From: Candidatus Electronema sp.
GTDB lineage: Bacteria > Desulfobacterota > Desulfobulbia > Desulfobulbales > Desulfobulbaceae
Direction: 5' to 3'
Assembly (NCBI GenBank): GCA_026645415.1
Contig: JAPEVH010000011.1
Location: forward strand, 1 to 64,000
Length of the DNA: 64,000 nucleotides
Positions 1 to 64,000 of the stretch are shown piece after piece. The notes under the pieces were generated by a model. The model was not told the origin of the DNA. It ran no database searches and saw only the letters and a list, made by a program, of their open reading frames with translations. Within the stretch, counting starts at the first letter, position 1; each line of letters opens with the position of its first letter. The position numbers and the translations under genes are program-made.

Positions 1-89
1 TGTTGCAATGGGTGTTGCATCCAGTCTGATAGGGGTTCGCGGAAATGACCTTGCAGCTCTTTGATAGCAAAAGAGAAAAAGAGGTGACA
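1..89 (+). promoter_or_regulatory. Probable CRISPR leader (partial)
   Basis: No repeat copy is present in these 89 bases, and an A/G-rich run (aaaagagaaaaagagg) lies directly before the first repeat. The repeats end in ATTGAGAC, which resembles the usual 8-nt crRNA 5' handle, so transcription should run rightwards with the leader on this side. The leader assignment is inferred; the window starts inside it. Confidence 0.45.
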
Positions 90-1075
90 GACGCAACGCC
101 TAACCCTATGAAGAGGGTATTGAGACCCACACGGATGGCACAGGCTGGCTTTCTATTTTGACGCAACGCCTAACCCTATGAAGAGGGTATTGAGACAGAT
201 AAATACTTCTCGACGTAACTACCTATTTCTAGACGCAACGCCTAACCCTATGAAGAGGGTATTGAGACCTAGACCAAAACAGCTTTGGGGTACGTGTCCC
301 ATCTTGACGCAACGCCTAACCCTATGAAGAGGGTATTGAGACACGTACGGAACTGGAGGTAAACGGATGCTATCTTTGACGCAACGCCTAACCCTATGAA
401 GAGGGTATTGAGACTGTATGCACGTCTATCGAGTGCAATTCTGGCTCGACGCAACGCCTAACCCTATGAAGAGGGTATTGAGACAACGTCCCGGAAGTTT
501 ACGCAGCGAGAGTTTGTAGGACGCAACGCCTAACCCTATGAAGAGGGTATTGAGACATTTTGTTCAAGCCAAACGTTCGTTTTTTTTAAAAAAATCAAGC
601 ATCAGCAGACGCAACGCCTAACCCTATGAAGAGGGTATTGAGACAACTCAACAGCCCTCTTGTCCTTGAGAATGCCTGCTAGACGCAACGCCTAACCCTA
701 TGAAGAGGGTATTGAGACCGCCTAACGGGGCTTGGATTACCGTTCCATCTTCGACGCAACGCCTAACCCTATGAAGAGGGTATTGAGACAGCGTTACACG
801 ATTGCGGAGCAGCAAGTTTCATTGGGACGCAACGCCTAACCCTATGAAGAGGGTATTGAGACTCTCCTATTATGCTTGTAGTGCGGCTTTGACACCGACG
901 CAACGCCTAACCCTATGAAGAGGGTATTGAGACTCGGAATTTGCAAGTGATTTCTCTACGGTAGCAGACGCAACGCCTAACCCTATGAAGAGGGTATTGA
1001 GACACATCAGCGACGGTAGGTGGCCAAGTCATAGCAAAGACGCAACGCCTAACCCTATGAAGAGGGTATTGAGAC
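90..1075 (+). CRISPR. CRISPR array, 14 repeats and 13 spacers
   Basis: Fourteen identical 37-bp repeats start at 90, 160, 232, 306, 378, 448, 520, 608, 682, 753, 826, 897, 967 and 1039. Each begins GACGCAACGCC and ends ATTGAGAC, with a short internal inverted repeat ACCCT/AGGGT around a 6-nt loop. Spacers are 33-37 nt except the seventh (557-607), which is 51 nt. The repeat length and the ATTGA-type 3' end resemble repeats of type I-A/B/D or type III systems, but no cas gene lies in the window, so the type is open. The last repeat is not degenerate, so the array end gives no clue to orientation; the + direction rests on the 3' handle. Confidence 0.97.
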
Positions 1076-1509
1076 GGTCTCGTCTGCTACCTGTTGGTAG
1101 GTCTCCTTCATTCAGAAGGTAGACAATCAAGTCCTCTGTCTATTCAATATCAACCTACCCGAAAATTTTTATTAGGAACGCCTCGCTATCCCCATCCGCT
1201 ACAAGGCACCCCAGTTTTTCAATGCCCCTAAATGTCCGACCAAGAACAACGAAATTTCCAGTTTCCATATATCGCCACATATTTCAGTCGAGAATCCATT
1301 GATTTTATCCAGTAAGCTATTTCCGAAAAGAGAGAGAGTACCCTTGTTACTCAAAACTTTACCACCGGATACACTGTAAATGAATGCGCTAAAATCCTGA
1401 AAAAGGCAGGCGGTCGAAGTGGTCGTAAGTATCAAGGAGATTGGTTAAAATGGTCGGCGCAACGGTAAAGGAAAATACACTGACAAGGATGGATTTCGCA
1501 GGAGGAAAC
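1076..1509. other. Gap after the CRISPR array, with a possible gene remnant
   Basis: About 430 bases separate the array from the first convincing gene. No complete gene is recognisable. On the + strand an open frame without a start runs from about 1310 to a stop at 1464-1466 and reads like the C-terminal end of a basic protein (it contains YTVNECAKILKKAGG and ends DWLKWSAQR). Upstream, similar-looking reading shifts between frames, as in a decayed gene. A minus-strand frame at 1199-1435 has no recognisable domain and no good ribosome site. Confidence 0.3.
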
Positions 1510-1995
1510 ATGGGAAAACGGGCGAAAGATATAATACGGAAAGTGCTTTTTCTTGCTAGTATCCTTGTAGTTGCTACATCTGCTTCAGCAACAGAGCATT
1601 GGATTACTGATCAAAAAACCGGCTGCCAAATTAAAAATCCACGCCCGATTCCTGATGAATCAGTCTCTTGGCTAGGCGATTGCAAGGACGGCAAGGCTAG
1701 CGGGCCAGGAACTTTGCATTGGTATGCAAAGGGCAAGCTGTTTCTAACCTTAGAAGGCGTAATGGAGGAAGGGCAATGCCGTCATAATTGCACTGTAACC
1801 ACCCAAACAGGTTATAAATATGTTGGTGATTTGCAGGACAACAGACCAAACGGCAGCGGCACTATGAGCTACCCTGACGGCACAACATACTCAGGCGGCT
1901 GGAAAAATGGGAAAAAACACGGGAAAGAAAAATTTATTGGCAAGGATGGCTCTTCTCATGAAGAAGAATGGGAAAACGGCCAAAAAATATTATAA
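1510..1995 (+). CDS. Exported MORN-repeat protein
   Basis: This 161-residue protein begins with a Sec signal peptide: basic residues, a hydrophobic stretch (VLFLASILVVATSASA) and cleavage probably just before TEHW. The mature part carries MORN-type repeats, seen as YVGDLQDNRPNGSGTM and YSGGWKNGKKHGKEKF, plus weaker copies before and after. Four cysteines lie in the first half (near GCQIKN, GDCKDG and QCRHNC) and could form disulfides in the periplasm. The ATG at 1510 has GGAGG (1501-1505) just upstream; the same frame stays open back to 1441 but without a good ribosome site. MORN repeats are structural and give no specific activity. The neighbours do not explain its role. Confidence 0.75.
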   Translation: MGKRAKDIIRKVLFLASILVVATSASATEHWITDQKTGCQIKNPRPIPDESVSWLGDCKDGKASGPGTLHWYAKGKLFLTLEGVMEEGQCRHNCTVTTQTGYKYVGDLQDNRPNGSGTMSYPDGTTYSGGWKNGKKHGKEKFIGKDGSSHEEEWENGQKIL

Positions 1996-2008
1996 CAGCA
2001 CGGCTCAA

Positions 2009-2034
2009 GGTGCTGAGTGAAAGTGCCCAGCACC
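2009..2034. terminator. Hairpin between convergent genes
   Basis: GGTGCTG (2009-2015) can pair with CAGCACC (2028-2034) between the ends of the MORN gene and the methyltransferase gene. There is no clear T run, so it is a weak terminator candidate. Confidence 0.3.
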
Positions 2035-2051
2035 ACAGAATGATAAAAAAA

Positions 2052-3062
2052 CTATCTGGCACACCTGAAAAGATTCAAGCTGAACCACCTGTTGCTATCA
2101 AACCACTGACGTTCAAGTCGTAGTCCTGACTGCTTTGCCATTGCTTTAATTTTATCTTTTGAATATTTGCAGGATACCTCTACATGGATTCTTTCATTTT
2201 CTTTAAATGGAATTTCTAAATCAAGAGACTGAAGGTAAACTTTTTGATCTTTCATGCTCGTGACATAAGACTCCATCCTCGCCGCTTTTAGATTGCAGAC
2301 AGGATCATGGCGGAATGCGTCTGGATCAAAATCTGCTCCTAACTGACCATTGATTCTTTTCAGAATATTTAAATTAAATTCTGCGGTAACACCTTGGGAA
2401 TCATTATAGGCATCCTCTATCACATCCCAGTCCTTAAGTAAATCCATGCCAATAATGAAGCAGTCTTTTGGCTGCATCATTTTACTGATTTTAGAAAGAA
2501 ATTTTATTGCTTCAGCATCAGACATGTTACCAATGCTGGAACCTAGCCATAAGATAGTCTTGGGAATGTCTGTTTTTTTGAGAAACTGTATGCCATTTTC
2601 ATACTTGCCGCCAATAGCGGTAACCGAAAGATTTGGATAGGTTGCAACTAATTCCTGCGCACTTTTTTTCATATAACTGCACGAGATATCTATCGGTGCA
2701 TAATGGATATGTTCTTGGCGTTGAAAAAGGCAATCAAAAAACTTTTTTATTTTCAAAGGACTCCCATTGCCAAGCTCGGCAATAATCCCCTCTTCAGGAA
2801 TTTCTGCTATAATTTCCTCCATCCTGTTTTCAAGAATATCAACTTCTGATCTTGTTAAATAATATTCAGGTAATTCACAGATTTTGTCAAAAAGCGATGA
2901 GCCTTCATAGTCATAAAAGCAATAGCTACCAAGTGACTTAGGATCGGATAGCAAACCATCTCGTACATGATTTTTGAAATCTTCATAATCATCAAATTGC
3001 TCCAAACTTAAAAAGTTGAGGCGGCTTTTCTCCGTGTCAAAGTAATCACAGAAGTTCTGCAT
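2052..3062 (-). CDS. L-histidine N-alpha-methyltransferase, EgtD/EanA type
   Basis: This 336-residue SAM-dependent methyltransferase belongs to the EgtD family (Methyltransf_33), which trimethylates histidine to hercynine in ergothioneine synthesis. The family signature GSSLFDKICELPEYYLTR lies at about residues 54-71. It is followed by the SAM-binding IIAELGNGSP, PIDIS, and the family motif LWLGSSIGNM near residue 170. Length matches the family (about 320-340). No EgtB, EgtE or rhodanese-like EanB gene is in the window. It is transcribed away from the molybdoenzyme-desulfurase fusion across a 304-bp gap. A hercynine or related betaine product is likely, but the substrate cannot be proved from sequence. 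Confidence 0.85.
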   Translation of the reverse strand: MQNFCDYFDTEKSRLNFLSLEQFDDYEDFKNHVRDGLLSDPKSLGSYCFYDYEGSSLFDKICELPEYYLTRSEVDILENRMEEIIAEIPEEGIIAELGNGSPLKIKKFFDCLFQRQEHIHYAPIDISCSYMKKSAQELVATYPNLSVTAIGGKYENGIQFLKKTDIPKTILWLGSSIGNMSDAEAIKFLSKISKMMQPKDCFIIGMDLLKDWDVIEDAYNDSQGVTAEFNLNILKRINGQLGADFDPDAFRHDPVCNLKAARMESYVTSMKDQKVYLQSLDLEIPFKENERIHVEVSCKYSKDKIKAMAKQSGLRLERQWFDSNRWFSLNLFRCAR

Positions 3063-3366
3063 TGTATTTCCTCCTAAATATATTTAAACAGCATGACGAA
3101 ACAGAGCATCCAGCAAGCTCTCTACTGCAATATATCTTGCCTACAGACAGATCGTGATTGATATTGTTTTCAGCAGATTTAATTTTGATAACATAAAAAA
3201 TGTTTCAATGTCAAGTTGTTCGCCAAGGAAATGTGTTGCAAACAAAAAGCATTGATGCCATAATCATATATTTTCAGATGACAATATACTGATTAATTTA
3301 GCAAAATTAAATGGATAAATATTCTGACATCGGGCAGATGACCTGTTGTTGAGGAGGAGAAAATTC
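3063..3366. other. Divergent promoter region, methyltransferase / fusion gene
   Basis: This A+T-rich 304-bp gap separates two divergent genes and has no ORF of its own that looks real. It must hold both promoters. A minus-strand candidate is listed separately; I see no convincing +strand -35/-10 pair. Confidence 0.6.
3186..3214 (-). promoter_or_regulatory. Candidate sigma-70 promoter for the methyltransferase gene
   Basis: Read on the minus strand, TTGACA (3214-3209) is followed after 17 bp by TTATCA (3191-3186). The -35 is perfect and the -10 is weak. The transcript would begin about 115 bp before the start codon. Confidence 0.4.
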
Positions 3367-6300
3367 TTGAATACCCAACATGAGTCGCTTGATTATCGCA
3401 GAGGAATATGCGGCATTTGTCCAGCAGGATGCTGGGTAGAAGCTGGCCTGAAAGATGGAAAAATTGTCGAACTAAGGGCTGACACCTCTCATCCACTGGG
3501 CATGATTTGCCGTAAAGGAGAACATGCCGCTGAAATTATCTATTCTGAGCATCGCCTGCGATATCCGCTGCGCCGCACCGGGCCAAAAGGAACATATACC
3601 TTTGAGCGCATCTCCTGGGATGAAGCCTATGCGCATATTGGCGAACATCTACAAAAGATTAAAAAAGAATCAGGGCCAGAGGCGGTTTCGGTTTATACAG
3701 GCCGTGGAGCCTTTGAGCTGTCACTCTGCGACATGTATCAACCTAAAGATATTGCTGTCTCTTCCGCATCAAACATCCTTTTTCCTTTTGGTTCGCCCAA
3801 CACAATGGGCGTGGGCGCGCTCTGCTATGTATCGTTTGCCATGATTGCGCCCCACGTGACCATGGGACGAATGCTGATCAACATGTTCACAGATATAGAA
3901 CATGCTGAAATGATCGTAGTATGGGGGGCCAACCCTGCCACAGATTCACCGCCGCTTGATATGTATCGTCTTGAAGCAGCGGCAAAGCGAGGCGCGGACA
4001 TTGTCGTTATTGATCCACGCCGAAGCGAGACTGCTGCGCGGACTGATGCCCAATGGATTCCCATTCGTCCCGGCACTGACGGAGCCTTGGCGTTAAGCAT
4101 TATTGAGGTGCTGATTGACGAAGAGCTGATTGACGAAAATTTTGCCCAAAATTGGTGTCATGGTTTTGCTGAACTGAAAACTTATGTTCAGCATTTCCAG
4201 CCTGAGATTGTTGCCTCTATCACTGGTGTTCCCGCAGAAACCATTCGTACGCTTGCTCGCAAAATTGCTCATGCTTCTGGCTGTGCCCCAGTTATGTACA
4301 CAGGTCTTGAATACTCAAACAGCGGTATTCAGGCAATTCGAGCGGTGCTGACCGCATGGGCTTTGGCGGGCCAGCTTGATGTTCCTGGCGGCATTGGTCT
4401 GGCCATGCTCAACAGTCATTTTCCAATCAACCGTTCCTGTAATCTTGAGAATCCAAACCTTGACCGGGCCATTGCCAGAGATAAATTCCCGCTCTACAGC
4501 AAATACCGGGGCGAGTCTCATGCCATTGGCCTTGTTGACTCAGTGCTCAAAGGAGAACCCTATCCTATTCGTGGCTTGATTATTGACGGCGGCTCGATTC
4601 TCACTTCTTGGCCACAGACTCCACTTTGGCGGGAAACCCTGTCCAATCTTGATTTTCTGGTCTGCATCGACCGGCAGTTCACCGCAGATGCCGCCTATGC
4701 GGATATTGTTCTGCCCGCGACCACGATGTTTGAAATTGATTCCTATATGGTCTATGGGCCGATTTTCCGTTTACGGGAAAAATTGATTGAACCAGTTGGC
4801 GAGGCGAGAAATGATTACCTGATCATGGCCGAATTGGCCAAAACACTTGGCTACGGTGATCTCTTTCCCCAGTCAGAAGAGGAAATGATCCGTTTTGCTT
4901 TACAAGGTTCTGGCTTCACCCTAGAAGATGTTCGGAAAGCTGGTGGGATGATCCAATTGCCTGCGCCAACTATAGAGTATCGGAAATGGGAAAAGGGAAC
5001 TCTTCGTCCAGATGGCAAGCCTGGCTTTGATACTCCAACAGGAAAATTTGAAATTCATTCATCACTGCTGGCTGAGTATGGCTATGAGCCGCTTCCTAAA
5101 TACACAGAACCAAAAGAGGGACCGTTAGCAGCTCCAGAGCTGGCCCGTTCCTTTCCTCTTGTTTTTAATTCCGGCGCAAGAACGCACACTGATTTTCGCT
5201 CCCAGCATCATGGCGTACCCAGTCTGCTCAAGGAAAATCCTGAACCATATGTTGAGATTAACACCATAGATGCTCAAGCAAGAGGTATTCAAAGCGGTGA
5301 TCTTGTTGAGGTGCGTAGTCCCAGAGGCAGCGTCCCGTTTCGGGCTAGAGTTACAGAAGATATCGTCCAAGGGGCGATTGAGGCAAACATGGGCGGCGGC
5401 ACGCCGGTCGGACCAGCAGCTTGGCAGCGTTCAAACGTCAACGAGCTGACCGATCTTGCAAATTATGATGAGATTTCTGGCTTTCCAGTGTATAAAGCCT
5501 TGCTCTGCGAAGTTGTCAAAATTGAAGCAGGAACAGAGGCAACTCGAAAGAATGCGGAAAAAAAATCTGTAAAAAGTCCGTTAGCGCAGCAAGAGCAGGT
5601 ACAATGCAAACGACGAATCTATCTTGATAACAACGCAACTACCGCAGTCGCAGAAGCTGTAAAAGAAGCGATGCTGCCTTTTTTAGGGAGCCAGCACGGT
5701 AATCCTTCCAGTATTTACCGAGCTGGTCGTGAGGCCAAAGAGGCGGTGGAAAACGCTCGGCGGCAGGTAGCTCGATTGATCAATGCCAAGCCGCAGCGGA
5801 TTATTCTCACTGGTAGTGGTTCTGAAGCTGATAATCTTGCCCTGAAAGGCGTTGCATTTGCCTATCAGGATAAAGGCAAACATATTATCACCTCTACGGT
5901 TGAGCATCCTGCTATTCTGGAAACATGCAAGTTTTTACAACGCAGCGGCTTCCGTATTACCTTTCTGCCTGTTGATGAATTTGGCTGGCTTGATCCTGAA
6001 CAGTTGCGGAATGCGCTTACTGACGAGACTATTTTGGTGTCTGTCATGATGGCAAACAATGAGGTCGGAACTGTCCTGCCGATTAAAGAGCTTGCCGCCA
6101 TTGCTCATGAGCACGAGGTGTTGTTTCATACAGATGCGGTACAGGCAATTGGCAAAATACCTGTTAATGTAGAAGAGCTTGATGTTGATCTGCTTAGTCT
6201 GTCGGGTCATAAGTTTCATGCACCAAAGGGTGTTGGCGCACTCTATGTGAAAAAAGGTATCAAGTTGGAGCCACTCATTCATGGCGGGAAGCAGGAAAGT

Positions 6301-6768
6301 AAACTGCGTGCTGGCACAGAAAATGTTCCGGCGATTGTCGGCCTCGGCAAAGCTGCGGACTTAGCCCATTATGAATTGCAAGATGCGGAAAAAATGGCAG
6401 CCTTGCGGGATCGTCTGCAAGCAGGCATCAGCACAATAGTGCCTGATGCGCAGCTCAACGGCCATCAACAAAGCAGGCTTCCCAATACCTTAAATATGAC
6501 ATTTCCGGGTATTCGGGGAGAATCTCTTGTGATCGCGCTTGATCAGCACGGGATTGCGCTTTCTTCTGGTTCTGCTTGTAAGTCAGGTTCACCAGAGCCA
6601 ACGCATGTGCTCACCGCTATGGGAAAGAGCTTGGAAGAGGCTCACTGCGCCCTTCGCTTTTCGTTGTCGCATCAAACGAGCGAGGAGGAAATTGATGCAG
6701 TTCTCACGGAGCTTGCTTTGGTTCTTGATGAAATGAAAAATACGATCAGATTTCTTCCTTGTAAATAA
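3367..6768 (+). CDS. Fusion: molybdopterin oxidoreductase + cysteine desulfurase
   Basis: One uninterrupted frame of 1133 residues joins two enzymes. Residues 1-725 form a DMSO-reductase-family molybdenum enzyme: an N-terminal [4Fe-4S] motif (C15, C18, C22, C48), GSPNTMGVGALC with C153 as likely Mo ligand (as in polysulfide/thiosulfate reductases and formate dehydrogenases), VVWGANP, and a C-terminal molydop-binding domain. Residues 726-748 are a charged linker. Residues 749-1133 are a complete group I NifS/IscS-type desulfurase: YLDNNATT, VEHPAI, the PLP lysine K949 in SGHK, GTENVP, and the persulfide cysteine C1071 in SSGSACKSG. There is no Tat signal, so it is cytoplasmic. The TTG at 3367 is chosen because GAGGAGGAG precedes it; an in-frame TTG at 3346 lacks a ribosome site. 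IscS normally feeds sulfur to Mo-bisMGD through FdhD, so the fusion may sulfurate its own cofactor or pass persulfide to the Mo site. Substrate unknown. Confidence 0.92.
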   Translation: MNTQHESLDYRRGICGICPAGCWVEAGLKDGKIVELRADTSHPLGMICRKGEHAAEIIYSEHRLRYPLRRTGPKGTYTFERISWDEAYAHIGEHLQKIKKESGPEAVSVYTGRGAFELSLCDMYQPKDIAVSSASNILFPFGSPNTMGVGALCYVSFAMIAPHVTMGRMLINMFTDIEHAEMIVVWGANPATDSPPLDMYRLEAAAKRGADIVVIDPRRSETAARTDAQWIPIRPGTDGALALSIIEVLIDEELIDENFAQNWCHGFAELKTYVQHFQPEIVASITGVPAETIRTLARKIAHASGCAPVMYTGLEYSNSGIQAIRAVLTAWALAGQLDVPGGIGLAMLNSHFPINRSCNLENPNLDRAIARDKFPLYSKYRGESHAIGLVDSVLKGEPYPIRGLIIDGGSILTSWPQTPLWRETLSNLDFLVCIDRQFTADAAYADIVLPATTMFEIDSYMVYGPIFRLREKLIEPVGEARNDYLIMAELAKTLGYGDLFPQSEEEMIRFALQGSGFTLEDVRKAGGMIQLPAPTIEYRKWEKGTLRPDGKPGFDTPTGKFEIHSSLLAEYGYEPLPKYTEPKEGPLAAPELARSFPLVFNSGARTHTDFRSQHHGVPSLLKENPEPYVEINTIDAQARGIQSGDLVEVRSPRGSVPFRARVTEDIVQGAIEANMGGGTPVGPAAWQRSNVNELTDLANYDEISGFPVYKALLCEVVKIEAGTEATRKNAEKKSVKSPLAQQEQVQCKRRIYLDNNATTAVAEAVKEAMLPFLGSQHGNPSSIYRAGREAKEAVENARRQVARLINAKPQRIILTGSGSEADNLALKGVAFAYQDKGKHIITSTVEHPAILETCKFLQRSGFRITFLPVDEFGWLDPEQLRNALTDETILVSVMMANNEVGTVLPIKELAAIAHEHEVLFHTDAVQAIGKIPVNVEELDVDLLSLSGHKFHAPKGVGALYVKKGIKLEPLIHGGKQESKLRAGTENVPAIVGLGKAADLAHYELQDAEKMAALRDRLQAGISTIVPDAQLNGHQQSRLPNTLNMTFPGIRGESLVIALDQHGIALSSGSACKSGSPEPTHVLTAMGKSLEEAHCALRFSLSHQTSEEEIDAVLTELALVLDEMKNTIRFLPCK

Positions 6769-6789
6769 TCGATATATTTGAGGCATATT

Positions 6790-7662
6790 ATGAGCGTGTT
6801 AAAAGTAGGTATTCCCAAAGGTAGCTTGGAACAGGCAACTGTTGCGCTGTTCAAAAAATCGGGTTGGAACATCAGCATGACCTCCCGTAACTATTTTCCA
6901 GAGGTTGATGATCCTGAGCTGGCAATGTACATCTGTCGCCCGCAGGAGATGTCACGCTACATCGAGGATGGAATGCTTGATGCAGGTATTACCGGCAAAG
7001 ACTGGACACTGGAAAATGGCTCTGATGTAGTCGTGGTGGAAGACCTGATTTATTCTAAAGTCAGCCGTAGGCCGACCCGCTGGGTCATCGCGGTGCCTGG
7101 TGATTCACCGATTACGAAAGTCGAGGACTTGGACGGTAAAAAAATTGCCACTGAGCTAGTTAATGTTACGCGTAATTTTTTCGAGCAACGCGGCATAAAG
7201 GTGGATATTTCCTTTTCTTGGGGCGCGACGGAGGCAAAAGTAGTTTCTGGTTTGGCAGATGCAATTGTCGAAGTAACCGAAACTGAAGCGACTATCCGAG
7301 CACATGGTCTAAAGGTTATCCACGAGCTGATGCAGTCTAATACGCAACTTATTGCTGGAAAGCAGGCGATTGCTGACCCGTGGAAAAAAGAAAAAATCGA
7401 GCATATTGCTATGCTTCTCCAAGGTGCATTACGGGCAGACAAGATTGTTGGTCTAAAGATGAATGTGCCGGAGGAACGGTTTGAGGATATTCTCTCCATT
7501 CTACCTAGCGTCACGGCGCCGACCGTAGCCCGCCTGCACAAACAGCCTTGGTTCTCGGTAGAGACAGTTATTTCCGAGCATCAGGTGCGTGATCTGATTC
7601 CGAAGCTAAAAAAGCTTGGTGCAGCAGGCATTATCGAGTATTCGCTCAATAAGGTGATATGA
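6790..7662 (+). CDS. hisG: ATP phosphoribosyltransferase (long form)
   Basis: HisG joins ATP and PRPP in the first step of histidine synthesis. The protein has 290 residues, the length of the long form with a C-terminal regulatory ACT-like domain that binds histidine, so no separate HisZ is needed. Visible motifs are GIPKGSLEQATV at the N-terminus, DAGITGKDW, and the PRPP-binding stretch VEVTETEATIRAHGL. ATG 6790 fits the family start; an in-frame ATG at 6778 would add four residues. It follows the fusion gene by 21 bp, its 3' end overlaps engB by 4 bp, and no other his gene is adjacent. Histidine is also the substrate of the nearby EgtD-like enzyme, a link that may be chance. Confidence 0.93.
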   Translation: MSVLKVGIPKGSLEQATVALFKKSGWNISMTSRNYFPEVDDPELAMYICRPQEMSRYIEDGMLDAGITGKDWTLENGSDVVVVEDLIYSKVSRRPTRWVIAVPGDSPITKVEDLDGKKIATELVNVTRNFFEQRGIKVDISFSWGATEAKVVSGLADAIVEVTETEATIRAHGLKVIHELMQSNTQLIAGKQAIADPWKKEKIEHIAMLLQGALRADKIVGLKMNVPEERFEDILSILPSVTAPTVARLHKQPWFSVETVISEHQVRDLIPKLKKLGAAGIIEYSLNKVI

Positions 7663-8273
7663 TCGATTTCACCAAAATTGCTTTTCTCGATTCAGTTTAT
7701 AATCTGAAACGGCTGCCAGAACCGGTTTGCCCAGAGATTGCCTTTGCCGGACGTTCCAACGTGGGCAAGTCCAGCCTGATCAACAAGCTGGTTAACCGCA
7801 AGAATTTAGTCAAGACCAGCTCCAAGCCTGGTAAGACCGAGAGTCTGAATTTTTTTAAGCTGGAAGGAGGGATGTACTTGGTTGACCTGCCCGGCTACGG
7901 TTTTGCTCGAAAAGATCAGAAAACACGTACTGCTTGGCAGGAACTGATCAGCGGTTACATCCTCAGCCGGGCGGTCTTGGCCTGCGTGGTGGTGATTATT
8001 GATCTCCGCCACGAGCTGAAAAAGCTCGACCGGGATATGGTGGACTGGCTTGCTGCCAATGGGAAAAACTTTCTCATCATCTACACCAAGGCGGATAAGC
8101 TCTCAAACAACGAGCAGGCCAAGCAGGCCGCCGCCTTGGATGCAGCCTTAAACATCCGTCCAACAGAGCGGCTGCTCTTTTCTGCTAAGACTGGTCAAGG
8201 TTGCAAGGAGCTGAAGCAACGGCTGGCTGAGTTTGCATCATGCGCCCCTCTCCATCAGCATGAAGTAACATAG
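7659..8273 (+). CDS. engB: Ribosome biogenesis GTPase EngB (YihA/YsxC)
   Basis: This 204-residue TRAFAC GTPase is needed for assembly of the large ribosomal subunit. All G motifs are visible: G1 GRSNVGKSS, the G2 region KTSSKPGKTESLNFF, G3 DLPGYGFA, G4 TKADK and G5 SAKTG. Length matches the family. Its ATG overlaps the hisG stop (ATGA), so the two are translationally coupled. The end is followed by about 160 bp of non-coding sequence before the methyltransferase gene. Confidence 0.95.
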   Translation: MIDFTKIAFLDSVYNLKRLPEPVCPEIAFAGRSNVGKSSLINKLVNRKNLVKTSSKPGKTESLNFFKLEGGMYLVDLPGYGFARKDQKTRTAWQELISGYILSRAVLACVVVIIDLRHELKKLDRDMVDWLAANGKNFLIIYTKADKLSNNEQAKQAAALDAALNIRPTERLLFSAKTGQGCKELKQRLAEFASCAPLHQHEVT

Positions 8274-8432
8274 AGCGATTGCTTCTATCTGCTCGTCCCT
8301 ACCATCTGTTTGTTGAAATTTTATGCAAAATTGACAAGTTATCCGGCTTCGAGCAGATTAGCTCCGTCAATCTCATGGGGATGTATAGCACCAACAGCCG
8401 CAGGAAGAGAAGAGATAAAATTCAACGAGACA

Positions 8433-10349
8433 ATGAAACAAGCTGATATGAGAAGTAACTTACAGCCAGTCTGCTTTAAAGAATTTACAACCAGACCAAT
8501 TCTAAAATGGGTTGGTGGCAAAACGCAGTTATTAAGTGAAATCCTGCCGAAGATTCCTAAAAAATATGGCCAATATATAGAACCGTTTTTTGGCGGCGGA
8601 GCATTGTTTTTTGCGGTACGTCCAGATAACGGTATTATCTCAGACAGCAATCCTGAACTCATCAATCTGTATCGTGCAGTTGCAAAGCATGTTGATAGTG
8701 TGATTTCGTATCTCCAGCAATATGAAAATACAGAAGAAGTATTTTATGCTGTCCGGGCACAAGACTGGATGAAACTTTCATCTGCTGAAGCAGCTGCTCG
8801 CACGATCTTCCTGAACAGAACTTGTTATAATGGACTGTATCGAGTGAATAAATCTGGTCAGTTTAACGTTCCATTTGGGAGATACAAAAATCCAAAAATC
8901 ACAGATAAAGAGGCTCTATATGCAGCAGCTAACTTATTCAGAGATGTTCATATTATCTGCAATGATTACAAAAGTATTCTCAGAGAATACGCGAGGCCTG
9001 GAGATTTTATTTTCCTTGATCCTCCCTATTTACCTGTTTCAGAATATTCTGATTTCAAGCGGTACACTAAAGAACAGTTTTATGAAGAAGATCATATTGA
9101 ATTAGCTGCTGAGGTACACCGGCTTCATGAACTAGGCTGCCATGTGGCACTGACGAACTCAAATCATCCTCTCGTTCATGAACAGTATCGTAAATTTAAC
9201 ATCGAAGTGATACAGACAAAACGGTATGTTTCCTGCAAAGGCAGAGGCCGGATAGGTGAGGATGTGATTGTCACTGTCCCGCCAAAACAGCGTTTCAACC
9301 TTCGCGTGGTTCCACTTCCGCTGCCTCATCAGGCGACGCTGTACCCGCCGACCCGTTATATGGGTTCAAAAAATAAACTTCTTCCAGAACTTTGGGAGAT
9401 TGTTTCACAATTTAAATTTGATGCGGCAATAGATTTGTTCTCAGGTTCTGGTGCTGTAGGGTATATGCTGAAATCGCATGAAAAAACAGTATTAAGCAAC
9501 GATTACATGGCAATGTCGGCAGCATTTGCTAAGGCAATGATTGAAAACAACAAAATTACTCTGCCTCAGCATGAAGCCCTTGCTTTATTAGAACAGAACA
9601 AGCCAACAGATCGTTTTGTTGAAGAAACATTTAGAGGATTATATTTTAGTGATGAAGATAACTGCTTGATTGATATCATAAGAGCCAATATTAAAAGTAT
9701 AAGAAATCAATACAAGCGAGCTATTGCTATGACAGCCCTCATTCGTGCCTGTTTAAAGAAGCGTCCAAGAGGGATATTCACCTATGTTGGCTATCGCTAT
9801 GATGATGGCAGAAAAGATTTATCTATGACGTTCAGTGAGCAGTTTCTTAATGCTGTGACAGCCGTGAATGCCGCTGTTTTTGACAATGGGAAGAAAAACA
9901 AAGCGCGCTGTGGTGATGCAATGACAGTACAAAGCAAAGAAAATTGTTTGGTATATATTGATCCTCCATACTATTCTCCATTGTCAGATAATGAATATGT
10001 ACGCCGTTATCATTTTGTCGAAGGTTTGGCGCGTGATTGGCAGGGAGTGGAGATTCAGGAGCATACAGTCACCAAAAAATTTAAATCTTACCCAACTCCT
10101 TTTTCTTCGCGAAAGGGTGCGACTGAAGCATTTGACATGCTTTTCAAAAAATTCCGTAAGAATGTACTGATAGTTTCCTATTCCTCCAACAGTCAGCCGA
10201 CTCTGGATGAAATGATCGATCTAGTGATGAAATATAAAAAATTTGTTGAAGTTATACCGATTGATTACAGATATTCTTTCGGCAATCAAAAGCATAAAGT
10301 GAACGACAATAACAATTCAGTTCAGGAATATATTTTTGTCGGATATTGA
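8433..10349 (+). CDS. Fused double DNA adenine methyltransferase (type IIS)
   Basis: The 638-residue protein contains two complete N6-adenine methyltransferase modules. The first (about 20-290) is Dam/DpnM-like: ILKWVGGKTQLL, the SAM motif EPFFGGGALFF, and catalytic DPPY at D196. The second (about 300-638) has RYMGSKNKLL, the SAM motif DLFSGSGAVG, and DPPY at D510. Two modules in one chain fit a non-palindromic site in which each strand needs its own enzyme, as in M.FokI. The AlwI-family nuclease starts 5 bp after its stop. The start is uncertain: ATG 8433 and ATG 8448 are in frame, neither with a strong ribosome site, and the frame stays open to TTG 8310. Base composition looks more A+T-rich than the flanks, consistent with transfer. 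Confidence 0.9.
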   Translation: MKQADMRSNLQPVCFKEFTTRPILKWVGGKTQLLSEILPKIPKKYGQYIEPFFGGGALFFAVRPDNGIISDSNPELINLYRAVAKHVDSVISYLQQYENTEEVFYAVRAQDWMKLSSAEAAARTIFLNRTCYNGLYRVNKSGQFNVPFGRYKNPKITDKEALYAAANLFRDVHIICNDYKSILREYARPGDFIFLDPPYLPVSEYSDFKRYTKEQFYEEDHIELAAEVHRLHELGCHVALTNSNHPLVHEQYRKFNIEVIQTKRYVSCKGRGRIGEDVIVTVPPKQRFNLRVVPLPLPHQATLYPPTRYMGSKNKLLPELWEIVSQFKFDAAIDLFSGSGAVGYMLKSHEKTVLSNDYMAMSAAFAKAMIENNKITLPQHEALALLEQNKPTDRFVEETFRGLYFSDEDNCLIDIIRANIKSIRNQYKRAIAMTALIRACLKKRPRGIFTYVGYRYDDGRKDLSMTFSEQFLNAVTAVNAAVFDNGKKNKARCGDAMTVQSKENCLVYIDPPYYSPLSDNEYVRRYHFVEGLARDWQGVEIQEHTVTKKFKSYPTPFSSRKGATEAFDMLFKKFRKNVLIVSYSSNSQPTLDEMIDLVMKYKKFVEVIPIDYRYSFGNQKHKVNDNNNSVQEYIFVGY

Positions 10350-10354
10350 ATAAG

Positions 10355-12058
10355 ATGAAGCCGTGGCTTTTTGGAAACACGACCATCCGCAGCCCGTTCC
10401 GGCTTCGTGATGGCTTGTTGGCACTGAGTAAATCTTCATTGCATGGAAATTTGCGGGGAAAGGGGCAAGAAATCGCTTTCCGCCAGTTACTTGGAGAGCA
10501 TGGTATTGTTGCCCTTGGCAAGGATGAAACGTACAGCGTGGGGCGAAAGTGGCGTTCTGCTCTGAATAAACTGGGATTTCTTTACCCTGAGCTGCCTTCT
10601 TCCGCCGAAATTCCGCAGCATGAAATTGGCCCGCTTGACACGATTACGCCGAACGGCAGACGGCTGATCGAGGCTGACACTGTCCCTGCCATGCAGGAAT
10701 GCTTTTTGCGAGCATTGGCTGCGCATTATCTTCCTTCTCCATCAGAGCCGAAATTCACTTGCTCCATCTTCTCGCCCCTTCGTCATACACTGTCCGTCAT
10801 GCTTGAATTGGAGCGGCAGAGCGGAGAAAGCCGCCTTGATTTTTTGGAAATGGCCCTTGTTGTTCAACTAACGAGCAACGATGAATCCCTTTCTGACATT
10901 GTTGCATGGGCACTGGACTTACGCAAGGAACGGCTGGCCACGCCAAACAAAAAGCAATTTGACCGAAAAAAACGTGAATCTGCCGCCAAACTGCATGGAT
11001 ATGCTGCCGAGACATTCAACGATTACGCCGACACTAACCTGCGCTATCTTAAAGCAACAGGGCTAGTACAGAGCAAAGGGCGCGGTATTGGGTTAGTCCA
11101 GGAAAAACATTTGCTTGCTGAAAAATTGGTTCAGGATGCTACGGTTCCATCTTCTGATCGCGCTTATTTTGTCACCCTGTGCAATGGTGCGGCATTGCCA
11201 ACAGACAGCAGGGATTCAGCCTTAGCTGTGTTGGATGACCTGATGGCACAGTTAAACAAGCGAGGTATCTTGTTTGACGCAATCGGAATGTCTGTTGAAA
11301 CACCAGCAGACATTGCGATAATTCGGCATCGAATTGAGGACTTGCTGTCGAAGCGCAATGAAGAAGAATATGCTGATAGGCAAGCAGCAGAATGGGAAAA
11401 AATCGCCGCCTGTATGGAACTTCTCATTACCCGCAAAAACAAAAAAACGTTGGCGGACGGCAGTGAAATTGAGGTGCCGAAAGCTGAGGCTCCTGCCTAT
11501 TTCGAGTGGACTGTATGGCGTGCCTTTCTTGCGGTGAACAGCTTGGTAAACAAGCCTTATGAGGCCCGACGTTTCAAAATTGATCAGGATTTTCTGCCGG
11601 TCGGCACTGCGCCGGGAAATGGCCCTGATTTGATTTTTGAATTTGATGACTTTATCATTGCAGTTGAAGTGACTTTGACTGAAAATTCACGACAGGAAGC
11701 CGCTGAAGGTGAACCGGTCCGCCGTCATGTGGCTAATCTTGCCCTCAGTAGCAACAAACCAGTCTATGGGTTGTTCATCGCTAACCGCATTGATTCCAAT
11801 ACCGCAGAGACATTCCGAATTGGTGTATGGTTCGCCCGGAATGAGGAGAAGATGCACTTGGACATCATCCCGCTGACCTTGGGGCAGTTCAAAGCGTTTT
11901 TTGAAGCATTGTTCAAATCCGGGCGGCGTGAAGTCGGATTAATTCGTGAGTTTCTTGATTTGTCCAGTAACTTGCGGCCTGCGCATGAGGCACCGGCGTG
12001 GAAACAGGAAATTGGAAAACTTGTTGATCAAAAAGTTCAGCAGTTACAAGACATCTGA
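10355..12058 (+). CDS. Type IIS restriction endonuclease, AlwI family
   Basis: The 567-residue protein begins KPWLFGNTTIRSPFRLRDGL, typical of the AlwI/PleI/BspD6I endonuclease family (RE_AlwI), whose members recognise asymmetric 5-bp sites such as GGATC or GAGTC and cut outside them. The N-terminal half would recognise DNA. A PD-(D/E)xK-like core lies near PD (D425) and AVEVT (E438), followed by an RRHV stretch. It directly follows the fused methyltransferase, making a compact restriction-modification pair. ATG 10355 is preferred; a TTG at 10346 overlapping the methyltransferase stop is possible. The exact site cannot be read from the sequence. The frame is intact and looks functional. Confidence 0.85.
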   Translation: MKPWLFGNTTIRSPFRLRDGLLALSKSSLHGNLRGKGQEIAFRQLLGEHGIVALGKDETYSVGRKWRSALNKLGFLYPELPSSAEIPQHEIGPLDTITPNGRRLIEADTVPAMQECFLRALAAHYLPSPSEPKFTCSIFSPLRHTLSVMLELERQSGESRLDFLEMALVVQLTSNDESLSDIVAWALDLRKERLATPNKKQFDRKKRESAAKLHGYAAETFNDYADTNLRYLKATGLVQSKGRGIGLVQEKHLLAEKLVQDATVPSSDRAYFVTLCNGAALPTDSRDSALAVLDDLMAQLNKRGILFDAIGMSVETPADIAIIRHRIEDLLSKRNEEEYADRQAAEWEKIAACMELLITRKNKKTLADGSEIEVPKAEAPAYFEWTVWRAFLAVNSLVNKPYEARRFKIDQDFLPVGTAPGNGPDLIFEFDDFIIAVEVTLTENSRQEAAEGEPVRRHVANLALSSNKPVYGLFIANRIDSNTAETFRIGVWFARNEEKMHLDIIPLTLGQFKAFFEALFKSGRREVGLIREFLDLSSNLRPAHEAPAWKQEIGKLVDQKVQQLQDI

Positions 12059-12173
12059 CCCGGAAAAACTCATCTGTAATGTCAATCCGCAGAATGCATT
12101 CATCATCAGTAGAGAGTGAGGCCGGAAACATCAGGTCGGCATTGATCTGTATCTAAAAGAATGGGAAGACTAT

Positions 12174-12818
12174 TCAAATCGTAATCTTCTCTCCTAAAAA
12201 CTTCGGGCTAGTGTGCAATATCTCTACATCGAGCACACATACAAACTTGGAAAAAAATTCTCGCAGCCGAGTTTTAAATCCATAGTGCAAACTAACATCC
12301 TGCGCATTGTAACCGTACAACTCAATGCCATGTGCTCTGCCAATATATACCGCTCTGGTATTATGAAACTTCTGTGAAACAACAATCCCTTGTTTTTGGC
12401 CAAAGATTTCTCGAAAACGAAGTATCGAATCCAACGTTCTAAATCCAGCATAATCGCAGATCACATCTGATTTTTTCACGCCCATTTTAATCAGATCACG
12501 CTGCATTGTGATTGGTTCATTGTAATGAACTGTCGAGTTGTCACCAGAAACAACAATCTTTTTACACAAACCACTTTTATATAATTCTACAGCCGCAATA
12601 ATTCGATATTGATAATAGAGATTCCTCTTACCGCCTTTCAGCCACTTGGAAGTACCAAGAAGAATAGCACAATAGGTCGGATGTAACTCGCTGATGCTAT
12701 CAAAGGTGTACTTCTCATAACCATAATAGATCATCAGGTTGGCAGCACTCATGCCAATAACCGCAACAAATGCTGCAAAAGCACAAGCTCTTGTAACGCT
12801 CCCTAATCTCTTCATCAA
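12174..12818 (-). CDS. SanA/ElyC-like DUF218 membrane protein
   Basis: The 214-residue protein has one N-terminal membrane helix (about residues 10-30) and a DUF218 domain like that of SanA, which affects envelope barrier function in enterobacteria. Visible features are the opening strand AILLGTSKW, VVSGDNS with the acidic residue typical of the family, the conserved RTLDSILR, and VVSQKFHNTRAVYI. The start overlaps the stop of the radical SAM gene by 4 bp, so the two form an operon. The biochemical activity of the family is not established, and the link to the neighbour is only positional. Confidence 0.8.
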   Translation of the reverse strand: MMKRLGSVTRACAFAAFVAVIGMSAANLMIYYGYEKYTFDSISELHPTYCAILLGTSKWLKGGKRNLYYQYRIIAAVELYKSGLCKKIVVSGDNSTVHYNEPITMQRDLIKMGVKKSDVICDYAGFRTLDSILRFREIFGQKQGIVVSQKFHNTRAVYIGRAHGIELYGYNAQDVSLHYGFKTRLREFFSKFVCVLDVEILHTSPKFLGEKITI

Positions 12819-14464
12819 CTTGGCAATACTGCTATTTTGCTGAATGACTGTAGTCCGGCACTTTGTTCTGACAAAACAGCCAACATGGCCGGCCCATTCC
12901 CTAAACCAAGCAGTTCCATCGTTTGCGCAGAAAGTTCAAGAAAGACCGATTGCTTGAGAAATTCTGTCCGCGAACGAGCAGAAAAAAATCCATCTAATTC
13001 CTGCGGTAAGGTCTGGCGGAGACGGTCGCGCAGTATTGGCTGGGGCGTTTTGGTTAATTCTTTTGGAAGGAAGCGATGACCACAGCGCAGCCAGTCATAG
13101 CAAAGCAAATCAAGAAGGAGTTCTTTGTCCTGCCGTTGTTGGGCTAAGGCAAGCAACATCTGATTCATAAATGCCTGCGTATGCGCTAAACGAAAAAAGT
13201 CGTGCTGTTGACAGACTGCTAGCAGGTTTTGGAAAAAGTCGGATGGTTCCTCGTTGCTTTGCCGCAGATACTGCCAGAGCGAACAGAAAAAGCGATTATT
13301 ATAAAACGCCTCCACGCATTCGCAGAACTCGTACAAGTCGCGCAATTGTTCATGCGCTAACCAGCGCGTCGCAAGTACCTCATACGGTGGCTCGGCACAA
13401 TAGACTAAACCAAACTCATCTGCCCGTACTTGCATTTCTGTGCCGGGCAGCACTTTGAGCAGGCCGAGTTGGATATGATGTGGGCCGCTCTGAAAAACTT
13501 GATTAAAGGAAGCAAGGAAACTGGCTCGTGTCTCAAAAGGCAGGCCAAGAATCAGATCAGCGTGAATGTGAATGGTATCTAAAGCAACAAGACGGCCGAT
13601 GTTTGCCACAGCTTGGCCTACATTCATGCGCCGCTTGACTGCCGCTAAAGTCTGCTCATTACAGCTCTGAATGCCGATTTCAAACTGAAACAGGCCGCAG
13701 GGAACCTCAGTAAGTAAAGCAAACATTGCCTCAGTAAAGCGGTCTGGGGCAATCTCAAAATGAAAACGAACGCCGTCTGCTTCATCAAGAAGAAACTGCC
13801 ATAAAGCCAAGGCACGTTCTGGGTTGTCGTTAAAGGTACGATCAACCAGTTTGATAATCATCGGCTTGGCTGCAATCAGGCCGCGCAACTCTTCTTTGAC
13901 CACGTCCAGCGGCTTATGCCGTACCCCTTTGGAGATAGAGGACAGACAATACGAGCAGGAGAAAGGACAGCCGCGTGAGGATTCGTAATAGACCTGCCGA
14001 TTCTGGAGATAATGGGAAAAATCCTCCTGCTGATACGGTGAAGGAAAGCTGTAGCTTGGTTCTGCCTGATACAAGGCTTGCAAGGTTCCAGCTTGCAGAT
14101 CGTGGAAAAAGTCAGCAGTAGCCCCTTCAATTTCACCAGCAAAAACCGTGCAGTTGGGCGGTAGATTTTTCAGTGCTGCGGCTTGTGGCCCGCCCAAGAT
14201 GATGGGCACAGCAGGACGAAGACGAGCAAGGTCAGTAATGAGGCGGCTAATATACTTGTGATTCCAGATATAGACAGAAAAGAGAAGTGCCTGAGTCGGC
14301 GGGCCACTAATGCGCAGTAAGGTTGAATAATACGGATCGTTGATAGTGAGCTGGCTGAAGAGAATCGGTGTATCCGGCAAATGTTTTTGCAGGGCCGCCC
14401 GGACGCAGAACTGTGCCAAACAGGAATGGGTATAACGGCAATTAAGACTGATCAGATGAAGCAT
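12815..14464 (-). CDS. B12-binding-domain radical SAM protein (DUF4080)
   Basis: The 549-residue protein begins with a cobalamin-binding-like Rossmann domain (about 1-140, with SVYIWN and ILGGPQA). A radical SAM core follows, with the cluster motif CPFSCSYC near residue 170, and a helical DUF4080-like C-terminal region. Such proteins probably catalyse methylation or rearrangement of unknown substrates; none of the sequence tells which. The start MLHLISLNCRYTHS is typical for the family. It is cotranscribed with the SanA-like gene downstream, and its start faces the dnaN upstream region divergently. Confidence 0.85.
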   Translation of the reverse strand: MLHLISLNCRYTHSCLAQFCVRAALQKHLPDTPILFSQLTINDPYYSTLLRISGPPTQALLFSVYIWNHKYISRLITDLARLRPAVPIILGGPQAAALKNLPPNCTVFAGEIEGATADFFHDLQAGTLQALYQAEPSYSFPSPYQQEDFSHYLQNRQVYYESSRGCPFSCSYCLSSISKGVRHKPLDVVKEELRGLIAAKPMIIKLVDRTFNDNPERALALWQFLLDEADGVRFHFEIAPDRFTEAMFALLTEVPCGLFQFEIGIQSCNEQTLAAVKRRMNVGQAVANIGRLVALDTIHIHADLILGLPFETRASFLASFNQVFQSGPHHIQLGLLKVLPGTEMQVRADEFGLVYCAEPPYEVLATRWLAHEQLRDLYEFCECVEAFYNNRFFCSLWQYLRQSNEEPSDFFQNLLAVCQQHDFFRLAHTQAFMNQMLLALAQQRQDKELLLDLLCYDWLRCGHRFLPKELTKTPQPILRDRLRQTLPQELDGFFSARSRTEFLKQSVFLELSAQTMELLGLGNGPAMLAVLSEQSAGLQSFSKIAVLPS

Positions 14465-14599
14465 AAGATAAAAATAGCGAGGCTTAAGGATGGTTGACTC
14501 AATTAACCGAATTGCGAAGAAATTGCAACTCTGCCGTGCTATGTAGCCATGAAAAAGTTCGTCACCAAGGCAGGAACTTGGTATAGTTTCTGCCTCTCA

Positions 14600-14760
14600 A
14601 AGAGGTTGTTGATAACTTGTTAACAACCTGTTGATAACTTGTTAACAAGTACCTTGATAGCAGGGCGAGTCTTTGTTTTTCAACAAATAACTAACAAAGT
14701 TATCAACAGGCTAAATTCTGTAAAAATAGAAACTTAACTCAGTTTTCAACAATATCAACA
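14600..14760. other. Candidate replication origin / DnaA-box cluster before dnaN
   Basis: The 338-bp gap between the divergent radical SAM gene and dnaN carries a cluster of DnaA-box-like 9-mers. TTATCAACA or its complement TGTTGATAA occurs at 14607-14615, 14629-14637 and 14700-14708; looser TTTTCAACA and ATATCAACA copies follow up to 14760. A+T-rich stretches surround them. The sequence differs from the classical TTATCCACA at one position. Origins commonly lie next to dnaN, and most downstream genes, including the ribosomal clusters, point away from this spot. An alternative is DnaA regulation of dnaN alone. Confidence 0.5.
14607..14648. repeat. Two 20-bp direct repeats, period 22 bp
   Basis: TGTTGATAACTTGTTAACAA occurs at 14607-14626 and again at 14629-14648. 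Each copy contains a DnaA-box-like 9-mer and a TTGTTAACAA palindrome; the second is extended to CTTGTTAACAAG (14638-14649). The 22-bp period puts the copies on nearly the same face of the helix, as expected for cooperative protein binding. Confidence 0.9.
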
Positions 14761-14802
14761 GCCTTAATATCAATAACTCTTTTATATAAAGGAACTATTA
14801 TT

Positions 14803-15948
14803 ATGCCTTTCCATTTTAACATTGCTCGGAAAGACCTTTTGGATGCAGTGAGTGCGCAACAGAACATTACCAGCAAGAAAGGAACGCTGGCCATCCTTTC
14901 TAACGTCCTGTTGGAAGTCCGTAACAACGAAGTTATTTTCACTGGTACTGATTTGGAGGTCAGTCTGCGCCAGACCGTGTCTGCTGAAGTCTTTGAAGAA
15001 GGTTCGCTCACCATGCCTGCGAAAAAGCTCTTTGAGCTGGCCCGAGAATCTAGTTCAGAGACGATCAACTTTAAAGAGGAAGAAAAGAACTGGGTGCGAA
15101 TCAGTGCAGGGAGCAGCACCTATCGTTTGGCTGGCATGATGAGCGAGGAGTTTCCCCAGTTTGAATACTACAACGAGCAGACTCTGGCTGATATTGAGGC
15201 TGAGGTTATCTGCGATCTGATCGACAAGACCATTTTTTCTATAGCTGCTGATCGGGAAAATATGTACAACCTCACTGCGGCATTGCTTCAGAAGCGGGAA
15301 GAAGAAGGCAAGACTGTGCTGCGCATGGTTACTTCTGATGGCCATCGTTTGAGCATTATGAACCGAGAAGCAGCAGGCTTGGCAGGTTTAGACTTTGGTC
15401 AAACCATTCTTATTCCTCGGCGGGGTGTGCAGCAGATGCGCAAGTTCTGCGATGAGCTTGATAATTGTCGGATGGGTGTTGATCAGAAAAAGCTGGTTTT
15501 GGAAAGCGAGACCGCAGTGCTGGTTATTCGGCTCATGGAAGGTGATTTCCCAGATTTTGAGAACATTCTTCGTTCTCTGCCACAAGACAACAGCATGTTT
15601 ATCAACAAGATGCTCTTCTTGGAGTCCCTAAAGCGAATCAATCTCTTTACTGAAGATATTTTCCATGCCATTCGCTTTGAAGCCAAAGGCGATCACTTGA
15701 TTCTGACCTCAGAAAATGCCGATTTCGGTTCAGCCCGCGATGAGATCGAGATCACCTACAGCGGCCATGATCTTTGCATGGGTTTTAACTGTCGTTATTT
15801 TATGGAAGCTCTACAGGTGCTCGAAGGCGATGCCATTGCCGCCGCAGTTAACTCCGATGAAAGCCCTTGCCTGATCAGCTCGGCCGCAGATCCTGGCTTT
15901 CTTGGTATCATCATGCCGATGAAACTCAACAGTCCTGCTCCTGCCTGA
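14803..15948 (+). CDS. dnaN: DNA polymerase III beta sliding clamp
   Basis: DnaN is the ring that tethers the replicative polymerase to DNA. The 381-residue protein has the three repeated clamp folds and typical length. Recognisable stretches are LLDAVSAQQNITSKKGTLAI near the N-terminus, FTGTDLEVSLRQ, YRLAGMMSEEFPQF, LRMVTSDGHRLS, and the C-terminal GIIMPMKL that forms part of the hydrophobic peptide-binding cleft. ATG 14803 is preceded by AAAGGAA. It overlaps birA by one base (TGATG). Neither dnaA nor recF is adjacent, so the classical dnaA-dnaN-recF order is broken here. Confidence 0.97.
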   Translation: MPFHFNIARKDLLDAVSAQQNITSKKGTLAILSNVLLEVRNNEVIFTGTDLEVSLRQTVSAEVFEEGSLTMPAKKLFELARESSSETINFKEEEKNWVRISAGSSTYRLAGMMSEEFPQFEYYNEQTLADIEAEVICDLIDKTIFSIAADRENMYNLTAALLQKREEEGKTVLRMVTSDGHRLSIMNREAAGLAGLDFGQTILIPRRGVQQMRKFCDELDNCRMGVDQKKLVLESETAVLVIRLMEGDFPDFENILRSLPQDNSMFINKMLFLESLKRINLFTEDIFHAIRFEAKGDHLILTSENADFGSARDEIEITYSGHDLCMGFNCRYFMEALQVLEGDAIAAAVNSDESPCLISSAADPGFLGIIMPMKLNSPAPA

Positions 15949-16679
15949 TGCTCCATCATGTTACTGTCCTTGATTCCACCAGTAACCTTGCCTTTGCCTT
16001 AGCCCAACAGGGTGCAGCGCACGGCACTGTCGTGCAGGCAGAGCAGCAGACTGGTGGACGCGGGCGAGCTGGGCGGCAGTTTAGTTCGCCGCCCGGTGGT
16101 CTTTATTTCTCCGTAATCCTTCGGCCTGCTTTAGAGCCTGCGGACTTTCCCCTCTTAACGTTGGTTGCTGGGGTCGCTTTGGCCGTCGGGTTACGGCAGG
16201 TAACAGGCGTGCAGGTGCAGCTCAAGTGGCCCAATGATTTGTATCTTGTTGACAGAAAACTTGGCGGCATTCTCGCAGAAAGCGGGCCGGTGCAAGGCGC
16301 GCTGCCAGAGTTTGTGGTAGTTGGTGTTGGGATCAATGTTGCAACGCAGCCAGAAGACTTTCCGCCTGAGTTGCGTGGCAAGGTTATCAGTTTAGCAGAA
16401 GCAGGGGTGAAGATCAGTCCGACTGCTTTGCTACCGTCCCTGCTGGAGTATCTTGAAAAGGCTGTGGAGCGGCTTGAGAAAGGCGGCAAGGCAGCTTTGT
16501 TAGCTGAATGGCGCAGTCTCGATTACTTGCTCAACAAGCCGCTGGAATATGACAGTGGAGAGAGGATAGTTCCAGCAATTGGCGTAGGTTTAGCCGAAGA
16601 TGGCCGATATATTATCGTGGATTATTCCGGCAAAGAACACCGGGTGATGGCTGGGGATGTAAAACTCGCCAGAATGTAG
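15948..16679 (+). CDS. birA: Biotin-[acetyl-CoA-carboxylase] ligase, monofunctional
   Basis: BirA attaches biotin to carrier-protein lysines through biotinyl-AMP. The 243-residue protein has the catalytic motif GRGRAGRQF, the lysine-containing LKWPNDLYL, KLGGILAE and VVGVGINV, and the C-terminal SH3-like domain ending in HRVMAGDV. It lacks the N-terminal helix-turn-helix of the repressor-type enzyme, so it is a ligase only. The start ATG at 15948 shares a base with the dnaN stop, indicating translational coupling. The last 74 bases of its C-terminal region have a diverged copy at 26.1 kb. Confidence 0.93.
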   Translation: MLHHVTVLDSTSNLAFALAQQGAAHGTVVQAEQQTGGRGRAGRQFSSPPGGLYFSVILRPALEPADFPLLTLVAGVALAVGLRQVTGVQVQLKWPNDLYLVDRKLGGILAESGPVQGALPEFVVVGVGINVATQPEDFPPELRGKVISLAEAGVKISPTALLPSLLEYLEKAVERLEKGGKAALLAEWRSLDYLLNKPLEYDSGERIVPAIGVGLAEDGRYIIVDYSGKEHRVMAGDVKLARM

Positions 16680-16686
16680 TCTTTGA

Positions 16687-16842
16687 ACATGGCTATCTTA
16701 TCGGGGTGAATTAGGCCGTCCTAGAGTGCCGCGATTGTCAAAGGCGCGGTGGAAACGCCAAATGATATTTGATCTCGACGAGCACGGAAGCTGGAAAGAA
16801 GAATTGAAAAAGGAGATGCGCAGTGTTGGCTATGAAGTATGA
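16687..16842 (+). pseudogene. Unidentified 3' gene remnant
   Basis: Directly after birA a frame open from 16687 to the stop at 16840-16842 encodes about 51 residues, including ELGRPRVPRL and MIFDLDEHGSWKEELKKEM. It has no start codon near its beginning and no ribosome site. It looks like the C-terminal end of a lost protein, cut off by birA on one side and by an IS30 piece on the other. I do not recognise the family. Confidence 0.3.
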
Positions 16843-16984
16843 GCCTAACGCCAGCCGCTCTCGCCACAATTACGCTGCAATTCTCGACCGATATTTGATC
16901 TGTGTCGACCAAGCTGGCTGATTTCTGATGTCCTGCTTGCTTTAAGGCGTAAATTTGGTTACGTTCTGCTTTGGTGGTGTGCAT
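16843..16984 (-). pseudogene. IS30-family transposase N-terminal fragment, frameshifted
   Basis: On the minus strand from ATG 16984 the frame reads AERNQIYALKQAG, typical of the start of IS30 transposases (ERYQIYALKKAG). The next frame continues with ISQLGRHRSNIGRELQRNCG, matching the IS30 helix-turn-helix (IAxxLGRHKSTISREL), and then meets a TAG. A one-base indel near 16935 separates the two parts. No DDE domain is present. This is a dead remnant of the first roughly 45 codons; no terminal inverted repeats are apparent. Confidence 0.7.
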
Positions 16985-17117
16985 TTGTTCATCCGTGCCC
17001 CTCTTGCTTGGTCGTAAGATTTTGGCTATCATCCTAGCACAATTCACTCTTTTCTCAACTCAGCAAAAGTTGCACTTACAACTTGAATCCACCCTAAAAC
17101 TCAACAATGAGAACTCT

Positions 17118-18008
17118 ATGATTCGCAAAAAAATTGGGGCTACGCTATTCTTTATGCTTTTTTTGCTGACATCCAGCGCATGGGGGGCTACAGGTACTTA
17201 CAAAATAGGTGTACTGGCAAAAAGAGGAGGCATCAATGCGCTATCAGAATGGGGACAACATGCTGCCTATTTAAGTGAAACCTTGGGAGAACGCTTTGCT
17301 GTGGTGCCTATACGTTTTGCCAGTGTACCCACCTATCTAAAAGACAAAAAAGTTGATTTCATCTTGGTCAACCCAGCAATTTTTGTTGAGATGCAGGAAA
17401 AGTATAATCTCAAGGCTATTGCAACGATGATCAATCAACGGGCTGGCAAAGAGCTGCATGAGTTTGGCGGAGTCATCTTTACCCGCAAAGATAGCCCGCT
17501 TTCTTCTCTGCAAGATGTTAAAGGAAAAAAGTTTGGTTTTGTTAAACAATCATCCTTTGGTGGTCTCCATACTGCTCAATATCTTTTTCAACAGAATGGT
17601 ATTGATCTCAAGCGTGATTGCGCCGCATATGCAGCACTGGGAACCCATGATGCTGTAGTTAAGGCCGTTGCTGATGGAAGCATTGATGTTGGCACGGTGC
17701 GCACGGACACCCTTGAGCAGATGGCTGCTGAAGGGAAAATCAATCTTACTGACTTTAAAATCATCCATCAAGTTGATGACAATTTTCCTTTTATCCATTC
17801 TACTCGTCTTTACCCAGAATGGCCAATGGCCATGCTTCCCCATGTTGACAAGGTATTAGGCCAGAAGGTTGCTACAGCTTTATTCAAACTAAACAGCCAG
17901 TCGCCTGCAACCCAAAAAGCACAAATAGCAGGCTGGCAGATGCCGATGGATTACACACCGATTGTTGAATGTCTCCGAGCAATTAAGTACGGGGTGTTTG
18001 CCAGATAA
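17118..18008 (+). CDS. Orphan PhnD/TtrS-like periplasmic binding protein
   Basis: The 296-residue protein starts with a signal peptide (KKIGATLFFMLFLLTSSAWG) followed by a PhnD-like periplasmic binding fold (PF12974 type). Its wording is closest to the sensor halves of TtrS-like histidine kinases: VDFILVNPAIFVEMQEKY, FGGVIFTRKDS, SSFGGLHTAQ, GTVRTDTLEQM and STRLYPEWP. No kinase domain, permease or ATPase gene is next to it. It may be a soluble solute sensor working with a kinase elsewhere, or a binding component for a sulfur or phosphorus oxyanion; both are inference. ATG 17118 is chosen because it starts the signal peptide. Its transcript ends at a strong hairpin. Confidence 0.8.
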   Translation: MIRKKIGATLFFMLFLLTSSAWGATGTYKIGVLAKRGGINALSEWGQHAAYLSETLGERFAVVPIRFASVPTYLKDKKVDFILVNPAIFVEMQEKYNLKAIATMINQRAGKELHEFGGVIFTRKDSPLSSLQDVKGKKFGFVKQSSFGGLHTAQYLFQQNGIDLKRDCAAYAALGTHDAVVKAVADGSIDVGTVRTDTLEQMAAEGKINLTDFKIIHQVDDNFPFIHSTRLYPEWPMAMLPHVDKVLGQKVATALFKLNSQSPATQKAQIAGWQMPMDYTPIVECLRAIKYGVFAR

Positions 18009-18044
18009 ACGTCCTCTTTTCTTGCATTTACGTGTGCTTCTTCC

Positions 18045-18083
18045 AGTTTAAGAACTCTGTTTCATAAGCAGAGTTCTTGAACT
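18045..18083 (+). terminator. Terminator after the PhnD-like gene
   Basis: AAGAACTCTG (18050-18059) pairs perfectly with CAGAGTTCTT (18069-18078) around a 9-nt loop. The stem extends by CAGTT/AACTG across one mismatch. A T-rich tract follows after some distance, so it may be a processed or weak terminator. Confidence 0.65.
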
Positions 18084-18197
18084 GAGAAAATTTACTTCTA
18101 TTTTTTCCAATGCTGCGCCATTTTCAGCTTGAAGCGATGCTGAATTGCTATTAAGGTTTAGTATCTTCTGTTGCGATACATCAAACAGGAGGTATTA

Positions 18198-18284
18198 GTG
18201 TTCACCCACCTGCTGGCAATACCGCAACAAGCTTCTTGTCCGCCCTTTATCCTCTTTCTTTATCATTATTTTTTATTCCGATAA
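18198..18284 (+). CDS. Short leader ORF coupled to glyS
   Basis: GTG 18198 is preceded by a strong AGGAGG (18188-18193) and opens a 28-residue frame (begins MFTHLLAIPQQ, ends YHYFLFR) whose TAA overlaps the glyS ATG by one base (TAATG). The glyS start itself has no convincing ribosome site, so translation of this small ORF may load ribosomes onto glyS. The peptide contains no glycine, so it is not an obvious amino-acid attenuator. It could also be fortuitous. Confidence 0.4.
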   Translation: MFTHLLAIPQQASCPPFILFLYHYFLFR

Positions 18285-20362
18285 TGTCACAGCTCCTTTT
18301 TGAAATCGGCACGGAGGAAATTCCGGCCAGCTATATTCAGCCTGCGCTCTCTTTTTTGGAACAGGCTGTTCAGGACAAATTCCGGGAACTCGGCTTGAGC
18401 TTTGGCTGGGTACGCAGCGCAGGCACCCCACGTCGCCTGACGCTGGCTGTAGACGATGTGCAGGGAGAACAACCAACCCGCTTACAGGAGCACATCGGCC
18501 CAGCCAAGCAAGCAGCTTTTGATGCAGAGGGTCAGCCAACCAAGGCAGCCCTTGGTTTTGCACGTTCCAAAGGGCTTACTGTTGCAGATTTGCAGACTAT
18601 CAGCACTGCCAAGGGCGAATATCTGATGGCCGTAGAGGAAATTAACGGTCGGGCTACTGCCGAGTTATTGCCAGCCTTGTTGGAAGAGCTGCTTCGAGCT
18701 ATCCCTTTTCCAAAGTCCATGCGTTGGGCTGAGAGCAAATTAACTTTTGCGCGCCCTATACAATGGCTTCTTGCTCTTTATGGCGGGCAGCTTGTTGATG
18801 TTCAAATAGAAAACTTACGTGCCAGTAATACTACGCTTGGGCATCGGTTCCTCAGTCCTGAACCGGTGCAAGTACATAATTTTGACGACTATCTCAAGCA
18901 GCTTGCCGAAAAGTCAGTCATTGTTGACATTGACAAGCGGCGGGCAATGGTGGTTGAAGAGGTTAAAAGGGCAGTGGCTGAGGAGGCTGGAGCAGAGGCC
19001 ATGCCACTGATTGATGAAGGACTCTTGGACATTGTCACCAATCTTGTCGAAAAACCGCATGGGGTTTGTGGCAGCTTTGACAAAAGATTTCTTGCCTTGC
19101 CTGCCGAGGTGCTGATCACGTCCATGCAGGAGCATCAGAAATACTTCCCAGTTGCAGATAGCAACGGCAAGCTGCTTCCTTATTTCGTTGCAATTAACAA
19201 TAATGCTATTGCTGATCAAGAATTGGCAGTCAGCGGCCACCAACGTGTACTTCGCGCCCGCTTAGAGGATGCGCTGTTCTTCTATAAAGAGGATACGAAA
19301 ACACCGCTCGCCAGTCGCATTGATGGTTTAGCTGGGATTATCTTTCAGCATAAACTGGGCACAATGACAGAGAAGAGCCGCCGGGTCGCCACCTTAACCG
19401 CTTGGCTGGCCGACCAGCTCGCTCCAACCCAAAAAGCAGATGCGCTGCGGGTCGCAGAGTTAGCTAAAGCCGATTTACTCACTGCAATGGTCGGGGAATT
19501 CCCAACCTTGCAGGGTATTATCGGTCGAGCTTATGCCCTGTTAGATGGTGAAAAGCCAGAGGTGGCTGACGCAATCCGCGAGCATTATCTGCCAGTCCGG
19601 GCAGGCGGCGAGCTGCCCCAGTCCTTGCTTGGAGCCATTGTGGGCATTGCCGACCGGATGGACACCATTATTGGCTGCTTTGCCATTGGCGAGCGGCCGA
19701 CCGGCAGCAAAGATGCCTTTGGCCAGCGACGCTTGGCTCTTGGCCTGATTAATATCATTCGCAGTTTGCATCTGAGTCTGTCATTACGTGAATTAGCAGA
19801 ACGAGCCTTACTTAGTTATACCGGCAAAATCGAGGCTAAGGCAGATACCTTAACTGAGGCATTGTCCTTTATTCGTCTGCGTTTTGCAAACGATCTGATC
19901 GCCGCAGGAAAAACGCAGGCCGCAGTAGAGGCCGCAAGCTCGGTTGCTTTTGCTGATATAAACGACTGCATTGCCCGTATTGAAGCCTTAGAAACAATGC
20001 GAGGCAGCGAGGATTTTGCAGTCTTGGCTGGTTCCTTTAAGCGGATCACCAACATCATCAAAGAAAATCAGGAAACTGTTGTGGATGAATCCCTGCTGAC
20101 TGAAGCAGCAGAGAAAGCGTTGTTTGCTGTGTGCAAGACTGTGAAATCAGAGGTTGAACCGCTGCTGCAAGGACGTGATTACTCTGCGGCGTTAACGGCC
20201 ATGCTGACTATGAAGGAACCTGTAGACCTATTCTTTGATCAGGTCATGGTTATGGATGAGAATCCGGCTATCCGCGCCAATCGTTTAAATCTGCTTACCG
20301 GTTTAGCTGCTCTTATTCGCCAGATTGGTGATATTTCTAAACTGTCTGTAGAACAAAACTGA
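18284..20362 (+). CDS. glyS: Glycyl-tRNA synthetase beta subunit
   Basis: GlyS pairs with the alpha subunit GlyQ to charge tRNA-Gly in the bacterial alpha2beta2 enzyme. The 692-residue length and the opening LLFEIGTEEIPASYI are typical, as are SMRWAESKLTFARPIQWLL, TSMQEHQKYFP and the C-terminal anticodon-binding region with FFDQVMVM. ATG 18284 matches the family start but has a poor ribosome site and overlaps a short upstream ORF. glyQ, normally directly upstream, is not in the window, so the subunits are encoded apart. A bidirectional terminator follows. Confidence 0.95.
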   Translation: MSQLLFEIGTEEIPASYIQPALSFLEQAVQDKFRELGLSFGWVRSAGTPRRLTLAVDDVQGEQPTRLQEHIGPAKQAAFDAEGQPTKAALGFARSKGLTVADLQTISTAKGEYLMAVEEINGRATAELLPALLEELLRAIPFPKSMRWAESKLTFARPIQWLLALYGGQLVDVQIENLRASNTTLGHRFLSPEPVQVHNFDDYLKQLAEKSVIVDIDKRRAMVVEEVKRAVAEEAGAEAMPLIDEGLLDIVTNLVEKPHGVCGSFDKRFLALPAEVLITSMQEHQKYFPVADSNGKLLPYFVAINNNAIADQELAVSGHQRVLRARLEDALFFYKEDTKTPLASRIDGLAGIIFQHKLGTMTEKSRRVATLTAWLADQLAPTQKADALRVAELAKADLLTAMVGEFPTLQGIIGRAYALLDGEKPEVADAIREHYLPVRAGGELPQSLLGAIVGIADRMDTIIGCFAIGERPTGSKDAFGQRRLALGLINIIRSLHLSLSLRELAERALLSYTGKIEAKADTLTEALSFIRLRFANDLIAAGKTQAAVEAASSVAFADINDCIARIEALETMRGSEDFAVLAGSFKRITNIIKENQETVVDESLLTEAAEKALFAVCKTVKSEVEPLLQGRDYSAALTAMLTMKEPVDLFFDQVMVMDENPAIRANRLNLLTGLAALIRQIGDISKLSVEQN

Positions 20363-20378
20363 CAGGTGCTGCGGCAAT

Positions 20379-20409
20379 AAAAAAGGCTGCCTTTTAGGCA
20401 GCCTTTTTT
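20379..20409. terminator. Bidirectional terminator, glyS / cytochrome c3
   Basis: AAAAAAGGCTGCC (20379-20391) pairs perfectly with GGCAGCCTTTTTT (20397-20409) around a 5-nt loop. The A and T runs make it work for both convergent genes. Confidence 0.93.
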
Positions 20410-20431
20410 CTATCTAAATAACGTTGCTCAG

Positions 20432-20881
20432 TTATTTTACTTTATCCTTGTACATAGCATGGCAGGTTGGGCAAGACATCAAAGCAGTGCCTTTGGTGCT
20501 CTTCTGATCCTTGTGGCAACCTTGGCAGCGACCATGACCAGCGCGCTGAATCGGAGAGATCCCTGGAACTTTACCATCTAAAGAAATGCCTTCCGCAGTC
20601 TTATTGTGGCAGGTATTACATTTTCTGCTTTTTGGAGCCTCTGCCTCTGCATAAGGAACTTGGGTGTTTTCAGCACTTCTGCCGTGATGGCAGATGGCGC
20701 AATCCTTCAGGCGTTCCTGATGATCCCGATGCGGAAAATAGGCCGGATTTGCAGAATTGTCGGTTCCATCGGTGATCTTAATAACCTCTGGCCCTTTGTC
20801 ATCTTGAGCAACGCTGATGCTCATCAATCCTGCGCCGCAGACAAACGCCAACGCCGCACCAAAAATCAATGCCTTCTTCAT
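20432..20881 (-). CDS. Periplasmic tetraheme cytochrome c3
   Basis: The 149-residue precursor has a signal peptide (KKALIFGAALAFVCGAGLMS, cleavage near SVAQ) and four c-type heme sites: CAICH (as CAICHH), CNTCH, CQGCH and CPTCH, with upstream histidines (FPHRDHQ) for bis-His ligation. The pattern and size fit class III cytochrome c3, a periplasmic electron carrier between hydrogenases or formate dehydrogenases and membrane complexes in sulfate reducers. ATG 20881 has GGAGGAATTC upstream. It is the last gene of a run with ccsB and resB, whose products attach its hemes. Confidence 0.9.
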   Translation of the reverse strand: MKKALIFGAALAFVCGAGLMSISVAQDDKGPEVIKITDGTDNSANPAYFPHRDHQERLKDCAICHHGRSAENTQVPYAEAEAPKSRKCNTCHNKTAEGISLDGKVPGISPIQRAGHGRCQGCHKDQKSTKGTALMSCPTCHAMYKDKVK

Positions 20882-21014
20882 CACAGAATTCCTCCATACT
20901 AGATAAAATATAAAAAAATAACAAATGTTGGCTGATTTCACTATGTACTTTGGCCTGATATAGCTCGGAGAACTTGGTTTGTCAAGCAAGGAAAAAAGAA
21001 GACTTGTTTTTTTA

Positions 21015-21869
21015 TCAGCTTGCACCATAGCTGTGCAAACCAGCTAACAGGTAATTGACTCCAAAGTAGGTGAAGAACACGGAAATAAAGCCAAGCACTG
21101 ACAGCCAAGCAATACGGCTGCCGTTCCAACCTCTAGTAAAGCGAGCATGAAGGGTCAGAGCATAAATAAACCAAGTAATAATCGACCACGTTTCCTTGGG
21201 ATCCCAGCTCCAGTATGTGCCCCAAGCCTCGTTGGCCCAGACTGCGCCGGTGATAATGCCTGCACTCAACCACATGAAGCCAAAAATAATCGTCTTATGG
21301 ATGAGATCATCCAGTGTCCGTAAGTCAGGCAGATTGCCAAGCAAAGACTCTTGAGAGAACTTGCGGGTATCAGCCAACTGCCTGAGCAGATAGATAATCC
21401 CCAAGCCAGCCGCAACCGCAAAAGCTCCGTAACCAATAAAACAGGTAATAACATGCGCAATCAACCAATTGGACTGAAGAGCTGGGATTAATGGACTGAT
21501 TTCTTTGCCGAGATCCTTGTCCAGAGAAGTGTACGCCAAGGTCAAAAAAGGAATCGGCATGACAAAGGCCCCGATTATTGGCAGCTTAAACTTAATCTCC
21601 AGCAGGACATAAAAAATAGCCGCACACCAAGCAAAGAAAACCAGTGATTCATACATATTGGTCAGAGGTGCATGACCAATGCCGAGCTGATAGGACTCAT
21701 GCCAGCGTAAGCCTAGTCCAGTCGTCTGAATTAGAATGGCAAAAATTGCTAAACCTAACCCAGCACGCGCAGCGGTTTTATTGCGAAAAACAAAAAAAGC
21801 TATATAAGAGACCGAGGCCAGTAGATAGACTATAGTCGTGATGCCGAATAAGTACGAACTGTTCATCAT
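21015..21869 (-). CDS. ccsB: System II cytochrome c maturation protein CcsB/ResC
   Basis: CcsB (CcsA/ResC family) is an integral membrane heme handler that with ResB delivers heme to apocytochromes outside the membrane. The 284-residue protein has about eight hydrophobic helices. The tryptophan-rich heme-binding WWD motif is visible as WANEAWGTYWSWDPKE near residues 215-230, and conserved histidines lie in RWHESYQ and in the later helices. ATG 21869 (or the adjacent ATG 21866) follows AGGA; an upstream TTG at 21887 is in frame. It lies 33 bp after resB. Confidence 0.93.
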   Translation of the reverse strand: MMNSSYLFGITTIVYLLASVSYIAFFVFRNKTAARAGLGLAIFAILIQTTGLGLRWHESYQLGIGHAPLTNMYESLVFFAWCAAIFYVLLEIKFKLPIIGAFVMPIPFLTLAYTSLDKDLGKEISPLIPALQSNWLIAHVITCFIGYGAFAVAAGLGIIYLLRQLADTRKFSQESLLGNLPDLRTLDDLIHKTIIFGFMWLSAGIITGAVWANEAWGTYWSWDPKETWSIITWFIYALTLHARFTRGWNGSRIAWLSVLGFISVFFTYFGVNYLLAGLHSYGAS

Positions 21870-21902
21870 ATTTTTATTTTCCTGCAAAAATGGTTAGTTC
21901 AC

Positions 21903-23282
21903 TCACGTATGCTCTTTGCCAAATCCCTCGGTTAGACGAGCAAAGGTCTTAGCAAAGCCGAGGCTGTTCTTGTTGGCCTGCCCGATAAAGGCAACTTTTG
22001 CTTGCCCGTTTTCTTCATGGACATAGGCCCAAATCTTGCGATGTGACATGAAAAAGGCTGTGTACAAACCAAGGAGCATGAGAGCACAGCCGCTGTACAC
22101 CCACCAGACACCAGGGTCTTTAGAAACTTGGAGACCAGTGGCATATTGAGAGCTGATTTTTACTTCATATTTAGCAGTAGGCCGTTCCACAAGCACTGGC
22201 GTATTGTAGCGTACAGTGAAGGTGGATGGTGGCCCCTGCGAGTCCATGAACCAGATGTCAAATTCTGCGCCACCACCATTTGCGCTAGGAATTTCACGTA
22301 TGTCCTGAATACGAAGCATTCCTTGCTCTGCGCCATTTTGCCAAGCAGTTGTGGCCTCGCTATTAAAGGGTAGCAGCGTTCGCTGACCAGTGCTCACATT
22401 TTTTAGGCGGATAACGGGCTTGCGCATATCATTATAACTTGACTGATAAAAAGTCACGCCTTTGTACTTGAGCGGTTTGTTGACCTCGATTTCCTTGGTC
22501 AGTATCTCTTTATCTCCTTCAAGGATGGTCAGACCAGAGACAAACTCCTTGGGCATACCGTTGTCATAAAAATCAATATCAAAAAAATTGCAGCGTACTG
22601 TAAAGCCAAGCGGCAGCGAATGTTCTTCCTCATCATAGGAAAAAATGCGATTCGTGCTCCGCTGCTCTGGCAGCAAGACTCCGCCTTTAAAAGCGAACTG
22701 CGGATTGTGAAGGATTTTCTCTGCCACAGTAGGGGAGCCGATAATGGCACCAAGGAGAATAGTCAAAATTGAAATATGAACTGCATAGACTCCGTAGCGA
22801 GTCCACGCCCCTTTCTGGGCAAAAAGAAGTAGACCATTTTCCTTATTCCGGGAAGCCGCTTTCCAGCCCTTACGAGTCAGCCACGCTGTAGCCAGCTTGC
22901 TTACGGCCTCGTGAGAATCATTGACCTGTACCTGATGCTGGAGTTTCATCTTGAGAAGCTGTTCTGGATCTCGCGTAAGATTGTCCATGCGTACTACTCG
23001 AACTACGCCGGGCAGACGATCTATACTACAGATCGCCAAATTCAAGCTGAACGCACCAAGCAAACAAAGAAACCAGCCTGAATTATACATGTCGGCCAAA
23101 TTCAGCGACTGAATAATCTTTGCCTTTGCTGGCCCCCAAGTTTGCACATAATGCTCTGCTGGTTTGTTTTGCTGAATAATCGTACCAATGATCGAGGTAG
23201 AGGCAAGTAGCCCAAGAAGAAGCAGGGCAAGGTGCACTGAGGCGAGGAAAGCCCAGACTGGATTTTTTGCTTTAGCAGCCAT
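21903..23282 (-). CDS. resB: System II cytochrome c maturation protein ResB
   Basis: ResB (Ccs1) forms the c-type cytochrome synthetase with CcsB. The 459-residue protein has hydrophobic helices near residues 10-32, 65-85 and 165-185, a large periplasmic domain (about 190-395), and a last helix near 395-415. Recognisable are SVHLALLLLGLLASTSIIGT at the N-terminus, the third-helix segment GVYAVHISILTILLGAIIG, KPLKYKGVTFYQSSY in the periplasmic part, and the closing DPGVWWVYSGCALMLLGLY. It leads the resB-ccsB-cytochrome c3 run on the minus strand. Confidence 0.93.
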   Translation of the reverse strand: MAAKAKNPVWAFLASVHLALLLLGLLASTSIIGTIIQQNKPAEHYVQTWGPAKAKIIQSLNLADMYNSGWFLCLLGAFSLNLAICSIDRLPGVVRVVRMDNLTRDPEQLLKMKLQHQVQVNDSHEAVSKLATAWLTRKGWKAASRNKENGLLLFAQKGAWTRYGVYAVHISILTILLGAIIGSPTVAEKILHNPQFAFKGGVLLPEQRSTNRIFSYDEEEHSLPLGFTVRCNFFDIDFYDNGMPKEFVSGLTILEGDKEILTKEIEVNKPLKYKGVTFYQSSYNDMRKPVIRLKNVSTGQRTLLPFNSEATTAWQNGAEQGMLRIQDIREIPSANGGGAEFDIWFMDSQGPPSTFTVRYNTPVLVERPTAKYEVKISSQYATGLQVSKDPGVWWVYSGCALMLLGLYTAFFMSHRKIWAYVHEENGQAKVAFIGQANKNSLGFAKTFARLTEGFGKEHT

Positions 23283-23343
23283 TAATCAGAACAAGATATT
23301 GGAATAAAATATAAAGTTACGGGAAGAACACACTGAAGAAAGA

Positions 23344-23374
23344 ACCCCATGCTCAAAGTATTCAAGCATGGGGT
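23344..23374 (-). terminator. Hairpin between zinc-finger gene and resB
   Basis: ACCCCATGCT (23344-23353) and AGCATGGGGT (23365-23374) form a perfect 10-bp stem with an 11-nt loop. On the minus strand it is followed by TTCTTTCTTC. A third copy of AAGCATGGGG lies at 23404-23413 and could form an alternative pairing. Confidence 0.55.
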
Positions 23375-23434
23375 AGCGAGAGTGTCAATCTTTTTTAGCT
23401 CCCAAGCATGGGGAGACAGGGATAAGTGCAGCGA

Positions 23435-23725
23435 TCAGGCAGGATCCTCTGTTGCTTCATCTTCAGGCGACGTATCGCTTTCCTCAAAAATATCAGGGGT
23501 GAATAGATCTTGCACAGAACGGGAAACTTTGGCAAGGTCCTCTCTTGGCATAACGTGTTCTTTGACCACCTCAATTTCTTGCGCCAGTCCTTTGTCTTCA
23601 CTACAGATGTCGCATTGCTTGACGTGATTGTCAATAAACTGCATCATGCGAGCCGGGGCCATCGTATCCCGACTGACATGATTATGCCATTCTTTAATAA
23701 GACGAAAAAGCTGGTTACATTGCAT
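23435..23725 (-). CDS. Small zinc-finger-like protein (anti-sigma type motif)
   Basis: The 96-residue protein has HVKQCDIC, which matches the H-x3-C-x2-C core of zinc-binding anti-sigma domains (zf-HC2), preceded by a helix with Asn-His (EWHNHVSR). An acidic, proline-containing tail follows (DIFEESDTSPEDEATEDPA). There is no membrane segment and no adjacent sigma factor, unlike typical anti-sigma operons. ATG 23725 is chosen because the upstream frame is low-complexity and Phe/Lys-rich; no strong ribosome site is visible. It could be a cytoplasmic regulator of the resB-ccsB genes, which is inference from position. Confidence 0.6.
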   Translation of the reverse strand: MQCNQLFRLIKEWHNHVSRDTMAPARMMQFIDNHVKQCDICSEDKGLAQEIEVVKEHVMPREDLAKVSRSVQDLFTPDIFEESDTSPEDEATEDPA

Positions 23726-23842
23726 AGAAAGAAATGGGGTCGGCTCAATGTTGATCAAAAAAAGACAGATGCGCTGCTGTTGTTTTTTTAGAGTTATTCG
23801 GTGGTTAAAAAAGTGAACAAAGAACAAAACAGCAGTCAGTAC

Positions 23843-23872
23843 ATTATAATAAAAATTCTTTTTTTTGGTCAA
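23843..23872 (-). promoter_or_regulatory. Promoter for the zinc-finger gene
   Basis: On the minus strand TTGACC (23872-23867) is followed after 18 bp by TATAAT (23848-23843), within an A/T-rich tract. The 5' untranslated region would be about 110 nt. Confidence 0.6.
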
Positions 23873-23927
23873 TAGAATAAGCAAGCAACGGCAGCCAGAA
23901 AACTACTCTGACCACCGCTGTTCCTGA

Positions 23928-25238
23928 TTAGGCCAGCTTATCTCCAGCAATATCCTTGCTAAAGAGAGCAGCCCCTTTTTTCATGGCGCAAAAATCACCG
24001 CACATGGTGCAGGTGTCTCGCTGCTCAGGCATTCTGCTTTGGCGCAGGTTCCGAGCAATTTCAGGAAAGAGAAGATGCTGATCCAGATCATTCCAGCGCA
24101 TATCACGCCGGGCCTTAGCTGCTGCCTTTTCGTTCTCGCGGGCCTGTGGATATTTAGCAAGATCGCCAATCTGAACGGCAAGCCGGGCAGCTCGGACTCC
24201 TTCGCGGACATCTTCTTCATTGGGCAAGGCCAGATGTTCTGCTGGAGTGATATAACAAATTAAATCTGCACCATAGCGAGCCGAATGAGCCGCGCCAATA
24301 GCACTGGCAATATGATCATAGCCTGCGCCACTGTCTATGGGCAACGGGCCGAGCACGTAGTAAGGCGCATTGCCGCTCATTCGTTTTTCCAATAAAATAT
24401 TGGCAGCAATTTCATCCAACGGTACATGCCCAGGGCCTTCGACCATCATCTGACAGCCCATCTCTCGACCTAATTCTGCCAGCTCACAGTTGACCACCAT
24501 TTCCGCGACTTGGGCGCGGTCGTGACTGTCGTGAATCGCCCCAGCCCGAATACCGTTGCCAAGGGACAGCACGGCATCGTATTTCTTCATTAAAGCGCAA
24601 ACCCGGTCAAACTGCTCGTAGAGCGGATTCTCTTTACCCGTTCGATCCATCCACGCGACCATAAATGTGCCGCCTTTAGATACCAGCCCGCCGTAGCGAT
24701 ACCCTTGCTTGCGTAGCCGCTCCACAGTCCAACGATTGATACCGCAATGAATAGCCATGAAGCTAACCCCGTCAGCAAGTTGGCGTTCAATAAGGTCAAA
24801 AAGCTGTTCTGGGTCGAGTTTGCTCGGATCAGCGTGTTGCAGGGCTGTTTCCCGAAAAGCCTGATACAAAGGCACCGTGCCGACTGGCAGATTGGTGGCT
24901 GCTAGCACTGCCCGTCGGATTGCGTTCATATCTCCGGCAGCAGACAGCTCCATTAAGGTATCTGCACCTTCTTCCTCAGCGATTTTGGCTTTGCGTACTT
25001 CCAAGTCAAGGTCGCAAATGTCGGACGAAGTGCCAATAGAGGCGTTTACTTTGGTGCGCAATCCTGTGCCAATGCCAACAACTTGCTGCTGTGGTCGCTG
25101 CGGATGATTGAGAATAACGATTTCTCCGGCCGCCACCCGACTTCTGAGCAGCTCTGGCTCTAAGCCTTCGTTGTGCGCTACTGTGTTGATGGCCTCAGTG
25201 ATGATGCCTGCGCGGGCTGCTTCCAATTGGGTTTTCAT
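23928..25238 (-). CDS. bzaF: ThiC-family enzyme, probably 5-hydroxybenzimidazole synthase
   Basis: The 436-residue protein belongs to the ThiC radical SAM family, which converts aminoimidazole ribotide either to the thiamine pyrimidine (ThiC) or to 5-hydroxybenzimidazole, precursor of the B12 lower ligand (BzaF). Family motifs are VNASIGTSSD, MIVEGPGHVP-like MVEGPGHVPLDEIAANILLE, GYDHIASAIGAA and YITPAEHLALP. The C-terminal cluster motif is C410-x2-C413-x3-C417 (CTMCGDFC), unlike the CX2CX4C of classical long ThiC. The usual ThiC stretch TDIAPGYDHI is replaced by PIDSGAGYDHI. It sits behind a cobalamin, not TPP, riboswitch with its own terminator, the known control of bza genes in anaerobes. 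I therefore prefer bzaF; thiC of the short anaerobic type remains possible. ATG 25238 follows GAGG. Confidence 0.75.
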   Translation of the reverse strand: MKTQLEAARAGIITEAINTVAHNEGLEPELLRSRVAAGEIVILNHPQRPQQQVVGIGTGLRTKVNASIGTSSDICDLDLEVRKAKIAEEEGADTLMELSAAGDMNAIRRAVLAATNLPVGTVPLYQAFRETALQHADPSKLDPEQLFDLIERQLADGVSFMAIHCGINRWTVERLRKQGYRYGGLVSKGGTFMVAWMDRTGKENPLYEQFDRVCALMKKYDAVLSLGNGIRAGAIHDSHDRAQVAEMVVNCELAELGREMGCQMMVEGPGHVPLDEIAANILLEKRMSGNAPYYVLGPLPIDSGAGYDHIASAIGAAHSARYGADLICYITPAEHLALPNEEDVREGVRAARLAVQIGDLAKYPQARENEKAAAKARRDMRWNDLDQHLLFPEIARNLRQSRMPEQRDTCTMCGDFCAMKKGAALFSKDIAGDKLA

Positions 25239-25266
25239 GAATAACCTCATTCGCCTTGCCGGAAAT

Positions 25267-25306
25267 AAAAAAGGTTCCGGCAGAACAATTGCTCTGCGGA
25301 ACCTTT
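25267..25306 (-). terminator. Riboswitch expression-platform terminator
   Basis: On the minus strand AAAAGGTTCCG...CGGAACCTTTTT forms a long stem interrupted by a single bulge, with an inner CAGAGC/GTTCTG arm, followed by T-rich sequence. It lies between the cobalamin aptamer and the bzaF start codon, as expected for ligand-controlled termination. Confidence 0.85.
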
Positions 25307-25334
25307 TGCCATCACGTTCCCAAATGATTTGAGC

Positions 25335-25470
25335 TTCAGTTCGTCTTCTGGCTTCCCCGCTCATCCAGCAACCTTCCCGTTTGACACAGTGGCGACAATC
25401 TGCTGAAGAGCTTGTTTGGGGTTACAGCATCGGGAATGCCACGGAATTGCACCGTGTTCCGGTCACTGAA
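25335..25470 (-). promoter_or_regulatory. Cobalamin riboswitch
   Basis: Read on the minus strand, the leader contains the hallmarks of the cobalamin aptamer: GGTGCAATTCC, CGCCACTGTG, GGGAAGG, and the B12 box GAAGCCAGAAGAC. The outer stem can be closed by TTCAGT (25470-25465) with ACTGAA (25340-25335). None of the TPP thi-box signatures are present. It precedes the terminator and bzaF, so B12 should repress the gene by premature termination. Confidence 0.9.
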
Positions 25471-25495
25471 TTTCTCTCTGTTGATGTGAAGACAA

Positions 25496-25524
25496 ATAGT
25501 ACCCGATAGACGTTCTTGCGGCAA
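25496..25524 (-). promoter_or_regulatory. Candidate promoter for the riboswitch transcript
   Basis: On the minus strand TTGCCG (25524-25519) and TACTAT (25501-25496) are separated by 17 bp, about 25 nt before the aptamer stem. Both hexamers deviate from consensus. Confidence 0.4.
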
Positions 25525-25709
25525 GCCTGATAACAGCAGCAGTGTTTCGCAATTTTTTCCTTGTTCCAGAGGTATGGACGTTTTTTTATGTTGCTTTTTT
25601 AGACTATTTGTGAGTATTACAACGAGAGTGTCATCTGATTGAACAAAAGGCTAGCTACTTTTGGCAAAAGAAGGTCTCCATTTAACAAGAGAGGTGTCTC
25701 ACAGAAGAA

Positions 25710-26024
25710 ATGCTTTACCACTTTTTTAAAGATGATCCTCGCTATTCACAAAATGAGTACCTCTCTTTAGTAGAGAACTTGTTCATTCAAAAAAAGTGCC
25801 TCGTCTCTTCAAAAGAGGCAACGCACTTTTGTAAAAAAATCGCTTGGTATGTATACGATTATCCAAAATCAGGAACGATGCCGGTGTATCGTTTTTGGAG
25901 TGATACAAATCAATCGCATTTCTACACTGCTTCCGAGGATGAAAAGAACTACGTTATTGCAACGTATCCACTTGAAGTGTGGCGATATGAGAGAATCGCT
26001 TGGTACGTCTATCCATGTCCATAA
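25710..26024 (+). CDS. Short DUF5648-repeat protein
   Basis: The 104-residue product has one clear DUF5648-like repeat in its second half: PVYRFWSDTNQSHFYTASED and then WRYERIAWYVYP. An earlier partial unit (ATHFCKKIAWYVYDYP) suggests two tandem repeats. DUF5648 repeats usually occur in larger secreted or surface proteins. Here there is no signal peptide and no partner domain, so this may be a fragment. ATG 25710 has only a weak AGAAGA upstream. A good terminator follows, so the unit is probably transcribed. Function unknown. Confidence 0.6.
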   Translation: MLYHFFKDDPRYSQNEYLSLVENLFIQKKCLVSSKEATHFCKKIAWYVYDYPKSGTMPVYRFWSDTNQSHFYTASEDEKNYVIATYPLEVWRYERIAWYVYPCP

Positions 26025-26043
26025 TCGGTTGGAATAGGAAAGA

Positions 26044-26078
26044 CCCTGAATCCCTTGCCGGGTTCAGGGCCTTTTTTT
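26044..26078 (+). terminator. Rho-independent terminator after DUF5648 gene
   Basis: CCCTGAA-T-CCC (26044-26054) pairs with GGG-TTCAGGG (26060-26069) around TTGCC with one bulge, followed by a run of seven T. Confidence 0.9.
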
Positions 26079-26099
26079 GCTTAGTAGCAACAATTCTTC

Positions 26100-26199
26100 T
26101 CAGTCCTTCCTAATCGGATTAACATCCCAGCCATCATCCGGTGTTCTTTGCCAGAATAATCCATGATAATATACCGCCCATCCTCCGCCAGACCAGCCT
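26100..26199 (-). pseudogene. 3' fragment of a second birA, frameshifted
   Basis: On the minus strand this stretch reads GLAEDGRYIIMDYSGKEHRM, the C-terminal region of BirA. Over 74 bases it matches the intact birA (16.6 kb) at 64 positions by eye, most differences being synonymous. One G is missing from the GGGG of the AGDV codons; restoring it gives an in-frame TGA at 26100-26102. The fragment begins directly after the stop of the ABC ATPase gene. It is a remnant of a paralogous or imported birA. Confidence 0.8.
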
Positions 26200-26204
26200 G
26201 GCAC

Positions 26205-27128
26205 TTAAGAGTTGCTGCCTGTGCAGGTGACAAAGACATCCTCTAGGCTGGGGCGCACAACAGCGAGGCTATCCTGCGGCCCCATGCAAGGCTGCTGCTG
26301 AAGGAAGGGCAAAGGTTCGGCCACCGTGTTCTTGACCAAGACCCGCAGACGCGCACCAAGCTGGGCCGCAGCGAGGATCTCAGGTAGTTTGAGCAGTTCC
26401 TGCTTGAGTTGGCGCAGATTGGCTGAAGCAATCTCCACCACATGCGCACCCATGTTCCGCATCAGCTCGTCTGGCGGCCCCTCCACCCGTTTAATGCCAT
26501 TCTCCAAGATGGCGAGACAGTGGCAACGCTCCGCCTCATCCATGTAATGAGTGGAGACAAGAATGCTGGTGCCCTGATGACTGAGGTCAAAGAGCTGCTC
26601 CCAGAACTCACGCCGGTTCTCCGGGTCAACTGCGGAGGTGGGTTCATCTAAGAAGAGCAGGGCAGGCTTGTTCAGTACCGCTGCCGCCAGACTGAGCCGC
26701 TGCCGCTGGCCGCCGCTCATTCGTCCTGCAAGTTGCTTGCGCCGCTCTTCTAAGCCGTAGAGGTGCAATAGCTCTGTGATGCGCTGTTTCTGCGCTCGGC
26801 CTGAGAGACCATAGATGCGGGCGATGAACTGGAGATTTTCCTGCACGGTCAAGTCATCGTAGAGGGAGAACTTCTGGGTCATGTAGCCGATGCGCAGACG
26901 GAGCTGCTCCGCCTCTTGAGGCAGATCCAAACCCAGCACCCGCACTGAGCCGGAGCTTGGCTCCAACAGACCAGTCAACATGCGGATGGCTGTGGTCTTG
27001 CCACTACCGTTTGGGCCAAGGAAACCGTAGATCTGACCTTTTTGAATTGCCAAGTCAAGCTCTTGCACGGCTTTTAGAGTGCCGAAATGGCGACTGAGTT
27101 GCACTGCTTTGATGACTGGCTCAGTCAT
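26205..27128 (-). CDS. ABC exporter ATP-binding protein
   Basis: The 307-residue ATPase has all ABC motifs: Walker A GPNGSGKTT, Q-loop MTQKFSLY, signature MSGGQRQR, Walker B LLFLDEPTS, and the switch histidine in VSTHYMDEAE. Its C-terminal extension (about 225-307) is typical of drug/lipid exporter ATPases of the CcmA/YbhF class. It overlaps the upstream membrane fusion gene by 4 bp (ATGA). The permease genes expected downstream (YbhS/YbhR type) are absent; a birA fragment starts instead. The exporter therefore looks incomplete unless permeases lie elsewhere. Confidence 0.88.
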   Translation of the reverse strand: MTEPVIKAVQLSRHFGTLKAVQELDLAIQKGQIYGFLGPNGSGKTTAIRMLTGLLEPSSGSVRVLGLDLPQEAEQLRLRIGYMTQKFSLYDDLTVQENLQFIARIYGLSGRAQKQRITELLHLYGLEERRKQLAGRMSGGQRQRLSLAAAVLNKPALLFLDEPTSAVDPENRREFWEQLFDLSHQGTSILVSTHYMDEAERCHCLAILENGIKRVEGPPDELMRNMGAHVVEIASANLRQLKQELLKLPEILAAAQLGARLRVLVKNTVAEPLPFLQQQPCMGPQDSLAVVRPSLEDVFVTCTGSNS

Positions 27129-28075
27129 GGAAGGTCAACTTGGGCAGGGATACCGTCAGGCAGCCGAGATTGGCTCTCTGGGAGCTGTACCTCGGCGAGA
27201 AACATTAGGCGAGCACGCTCTTCCTGATTAAGGGCATAGTAGGGAGTAAAGGCAGGTTCAGATGAAATCCAACGCAGTTGGCCAGTAATAGGCACTTCTA
27301 AACCATCTACATGGACAGTCAGTTTATCGCCAACATTGAGCTTGACTCGGTACGACTCTGGTACATATACACGGGCATAGGGAGCCTTGCCGATCAGTAA
27401 TACAGCCAAGGTACTGCCTAGAGCAGGTCTCTCTCCTATCTTCCACGGTAAAGTATCCAACAGACCATCAGCAACCGCAACAATACTCAGTTCGTCTAGC
27501 TGCTTTTTTTCAAATGCCAAGGCAGCAGTGGCAGCATCTACTTTTGCCATAGCTCCTTGAAGATCTTCGGTACGTGCTCCGTTATTCAGCGTACGCAGAT
27601 CTTCTTGCGCGATCTTCAGATTGGCTTGGGCGGTCGCTCTTGCTGATAAAGCCTTGTCTAGCTCACCCTTGCTGGTGATGTTCTGCCGCTCTAATCCGAG
27701 CAATCGCTTGTATTGAGCTTCGCTTTCAGTGAGCACAGCCTTGGCCCCGTCTATCTTAGCCACTAGAGCAGCACGCTCTTCTGGCCTTGCTCCATTACGT
27801 AATTTGTCAAGATTGGCTGCTGCCTGAGCCAGTTCTGCCTTTGCCTTGCTAACTTGAATCTTTTGCAAGGTGTCATTCAGCTGCACCAGTAATGTACCTT
27901 TTTTCAGGAGACTACCCTGTGGAACAGGTTGCGCTACAATCACTTCACTAACGGCTGCTGCCTGAGCAATCCGATCACGTTCTAGCGTACCAAGGGCAAC
28001 CTTATTCTGCCTAGAGTTACTGTCACAGGCCGTTAGAAAAAGTAAGATAAAGAAAAAAAGATGACGCATGGTCAT
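27125..28075 (-). CDS. HlyD-family membrane fusion lipoprotein
   Basis: The 316-residue periplasmic adaptor has a lipoprotein signal (FFFILLFLTAC, lipobox LTAC). A barrel/lipoyl region split around a long alpha-helical hairpin follows (about 75-190, with LRNGARPEERAALVAKIDGA and LRTLNNGARTEDLQGAMAK as mirror segments). It ends in a beta-barrel part (ARVYVPESYRVKLNVGDKL). This layout is that of YbhG-like adaptors that work with YbhF-type ATPases. ATG 28075 is chosen for the signal peptide; an upstream in-frame start at 28117 adds a non-signal stretch. It forms an operon with the ATPase. Confidence 0.85.
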   Translation of the reverse strand: MTMRHLFFFILLFLTACDSNSRQNKVALGTLERDRIAQAAAVSEVIVAQPVPQGSLLKKGTLLVQLNDTLQKIQVSKAKAELAQAAANLDKLRNGARPEERAALVAKIDGAKAVLTESEAQYKRLLGLERQNITSKGELDKALSARATAQANLKIAQEDLRTLNNGARTEDLQGAMAKVDAATAALAFEKKQLDELSIVAVADGLLDTLPWKIGERPALGSTLAVLLIGKAPYARVYVPESYRVKLNVGDKLTVHVDGLEVPITGQLRWISSEPAFTPYYALNQEERARLMFLAEVQLPESQSRLPDGIPAQVDLP

Positions 28076-28298
28076 TTGTAAGCTCCCGGCTTTCCTGAAC
28101 CCTACAGGTTTTGACACTTGCTGAAAAATAGAACTCGTGGCCCGCTCAACGTCACGAAAAGGCTTGAAATGAATAGTGTAATTACTGTTTAAGTCACTCG
28201 CAGTGAGAATGCAAGCTGGATTCCAAACTATGTTGTCTTTGGTCTCCTAGCCTTGGCTTATTATAGGCACATAAACATTACCTGTCTACACGCCAAGT

Positions 28299-28327
28299 TT
28301 GACAGTTTGTCACGAACGAGGTATGCT
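28299..28327 (+). promoter_or_regulatory. Promoter for tatC-mogA
   Basis: TTGACA (28299-28304), 17-bp spacer, TATGCT (28322-28327). Transcription would start only about 6 nt before the tatC ATG, giving a nearly leaderless message, which agrees with the lack of a clear ribosome site. Confidence 0.6.
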
Positions 28328-28339
28328 GGCGGCACAATT

Positions 28340-29098
28340 ATGAGCAATGAATCACTGACCTCGCAGCCTTTAACGGAGCATCTGGCCGAGCTGCGTTCCT
28401 GCATTCTAATCTCTTTGGCCGCTGTTGCGGCTGGCTTTACTGCTGCATACGCCTTTATTGAGCCTGTGGCAGATTGGTTTTTTGCACCCTTGATTAAGGT
28501 CATGCCAAAAGGCAGCCATCTGATCTTTATCTCCTACCAAGAAGGCTTCTTTTTTTACCTTAAACTTGCCCTTGCCGCAGGAATCGTACTGGCCAGTCCA
28601 GTTGTCTTTGTACAAATTTGGCGTTTTGTTACTCCTGGTCTTTATCAGCACGAAAAAAAGATGATGCTGCCCTTTGCTGCGGTTTCTGCTCTCTGTTTCC
28701 TGAGCGGGGCAGCTTTTGGCTACTTTGTAGTTTTTCCACCAGCTTTTCGCTTTCTCCTTGGCTATTCCAGCAGTTTTTTAGAACCTATGCCAGCGGTCAG
28801 CGAGTATTTTTCCTTAGCACTTTTTCTACTCTTTGCTTTTGGCATTATTTTTGAGCTGCCAGTCTTCATGGTCTTTCTGGCCAAGATAGGCATTGTTAAT
28901 GCACCTTTTTTAGCAAAAAATCGTAAATACGCTGTACTGATCGCCTTTATTGTCGCAGCAATTGTCACTCCAACCCCAGACCCCGTCAATCAGCTTATTA
29001 TGGCTGGGCCGCTTCTGGTGTTGTACGAAATCAGCATTGTTGCAGTGCGATTTTTTGTCAAAAAGCCGCTGGCCCGCTCAGAGGAAAGCCGATGCTGA
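28340..29098 (+). CDS. tatC: Twin-arginine translocase subunit TatC
   Basis: TatC is the membrane receptor for Tat signal peptides and exports folded, often cofactor-containing, enzymes. The 252-residue protein starts with the family motif PLTEHLAELRSCILIS and has six predicted helices. FVQIWRFVTPGLYQHEKK in the first cytoplasmic loop and TPTPDPVNQLIMAGPLLVLY near the C-terminus are typical. ATG 28340 follows a promoter at very short distance and has a weak ribosome site. Its end overlaps mogA by 7 bp. tatA/tatB are not in the window. Confidence 0.95.
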   Translation: MSNESLTSQPLTEHLAELRSCILISLAAVAAGFTAAYAFIEPVADWFFAPLIKVMPKGSHLIFISYQEGFFFYLKLALAAGIVLASPVVFVQIWRFVTPGLYQHEKKMMLPFAAVSALCFLSGAAFGYFVVFPPAFRFLLGYSSSFLEPMPAVSEYFSLALFLLFAFGIIFELPVFMVFLAKIGIVNAPFLAKNRKYAVLIAFIVAAIVTPTPDPVNQLIMAGPLLVLYEISIVAVRFFVKKPLARSEESRC

Positions 29099-29580
29099 CC
29101 TGCGGCGTGCTCACCCTCAGCGACAAAGGTTTTCATGGCCAGCGGGAGGATGGTTCCGGCCCGCTGCTGCAAGAAATTTTGGCAGGGCAGGGCTTCAGGA
29201 TTGCGGCTTATACCATTCTGCCTGACCGCGAAGAGCTGATTGCCGCCACCCTTATAGACTGGGTAGAGCAAAAGCAGCTTGATCTGATCGTTACTACTGG
29301 TGGTACTGGAGTTTCTCCTTCTGACCGCACCCCAGAGGCTACTCGCCGCGTCATTGAACGAGAAGTGCCCGGCCTTGCCGAAGCGATGCGGCAGGCCAGC
29401 TTGGCTCAAACCGTGCAGGCAGTCTGGTCACGAGGTATTGCTGGAATACGTGGTCAAAGTCTGATCATTAATCTGCCCGGCAGTAAAAAGGCAGCACAGG
29501 AAAATTTGGCAGCAGTATTGCCAGCCTTAGAGCATGGCATTCGCAAAATGAAAGGGGACATGACAGATTGTGGAGGGTGA
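29092..29580 (+). CDS. mogA: Molybdopterin adenylyltransferase MogA
   Basis: MogA adenylylates molybdopterin before molybdenum insertion. The 162-residue protein shows the MoaB/MogA motifs VLTLSDKG, DREEL, TTGGTGVSPSDRTPEAT and LIINLPGS. Length fits MogA/MoaB rather than the larger MoeA. The start ATG lies inside the end of tatC (7-bp overlap), so the two are translationally coupled. Many Tat substrates are molybdoenzymes, so the pairing is functionally sensible. The aprB promoter begins about 100 bp downstream. Confidence 0.93.
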   Translation: MLTCGVLTLSDKGFHGQREDGSGPLLQEILAGQGFRIAAYTILPDREELIAATLIDWVEQKQLDLIVTTGGTGVSPSDRTPEATRRVIEREVPGLAEAMRQASLAQTVQAVWSRGIAGIRGQSLIINLPGSKKAAQENLAAVLPALEHGIRKMKGDMTDCGG

Positions 29581-29683
29581 TTCGCAGGAACTTGTTATCA
29601 GGGACTTGTTTCTCTGATGATCTTTATGAATATTTTTGATGAAAAAATGTGTCGCATCCCAGTGTGTTTTGAGACGATTTTTC

Positions 29684-29712
29684 TTGACATTGATCGGGCA
29701 ACCAATTATTAA
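29684..29712 (+). promoter_or_regulatory. Strong promoter for aprBA
   Basis: TTGACA (29684-29689), a 17-bp spacer and TATTAA (29707-29712) form a near-consensus sigma-70 promoter about 155 bp before aprB. The 287-bp gap after mogA holds no other gene. Confidence 0.75.
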
Positions 29713-29867
29713 GTGGACTCACTTAACGGCTTATTGCGTGACGAAGATCAACTCTCCGCACAGCCGCTTCCAAGCTGCAACACGACTATAATAGAAAATT
29801 CACGGTAAATCGTAATAATGGCGGCCTTATTTGCCGTCATCAGGAAAATCCAATAGGAGGTAGTTAA

Positions 29868-30296
29868 ATGCCAAGTTTCGTCAATCCGGAAAAGTGTGAT
29901 GGTTGCAAGGGCGGCGATAAGACCGCCTGCATGTACATCTGCCCCAACGACCTGATGGTACTCAATGTTGAGGCAATGAAGGCCTACAATCAAGAGCCGG
30001 ATGCCTGCTGGGAATGTTATTCCTGCGTTAAAATCTGCCCGCAGGGTGCAATCGCAGTACGCGGTTATGACGACTTTGTGCCCATGGGAGGTCAGGTGCA
30101 TCCAATGCGCTCTTCCGACTCCATTATGTGGACAATCAAATTCCGCAACGGCAACATTAAACGTTTCAAATTCCCGATCCGTACCACTGCCGAGGGTTCA
30201 GCTAATGCCTACAGCGAAGTCAAAGGCACAAACCTCGATGACGAATGCTTGGCTATGGAGACTGCGCTGAAGGCTCCTACCATGATCGTGAAATAA
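29868..30296 (+). CDS. aprB: APS reductase beta subunit (ferredoxin-type)
   Basis: AprB carries the electron path of dissimilatory adenosine-5'-phosphosulfate reductase, which interconverts APS with sulfite and AMP in the cytoplasm. The 142-residue protein has two [4Fe-4S] sites in the N-terminal part: C10, C13, C21, C25 (with the APS-type long spacing between C13 and C21) and C47, C50, C53, C57. A C-terminal tail wraps around AprA in known structures (FRNGNIKRFKFPIRT). TAGGAGG precedes ATG 29868. aprA follows after 42 bp. Confidence 0.97.
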   Translation: MPSFVNPEKCDGCKGGDKTACMYICPNDLMVLNVEAMKAYNQEPDACWECYSCVKICPQGAIAVRGYDDFVPMGGQVHPMRSSDSIMWTIKFRNGNIKRFKFPIRTTAEGSANAYSEVKGTNLDDECLAMETALKAPTMIVK

Positions 30297-30338
30297 TAGT
30301 TTTAACTGAATCTGAATAGATTATAAGGAGATATCGAG

Positions 30339-32354
30339 ATGGCTTTACCTAATAAGCCGAAAGGCGAGTTGCCTGCGGTTGCCAATCCTGAGATTGTTGA
30401 GCATGAAACTGACGTGCTGATCGTTGGCGGTGGTATGTCCGCTTGCGGTGCAGCATTTGAGATCAAAAAATGGGCACCTGCTGACCTGAAGATCATGTTG
30501 GTTGACAAGGCTGCTATGATGCGTTCTGGTGCTGTTGCTCAGGGGCTGTCTGCGATCAACACCTACATCGGTGAGAACCAGATCGAGAACTACGTCAAGA
30601 TGGTTCGTAACGACCTGATGGGCGTTGTTCGTGAAGACCTGATCTACGATCTGGGCCGTCACGTAGATGAGTCTGTAAAGCTGTTTGAAGAGTGGGGCCT
30701 GCCAATTTGGAAGAAAGCTGAAGATGGCAGCAACTTGGATGGTTCTAAACCTGCTCCAAGCCTGCGTGATGGCGGCAAGCCAGTTCGTACTGGTAAATGG
30801 CAGATCATGATCAACGGTGAGTCGTATAAGTGCATCGTTGCTGAGGCGGCCAAAAAAGCTCTGGGCGAAGAAAACATCATGGAGCGCATTTTCATCGTTA
30901 AAATGCTGCTCGACAAGAACGTACCAAACCAGATTGCTGGTGCAGTAGGTTTCTCTGTTCGTGAGAACAAAGTGCATGTCTTCAAATGCAAGACAGCAAT
31001 GGTTGCTTGCGGTGGCGCGGTTAACATTTTCCGCCCACGTTCTACTGGTGAAGGTAAAGGCCGTGCTTGGTATCCGGTATGGAACGCAGGTTCTACCTAC
31101 ACCATGTGCGCTCAGGTTGGTGCTACCCTGACCATGATGGAAAACCGTTTCACCCCGGCTCGTTTCAAAGACGGTTACGGCCCAGTTGGTGCGTGGTTCC
31201 TTCTGTTCAAGGCTAAAGTATCCAATGGTAATGGCGAGTTCTATGCCATGGGCGATGCAGCTAAAGAAGAGCTGAAGAAGTTTATGCCTTATGGTGCTTC
31301 TGCTATTACCCCGACCTGTTTGCGTAACCATCTGATGGTTAATGAGTTCAAAGAAGGTCGCGGCCCGGTTTACATGGCCACTGATGTTGCTCTGAACTCT
31401 TTCCTCGATGATATGCGTGCTGCTGGCAAAGACGAGAAAGAAGTCAAGAAATTCTGGAAGCATCTGGAGTCTGAGGCTTGGGAAGACTTCTTGGATATGT
31501 CCATTGGCCAAGCTGGTCTGTGGGCAGGCATGAACATTGAGCCAGAGAAAATCGGTTCTGAGATTATGCCGACCGAACCGTACATGCTTGGTTCTCACTC
31601 TGGCTGCTGCGGCATCTGGACTTCTGGACCTGATGAGAGCTGGGTACCTTCCATTGATGGTCCGCGTTCGCATCAGTACAAGTGGGGCTACAACCGGATG
31701 ACCACTGTTGATGGTCTGTTCACTGCTGGCGACGGCGTGGGCGCATCTGGTCATAAGTTCTCCTCCGGTTCGCACACCGAAGGCCGCATTGTCGGCAAGC
31801 AGTTAGTTAGATATTGCCGTGACCATGCTGACTTTAAACCTGAGTTGGCTCAGACCGCAGCCGAGCTGGCCGCCGAGATCTACGCTCCGGTAACCCGTTA
31901 TTTGGAGCATGTTGGCGCGTCCACCCATCAGGATGTCAATCCTAACTACTGCAAGCCGCATGGTTTGATGATGCGTCTGATGAAGGCCACTGACGAGTAT
32001 GGTGGTGGTGTTGCTACCTATTACATGACCTCTGGTAAGATGCTCAACATCTGCCTCGACCTCCTGCGTATGCTGCGTGAGGATGCTGAGAAGATGGCTG
32101 CTGGCGACCTGCATGAGCTGATGCGTGCTTGGGAGAACTATCACCGCATTTGGTGTGTAGAGACCCACATTCGCCACATTGAGTTCCGTAAAGAGTCCCG
32201 TTATCCGGGCTTCTACTATCGCTCTGACTTCCCAACTTGCGATGACGACAACTGGAAGGCTTTCGTTAACTCTACCTTTGATCCACAGACCAAAGAGTGG
32301 AAGTGTGAGAAAGTTGAGTGCATCAACATCGTTGAAACCGAGCCTTGGATCTAA
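30339..32354 (+). CDS. aprA: APS reductase alpha subunit (flavoprotein)
   Basis: AprA binds FAD and APS and forms the catalytic subunit with AprB. The 671-residue protein belongs to the fumarate reductase/succinate dehydrogenase flavoprotein family: FAD-binding TDVLIVGGGMSACGAAFEIK at the N-terminus, the central RPRSTGEGKGRAWYP segment, SGCCGIWTSGPDESW and TTVDGLFTAGDGVGASGHKF near the second FAD contact. Length is normal. AAGGAG precedes ATG 30339. Codon use is regular and strong, as for an abundant enzyme. A 12-bp hairpin separates it from qmoA. Confidence 0.98.
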   Translation: MALPNKPKGELPAVANPEIVEHETDVLIVGGGMSACGAAFEIKKWAPADLKIMLVDKAAMMRSGAVAQGLSAINTYIGENQIENYVKMVRNDLMGVVREDLIYDLGRHVDESVKLFEEWGLPIWKKAEDGSNLDGSKPAPSLRDGGKPVRTGKWQIMINGESYKCIVAEAAKKALGEENIMERIFIVKMLLDKNVPNQIAGAVGFSVRENKVHVFKCKTAMVACGGAVNIFRPRSTGEGKGRAWYPVWNAGSTYTMCAQVGATLTMMENRFTPARFKDGYGPVGAWFLLFKAKVSNGNGEFYAMGDAAKEELKKFMPYGASAITPTCLRNHLMVNEFKEGRGPVYMATDVALNSFLDDMRAAGKDEKEVKKFWKHLESEAWEDFLDMSIGQAGLWAGMNIEPEKIGSEIMPTEPYMLGSHSGCCGIWTSGPDESWVPSIDGPRSHQYKWGYNRMTTVDGLFTAGDGVGASGHKFSSGSHTEGRIVGKQLVRYCRDHADFKPELAQTAAELAAEIYAPVTRYLEHVGASTHQDVNPNYCKPHGLMMRLMKATDEYGGGVATYYMTSGKMLNICLDLLRMLREDAEKMAAGDLHELMRAWENYHRIWCVETHIRHIEFRKESRYPGFYYRSDFPTCDDDNWKAFVNSTFDPQTKEWKCEKVECINIVETEPWI

Positions 32355-32430
32355 TTCAAGCTGCTGCGGACAGGGCTGATCTTTTCAGTTCCTGTCCGGC
32401 ATAGCGGTCTGCGCGGTTTTATCAGAGTGG

Positions 32431-32464
32431 AATCTCCAGACCTCGTCAACGGGGTCTGGAGATT
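32431..32464 (+). terminator. Hairpin between aprA and qmoA
   Basis: AATCTCCAGACC (32431-32442) pairs with GGTCTGGAGATT (32453-32464), followed by TTATG. The T tract is short, so partial termination or mRNA 3'-end protection for the abundant aprBA message is likely. Confidence 0.75.
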
Positions 32465-32585
32465 TTATGTTATGAGACGAGGCTTTTTTATTTTGTTTGA
32501 TTTGCGCCGCAAGGCTGCTGTCATGCGTTGCAGGTGAACCAGAATAAGCAATTTATCAATACCAGCAGTTTTATGGAGGTTTGGC

Positions 32586-33836
32586 ATGAATGATGCTGCA
32601 AAAACTGAGGCAGTGCTGGTTGTTGGCGGCGGGATTACCGGCCTAACTGCTGCGCTGGAAGCAGCGGAAGTGGGCAAGGATGTGTTCATAGTTGAGCGCA
32701 ATCCGTATCTCGGTGGTCGCGTAGCCCAGCTCAATCAGTATTTTCCAAAACTTTGTCCCCCAACTTGCGGCTTGGAAATCAATTTCAAGCGCATTAAAAA
32801 CAACCGTAAAATCCGTACTTACACCATGACAACTGTGAAGTCAGTTTCTGGTGAGGCAGGAAATTATGAGGTGACACTGGAAACGGCACCACGTTATGTC
32901 AACTCCAACTGCACTGCTTGCGGCGACTGCGCTGAGGTATGCACTGATGAGATCGACAATGCCTTCAACTTTGGCATGAACAAGTGCAAGGCGATTTATC
33001 TGCCGCATGAGATGGCATTCCCGCGCCGTTATGTGTTAGCTAAAAAAGCCTGTTCTGCTGCCAGCCTTGAAGCAATCAAAGGAGCTTGCAAGTACAACGC
33101 CATTGACACCGAGATGGAGCCTGAAACATTCACGCTGCATGTTGGTTCTATTATCTGGGCTACTGGTTGGAATCCTTATGATGCCAGCAAGCTGGATAAT
33201 CTCAAGCCAAACTCCTCACCTGCGATCATCACCAATATGATGATGGAGCGCATGGCAGCACCCAATGGTCCGACTGGTGGTAAAATTCTCCGGCCCGGCG
33301 ACGACAAAGAAATTGAATCTATCGCCTTTGTCCAGTGTGCTGGTTCTCGTGATGAAAATCATCTCGAATACTGCTCCTACATCTGCTGCATGGCTTCAAT
33401 GAAGCAGATGACCTATGTTCGTGAACGGTATCCAGATGCCAAAATTTATGTGTTCTACATTGATCTGCGTACTCCTGGTAAGTATGAGCATTTCCGTGAA
33501 AAATTGCGCACAGATGCTAATGCCCAGTTCATTAAAGGTAAAGTAGCTGACATCATTGCTGAGAGCGATGGCGGTGTAACCGTAGTGGCTGAAAATGCTG
33601 TTACTGGTGCAAAAATCCATCAGAAAGTTGATATGTGCGTTCTAGCCACAGGTATGCAGCCTGCGCTCGGTGAGCAAGGGAAGGCGCTTGGCCTAAAGAT
33701 GGACCGCAATGGTTTTGTTGTATCTGAACCAGACAAAGGTATGATTGCTGCTGGTTGCGCTAGATCCGCTGCCGACGTATACACCTGCACCCAGTCAGGT
33801 ACAGCCGCTGCCCTTAAAGCCATCCAGACCGCATAG
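32586..33836 (+). CDS. qmoA: Quinone-interacting oxidoreductase subunit QmoA
   Basis: QmoA is a cytoplasmic flavoprotein of the HdrA type in the Qmo complex, which moves electrons between the menaquinone pool and AprBA. The 416-residue protein has an FAD-binding start (LVVGGGITGLTAALEAAEVG), the ERNPYLGGRVAQL motif with a following CPPTCG, and a central cysteine group CTACGDCAEVC. The C-terminal YTCTQSGTAAALKAIQTA ends as in the family. TGGAGG precedes ATG 32586; qmoB follows after 18 bp. Confidence 0.96.
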   Translation: MNDAAKTEAVLVVGGGITGLTAALEAAEVGKDVFIVERNPYLGGRVAQLNQYFPKLCPPTCGLEINFKRIKNNRKIRTYTMTTVKSVSGEAGNYEVTLETAPRYVNSNCTACGDCAEVCTDEIDNAFNFGMNKCKAIYLPHEMAFPRRYVLAKKACSAASLEAIKGACKYNAIDTEMEPETFTLHVGSIIWATGWNPYDASKLDNLKPNSSPAIITNMMMERMAAPNGPTGGKILRPGDDKEIESIAFVQCAGSRDENHLEYCSYICCMASMKQMTYVRERYPDAKIYVFYIDLRTPGKYEHFREKLRTDANAQFIKGKVADIIAESDGGVTVVAENAVTGAKIHQKVDMCVLATGMQPALGEQGKALGLKMDRNGFVVSEPDKGMIAAGCARSAADVYTCTQSGTAAALKAIQTA

Positions 33837-33854
33837 CAGGAGGAGAAGACAACA

Positions 33855-36098
33855 ATGAGCAAAGTATATGGTGCGTATCTCTGCACAGGATGCGGCATTG
33901 GGAATATTCTTGATGCTGAGGGCTTGAAAAGTGCTGCCTCTGAAAGCGGTATTGAAATGCAGGAGCATGAGTGCCTCTGCGGTGCAGAAGGTCTGGCCCT
34001 GATCAAAAAAGATATTGAAGAGAAAGGGATTAATACCGTAGTGGTCTGCGCCTGCTCGCCGCGTGTGCTCCAGCAGGAGTTCACCTTTGGCGAGGAAAGC
34101 ATCACCATTCGCGGCAATCTGCGCGAGCAGGTGGCTTGGATTGCTGGCGAGGCGGAAAAGGGTGACGAGTTCATCCAAGAGCTGGGCGAGGACTATGTCC
34201 GTATGGCTGTAACTCGCGCTAAGAAAAGCGAACTGCCCAAGCCGTACCAGCTTGAGAACATCAATAAGAAAATTCTGGTCATGGGCGGCGGTCTTGCTGG
34301 TTTGACTGCTGCTTCAGAAGCTGCTAAAGCAGGCTACGAAGTTACCTTGGTCGAGAAGAGCGACAAGCTCGGCGGCAAGGCACTTGGCTGGCGCAAGATG
34401 TTCCCAACCAAATTCCCTTACTGCGAGTTAGAGCAGCCGAATGTTGAGGAACTGGTTGCTGCTGTGACTGGCAATCCCAAAATCACAGTTAGGACTGCAA
34501 CTGAGGTTGCTCGTATTGGTGGCGCACCAGGTGCGTTCCGGGTTTCCTTTAAGGCAGCAGGCATAAAGAACGAATGGGATGCTCCGGCCAAAGTGACGGT
34601 CGATGAGCAGGAGAAGATCGACAAGGGCGAGAAGGAAGATCCCAATGCTGGTTTGGCAAAATATACAGCAGTCGATTCGGCAGCCGAGATGCACGGTGCA
34701 GTGGTTTTAGCCACTGGCTGGCGACCTGCTGATGTTTCCGAGTACGAGCACCTCGGTTATGGCAAAGTCAAAAACGTAGTCACCAATGCCGAGTTTGAGA
34801 AATTAGCGAAGGAAGGTAAAGTTCCTGCCAAGGTTGCTTTCATTCAAAGTCCTGGTGGCAAAGAGCATGACCGTGATTTTCCGTACTGCAACTCTGTCAC
34901 CTCAATGGTGGCGTTGAAGCAGGCTCAGTATGTCTGCGATGACAACGGCGACAAGGGTCAAGCCTATATTCTTTATCAGCACATGCGCACTCCCGGTAAT
35001 ACCGAGTTGTTTTACAAAGGTATGCAGCAGCGGGATGGCGTGTTCATGACCAAGGGCGCAGTGACCAAGGTGGAGGAATGCGGCTCTGGCGTGAAGGTGA
35101 CTGCCGAAGACACTCTGCTTGGTGAGAATGTGGAGCTGGAAGTGGATATGGCGGTACTGGCCGCAGGCATGGTGCCAACCACTGTAGACGCGCCGACTGT
35201 TAATCTCGCCTATCGTCAAGGCCCTGCTTTCTTGGATTTGGATCTGTTTGATGGCTATGCAGATTCGCACTTCATCTGTTTCCCTTACGAAACCCGTCGT
35301 ACAGGTGTTTACACCTGCGGTGGTGTACGTAAGGCAGAAACAATGGAGGAGACCATCGACGACGCAACCGGTGCAGCTCTGAAAGCGATTCAATGTCTTG
35401 AGTCTGCTGACCGGGGTGTATCTGTTCATCCGCGTTCTGGAGATAAAACCTATCCTGATTTCTTCTTCCAGCGCTGCACCCAGTGTAAACGTTGCACTGA
35501 GGAATGTCCTTTCGGTGCCTTAGATGACGATGCCAAAGGCACTCCATTGCCTAATCCGACTCGCTGCCGCCGTTGTGGTACTTGTATGGGAGCCTGCCCT
35601 GAGCGGATCATTGGTTTTGCCGATTACAATGTTGACATGATCGGTTCCATGGTTAAGGCTATTGAGGTACCGGATGATGACGAGGATAAACTGCGCATTG
35701 CAGTTTTTGTCTGCGAGAATGATGCCTATCCAGCACTTGACATGGCAGGAATGCGGCGTAATAAACTGAACACACTGGTGCGCTTCATTCCAGTACGCTG
35801 CCTTGGTTCAGTAAACATGGTCTGGATCAAGGACGCAATGTCTTCTGGTATGGACGGCGTACTGCTGCTTGGCTGCCGCTATGGCGACAACTATCAGTGC
35901 CACTTTGTCAAAGGTTCAGAGATTGCCAATAAGCGTATGGACAACATTGGTGAAACACTTGGTACTTTGGGACTGGAACCAGAGCGCTGTGCTGTCCGCC
36001 AGATCGCTATCTCTGACTATGATAAGATTCCTAGCATCCTCGACGAATTTGTCGAATCTATTGTTGAGATGGGGCCGAATCCCTTCAAGGGCTTCTGA
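33855..36098 (+). CDS. qmoB: Quinone-interacting oxidoreductase subunit QmoB
   Basis: QmoB is the second, larger HdrA-like flavoprotein of the complex, 747 residues. It has an N-terminal cysteine region (CTGCGIGNI, CLCGAEG, CACSPR), an FAD-binding VMGGGLAGLTAASEAAKAG near residue 145, two ferredoxin-type sites (CTQCKRCTEECP and CRRCGTCMGACP, about 540-590), and a C-terminal MvhD-like domain (VFVCENDAYPA, VRCLGSVN, LLLGCRYGDNYQCHF) that in hydrogenase complexes passes electrons to HdrA. AGGAGGAG precedes ATG 33855. A hairpin lies before qmoC. Confidence 0.96.
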   Translation: MSKVYGAYLCTGCGIGNILDAEGLKSAASESGIEMQEHECLCGAEGLALIKKDIEEKGINTVVVCACSPRVLQQEFTFGEESITIRGNLREQVAWIAGEAEKGDEFIQELGEDYVRMAVTRAKKSELPKPYQLENINKKILVMGGGLAGLTAASEAAKAGYEVTLVEKSDKLGGKALGWRKMFPTKFPYCELEQPNVEELVAAVTGNPKITVRTATEVARIGGAPGAFRVSFKAAGIKNEWDAPAKVTVDEQEKIDKGEKEDPNAGLAKYTAVDSAAEMHGAVVLATGWRPADVSEYEHLGYGKVKNVVTNAEFEKLAKEGKVPAKVAFIQSPGGKEHDRDFPYCNSVTSMVALKQAQYVCDDNGDKGQAYILYQHMRTPGNTELFYKGMQQRDGVFMTKGAVTKVEECGSGVKVTAEDTLLGENVELEVDMAVLAAGMVPTTVDAPTVNLAYRQGPAFLDLDLFDGYADSHFICFPYETRRTGVYTCGGVRKAETMEETIDDATGAALKAIQCLESADRGVSVHPRSGDKTYPDFFFQRCTQCKRCTEECPFGALDDDAKGTPLPNPTRCRRCGTCMGACPERIIGFADYNVDMIGSMVKAIEVPDDDEDKLRIAVFVCENDAYPALDMAGMRRNKLNTLVRFIPVRCLGSVNMVWIKDAMSSGMDGVLLLGCRYGDNYQCHFVKGSEIANKRMDNIGETLGTLGLEPERCAVRQIAISDYDKIPSILDEFVESIVEMGPNPFKGF

Positions 36099-36125
36099 TA
36101 TCTTTCTGCTCACCATCTGATGTCG

Positions 36126-36165
36126 CTACCGGAGCAAAAAATTGTCTCCGGTAGTGGTGTTTTTT
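36126..36165 (+). terminator. Hairpin between qmoB and qmoC
   Basis: CTACCGGAG (36126-36134) pairs with CTCCGGTAG (36146-36154), followed by TGGTGTTTTTT. It can act as an attenuator that lowers qmoC relative to qmoAB. Confidence 0.7.
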
Positions 36166-36217
36166 GGAAAATATGCAGCGGTCAGACAGGAGAAAATAAT
36201 TAGGATAGGAGAATGAA

Positions 36218-37432
36218 ATGTCTGTGAATGTGCAACCGGATATTGATTTTATCAAAGATATGAAGGAAGCTGGCGGTGATACGCTGAAAAAATGCTTCCA
36301 GTGTGCCACCTGTTCAGTGGTCTGCCCGCTGTCAAGCGATGAGAATCCTTTTCCTCGGCGACAGATGATTCTTGCTCAATGGGGTTTAAAGGATAAACTG
36401 CTGGGCGATCCCAATGTGCTGCTCTGCCATCAGTGCGGCGACTGTACTGCCTACTGTCCGCGTGGAGCCAAGCCAGGCGATGTCATGGGCGCAATTCGGG
36501 CTTATGCCTACAAGCATTACGGTTGGCCTTCATGGCTGGCCAAGTTAGCAAGCCGTGGCCAAAATTTGCCGATTCTTGTTGGTATTCCGGCCCTGATCAT
36601 TTTTATCATGTATCTGATCTCAGGTTCGCATGTCCCGGCATCAGAGGATTTTATTCAATTTGGTTATGGTCATTTTTTTGGTCACTGGGATTGGAAGGCG
36701 ATTCCTAAGACGACCTTCTTTATTGATTTTTTCATGATTCCAACTGCTGCGTTGTCTCTCTATGCTGCTTTTAGAGGAGTGACTTCCATGTGGAAGAGAA
36801 TGGCTGAAAACGCTGGGGTAGGCAAGGCTCTGTATCAACCTTCTCCACTGCAGTTTGTTAAGGAGTTTTTTTGGCCATCAGTGTTAGAAATCGTCCGTCA
36901 TGATCGTTTCAAAAAATGTGAAACAAATAAAGATCGGGTACAGGGCCATCAGCCTTTGATGTGGGCCTTTATCGCCTTGTTGTTTGTGACAAGTTACTCT
37001 TTCTTTGCCCAAGATATACTAGGACAGTTTTTCCCTTCGCTGCATGGACCAATGTCTATGTGGAATCCGGTTAAGATTATCGCTAACGTAGCCGCAATTG
37101 CTTTAATCACCGGAGCTGCTATTCTGTGGGGTAACCGTAATCAGATGGAAGAGCAGGGCCGAGCCAGTAATACCTTTTATGACTGGTTCCTGATCTGGAT
37201 GATTATGTCTGTGGGTGTGACTGGCTTTGGTGCAGAGTTGCTGCGTCTGATCAATATTCCTTCACTGGGATATTTGGCTTATTATCTGCATTTAGTTTCA
37301 GTCATGATGCTGTTTCTCTATATGCCTTACACTAAATTTGCGCACTTAGTGTACAGAACTTTTGCCATGACTTTTGCACGGTATCGTGAATCTGCCTATG
37401 TCAAAAGCCCCTTGAACGGTAGCGAGAAATAA
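36218..37432 (+). CDS. qmoC: Quinone-interacting oxidoreductase membrane subunit QmoC
   Basis: QmoC anchors the Qmo complex and touches the quinone pool. The 404-residue protein fuses an HdrC-like domain with two [4Fe-4S] motifs (CFQCATCSVVCP and CHQCGDCTAYCP, within residues 25-90) to an HdrE-like membrane cytochrome b part with about six helices. Histidines in the helices (for example AYYLHLVSVMMLF) are candidate heme ligands. GATAGGAGA precedes ATG 36218. It is the last gene of the apr-qmo cluster, closed by a terminator. Confidence 0.96.
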   Translation: MSVNVQPDIDFIKDMKEAGGDTLKKCFQCATCSVVCPLSSDENPFPRRQMILAQWGLKDKLLGDPNVLLCHQCGDCTAYCPRGAKPGDVMGAIRAYAYKHYGWPSWLAKLASRGQNLPILVGIPALIIFIMYLISGSHVPASEDFIQFGYGHFFGHWDWKAIPKTTFFIDFFMIPTAALSLYAAFRGVTSMWKRMAENAGVGKALYQPSPLQFVKEFFWPSVLEIVRHDRFKKCETNKDRVQGHQPLMWAFIALLFVTSYSFFAQDILGQFFPSLHGPMSMWNPVKIIANVAAIALITGAAILWGNRNQMEEQGRASNTFYDWFLIWMIMSVGVTGFGAELLRLINIPSLGYLAYYLHLVSVMMLFLYMPYTKFAHLVYRTFAMTFARYRESAYVKSPLNGSEK

Positions 37433-37452
37433 GTCCTTGTTTTTGTACTGTT

Positions 37453-37484
37453 ACGCAAGTCAGGCTATTCTGGCTTGCGTTTTT
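37453..37484 (+). terminator. Terminator after qmoC
   Basis: ACGCAAG (37453-37459) pairs with CTTGCGT (37474-37480), with an inner CAG/CTG extension, followed by TTTT. Confidence 0.85.
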
Positions 37485-37509
37485 CAGTAGCCTTTTCTTG
37501 AAAAAGAGC

Positions 37510-37537
37510 TTGACATTTGTACTTTTGTCGGTATAAT
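37510..37537 (+). promoter_or_regulatory. Promoter of the tRNA-tuf unit
   Basis: TTGACA (37510-37515) and TATAAT (37532-37537) are both perfect sigma-70 hexamers with a 16-bp spacer, 13 bp before the first tRNA. Confidence 0.9.
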
Positions 37538-37550
37538 ATAGGTGCTGTAT

Positions 37551-37626
37551 GCTGGCGTAGCTCAATTGGCAGAGCACCTGATTTGTAATCAGGGGGTTGC
37601 GGGTTCAAGTCCCATCGCCAGCTCCA
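37551..37626 (+). tRNA. tRNA-Thr (anticodon TGT)
   Basis: The acceptor arm GCTGGCG/CGCCAGC, anticodon loop TTTGTAA with TGT, T arm GGTTCAAGTCC and an encoded CCA are all present. It is first in the Thr-Tyr-Gly-Thr-tuf order common in proteobacteria. Confidence 0.97.
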
Positions 37627-37684
37627 TCAGAGTGTGGCGGAGAGAAGCTGACAAGTTCGGCTGCTGTCCGCTGAATTCTGGAGC

Positions 37685-37770
37685 GGAGGGGTTCCCGAGT
37701 GGCCAAAGGGATCAGACTGTAAATCTGCCGGCTTATGCCTTCGGAGGTTCGAATCCTCCCCCCTCCACCA
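37685..37770 (+). tRNA. tRNA-Tyr (anticodon GTA)
   Basis: The acceptor arm GGAGGGG/CCCCTCC, anticodon loop CTGTAAA with GTA, a long class II variable arm and an encoded CCA identify tRNA-Tyr. Confidence 0.97.
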
Positions 37771-37831
37771 AAATATACGGACCCTGCGTTCTCGCCGGAG
37801 GCGGGTTGTCCGATTTTTATTGAGCAGCGCG

Positions 37832-37906
37832 GCGGGAATAGCTCAATGGTAGAGCATCAGCCTTCCAAGCTGAGGGTTGCGGGTTCGAGTCTCGTTTCCC
37901 GCTCCA
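37832..37906 (+). tRNA. tRNA-Gly (anticodon TCC)
   Basis: The acceptor arm begins GCGGGAA and is matched by TTCCCGC before TCCA. The anticodon loop CTTCCAA gives TCC. Confidence 0.97.
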
Positions 37907-37954
37907 AGATACATCCTTCGTGTCTTGTCGCGAAGAAGCTGCTTTTATTTGTAG

Positions 37955-38029
37955 GCCCACGTAACTCAGTGGTAGAGTACCTCCTTGGTAAGGAGGAAGT
38001 CACCGGTTCAAGCCCGGTCGTGGGCTCCA
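37955..38029 (+). tRNA. tRNA-Thr (anticodon GGT)
   Basis: The acceptor arm GCCCACG/CGTGGGC, anticodon loop TTGGTAA with GGT, and an encoded CCA are visible. tuf starts 77 bp downstream, probably on the same transcript. Confidence 0.97.
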
Positions 38030-38106
38030 TCATGAGAGTCAAGTGGTTGTTGGACAGCAAGGCAATCGGCTGGCGAGATCGTTTTTTTGTCTGAGGAGAC
38101 AGAGTA

Positions 38107-39297
38107 ATGGCGAAAGAGAAATTTGAGAGGACTAAACCTCATGTGAATGTCGGTACCATCGGTCATGTCGATCATGGTAAAACCACGCTGACTGCAGCGA
38201 TCACTCGCGTGTTGGCAACAAAAGGGCAGGCTGAGTTCGTAGATTTCAGTCAGATCGACAAGGCTCCTGAGGAAAAAGAGCGCGGCATTACTATCGCCAC
38301 CGCCCATGTTGAGTATCAGACTGAGAAGCGGCATTATGCGCATGTTGACTGCCCAGGTCATGCTGACTACATTAAAAACATGATCACAGGCGCAGCCCAG
38401 ATGGACGGCGCAATTCTGGTAGTTGCTGCAACCGATGGTGCCATGCCTCAGACTCGTGAGCATATCTTGCTTGCTCGTCAGGTAGGTGTACCAGCGATTG
38501 TTGTTTTCCTGAATAAGTGCGATCAGGCTGAAGACGAAGAGCTGCTTGAGCTGGTAGAAATGGAGCTGCGGGAATTACTGAGTATCTACAACTTCCCCGG
38601 TGATGACACTCCTGTTATCAAAGGCTCTGCTCTGTTGGCGTTAGAGAATCCTGAAGACGAAGGCAAGGCTAAGTGTATCTGGGAACTGATGGACGCAGTT
38701 GATTCTTGGATACCACAGCCAGAACGTGATATCGACAAACCTTTCCTGATGCCAGTTGAGGACGTGTTCTCAATTTCTGGTCGCGGTACTGTAGCTACAG
38801 GCAGGATTGAGAGAGGTATTATAAAAGTAGGTGATGAGATTGAGATTGTTGGCCTTCGCCCGACTCAAAAAACTACCATCACTGGTGTGGAAATGTTCCG
38901 TAAGTTGTTGGACGAAGGGCAGGCGGGCGACAATGTTGGTGCGCTGTTGCGTGGTACCAAACGAGAGGATATTGTACGTGGCCAAGTTTTAGCCAAGCCG
39001 GGCAGCATTACTCCACATAAAAAGTTTAAGGCAGAAGCCTATATTCTGACAAAAGAAGAGGGTGGTCGTCATACTCCATTCTTTAATGGTTACAGGCCAC
39101 AGTTTTACTTCAGAACTACTGACGTAACAGGCATTTGTACCTTGGCAGAAGGTGTAGAGATGGTTATGCCAGGAGATAACATCAGCGTTACCGGTGAATT
39201 GATTACACCGATCGCTATGGAGAAAGGTCTCCGCTTCGCTATCCGTGAAGGTGGCCGGACAGTTGGTGCCGGCACCATTACTGAGATTGTTGAGTGA
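38107..39297 (+). CDS. tuf: Elongation factor Tu
   Basis: EF-Tu carries aminoacyl-tRNA to the ribosome. The 396-residue protein has the G motifs [29 protein letters not shown] and NKCD, and the conserved C-terminal [12 protein letters not shown]. It is the only tuf in the window: the str operon downstream goes from fusA directly to rpsJ without a second copy. GAGGAG precedes ATG 38107. It belongs to the tRNA-tuf-rpmG-tRNA-Trp-secE-nusG arrangement. Confidence 0.98.
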
Positions 39298-39416
39298 TAT
39301 CGGTAATGCGAGTTAATTAAGACTCGCGTTGCCGGTCAAGACGAATTATGCAGGCTGCCGCCGGGCTAATGCGCACGGCGGCAGTTCTTGCTCTGTTTCA
39401 ATTTAAGGTCTTTCTC

Positions 39417-39566
39417 ATGAGAGATATTATCACTCTTGCCTGCAAAGATTGTAAGCAGCGCAATTACACTACGACTAAAAATAAACGTACAGTTCCACAC
39501 AAGTTGGAGCTGAAGAAGTATTGCCGTTTTTGTAAAACGCATACTTTGCATAAGGAAACAAAATAA
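39417..39566 (+). CDS. rpmG: 50S ribosomal protein L33
   Basis: bL33 is a 49-residue large-subunit protein. [17 protein letters not shown] opens it, and CKDC with the later CRFC forms the zinc-binding (C+) version of the protein. ATG 39417 matches the family start; the frame is open upstream to 39348 but that part is not family sequence. AAGG lies upstream. tRNA-Trp and secE follow. Confidence 0.95.
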
Positions 39567-39618
39567 AGAGCGGTTGCTCTAAGCCACCGTGCTGTCGATT
39601 GATTCAGATGAACAGTGC

Positions 39619-39694
39619 AGGTCAGTAGCTCTAATGGTAGAGCATCGGACTCCAAATCCGAGGGCTGGGGGTTCGAATCCCTCCTGGCCTGCCA
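39619..39694 (+). tRNA. tRNA-Trp (anticodon CCA)
   Basis: The acceptor arm AGGTCAG/CTGGCCT has one G-T pair. The anticodon loop CTCCAAA gives CCA, and GCCA ends the gene. Its position between rpmG and secE is the classical one. Confidence 0.97.
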
Positions 39695-39714
39695 TCTTGT
39701 AATATTGTGCAGCG

Positions 39715-39969
39715 ATGACAGAAAAAAAGAAAAAAAACAGCAGAGAAGGGCAAGAAAACGAGAGTTCTATGATTTCGCCATATTCTCCAGCTGGTATCCG
39801 GCAGTTTTACTTAGAAGTTGCTGCTGAATTTAAAAAAATTGTCTGGCCTGACCGTAAAGTGACATTAGGTTTGTCTGGATTTGTCATTCTCCTCACAGTG
39901 CTCCTGTCAATTTATCTCGGAACTATAGATTTTATTCTGGGTAGGCTGGTCGGCTTGGTACTGCAATAG
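39715..39969 (+). CDS. secE: Protein translocase subunit SecE
   Basis: SecE is the small essential subunit of the SecYEG channel. The 84-residue form has a charged N-terminus (EKKKKNSREGQEN), the family motif FKKIVWPDRKV before the helix, and a single C-terminal membrane helix (LGLSGFVILLTVLLSIYLG). It lacks the two extra helices of the enterobacterial protein, as in most bacteria. It lies 12 bp before nusG. Confidence 0.95.
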   Translation: MTEKKKKNSREGQENESSMISPYSPAGIRQFYLEVAAEFKKIVWPDRKVTLGLSGFVILLTVLLSIYLGTIDFILGRLVGLVLQ

Positions 39970-39981
39970 GGTAATCGTGTT

Positions 39982-40545
39982 ATGGCCAAAAGATGGTATA
40001 TAGTTCACACACATACCGGGTTTGAAGCGAAAGTAAAGGCAACGCTTGAGGAAAGTATCCGGCAGGCTGGACAAGAAGATATGTTCGGCGACATCTTGGT
40101 GCCCACAGAGCAGGTGATCGAAATGGTCAAGGGTGAGCGGAAAACTTCTGAACGAAAGTTTTTTCCAAGCTATCTGCTGGTGAACATGGAGATGAATGAG
40201 CGTACGTGGCACACTGTTGTTGAGACTAATCGTGTTACTGGCTTTGTTGGTATCAATCCTAGTCAAGCCCTTGCGAATCAAGAGATTTACAAGCTGATTC
40301 CAGCTCTGACTGATCAAGAAGCAGCAAAGATTATTCGCCGGATAGAGGAAGGTTCTGCAAAACCTATACCCAAAGTTATCTTCGAAGTAGGAGATGTGGT
40401 GCGGGTTACTGAAGGGCCTTTTGCTAATTTTGAAGGCACGGTAGATGAAGTATTCCCTGACAAGGGACGGGTTCGTGTGATGGTGTCCATCTTCGGACGT
40501 TCAACACCTGTCGAGCTGGAATACATGCAGGTGAGCAACAATTAG
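39982..40545 (+). CDS. nusG: Transcription termination/antitermination protein NusG
   Basis: NusG links RNA polymerase to Rho or to the ribosome. The 187-residue protein has the NGN domain ([33 protein letters not shown]) and a C-terminal KOW domain ([20 protein letters not shown]). Length and order secE-nusG-rplK are typical. Confidence 0.97.
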
Positions 40546-40571
40546 AGATTCCGCCCATAGGGGAATGACTC

Positions 40572-40994
40572 ATGAAGAAAATACAAGCATATATCAAACT
40601 CCAGATTCCTGCGGGTAAAGCAAACCCATCTCCGCCTATTGGCCCAGCTCTTGGTCAGCAGGGCGTGAATATCATGGAGTTCTGTAAGGCATTTAATGCC
40701 AAGACCCAAGCTGATGGAGATACGGTTATTCCTGTAGTCATTACTGTTTACAGTGACCGTTCTTTCACCTTTATTACCAAAACCCCGCCCGCATCGGTGT
40801 TGTTGCTCAAGGCGGCTGGTCTTCAGAAAGGCTCCAGCAATCCTAAAAAAGATCGTGTCGCAGAATTGACCAATGCGCAGATCAAAGAGATCGCTGAGAA
40901 GAAGATGCCAGATCTTAATGCCTATGATGTTGATCAAGCCATGAAGATCATTAGAGGAACAGCTCGGAGTTGTGGTATTACCATCATCAGCTAA
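40572..40994 (+). CDS. rplK: 50S ribosomal protein L11
   Basis: uL11 forms the GTPase-associated centre with 23S rRNA. The 140-residue protein shows [20 protein letters not shown], the [12 protein letters not shown] linker, and the rRNA-binding C-terminal domain ending [13 protein letters not shown]. It precedes rplA by 89 bp. This gap and the one before rplJ are the usual sites for ribosomal-protein feedback control. Confidence 0.97.
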
Positions 40995-41083
40995 GTTGCC
41001 GTTATAGTTTAGCTGGATTTTTTTAATTCGTCCGTACCTGTCCTAGTGACCGCAGGAGCAGGGAGAACTGATGAGGTTTAATT

Positions 41084-41791
41084 ATGCCTAAACACGGAAA
41101 GCAATATCGGCAGGCAGCAGAAGCCATTGATCGCAACAAACTCTATGAGTTGCAAGAGGCTGTCGAACTGCTCCTGAAAAATAGCTGCGCAAAATTTGAC
41201 GAATCCATTGAGATCGCTGCACGGCTAGGGGTTGACCCTCGTCATGCTGACCAGATGGTACGTTCCTCTGTAATCTTGCCCCATGGTATTGGTAAAGAGG
41301 TTCGGGTTTTAGTTTTCGCCAAAGGTGAGAAAGAAGCCGAGGCACTGGCTGCTGGCGCAGATTATGCTGGGTCAGACGAGATCGTTAAAAAGATCCAAGA
41401 AGGTTGGTTAGATTTTGACAAGACTATTGCCACGCCAGATATGATGGGTGAGGTTGGTAAGATAGGTCGTATTCTTGGTCCTCGCAACTTGATGCCGAAT
41501 GCTAAACTCGGTACAGTTACTTTTGATGTGGCGCGCGTTGTTGCTGAAACCAAAAAAGGTAAGGTAGATTTTAAGGCTGATAAAGCCGGTGTTGTTCATG
41601 CCTTAGTTGGGAAACGTTCTTTTAGTGCTGACAAGTTGTCTGAGAACATTGTTTCTTTAATTGATAAACTGATTCAGCTCAAGCCATCCACTAGTAAGGG
41701 AATCTATTTGCGGGCGATTTCTCTGGCCAGCACTATGGGGCCTGGGGTAAAGGTGGATCCGATACATGTCCGCTCTCTGATTAAGAGCTGA
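41084..41791 (+). CDS. rplA: 50S ribosomal protein L1
   Basis: uL1 forms the mobile L1 stalk and in many bacteria represses its own operon by binding the mRNA. The 235-residue protein has the two-domain L1 pattern with [39 protein letters not shown] and the C-terminal [14 protein letters not shown]. The length is normal. The L10 leader follows. Confidence 0.97.
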
Positions 41792-41857
41792 GGCAGATCA
41801 GAGCCGTTTTTTCAACGGCATTCTTTTTCGCAGCAATATTTGTTTCTACCCTATATA

Positions 41858-42000
41858 AACCTTGGGAAGGTCAGAGACAGCAGGTACGTTATGTTTAATA
41901 ACCGTAAGGTTACCCGCCGAGACCAGCCAAATGAGTTTGCTCATCTGTTATTTCAGTTGAGTGGCTGTATGTTCGTGTTTCTTTTCCTGTTGTCCTGTGA
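41858..42000 (+). ncRNA. Ribosomal protein L10 leader
   Basis: The 239-bp gap between rplA and rplJ contains the conserved leader elements GGGAAGGTC, AGAGACAGCAGG and CCCGCCGAGACC, which match the L10-leader RNA bound by the L10(L12)4 complex to control rplJL. The boundaries are approximate. Confidence 0.75.
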
Positions 42001-42030
42001 CTACCCCGTTTTTTCAAGGAGGTGTGCCTG

Positions 42031-42558
42031 TTGAATCGTGAAAATAAAGAGCTAAAGGTCAATGAACTTAAAGATACCTTTAGTCGGGCTAAATTTGCGG
42101 CGGTAGCAGATTATCAGGGCCTAAAAGTCTCGGAGTTGGAGAAGTTGAGAATCAGTTTGCGTGGACAAAACGCACAGATTCAAATAGCTAAGAATACTCT
42201 GCTCCGACTTGCTGTCAAAGACACCAGTTACGAAGGACTGGAGCCTTATTTTACCGGCAGCACAGTAGTAGCCTTTGGGTTCGAGGAGCCGGTTGGCCCA
42301 GCCAAAGTACTAACAGAGTTTAACAAAGATCTGGATAAATTACAGCTTCGTTCAGCAATGTTTGAAGGTGCTGTGCTAAATTCAGAGGAACTTGTTGCGC
42401 TGTCTAAGTTGCCTTCTAAAGAAGAGCTGCTTGGACAACTCTGTGGTGTATTGGCTGCGGTACCGACCAAGCTGGTACGGACGTTCAATGCCGCACCAAG
42501 CAATCTTGTTTATGCTCTACAGGCTATTAAAGAGCAGAAAGAACAGCAGGAAAATTAA
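42031..42558 (+). CDS. rplJ: 50S ribosomal protein L10
   Basis: uL10 is the base of the L7/L12 stalk. The 175-residue protein starts at TTG 42031, spaced correctly from AAGGAGG (42016-42022); a GTG at 42022 in the same frame sits on the ribosome site and is unlikely. Typical stretches are AAVADYQGLKVSELEKLR, IAKNTLLRLA and the L12-binding C-terminal helix. The rare TTG start may help keep translation low and sensitive to leader control. Confidence 0.95.
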   Translation: MNRENKELKVNELKDTFSRAKFAAVADYQGLKVSELEKLRISLRGQNAQIQIAKNTLLRLAVKDTSYEGLEPYFTGSTVVAFGFEEPVGPAKVLTEFNKDLDKLQLRSAMFEGAVLNSEELVALSKLPSKEELLGQLCGVLAAVPTKLVRTFNAAPSNLVYALQAIKEQKEQQEN

Positions 42559-42591
42559 CCCTACGATATATTACATCAGGAGGAAGGAAAG

Positions 42592-42966
42592 ATGTCCGAA
42601 GTTATTGAGCAGGTCGTTGATATTGTTTCGAAAATGACCTTGTTGCAGGTTGCTGAATTGGTTAAAGCTCTGGAAGATACGTTTGGTGTGTCTGCAGCAG
42701 CTCCTGTAGCTGTAGCCGCTGCTGCTGCTCCGGGTGCCGCTGCTGTAGAGGAAAAAACCGAGTTTGATGTGGTTTTGACCTCTGCTGGTGACCAAAAGAT
42801 TAAAGTAATTAAAGTAGTACGTGAGATCACTGGTCTTGGCCTGAAAGAGGCTAAAGATGCTGTAGAAGGTGCACCGACAAATCTCAAAGAAGGTGTTTCC
42901 AAAGATGATGCCGCAGAGATCAAAAAGAAGATCGAAGAAGCCGGAGGCTCTGTGGAAATCAAGTAG
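42592..42966 (+). CDS. rplL: 50S ribosomal protein L7/L12
   Basis: bL12 recruits translation factors. The 124-residue protein has the N-terminal dimer region ([17 protein letters not shown]), an Ala-rich hinge ([17 protein letters not shown]), and the factor-binding domain with [26 protein letters not shown] precedes ATG 42592. A hairpin lies between rplL and rpoB. Confidence 0.98.
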
Positions 42967-43033
42967 TTTTGCTTTTCCGCTGTCCGCCTTGGGACGCTTA
43001 TTTTTCAAGGAAGACTGTAGAAAACAAAAACAG

Positions 43034-43077
43034 GTAACGCTATAGAGGGGTAACTCTCGTAGCGTTACTGCGTTTTT
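43034..43077 (+). terminator. Attenuator between rplL and rpoB
   Basis: GTAACGCTA (43034-43042) pairs with TAGCGTTAC (43060-43068), followed by TGCGTTTTTT. It sits where rplKAJL-rpoBC operons carry a partial terminator that lowers rpoBC relative to ribosomal proteins. Confidence 0.8.
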
Positions 43078-43171
43078 TGTGGACAGGATGAAAAGCATTT
43101 TTTTCAGTTTGAGAAAAAAGCAACAATTAGATTAGCCAAGCTGATTTCTGCAGACAGATCACGAGGGAAAC

Positions 43172-47263
<4,092 letters not shown>

Positions 47264-47327
47264 GCGGCAGGTGGAAGGGAAGCCGTATTGGCCTGTCTGC
47301 ATATTTTAATAAGAGAGGATAAGCTTC

Positions 47328-51389
<4,062 letters not shown>

Positions 51390-51408
51390 TAAACTGTATA
51401 TTTTTTGT

Positions 51409-51437
51409 TTGACATGTATTGTATTGTGTGATACAAT
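51409..51437 (+). promoter_or_regulatory. Promoter of the str operon
   Basis: TTGACA (51409-51414), 17-bp spacer and TACAAT (51432-51437) lie between rpoC and rpsL, so rpsL-rpsG-fusA can be transcribed separately from rpoBC. Confidence 0.8.
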
Positions 51438-51497
51438 CTAACTCTCGCGTCTGCCCAAGGCGTGAATGCCGTTTTATATTTGCAAGGGAAAAAGTGT

Positions 51498-51869
51498 ATG
51501 CCAACGATTAACCAGCTGGTCAGAAAAAAAAGGGAAAAGCAGGCCAAGCGTTCTAATACCCCGGCCATGCAGGGTTGTCCTCAAAAACGCGGAGTCTGCG
51601 TGAGAGTTTATACTACTACGCCGAAAAAGCCGAACTCGGCTTTACGCAAGGTTGCTAGAGTGCGACTTGCTAATGGTATAGAAGTGACATCCTATATTCC
51701 AGGAGTTGGACACAATCTCCAAGAGCATTCAGTAGTGCTGATCCGAGGAGGCCGTGTTAAAGATCTGCCTGGTGTACGTTATCATATTATCCGCGGCACT
51801 CTTGACACGCTGGGAGTTAATGATCGGCGGCAAGGGCGTTCTAAATACGGCGCAAAACGGCCTAAATAA
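51498..51869 (+). CDS. rpsL: 30S ribosomal protein S12
   Basis: uS12 lies at the decoding centre. The 123-residue protein starts [13 protein letters not shown] at ATG 51498 after AAGGGAA. The decoding loop [18 protein letters not shown] keeps the lysine linked to streptomycin sensitivity, and the second loop has [10 protein letters not shown]. It is first in the rpsL-rpsG-fusA-rpsJ order. Confidence 0.97.
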
Positions 51870-51887
51870 TTGCCTGAGTGATGTAAG

Positions 51888-52361
51888 ATGCCGAGAAAAA
51901 AAGTACAGACAAAGCGTTTTGTAGAGGCTGATCCAAAATATAATTCTATTTTGGTAGCTCGTTTCACCAACGGTCTGATGAAAGATGGGAAAAAATCCCT
52001 TGCACGCCGTATGTTCTATGAGGCAATGGAACGGGTGAATGAAAAAGTGTCGGATGAAGAGCCAATGACTGTTTTTGAAACAGCTATGGAAAATGTCCGT
52101 CCTAAAGTCGAGGTGAAGAGCCGCCGTGTAGGTGGTGCAACCTATCAGGTGCCAATTGAAGTCCGGCCTGAACGACGTAATGCTTTGGCTATTCGCTGGA
52201 TTATTAGTTTTGCCCAAAAGCGTTCTGGTCAGTCCATGTCAGAGAAGCTGGCGGCTGAAATTTTAGATGCCTACGGCAATCGAGGTGCATCCGTTAAAAA
52301 ACGGGATGATACCCACAAGATGGCTGAAGCAAATAAGGCTTTTGCACACTATCGCTGGTAA
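51888..52361 (+). CDS. rpsG: 30S ribosomal protein S7
   Basis: uS7 nucleates assembly of the small-subunit head. The 157-residue protein begins [20 protein letters not shown] and contains [37 protein letters not shown] and the C-terminal [20 protein letters not shown]. The long C-terminal form is complete. It lies 18 bp after rpsL and 128 bp before fusA. Confidence 0.97.
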
Positions 52362-52489
52362 AAAAAGTAGTAAGATTTGAAAAAGTCTATTGACAAGTTG
52401 CAGCGATTGCGGTAAAAAGCAGAACTTTTCTTCTGCAAGAGCAGTTAAGATTGTAGAAGATACTGAAATAGGCGAATGCGGATAGATCA

Positions 52490-54568
52490 GTGGTTGCAGA
52501 AGATTCATTGGCCAATGTACGCAATATTGGGATTACAGCCCATATTGACGCAGGCAAGACTACAACTACTGAACGAATTCTGTACTACACAGGGCGTTCG
52601 CATAAGATAGGTGAAGTCCATGATGGTACAGCTATCATGGACTGGATGGAACAAGAGCAGGAGCGGGGGATAACAATCACCTCTGCTGCCACTACCTGTT
52701 TTTGGCAACAGCATCGTATCAATATTATTGATACACCAGGTCATGTGGACTTTACGGTTGAGGTAGAGCGTTGTCTGCGGGTTTTGGATGGTGCGGTTGT
52801 TGTTTTTTGTGCAGTTGGTGGTGTAGAACCGCAGTCAGAGACCGTCTGGCGACAAGCAGACCGTTATCGAATCCCTCGGATCGTCTTTATCAATAAGATG
52901 GATCGGATTGGAGCTGACTTTGATCGAGTTGTACAGGAAATTGAAAGTCAGCTTGGGGCGGTTCCAGTTCCGATTGTGCTGCCCATAGGAAGTGAGGATT
53001 CCTTTGTAGGAACTGTTGATCTCATAGATCAGAAATGCCTCTTCTTTAATGAAGAAAGTAAAGGTGAAACAGTTCTTGTAACCGACATTCCTGAAGATCA
53101 GCAAAGCAAATCATCGGCTGCACGTTCGTATCTCCTCGAGAAGTTAGCCGACTTCGATGAGGGGATCATGGAAAAATATCTGGAAGAACAGGATATCTCA
53201 CCTGATGAAGTTCGCTTGGCCCTGCGAAAAGCAGTTTGTTCGCTAAAGTTGGTGCCAGTGCTGTGTGGTACAGCTTTTAAAAACAAGGGGATTCAACCAC
53301 TGCTTGATGCTGTGGTGAGCTATCTTCCTTCACCGTTAGATGTTCCGCCAATAGAAGGGCTTGGTAAAAACGGTGAGTCTGTAATGCGGCACGCGGATAG
53401 TAAAGAGCCTTTTGCTGCATTAGTATTTAAGCTGCAAACTGATCCTTTTGTCGGTGCGCTGGCATTCCTCCGGGTTTATTCTGGAGAACTGAAAGCTGGT
53501 AGTAGGGTTTTTAATCCACGGCAGCAAAAAAAAGAGAAAATTTCCAAGCTGATTAAACTTCACGCGAATAAACGCGAAGAAGTTGACCGGATCGAAGCTG
53601 GAGATATTGGGGCTGTAGTTGGTCTCAAATTTACTGGTACAGGTGATACCCTCTGTAAGGATGATGATTATCTTGTCCTTGAGAGTATGAACTTTCCTGA
53701 ACCGGTGATTAGTATTGCGATTGAAGCGAAGACCAAGGCAGATGAGATTCGATTAGCAGAAAGTTTAGATAAAATAGCTGTTGAAGACCCGTCCTTTCGG
53801 GTTAGTCGCAACGAAGATACTGGGCAACAGCTTATCTCAGGAATGGGTGAGCTACACTTAGAGATTATTGTTGATCGACTTGCGCGAGAGTTTAAAGTTT
53901 CCCCGAATGTGGGAACACCGCAAGTGGCTTACAAGGAGACAATAACTTGTACCGCTGAAGGAGAAGGACAATTTCAGACTCCAAGTGGTGGCAAAGAGCA
54001 GTATGGTCATGTGGTTCTGCACTTTGCACCGGCATCACGTGGTACGGGTGTCAAATTTGAGAATAAAGTTGATATAAAACAGATTCCTGAGCTGTATCTC
54101 AAGGCAATTGAAAAAAGTGTTAGAGATTCGTTGGATTCAGGTCCATTAATTGGATACCCACTGACAGATTTGACAGTGCAACTTGTCGGTGGTTCCTACG
54201 ATGAGGAACATTCTACGGAGATGGCTTTTGCTGTGGCTACTGCATTGGCTTGTAGAAAAGCAGCAACTGGAGCAAATGCAGTGCTGCTTGAACCGGTGAT
54301 GGAAGTAGAGGTGATTGTTCCAGAAGAATATCTTGGTGAAGTCATTAATGATCTGAACCGAAAAAATGCACAAATAGAAGCAGTCGAAGCGGAGCGAAAT
54401 CTCCAAGTGGTTAGAGCAAAGGTGCCGTTAGCTCGTATGTTTGGTTATTCAACAACCCTGCGGTCAGCAACTCAGGGGAGAGCTTCCTTCACCATGCAGT
54501 TTGATGCTTTTGCCGAAGTTCTAGCGAAACAGGCTGAGGCAATCATTCATAAGATTCGAGGCGTTTAG
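52490..54568 (+). CDS. fusA: Elongation factor G
   Basis: EF-G drives translocation. The 692-residue GTPase has [19 protein letters not shown], switch [35 protein letters not shown] and INKMDR, and all five domains. Domain IV reads [20 protein letters not shown] where the usual form is QSGGRGQYGHV, so this copy deviates from classical EF-G there. GTG 52490 has a poor ribosome site; TTG 52508 is an alternative start closer to the family N-terminus. It occupies the main str-operon position, so it is probably the housekeeping factor. Confidence 0.93.
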
Positions 54569-54632
54569 TTCATAACTACGACGGTAAGCCGCATGACGAC
54601 TTGCTGAGTATGGCGGCAGGAAAGAGGAACCC

Positions 54633-54947
54633 ATGATCAATACAGATAAAATTCGTATAAGGCTCAAAGGCTACGACTACAAGCTGCTTGACCAGTCGAC
54701 TTCGGAAATCGTCGAGACAGCACGGCGTACAGGTGCAACAGTGGCCGGGCCGATTCCGCTGCCGACCAGCATCAACAAATACACGGTGCTTAGATCACCT
54801 CATGCGGATAAAAAATCCCGCGAGCAGTTTGAAATGCGGACCCATCGTCGTCTGCTTGATATTTTGGAACCGACCCAGCAGACGATTGACTCCTTGATGA
54901 AGCTCCAGCTTTCAGCAGGTGTGGATGTGGAGATCAAACTGCCTTAA
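54633..54947 (+). CDS. rpsJ: 30S ribosomal protein S10
   Basis: uS10 (also NusE, bound by NusB and NusG) has 104 residues here. It shows [36 protein letters not shown] and [13 protein letters not shown]. It opens the S10 operon directly behind fusA, since tuf is missing from this place. AGGAAAGAGG precedes ATG 54633. Confidence 0.97.
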
Positions 54948-55010
54948 AGTCAGTTTGGCTGAGTGGTGGGTTTCGTTTTTTGACAGAGTTTAGCGTTGAC
55001 AGGTAAAAAG

Positions 55011-55643
55011 ATGCCGAAGACAAATGGAATACTGGGACGAAAACTGGGCATGACCAGATTGTACAACGAATTTGGTCAGATCAGTCCTGTTACCGTCATA
55101 GAAGCTGGCCCTTGTGTTGTGCTGCAAAAAAAGACTGCTGGTAAAGAGGGCTACAATGCCGTGCAGGTAGGGTTCCGCGAGAAAAAACAGTCCAGACTGA
55201 ATAAGCCAGAAATAGGCCATTTTAAGAAAGCTGGCGATGTTGGATATTATCATGTCCGAGAATTCCGGGTAGAAGATCCACAAGCATACGAGCTGGGCCA
55301 GCAAATTCTTATAAGTGAGTTGTTTAAAATTGGCGACAAAATTGACATCACGGGCCACAGCAAGGGGCGAGGTTTTCAGGGTGTAATTAAACGACACGGT
55401 TTCGCCGGTGGACGGAAAACGCATGGCTCCAATTTTCATCGGGCACCAGGTTCTATAGGGTGTAGTGCCTTTCCAAGCCGGGTTGTTAAGGGTAAAAAGA
55501 TGCCTGGCCACATGGGTGTAGAAAAGAAGACTATCAAAAATCTCACCGTGGTCGATGTCCGTGAAGAGGAGAACATCCTGCTGGTCAAAGGAGCAGTTCC
55601 CGGCGCAAAGAACGGCTTAGTCAGCATTTATACTAAGGCATAA
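55011..55643 (+). CDS. rplC: 50S ribosomal protein L3
   Basis: uL3 is an early assembly protein near the peptidyl-transferase centre. The 210-residue protein begins GILGRKLGMTRLYNEFG and has GHSKGRGFQGVIKRHGF with the central extension GSIGCSAFPSRVVKGKKMPG, the region of the conserved methylated glutamine in other species. ATG 55011 is the family start. rplD follows after 24 bp. Confidence 0.97.
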   Translation: MPKTNGILGRKLGMTRLYNEFGQISPVTVIEAGPCVVLQKKTAGKEGYNAVQVGFREKKQSRLNKPEIGHFKKAGDVGYYHVREFRVEDPQAYELGQQILISELFKIGDKIDITGHSKGRGFQGVIKRHGFAGGRKTHGSNFHRAPGSIGCSAFPSRVVKGKKMPGHMGVEKKTIKNLTVVDVREEENILLVKGAVPGAKNGLVSIYTKA

Positions 55644-55667
55644 GCTGCCTTGCAAGGGAGATGACTC

Positions 55668-56291
55668 ATGTCAGTTTGTGATGTAATGAATACCTCGGCA
55701 GAGAAAATTGCAGAAATTGAAGTAAGCGATAGTCTGTTCGCGGTTCCGGTGAATACAGGAATTCTTCATGAAGTAGTCTGCATGCAGCGTGCTTGCCGCC
55801 GTAGTGGAACAGCCTCAACCAAAACACGAGGCGAGGTCAGTGGCGGTGGTAAAAAGCCATGGCGGCAGAAGGGTACAGGTCGGGCTAGATCAGGTAGTAA
55901 TAATTCGCCTGTCTGGTGCGGTGGTGGTACTGCTTTTGGCCCTAAACCAAGAGATTATAGCTACTCCATGCCCAAGAAAGTACGGCGTTTGGCACTGCGT
56001 ATGGCTCTTTCTGCTCGCATGAGCGAAGGTAATTTGGTCATCCTTGATCAATTTGAAGTCGCTGCTCCAAAAACCAAAGACTTTGTCGGAGTAATGAAGA
56101 ATTTCTCCTTCGACAACTGCCTGCTCGTCGCAGAAAAAGAAAATACTAATCTACAGCTCTCGGCACGTAATGTAATCGGTTATCAGATTATGCCGGTTGA
56201 AGGGCTGAATGTGTATGATATTCTCAAGTACGACAAGTTGATGATTGTCAAGTCCACCTTGGAACAGTTGGAAGCGAGGCTAATGGCATGA
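55668..56291 (+). CDS. rplD: 50S ribosomal protein L4
   Basis: uL4 lines the exit tunnel and can repress the S10 operon. The 207-residue protein has the tunnel loop [20 protein letters not shown] followed by [17 protein letters not shown]. Typical is also [20 protein letters not shown]. Its stop overlaps the rplW start by 4 bp (ATGA), so the two are coupled. Confidence 0.97.
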
Positions 56292-56578
56292 AAGTAATTT
56301 ATGATGTGGTCAAAGAGCCGTGTCTGACCGAAAAATCCAACTATCTCCAAGAAACTCAAGGTGTAGTTGTTTTTAAGGTCGCTTCAGAGGCGAATAAGAT
56401 TGAGATTCGTCAAGCAGTAGAACAGCTCTTTAATGTCAAAGTTGCTTCTGTCAGAACGGTGGCAATGCACGGCAAACAGAAAAGAATTGGAGCTAAACCT
56501 GCCGGACGCACCAGTGACTGGAAGAAAGCCTACATCAAGTTGTCTGAAGGGAAAATAAATTATCTTGACGAGCTGTGA
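56288..56578 (+). CDS. rplW: 50S ribosomal protein L23
   Basis: uL23 sits at the tunnel exit and binds trigger factor and SRP. The 96-residue protein has EPCLTEKSNYL, FKVASEANKIEIRQAVEQLF and NVKVASVRTVAMHGKQKR, all typical. It overlaps rplD and is followed by rplB after 64 bp. Confidence 0.97.
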   Translation: MKVIYDVVKEPCLTEKSNYLQETQGVVVFKVASEANKIEIRQAVEQLFNVKVASVRTVAMHGKQKRIGAKPAGRTSDWKKAYIKLSEGKINYLDEL

Positions 56579-56642
56579 TATTGGTAGCTGAAGCACAGCT
56601 TTCTCTTCGGATTTGAGGATACAATAGAGAACGGACAGAAAA

Positions 56643-57467
56643 ATGGCAATCAGGACCCATAAACCGACATCACCGGGCAAAAGACATCAGGTTTCTATCG
56701 TGCAGCCTGATCTTTCTGACAAGGCACCTGAAAGGAGCCTGCTCAGACCGTTGAAAAAAACTGGCGGCCGAAACGCCTATGGACGGATAACCTCTCGGCA
56801 TATTGGCGGTGGCCATAAGCGTAAATACCGGGTTATCGACTGGAAACGCAATAAAATCGGTGTACCGGCTAAGGTCACTGCGCTAGAGTATGATCCAAAT
56901 CGCTCGGCAAACATTGCTTTACTGACGTATCTTGATGGCGAAAAGTCGTACATTCTTGCCCCAGCAGGCATTAGTGTGGGCGATACGTTAACTGCCGGTG
57001 CAGATGCGGACATCAAGCCGGGCAACTGCTTGCCTATGAGCAATATTCCTTTGGGTACGATTATTCATAATGTAGAAATGAAAATCGGCAAAGGAGCACA
57101 GATTGTTCGTTCAGCAGGAGCAGCAGCACAGCTTATGGCTAAAGAAGGTAATCATGTTCTGGTTAAATTGCCTTCTGGCGAAGTGCGCAAATTTAATAGT
57201 CAGTGTCGGGCTTGTATCGGTTCAGTAGGTAATGCCGAGTATAGCAGCCGCAAGTTAGGCAAGGCAGGGCGGGCGCGTTGGGAAGGTGTACGGCCTTCTG
57301 TGCGTGGTGTGGCTATGAATCCAGTAGATCATCCTATGGGTGGTGGCGAGGGTAAAAGCTCTGGCGGACGGAACCCATGCTCACCGTGGGGTATGCCGAG
57401 CAAAGGCTACAAGACCCGTAGTAAGAAGAAAAGTTCTAACCGCGACATTGTCACCAAGCGTAAGTAA
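56643..57467 (+). CDS. rplB: 50S ribosomal protein L2
   Basis: uL2 is needed for subunit joining and peptidyl transfer. The 274-residue protein has [38 protein letters not shown] and the catalytic-centre histidine region [20 protein letters not shown]. The C-terminal [20 protein letters not shown] is complete. Confidence 0.98.
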
Positions 57468-57484
57468 TCCAGGAGAGTATCAGC

Positions 57485-57763
57485 ATGGCACGTTCCATTA
57501 AAAAAGGGCCTTTTATCGACGGCCACCTGATGAAAAAAGTGGAGAAGGCGCAGGCATCAGGCAGCGGCAAAGTGATTAAGACATGGTCCAGACGTTCAGA
57601 TATTATTCCTGAAATGGTAAGTCTGACCTTTGCTGTCCATAATGGCAAAAAGTTTATTCCGGTCTATGTGTCGGAAAATATGGTTGGCCACAAGCTTGGT
57701 GAATTTTCGCTAACCAGAACCTACCATGGACACGCAGCGGACAAAAAAGGCAAGCGCAAATAG
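57485..57763 (+). CDS. rpsS: 30S ribosomal protein S19
   Basis: uS19 lies in the small-subunit head. The 92-residue protein begins [20 protein letters not shown] and has the family stretch [20 protein letters not shown] and [20 protein letters not shown]. It lies 17 bp after rplB with AGGAGAG upstream. Confidence 0.97.
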
Positions 57764-57806
57764 TTGAGCCGGCCTGAAAATAGAGAGCAAGAGCAGGAGC
57801 TATACG

Positions 57807-58148
57807 ATGGAAGCAAGAGCCGTCGCAAAATATATCCGAATCTCCCCACAGAAAGCGCGGCTGGTAGCTGATGTTGTCCGGGGGAAAGACGTGGAGAATG
57901 CGATCACGACACTCAGGTTCATGCCCAAAAAGGCGGCTGAGATTCTGCGCAAGGTGTTGGAATCAGCAGTTGCTAATGCGGAACAGACAGAGACCATTGA
58001 TGTCGATACGCTGTATGTAAAGGAGATTCAGATTAATGGCGGGCCGATGCTGAAACGGTTCCGACCCAGAGCTATGGGGCGGGCAGGCAGAATATTGAAA
58101 CGGACTAGCCATATAACCGTCATCGTTGATGAGCGGGGTCTGAACTGA
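57807..58148 (+). CDS. rplV: 50S ribosomal protein L22
   Basis: uL22 reaches into the exit tunnel with a beta hairpin and binds 23S rRNA. The 113-residue protein has the expected [20 protein letters not shown] and the hairpin end [20 protein letters not shown], followed by [10 protein letters not shown]. Length is normal. Confidence 0.97.
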
Positions 58149-58196
58149 CGGTCGTTTTTTTGAGATCAAAACCGCACAGGGAACACGGAGGACACG

Positions 58197-58847
58197 TTGG
58201 GACAAAAAGTCAATCCCATAGGGCTGCGGCTCAATATTACCAGAACTTGGGATTCGATCTGGTATGCTGACAAAAATTACGCTGCCAATCTATATCAAGA
58301 TCAGCAGATACGCGGCTATCTGAAAAAGAAACTGTATCATGCTGGAGTGGCCCGGATAGTAATTGAACGTACTGGTGAAAAGGTACGAATCAGGCTGTTC
58401 ACAGCGCGTCCCGGAATAGTCATCGGCAAAAAAGGTGCCGAGATTGAAAACCTGAAGCGGGATATTGAACAGAAGTTTGGCCGCGAGTGCATGATCGATA
58501 TTCAAGAGATTAGGCGCCCAGAGGCAGATGCGCAGCTCGTAGCAGAAAATATTGCTGGACAGTTAGAAAAGCGTATTGCTTTTCGTAGAGCAATGAAAAA
58601 ATCTATTGGCACTGCGCTCCGTTTTGGTGTCAAAGGTATTAAAATTTCTTGCTCAGGACGTTTAGGCGGTGCAGAGATGTCCAGAACAGAATGGTTCAAG
58701 GAAGGTCGTGTGCCGCTACATACTTTGCGGGCCGATATTGATTATGGTTTCGCAGAGGCAAGTACCACCTACGGCAAGATCGGAGTAAAGGTCTGGATAT
58801 TCCGTGGTGAAGTGCTGACAGATGGCGAACCAGCCCTTGACCAGTAA
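58197..58847 (+). CDS. rpsC: 30S ribosomal protein S3
   Basis: uS3 forms part of the mRNA entry channel. The 216-residue protein starts at TTG 58197, 7 bp after ACGGAGG. It shows [20 protein letters not shown], the KH-domain GXXG as GKKGAEIE, and the C-terminal domain [20 protein letters not shown] and [14 protein letters not shown]. It precedes rplP by 20 bp. Confidence 0.97.
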
Positions 58848-58867
58848 TAAGGCATAGGTATTAAGCA

Positions 58868-59284
58868 ATGTTAAGTCCACGCAAGGTAAAACACAGGAAG
58901 CAACATAAGGGCAGAATGCGCGGCGAGGCCCAGACAGGTTCGCAGCTTGCCTTTGGTGATTATGCGTTAAAAGCAGATGGCTGCGGGCGGATGACTGCAC
59001 AACAGATCGAAGCTGCTCGTATTGCTATCAATAGAAAAGTAAAACGTGGTGGTCAACTTTGGATCAGGGTTTTTCCTGACAAATCGATTACCAAGAAGCC
59101 TGCTGAAACCCGTATGGGTGGAGGTAAAGGCGCGCCAGACTCTTGGGTAATGGTTATTCAGCCGGGCAGAATTCTCTATGAGCTGAAAGGTGTGCCAGAG
59201 GATGTAGCAAGAGAGGCTCTTCGCCTTGCTTCCTATAAGCTGCCGTTCCCGACTCGGATTATCACAAGGAGCAGCACAATATGA
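58868..59284 (+). CDS. rplP: 50S ribosomal protein L16
   Basis: uL16 organises the peptidyl-transferase centre. The 138-residue protein begins [19 protein letters not shown] and contains [20 protein letters not shown] followed by KGAPDSWV. Its end overlaps rpmC by 4 bp (ATGA). Confidence 0.97.
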
Positions 59285-59475
59285 AAACAAAAGCTAGCGA
59301 CCTACGGAAACTGAGTGGCGAGGACCTGCAGAAGAAAGAGCAGGAGATGCGTGAGGAGTTATTTAAGCTTAGGTTTCAGCATGGGATAAGGAAATTAGAA
59401 AATCCAGCTCGGTTGAGACAACTACGCAAAGATATCGCCAAAGTGCAAACTGTCCTGACGGAACAGGCGGCCTGA
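59281..59475 (+). CDS. rpmC: 50S ribosomal protein L29
   Basis: uL29 sits at the tunnel exit beside L23. The 64-residue helical protein has the typical [20 protein letters not shown] and [20 protein letters not shown] before the last helix. Its start is coupled to rplP. Confidence 0.95.
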
Positions 59476-59526
59476 TTGCTTCAACTCGGCTTGGCCTACT
59501 AATCAGCACCGGATCAACATACAAGA

Positions 59527-59787
59527 ATGAGCGAGAAATCAAGTTCTAGAAAGACCCAAGTGGGCTTTGTGAAAAGTAACCGTATGGACAGGACAGTAGT
59601 CGTTACGGTTGAACGAAAAGTTCGTCACAAGCTATACGGAAAGTATATCCGCCGCCGGGTGAATTATATGGCCCACGATGCCGCGAATACATGTAATATA
59701 GGCGACACCGTATTGATTGAAGAGTGCAGACCGCTTTCAAAACACAAACGCTGGTTTGTTAGAAGTGTAGTTCAGCGGGCTGTCTGA
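59527..59787 (+). CDS. rpsQ: 30S ribosomal protein S17
   Basis: uS17 is a primary 16S rRNA binder. The 86-residue protein has [38 protein letters not shown] and [18 protein letters not shown], all diagnostic. The upstream ribosome site is weak (only AAGAATG), so the spacing from rpmC (51 bp) may contain a further signal. Confidence 0.96.
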
Positions 59788-59834
59788 TCTGTCCGGTAGG
59801 ATCTTTTGATTGCGTAATTTATTCAGGTGATACC

Positions 59835-60203
59835 ATGATTCAGACAGAAACCAGACTGAATGTCGCTGATAATTCAGGGGCCAAAGAAGTACTTTGTATA
59901 CGGGTGCTAGGCGGCAGCCGTCGGCGTTATGCCAGTATCGGCGATGTGATCGTCGTCACAGTGAAAGAAGCCATTCCAAACGCGAAAGTCAAGAAAGGCG
60001 ATGTTCTCAATGCCGTTGTGGTTCGGACAACGAAGGAAATCAAGCGGCCTGAAGATACAGTAGTCCGTTTTGATGATAATGCAGCGGTGCTTCTTGCAGG
60101 TAATGGCGAACCTGTTGGCACACGTATTTTTGGGCCAGTGGCCCGCGAGTTGCGCTCGCTTGGTTTTATGAAAATAATCTCACTGGCACCAGAGGTGCTG
60201 TGA
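59835..60203 (+). CDS. rplN: 50S ribosomal protein L14
   Basis: uL14 contacts the small subunit. The 122-residue protein begins [20 protein letters not shown] and has [20 protein letters not shown] and [20 protein letters not shown], then FGPVARELR. It opens the spc-type part of the cluster. Confidence 0.97.
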
Positions 60204-60243
60204 GAAAAGAACAGGAATGTGGGCCACAGGAAACGAGGACAGG

Positions 60244-60585
60244 ATGATGCGGCAGGGACAAACAGGTTTACGGAAGAATGATCAGGTAGAAGTAATTGCC
60301 GGTAAAGACAAAGGGCGGGTCGGCAAAATTCTCAAAATTGATCGACAAGCTAATCGAGCTTTGGTCGAGCGTATCAATATAATGACAAAGCACCGGAAAC
60401 CGGTCGATGCGCAACAGCCTGGAGAAATCCTCAAAAAGGAAGCACCCATTCATATTTCAAACCTCATGCTTGTCTGTCCTGAGTGTACCAAAACCGTCCG
60501 CATTGGAAAAAAGGTGCTTGAGGATGGTTCAAAAGTGCGGGTCTGCAAAAAATGTGGCGCGACCTTGACGGCATCTGGAAAGTAA
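60244..60585 (+). CDS. rplX: 50S ribosomal protein L24
   Basis: uL24 is an assembly initiator with a KOW domain. The 113-residue protein has the KOW stretch [18 protein letters not shown] and a C-terminal [11 protein letters not shown] with VCKKCGATL, forming a zinc-type four-cysteine site. ATG 60244 or the adjacent ATG 60247 follows GAGGACAGG; an in-frame ATG... start at 60217 (GTG) is less likely. Confidence 0.95.
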
Positions 60586-60620
60586 GCTGCCTGCTAGCTG
60601 CGCAGAATGGAGTGATCTAA

Positions 60621-61196
60621 ATGGCTACGATGAGAGAACTGTACGAAAACGAGTGCAGACCCCAGCTCCAAAAGGAGTTTGGCTATCATAATAGATTTCA
60701 AATTCCCAAAGTGGAGAAGATTGTTCTCAACATGGGATTAGGTGAAGCAGTACAAAATCCCAAAGTTGTGGAAAAAGCTGCTGGCGAGTTAACGCTCATC
60801 GCTGGGCAGAAGGCTGTTGTTACTCGGGCGAAAAAATCTATTGCTACCTTTAAGTTACGCGAGGGGATGCCCATTGGTGCCTGCGTGACACTGCGCAAAG
60901 AGAGAATGTATGACTTTCTTACCAAGTTAGTCAACATTGCCCTGCCACGAGTACGCGATTTTCGTGGTGTATCTTCAAAGGGTTTTGATGGCAATGGCAA
61001 CTTTTCAATGGGCATTAAAGAGCATATCATCTTCCCGGAGATTGATTATGACAAGATTGAGAAGATTAGAGGGCTAAACATAACCATCGTCACCAGTGCC
61101 AAAACAGATGATGAAGGACGCGCTCTTCTTGCCATACTCGGTATGCCATTTAAGCAGCAGAAAACAGAGACTGTCGACCAGCAAGGCGGCAACTAA
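60621..61196 (+). CDS. rplE: 50S ribosomal protein L5
   Basis: uL5 binds 5S rRNA and P-site tRNA. The 191-residue protein has [20 protein letters not shown], the rRNA-contact region [40 protein letters not shown] and [10 protein letters not shown]. It carries a slightly extended C-terminus ([14 protein letters not shown]). Confidence 0.97.
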
Positions 61197-61211
61197 CGCA
61201 GGAGATTGACA

Positions 61212-61397
61212 ATGGCAAAAAAATCACTGATTGCCAAGGCAGCAAGAAAGCAGAAATTTGAGGTGCGGGCATATAACCGCTGTCAACTCTGCGGGCGGCC
61301 AAGGGCATATATGAGAAAATTCGGCTGTTGTAGGCTCTGCTTCCGCAAGCTGGCATCAGAGGGCAAAGTCACTGGTGTAACCAAGTCAAGCTGGTAA
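61212..61397 (+). CDS. rpsN: 30S ribosomal protein S14, zinc type
   Basis: uS14 lies in the small-subunit head. The 61-residue length and the four cysteines CQLC...CRLC mark the short zinc-binding (type Z) form. [19 protein letters not shown] and [19 protein letters not shown] are typical. ATG 61212 is the family start; an in-frame TTG lies at 61206. Confidence 0.97.
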
Positions 61398-61446
61398 TCT
61401 GGTAACGACTGAAGTAACGAAAAGCAATTTACAGAGGTGTATTCGG

Positions 61447-61845
61447 ATGTCTATGAGCGATCCGCTGGCAGATTTTTTGACCAGAATAAGAAATGCCGCA
61501 CGGGCAAATTTTGACACGGTTGATATTCCGTTGTCAAAGCTGAAAGTCAGCGTAGCCAACGTCTTGAAAAAAGAAGGGTACATCACAGACTATCAGATTG
61601 CAGAGCAAGGGGTGCAGAGCACCATTACAATTGAACTGAAGTACGGCCCGCATAACGAGAAGGTTATTACCGGTCTTCGCCGTGTTTCTAAGCCAGGACT
61701 GCGTCAATATAAAAAGAGTGATGCTATTCCTACGGTGATGAGCGGCCTCGGCGTTGGTATTCTGACAACATCTAAGGGTGTTATGTCTGACCGTGAAGCC
61801 CGCAAGTTGAATGTGGGCGGCGAACTTCTCTGTGAAGTTTGGTAG
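61447..61845 (+). CDS. rpsH: 30S ribosomal protein S8
   Basis: uS8 binds the 16S central domain and represses the spc operon in enterobacteria. The 132-residue protein has DPLADFLTRIRNAARANFDT, RRVSKPGLRQYKKSDAIPTV and the closing SKGVMSDREARKLNVGGELL with CEVW. Length is normal. rplF follows after 26 bp. Confidence 0.97.
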   Translation: MSMSDPLADFLTRIRNAARANFDTVDIPLSKLKVSVANVLKKEGYITDYQIAEQGVQSTITIELKYGPHNEKVITGLRRVSKPGLRQYKKSDAIPTVMSGLGVGILTTSKGVMSDREARKLNVGGELLCEVW

Positions 61846-61871
61846 TAGCCTACCCTGAGAGGAGAGAGAAA

Positions 61872-62420
61872 ATGTCACGAATTGGAAAAATGCCGGTCGC
61901 CCTTCCTAGCGGGGTTAAAGTTGAAATTCAGGGTACCCGAATTAAAGTTACAGGTAACAAAGGTGCTTTAGAGCGGAATATTCGCCCTGAGATTGCTATT
62001 GAGCAACAAGACAATCAATTAGTGTGCAAACCCAAAGGTGGTGGTAGGCAAGTTGCAGCCTACTGGGGCCTGACACGCACTTTGGTGCGGAATATGGTTA
62101 CCGGAGTTGATCAGGGATTTACTAAGGTATTGGCTGTAGAAGGTGTAGGTTACCGGGCAGCAGCAGAAGGTTCCAAGCTGACACTTAATGTTGGCTATTC
62201 AAATCCAGTTCAGTTCGTTCTGCCTGCGGGTGTGTCTGCTTCTGTAGACAAAGGCAACAATATTACTATCTCTGGTATTGATAAAGAGCTAGTAGGGCAG
62301 ACAGCAGCAACTATTCGAGACATTCGCAAACCTGAGCCGTATAAAGGTAAAGGTATCCGTTATGCGGATGAGCATATAGTTCGCAAAGCAGGTAAGTCCG
62401 GGGCAAAAGGTAAGAAATAA
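61872..62420 (+). CDS. rplF: 50S ribosomal protein L6
   Basis: uL6 lies near the sarcin-ricin loop. The 182-residue protein starts MSRIGKMPVALPSGVKVEI at ATG 61872 after GAGAGGAGAG. It has GVGYRAAAEGSKLTLNVGYS and RDIRKPEPYKGKGIRYADEH in the C-terminal domain. A lysine-rich end (GKSGAKGKK) closes it. Confidence 0.97.
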   Translation: MSRIGKMPVALPSGVKVEIQGTRIKVTGNKGALERNIRPEIAIEQQDNQLVCKPKGGGRQVAAYWGLTRTLVRNMVTGVDQGFTKVLAVEGVGYRAAAEGSKLTLNVGYSNPVQFVLPAGVSASVDKGNNITISGIDKELVGQTAATIRDIRKPEPYKGKGIRYADEHIVRKAGKSGAKGKK

Positions 62421-62463
62421 ATCCGGCTTCAAGCGTTCAACTCAAGAATGAAGTGAAGGCATC

Positions 62464-62829
62464 ATGGCAAAGCAAAGCAGTAAGCTGGCAGCGCGAAATA
62501 AACGGATCACAAGGATACGCAAAAAAATAAGCGGCACTCCTGAGCGTCCCAGAATGTGTGTTTTTCGGAGTAACCGTCATATTTACGTACAAATCATTGA
62601 CGACACGAAGCACCATACGCTTGTTTCCATGTCCACTGAGGATAAGGAGTTTACTGCCGAGGAGCTGAAGGGAAAGGTTGCTCAGGCAGGTCGGGTTGGT
62701 GAAATAGCAGCCAAGCGTGCCCTTGCCGCTGGCATTAACAAGGTCGTTTTCGATAGAGGTGGAAATCTCTATCATGGTCGAGTTAAGGCTTTAGCAGAAG
62801 GGGCCCGGCAAGGCGGCTTGAGTCTTTAA
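62464..62829 (+). CDS. rplR: 50S ribosomal protein L18
   Basis: uL18 binds 5S rRNA. The 121-residue protein has [27 protein letters not shown] and [20 protein letters not shown] ending in ARQGGLSL, as in the family. It lies between rplF and rpsE as expected. Confidence 0.97.
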
Positions 62830-62870
62830 CTTGCAAGCGGCAATAAATTTCAGTTGATCGGAGGTGTTTC

Positions 62871-63386
62871 TTGGCTGATTTTAAGCGTGCCAAAGAAGGC
62901 GGTAATCAGGACGAGCTGATAGAAAAAATAGTCTATATCAACCGGGTTGCCAAAGTGGTAAAAGGTGGTCGCCGCTTTAGTTTTAGTGCCATTGTTGTTG
63001 TTGGTGATGGCAAGGGACGAGTGGGACAAGGTCTCGGTAAAGCCAATCAGGTTCCTGAAGCTATCCGTAAAGGTGTAGAACGGGCGCGGAAGGACATGCA
63101 GCAAGTCTCTTTAACAGATGTTTCTATTCCGCACTATGTTGACGGAAAATTTAAATCTGGTAAAGTGATGCTGAAACCGGCCTCCGATGGTACTGGAGTC
63201 ATTGCGGGTGGTGCTGTCCGGGCGGTGTTAGAGGCTGCTGGAGTGCAGAATATTCTCACTAAATGCCAAGGTTCCAACAATCCCCATAACTTAGTCAAAG
63301 CCACTGTTGAAGGCTTACGGAAACTGCGGAGCAAAGAGGATATTGCAGCTCTCAGAGGACTGAGCGTGGAAGAAATCGCTGCCTAA
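62871..63386 (+). CDS. rpsE: 30S ribosomal protein S5
   Basis: uS5 helps form the mRNA entry channel. The 171-residue protein starts at TTG 62871 with CGGAGG upstream. It has [40 protein letters not shown] and the C-terminal [19 protein letters not shown]. Length is normal. Confidence 0.97.
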
Positions 63387-63439
63387 TACAGTGCTGCGGG
63401 TTGGTTTCCCACAATAATGTTGTTGAACACGGTTGAATC

Positions 63440-63628
63440 ATGAGCGAGACAGTGACAGTAACCCAGATCAAGAGTGGTATTGGCAGCACGGAAAAAATTC
63501 GTGCTACGTTGACTGGCCTGGGCCTGACCAAGATGCAGAAGACAGTGACACGGAAAAATACTCCTGAGATCAGAGGGATGATCAGAAAGGTCCAACACTT
63601 GGTTCGGGTGGAGGGAGAGCAATGCTGA
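63440..63628 (+). CDS. rpmD: 50S ribosomal protein L30
   Basis: uL30 is a small 62-residue large-subunit protein here: [40 protein letters not shown] and the closing [12 protein letters not shown] fit the family. It overlaps the rplO start by 7 bp. Confidence 0.96.
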
Positions 63629-64000
63629 AGTTGAATAATTTGTCGCCAGTTGAAGGCTCTCGTAAACAGAGCAAACGATTGGGACGTGGGCAAGGTACTG
63701 GACACGGTAAAACTGCTGGCAAAGGCCATAAAGGAGCCAATGCTCGTTCTGGTGCGTCTTGCAGACTTGGATTTGAGGGCGGCCAGATGCCACTTCATCG
63801 TCGTCTGCCAAAAGTAGGCTTTACCAATAAATTCAAAACCGAATATTTTATTGTCACGCTGTCTGATTTGGACCAATTTGAAGCTGGAACTGTGGTCAAT
63901 CGTGAGGCCCTGCAAGCCGCCGGTATCATTGGTGCTAAAGATAGTAGACTGCTTAAAGTATTAGCTAACGGCGAAATTAGCCGCAAAGTGACCGTAGAAG
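63622..64000 (+). CDS. rplO: 50S ribosomal protein L15 (partial)
   Basis: uL15 is a late assembly protein of the large subunit. The frame starts at ATG 63622 after GGAGGGAGAG and is still open at the window edge after 126 codons. [20 protein letters not shown], the glycine-rich [18 protein letters not shown] and [18 protein letters not shown] are diagnostic. secY would be expected next, outside the window. Confidence 0.96.

Follow-up and report, generated by a model that had tools for sequence, protein, structure and literature searches.

A predicted metallopterin-dependent ergothioneine synthase encoded next to egtD in Candidatus Electronema

The first kilobases of contig JAPEVH010000011.1 from Candidatus Electronema sp. 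raise the question of what a single protein chain might do with both a molybdopterin enzyme module and a cysteine desulfurase. The stretch of DNA analyzed (positions 1 to 64,000 of the contig, hereafter the window) carries a single uninterrupted plus-strand frame of 1133 residues at 3367-6768, running from a TTG at 3367 to a stop codon at 6766-6768. A TTG at 3346 lies just upstream, but 3367 was favored as the start because of the strong GAGGAGGAG ribosome-binding site at ~3352-3360. This site is within the intergenic region (3063-3366, assigned to no strand) from which the gene and its neighbor egtD diverge, and in which promoter-like sites were found at chance level only. Based on the analyses below, the predicted activity of the product is, very probably, that of a metallopterin-dependent ergothioneine synthase (MES), and the gene is referred to here as mes.

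This kind of enzyme has already been reported, as Beliaeva and Seebeck described the MES of Caldithrix abyssi (CaMES) in JACS Au in 2022 (PMC9516567), and the window protein is a further member of that published family. An initial, sequence-only reading of the window, which knew of no characterized example of such a fusion, is superseded on this point. In MES, the N-terminal part is a metallopterin module akin to acetylene hydratase, and a cysteine desulfurase that is functional forms the C-terminal part; the fusion was found co-encoded with EgtD in 55 genomes, and four MES homologues produced in E. coli converted trimethylhistidine to the antioxidant ergothioneine (PMC9516567).

Pfam analyses of the 1133-residue protein identified Molybdop_Fe4S4 (residues 13-60), Molybdopterin (63-492), Molydop_binding (604-711) and Aminotran_5 (751-1112), with E-values from 7.5e-8 to 4e-86; that is, residues 13-711 hold domains of the DMSO reductase family, and residues 751-1112 a class V aminotransferase domain that is complete. 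The desulfurase half exceeded the NifS equivalog cut-off of NCBIfam (539 versus 531 bits). No NCBIfam model came near its own cut-off on the N-terminal half, which indicated that this module is none of the named oxidoreductases. From these matches, together with the residues, alignments and fold match described below, we delimited an N-terminal bis-MGD/Fe4S4 module (residues ~1-720; 3367-5526), a linker (residues ~721-747; 5527-5607) and a C-terminal NifS/IscS-type cysteine desulfurase (residues 748-1133; 5608-6765), all on the plus strand and in the domain order of MES. The linker varied in length and sequence between homologues, and an alignment of 43 of them had not one near-invariant column between 719 and 746; this lack of conservation fits a role as a tether. 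The Pfam and NCBIfam results thus agree with the sequence-only reading that a full DMSO-reductase-family module and a full cysteine desulfurase share one frame.

That reading had named an assembly error, or absence of the fusion from relatives, as what would count against it. The chance that two genes were joined by an error of assembly or sequencing is practically nil, as the frame was found inside a contig of the window's own genome at 100% identity, and the same full-length fusion was present in dozens of unrelated assemblies, including some contigs titled as chromosomes. Nor was it absent from relatives: the scan of the genome collection identified full-length fusions at ~61-73% identity in many contigs, and two other Desulfobulbaceae genomes carried copies at 83%.

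Comparison with CaMES, made through the residue numbers and spacings given in PMC9516567, showed likeness in domain order, length, the four cluster cysteines, the metal-ligand cysteine, the PLP lysine, the two essential persulfide cysteines and the linkage to EgtD, with the window protein being three residues shorter (1133 versus 1136). The cluster cysteines C15, C18, C22 and C48 (C14, C17, C21 and C48 in CaMES) and the metal-ligand cysteine C153 (also C153, and essential, in CaMES) were invariant in 43/43 aligned full-length homologues. So were the PLP lysine K949 and persulfide cysteine C1071, which are 122 residues apart, and C1132, the second-last residue, which occupies the position of the relay cysteine. 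Their CaMES counterparts K952, C1074 and C1135 (again the second-last residue) are all essential (PMC9516567), and throughout the desulfurase half the two numberings differ by three, just as the two chains differ in length. Consequently, all the residues essential in CaMES (C153, K949, C1071 and C1132 in window numbering) were found at matching positions. C1094 was kept in 42 of the 43 homologues and corresponds to CaMES C1097, which is conserved but non-essential, having only a two-fold effect (PMC9516567). A second alignment of homologues agreed with the first. The cluster cysteines, C153, K949 and C1071 had been correctly picked out from the sequence at the outset; the invariant and functional C1132 had been overlooked, as had the adjacent EgtD gene.

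A homologue of the class Calditrichia (L119), with exactly the length and numbering of CaMES, was 63% identical to the window protein. We considered whether it was CaMES itself but do not identify it as such, since the mass of its C-terminal fragment differed from the published 44820.4 Da with every tag tried, the nearest differences being -46.6 and +84.6 Da.

The gene next to mes is egtD (2052-3062, minus strand), which encodes an L-histidine N-alpha-methyltransferase (TIGR03438, 325.6 bits against a cut-off of 290.9; PF10017, 335 bits) and is divergent from mes. It is the sole EgtD gene in the genome, and on these matches its predicted product is the enzyme that makes trimethylhistidine (hercynine), the MES substrate. 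Within the Desulfobulbaceae, the fusion and an EgtD above cut-off were identified in the same four of 74 genomes and nowhere else among the 74 (Fisher p = 8.7e-7, a value not corrected for relatedness and for which the effective number is smaller, as two of the four are near-copies). Among all MES genomes checked, EgtD was found in 43 of 48, two of these 43 having fragments only; outside the Desulfobulbaceae, the genomes with EgtD above cut-off comprised 32 of 37 (including the two with fragments), four of four further genomes and three more. EgtD was inside the fetched flank at 15 of 59 MES loci, and the arrangements varied. The window and its two near relatives had the two genes in divergent orientation, whereas egtD was on the same strand and just upstream of mes at three loci (L034, L041 and L086), downstream at two (L013 and L031) and convergent at two (L025 and L030). 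Clustering of the ORFs at MES loci identified EgtD as the only broadly recurrent real neighbor. A shared pathway is well indicated, as the association of EgtD with MES has been kept while gene order changed.

Based on the work on CaMES, the following course of reaction would apply to the window copy. The EgtD encoded next door would trimethylate histidine, and the PLP-dependent C-terminal module would move the sulfur of L-cysteine onto C1071 as a persulfide. From there the sulfur would pass to C1132 on the C-terminal tail, which would hand it to the metal, Mo or W, that C153 holds in the bis-MGD cofactor. The imidazole C2 of trimethylhistidine would then attack the metal-bound sulfido ligand, giving ergothioneine and a reduced metal able to accept the next sulfur. 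CaMES requires that its C-terminal module desulfurate cysteine, and its sulfur transfer is obligatorily intramolecular, as the K952A and C153S variants fail to complement each other (PMC9516567). We infer the same activity for the window copy, and the same chemical steps at the metal; these latter are tentative in the published work also, where the authors' scheme has the imidazole attack a Mo(VI) sulfido ligand and a persulfide re-sulfurate the metal (PMC9516567).

The sequence-only reading had instead proposed a self-sulfurating molybdoenzyme. In its fullest form, an otherwise ordinary oxidoreductase would receive its terminal sulfido ligand once from its own desulfurase, as formate dehydrogenase does from FdhD and IscS. 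The N-terminal module does belong to the DMSO reductase family, and formate dehydrogenase and Aba3 are known cases of sulfur passing from a desulfurase to Mo (cited in PMC9516567). Three observations speak against this explanation, to which we give very little credence. The fusion is linked with EgtD. The gene for an electron-transfer partner is absent, with no 4Fe-4S subunit, membrane anchor or NAD module beside the fusion, whose neighbors are EgtD, HisG and EngB. Finally, desulfurase-dead CaMES K952A continues to exchange sulfur between trimethylhistidine and ergothioneine, which shows that its metal site is intact and working and that it lacks only new sulfur (PMC9516567). Thus what stands of the proposal is the passage of sulfur from desulfurase to metal within one chain; based on CaMES, this would happen at every turnover and lead on to trimethylhistidine rather than being a one-time event. 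A second suggestion, that the enzyme merely reduces or oxidizes its own persulfide, found no support. The sequence-only reading was right in noting neither a Tat-type N-terminus nor an adjacent electron-transfer subunit gene. For a MES, the missing redox partner is accounted for by the published scheme, in which none is needed because sulfane sulfur brings the oxidizing equivalents and the persulfide sulfur re-oxidizes the metal.

The substrate of the window copy could also be a heterocycle other than trimethylhistidine, in which case the protein would still be a MES-family enzyme that transfers sulfur. PMC9516567 suggests that such activities may be common, and there was no clear EgtD in five of the MES genomes (G079, G080, G090, G096 and G102, the last being CP070656.1). 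For the window copy we regard this as very unlikely because EgtD adjoins mes, as it does in the two nearest relatives, and the 74 Desulfobulbaceae genomes agree. For the family as a whole, there is a slim chance that some members sulfurate another heterocycle, the likeliest being those in genomes lacking EgtD, such as G102; if so, MES would represent a wider class of molybdenum enzymes forming C-S bonds. The five genomes also leave room for some members that may import their substrate or use another. G102 (Neomarinimicrobiota bin809; MES locus L032), whose record is titled a chromosome, had a full-length MES and no EgtD was found in it, for which import of trimethylhistidine, a different substrate or an incomplete bin may each be the reason.

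Fold searches ranked acetylene hydratase (2E7Z, from Pelobacter/Syntrophotalea acetylenica) first for the N-terminal module (~26% identity in the fold alignment); for the C-terminal module, Nfs1/IscS came first. Both results agree with PMC9516567. Acetylene hydratase shares with the N-terminal module its fold, type of cofactor binding and Cys metal ligand, but has no desulfurase and hydrates acetylene. NifS and IscS have the catalytic lysine and persulfide cysteine of the C-terminal module, but are stand-alone proteins that pass sulfur to separate acceptors, and alignments to their solved structures stopped short of the tail carrying C1132. AlphaFold2, run on the 43-row alignment, produced a model with a mean pLDDT of 76.7 and a pTM of 0.60, in which the C1071 loop and the C-terminal tail with C1132 had pLDDT values below 50 and residues 734-747 were also of low confidence. 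The placement of the modules relative to one another in this model is unreliable. If the tail is indeed flexible, this would suit a swinging persulfide carrier. A sequence search of the PDB identified no solved full-length MES structure.

The contigs bearing the fusion had titles from Calditrichota, KSB1, Gemmatimonadota, Neomarinimicrobiota, Latescibacterota, Planctomycetota, Acidobacteriota, Actinomycetota, Chloroflexi, Bdellovibrionales, Gammaproteobacteria and others. The four Desulfobulbaceae genomes with the fusion are that of the window, the two with 83% copies, which are of another genus, and one with a copy at 58%; four sampled congeners of the host had neither the fusion nor EgtD. 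In the tree, the window copy formed a fully supported group with the two 83% copies, to which two Bdellovibrionales copies came next, and the 58% copy fell in a distant clade with one Myxococcota and one Calditrichia sequence. This patchy spread suggests two or more horizontal acquisitions within the Desulfobulbaceae, with loss as an alternative. MES homologues were reported exclusively in anaerobes (PMC9516567). Contigs titled Chromatiales, Thiotrichaceae, Microthrixaceae and Thaumarchaeota suggest that the range perhaps extends further, although these are metagenome bins and possibly mis-binned.

In four related contigs (L035, L056, L058 and L121) the MES frame was interrupted, be it through misassembly of the bins or through genuine decay. 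Five genomes (G004, G049, G060, G063 and G068) encoded stand-alone proteins of ~700 residues that were 34-36% identical to the fusion over its residues 2-730, and that resembled the MES N-terminal module more than did most oxidoreductases encoded in the same genomes. Two of these five frames hold an in-frame stop (one TGA and one TAA).

We also searched for other routes to ergothioneine. In the four fusion-bearing Desulfobulbaceae genomes, all matches to EgtB models were partial and scored far below cut-off. EanB of Chlorobium limicola resembles MES in sulfurating trimethylhistidine independently of oxygen, but is a rhodanese-like, polysulfide-using enzyme unrelated to it (PMC9516567). None of the five rhodanese matches in the host genome (93% complete) was EanB-like, there being three small frames (133-188 aa) and two proteins judged by reading of their sequences to be a beta-lactamase-fold fusion and a disulfide-reductase fusion. 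With regard to the cofactor, the host should be able to make bis-MGD, since its genome has MoaA and a 346-residue frame that reads as a MobB-MobA fusion (MobA score 78.8, below the equivalog cut-off).

Directly 3' of mes are hisG and then engB (6778-8273, plus strand), the likely hisG ATG, at 6790, lying ~20 bases beyond the stop codon of mes. A functional link between mes and hisG was considered and rejected, as the only counterpart of the window's hisG found beside MES elsewhere was a partial, distant one at the end of one locus (L057); the adjacency probably reflects just the site of insertion. Further along is a restriction-modification pair (8310-12058, plus strand), in which a single 679-residue frame that encodes two D12-class adenine methyltransferase domains overlaps, by four bases, the frame of an AlwI-type restriction endonuclease (PF09491, 444 bits). 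On the minus strand (12174-14464) are a radical SAM protein with DUF4080 (12815-14464) and then a DUF218 protein (12174-12818).

For the family, the 43 aligned homologues, from about 12 phyla by record title, widen the sampled diversity of MES, and their list of invariant residues gives a firm base for work on the route of sulfur from desulfurase to metal. For the host, anaerobic synthesis of ergothioneine joins its predicted abilities.
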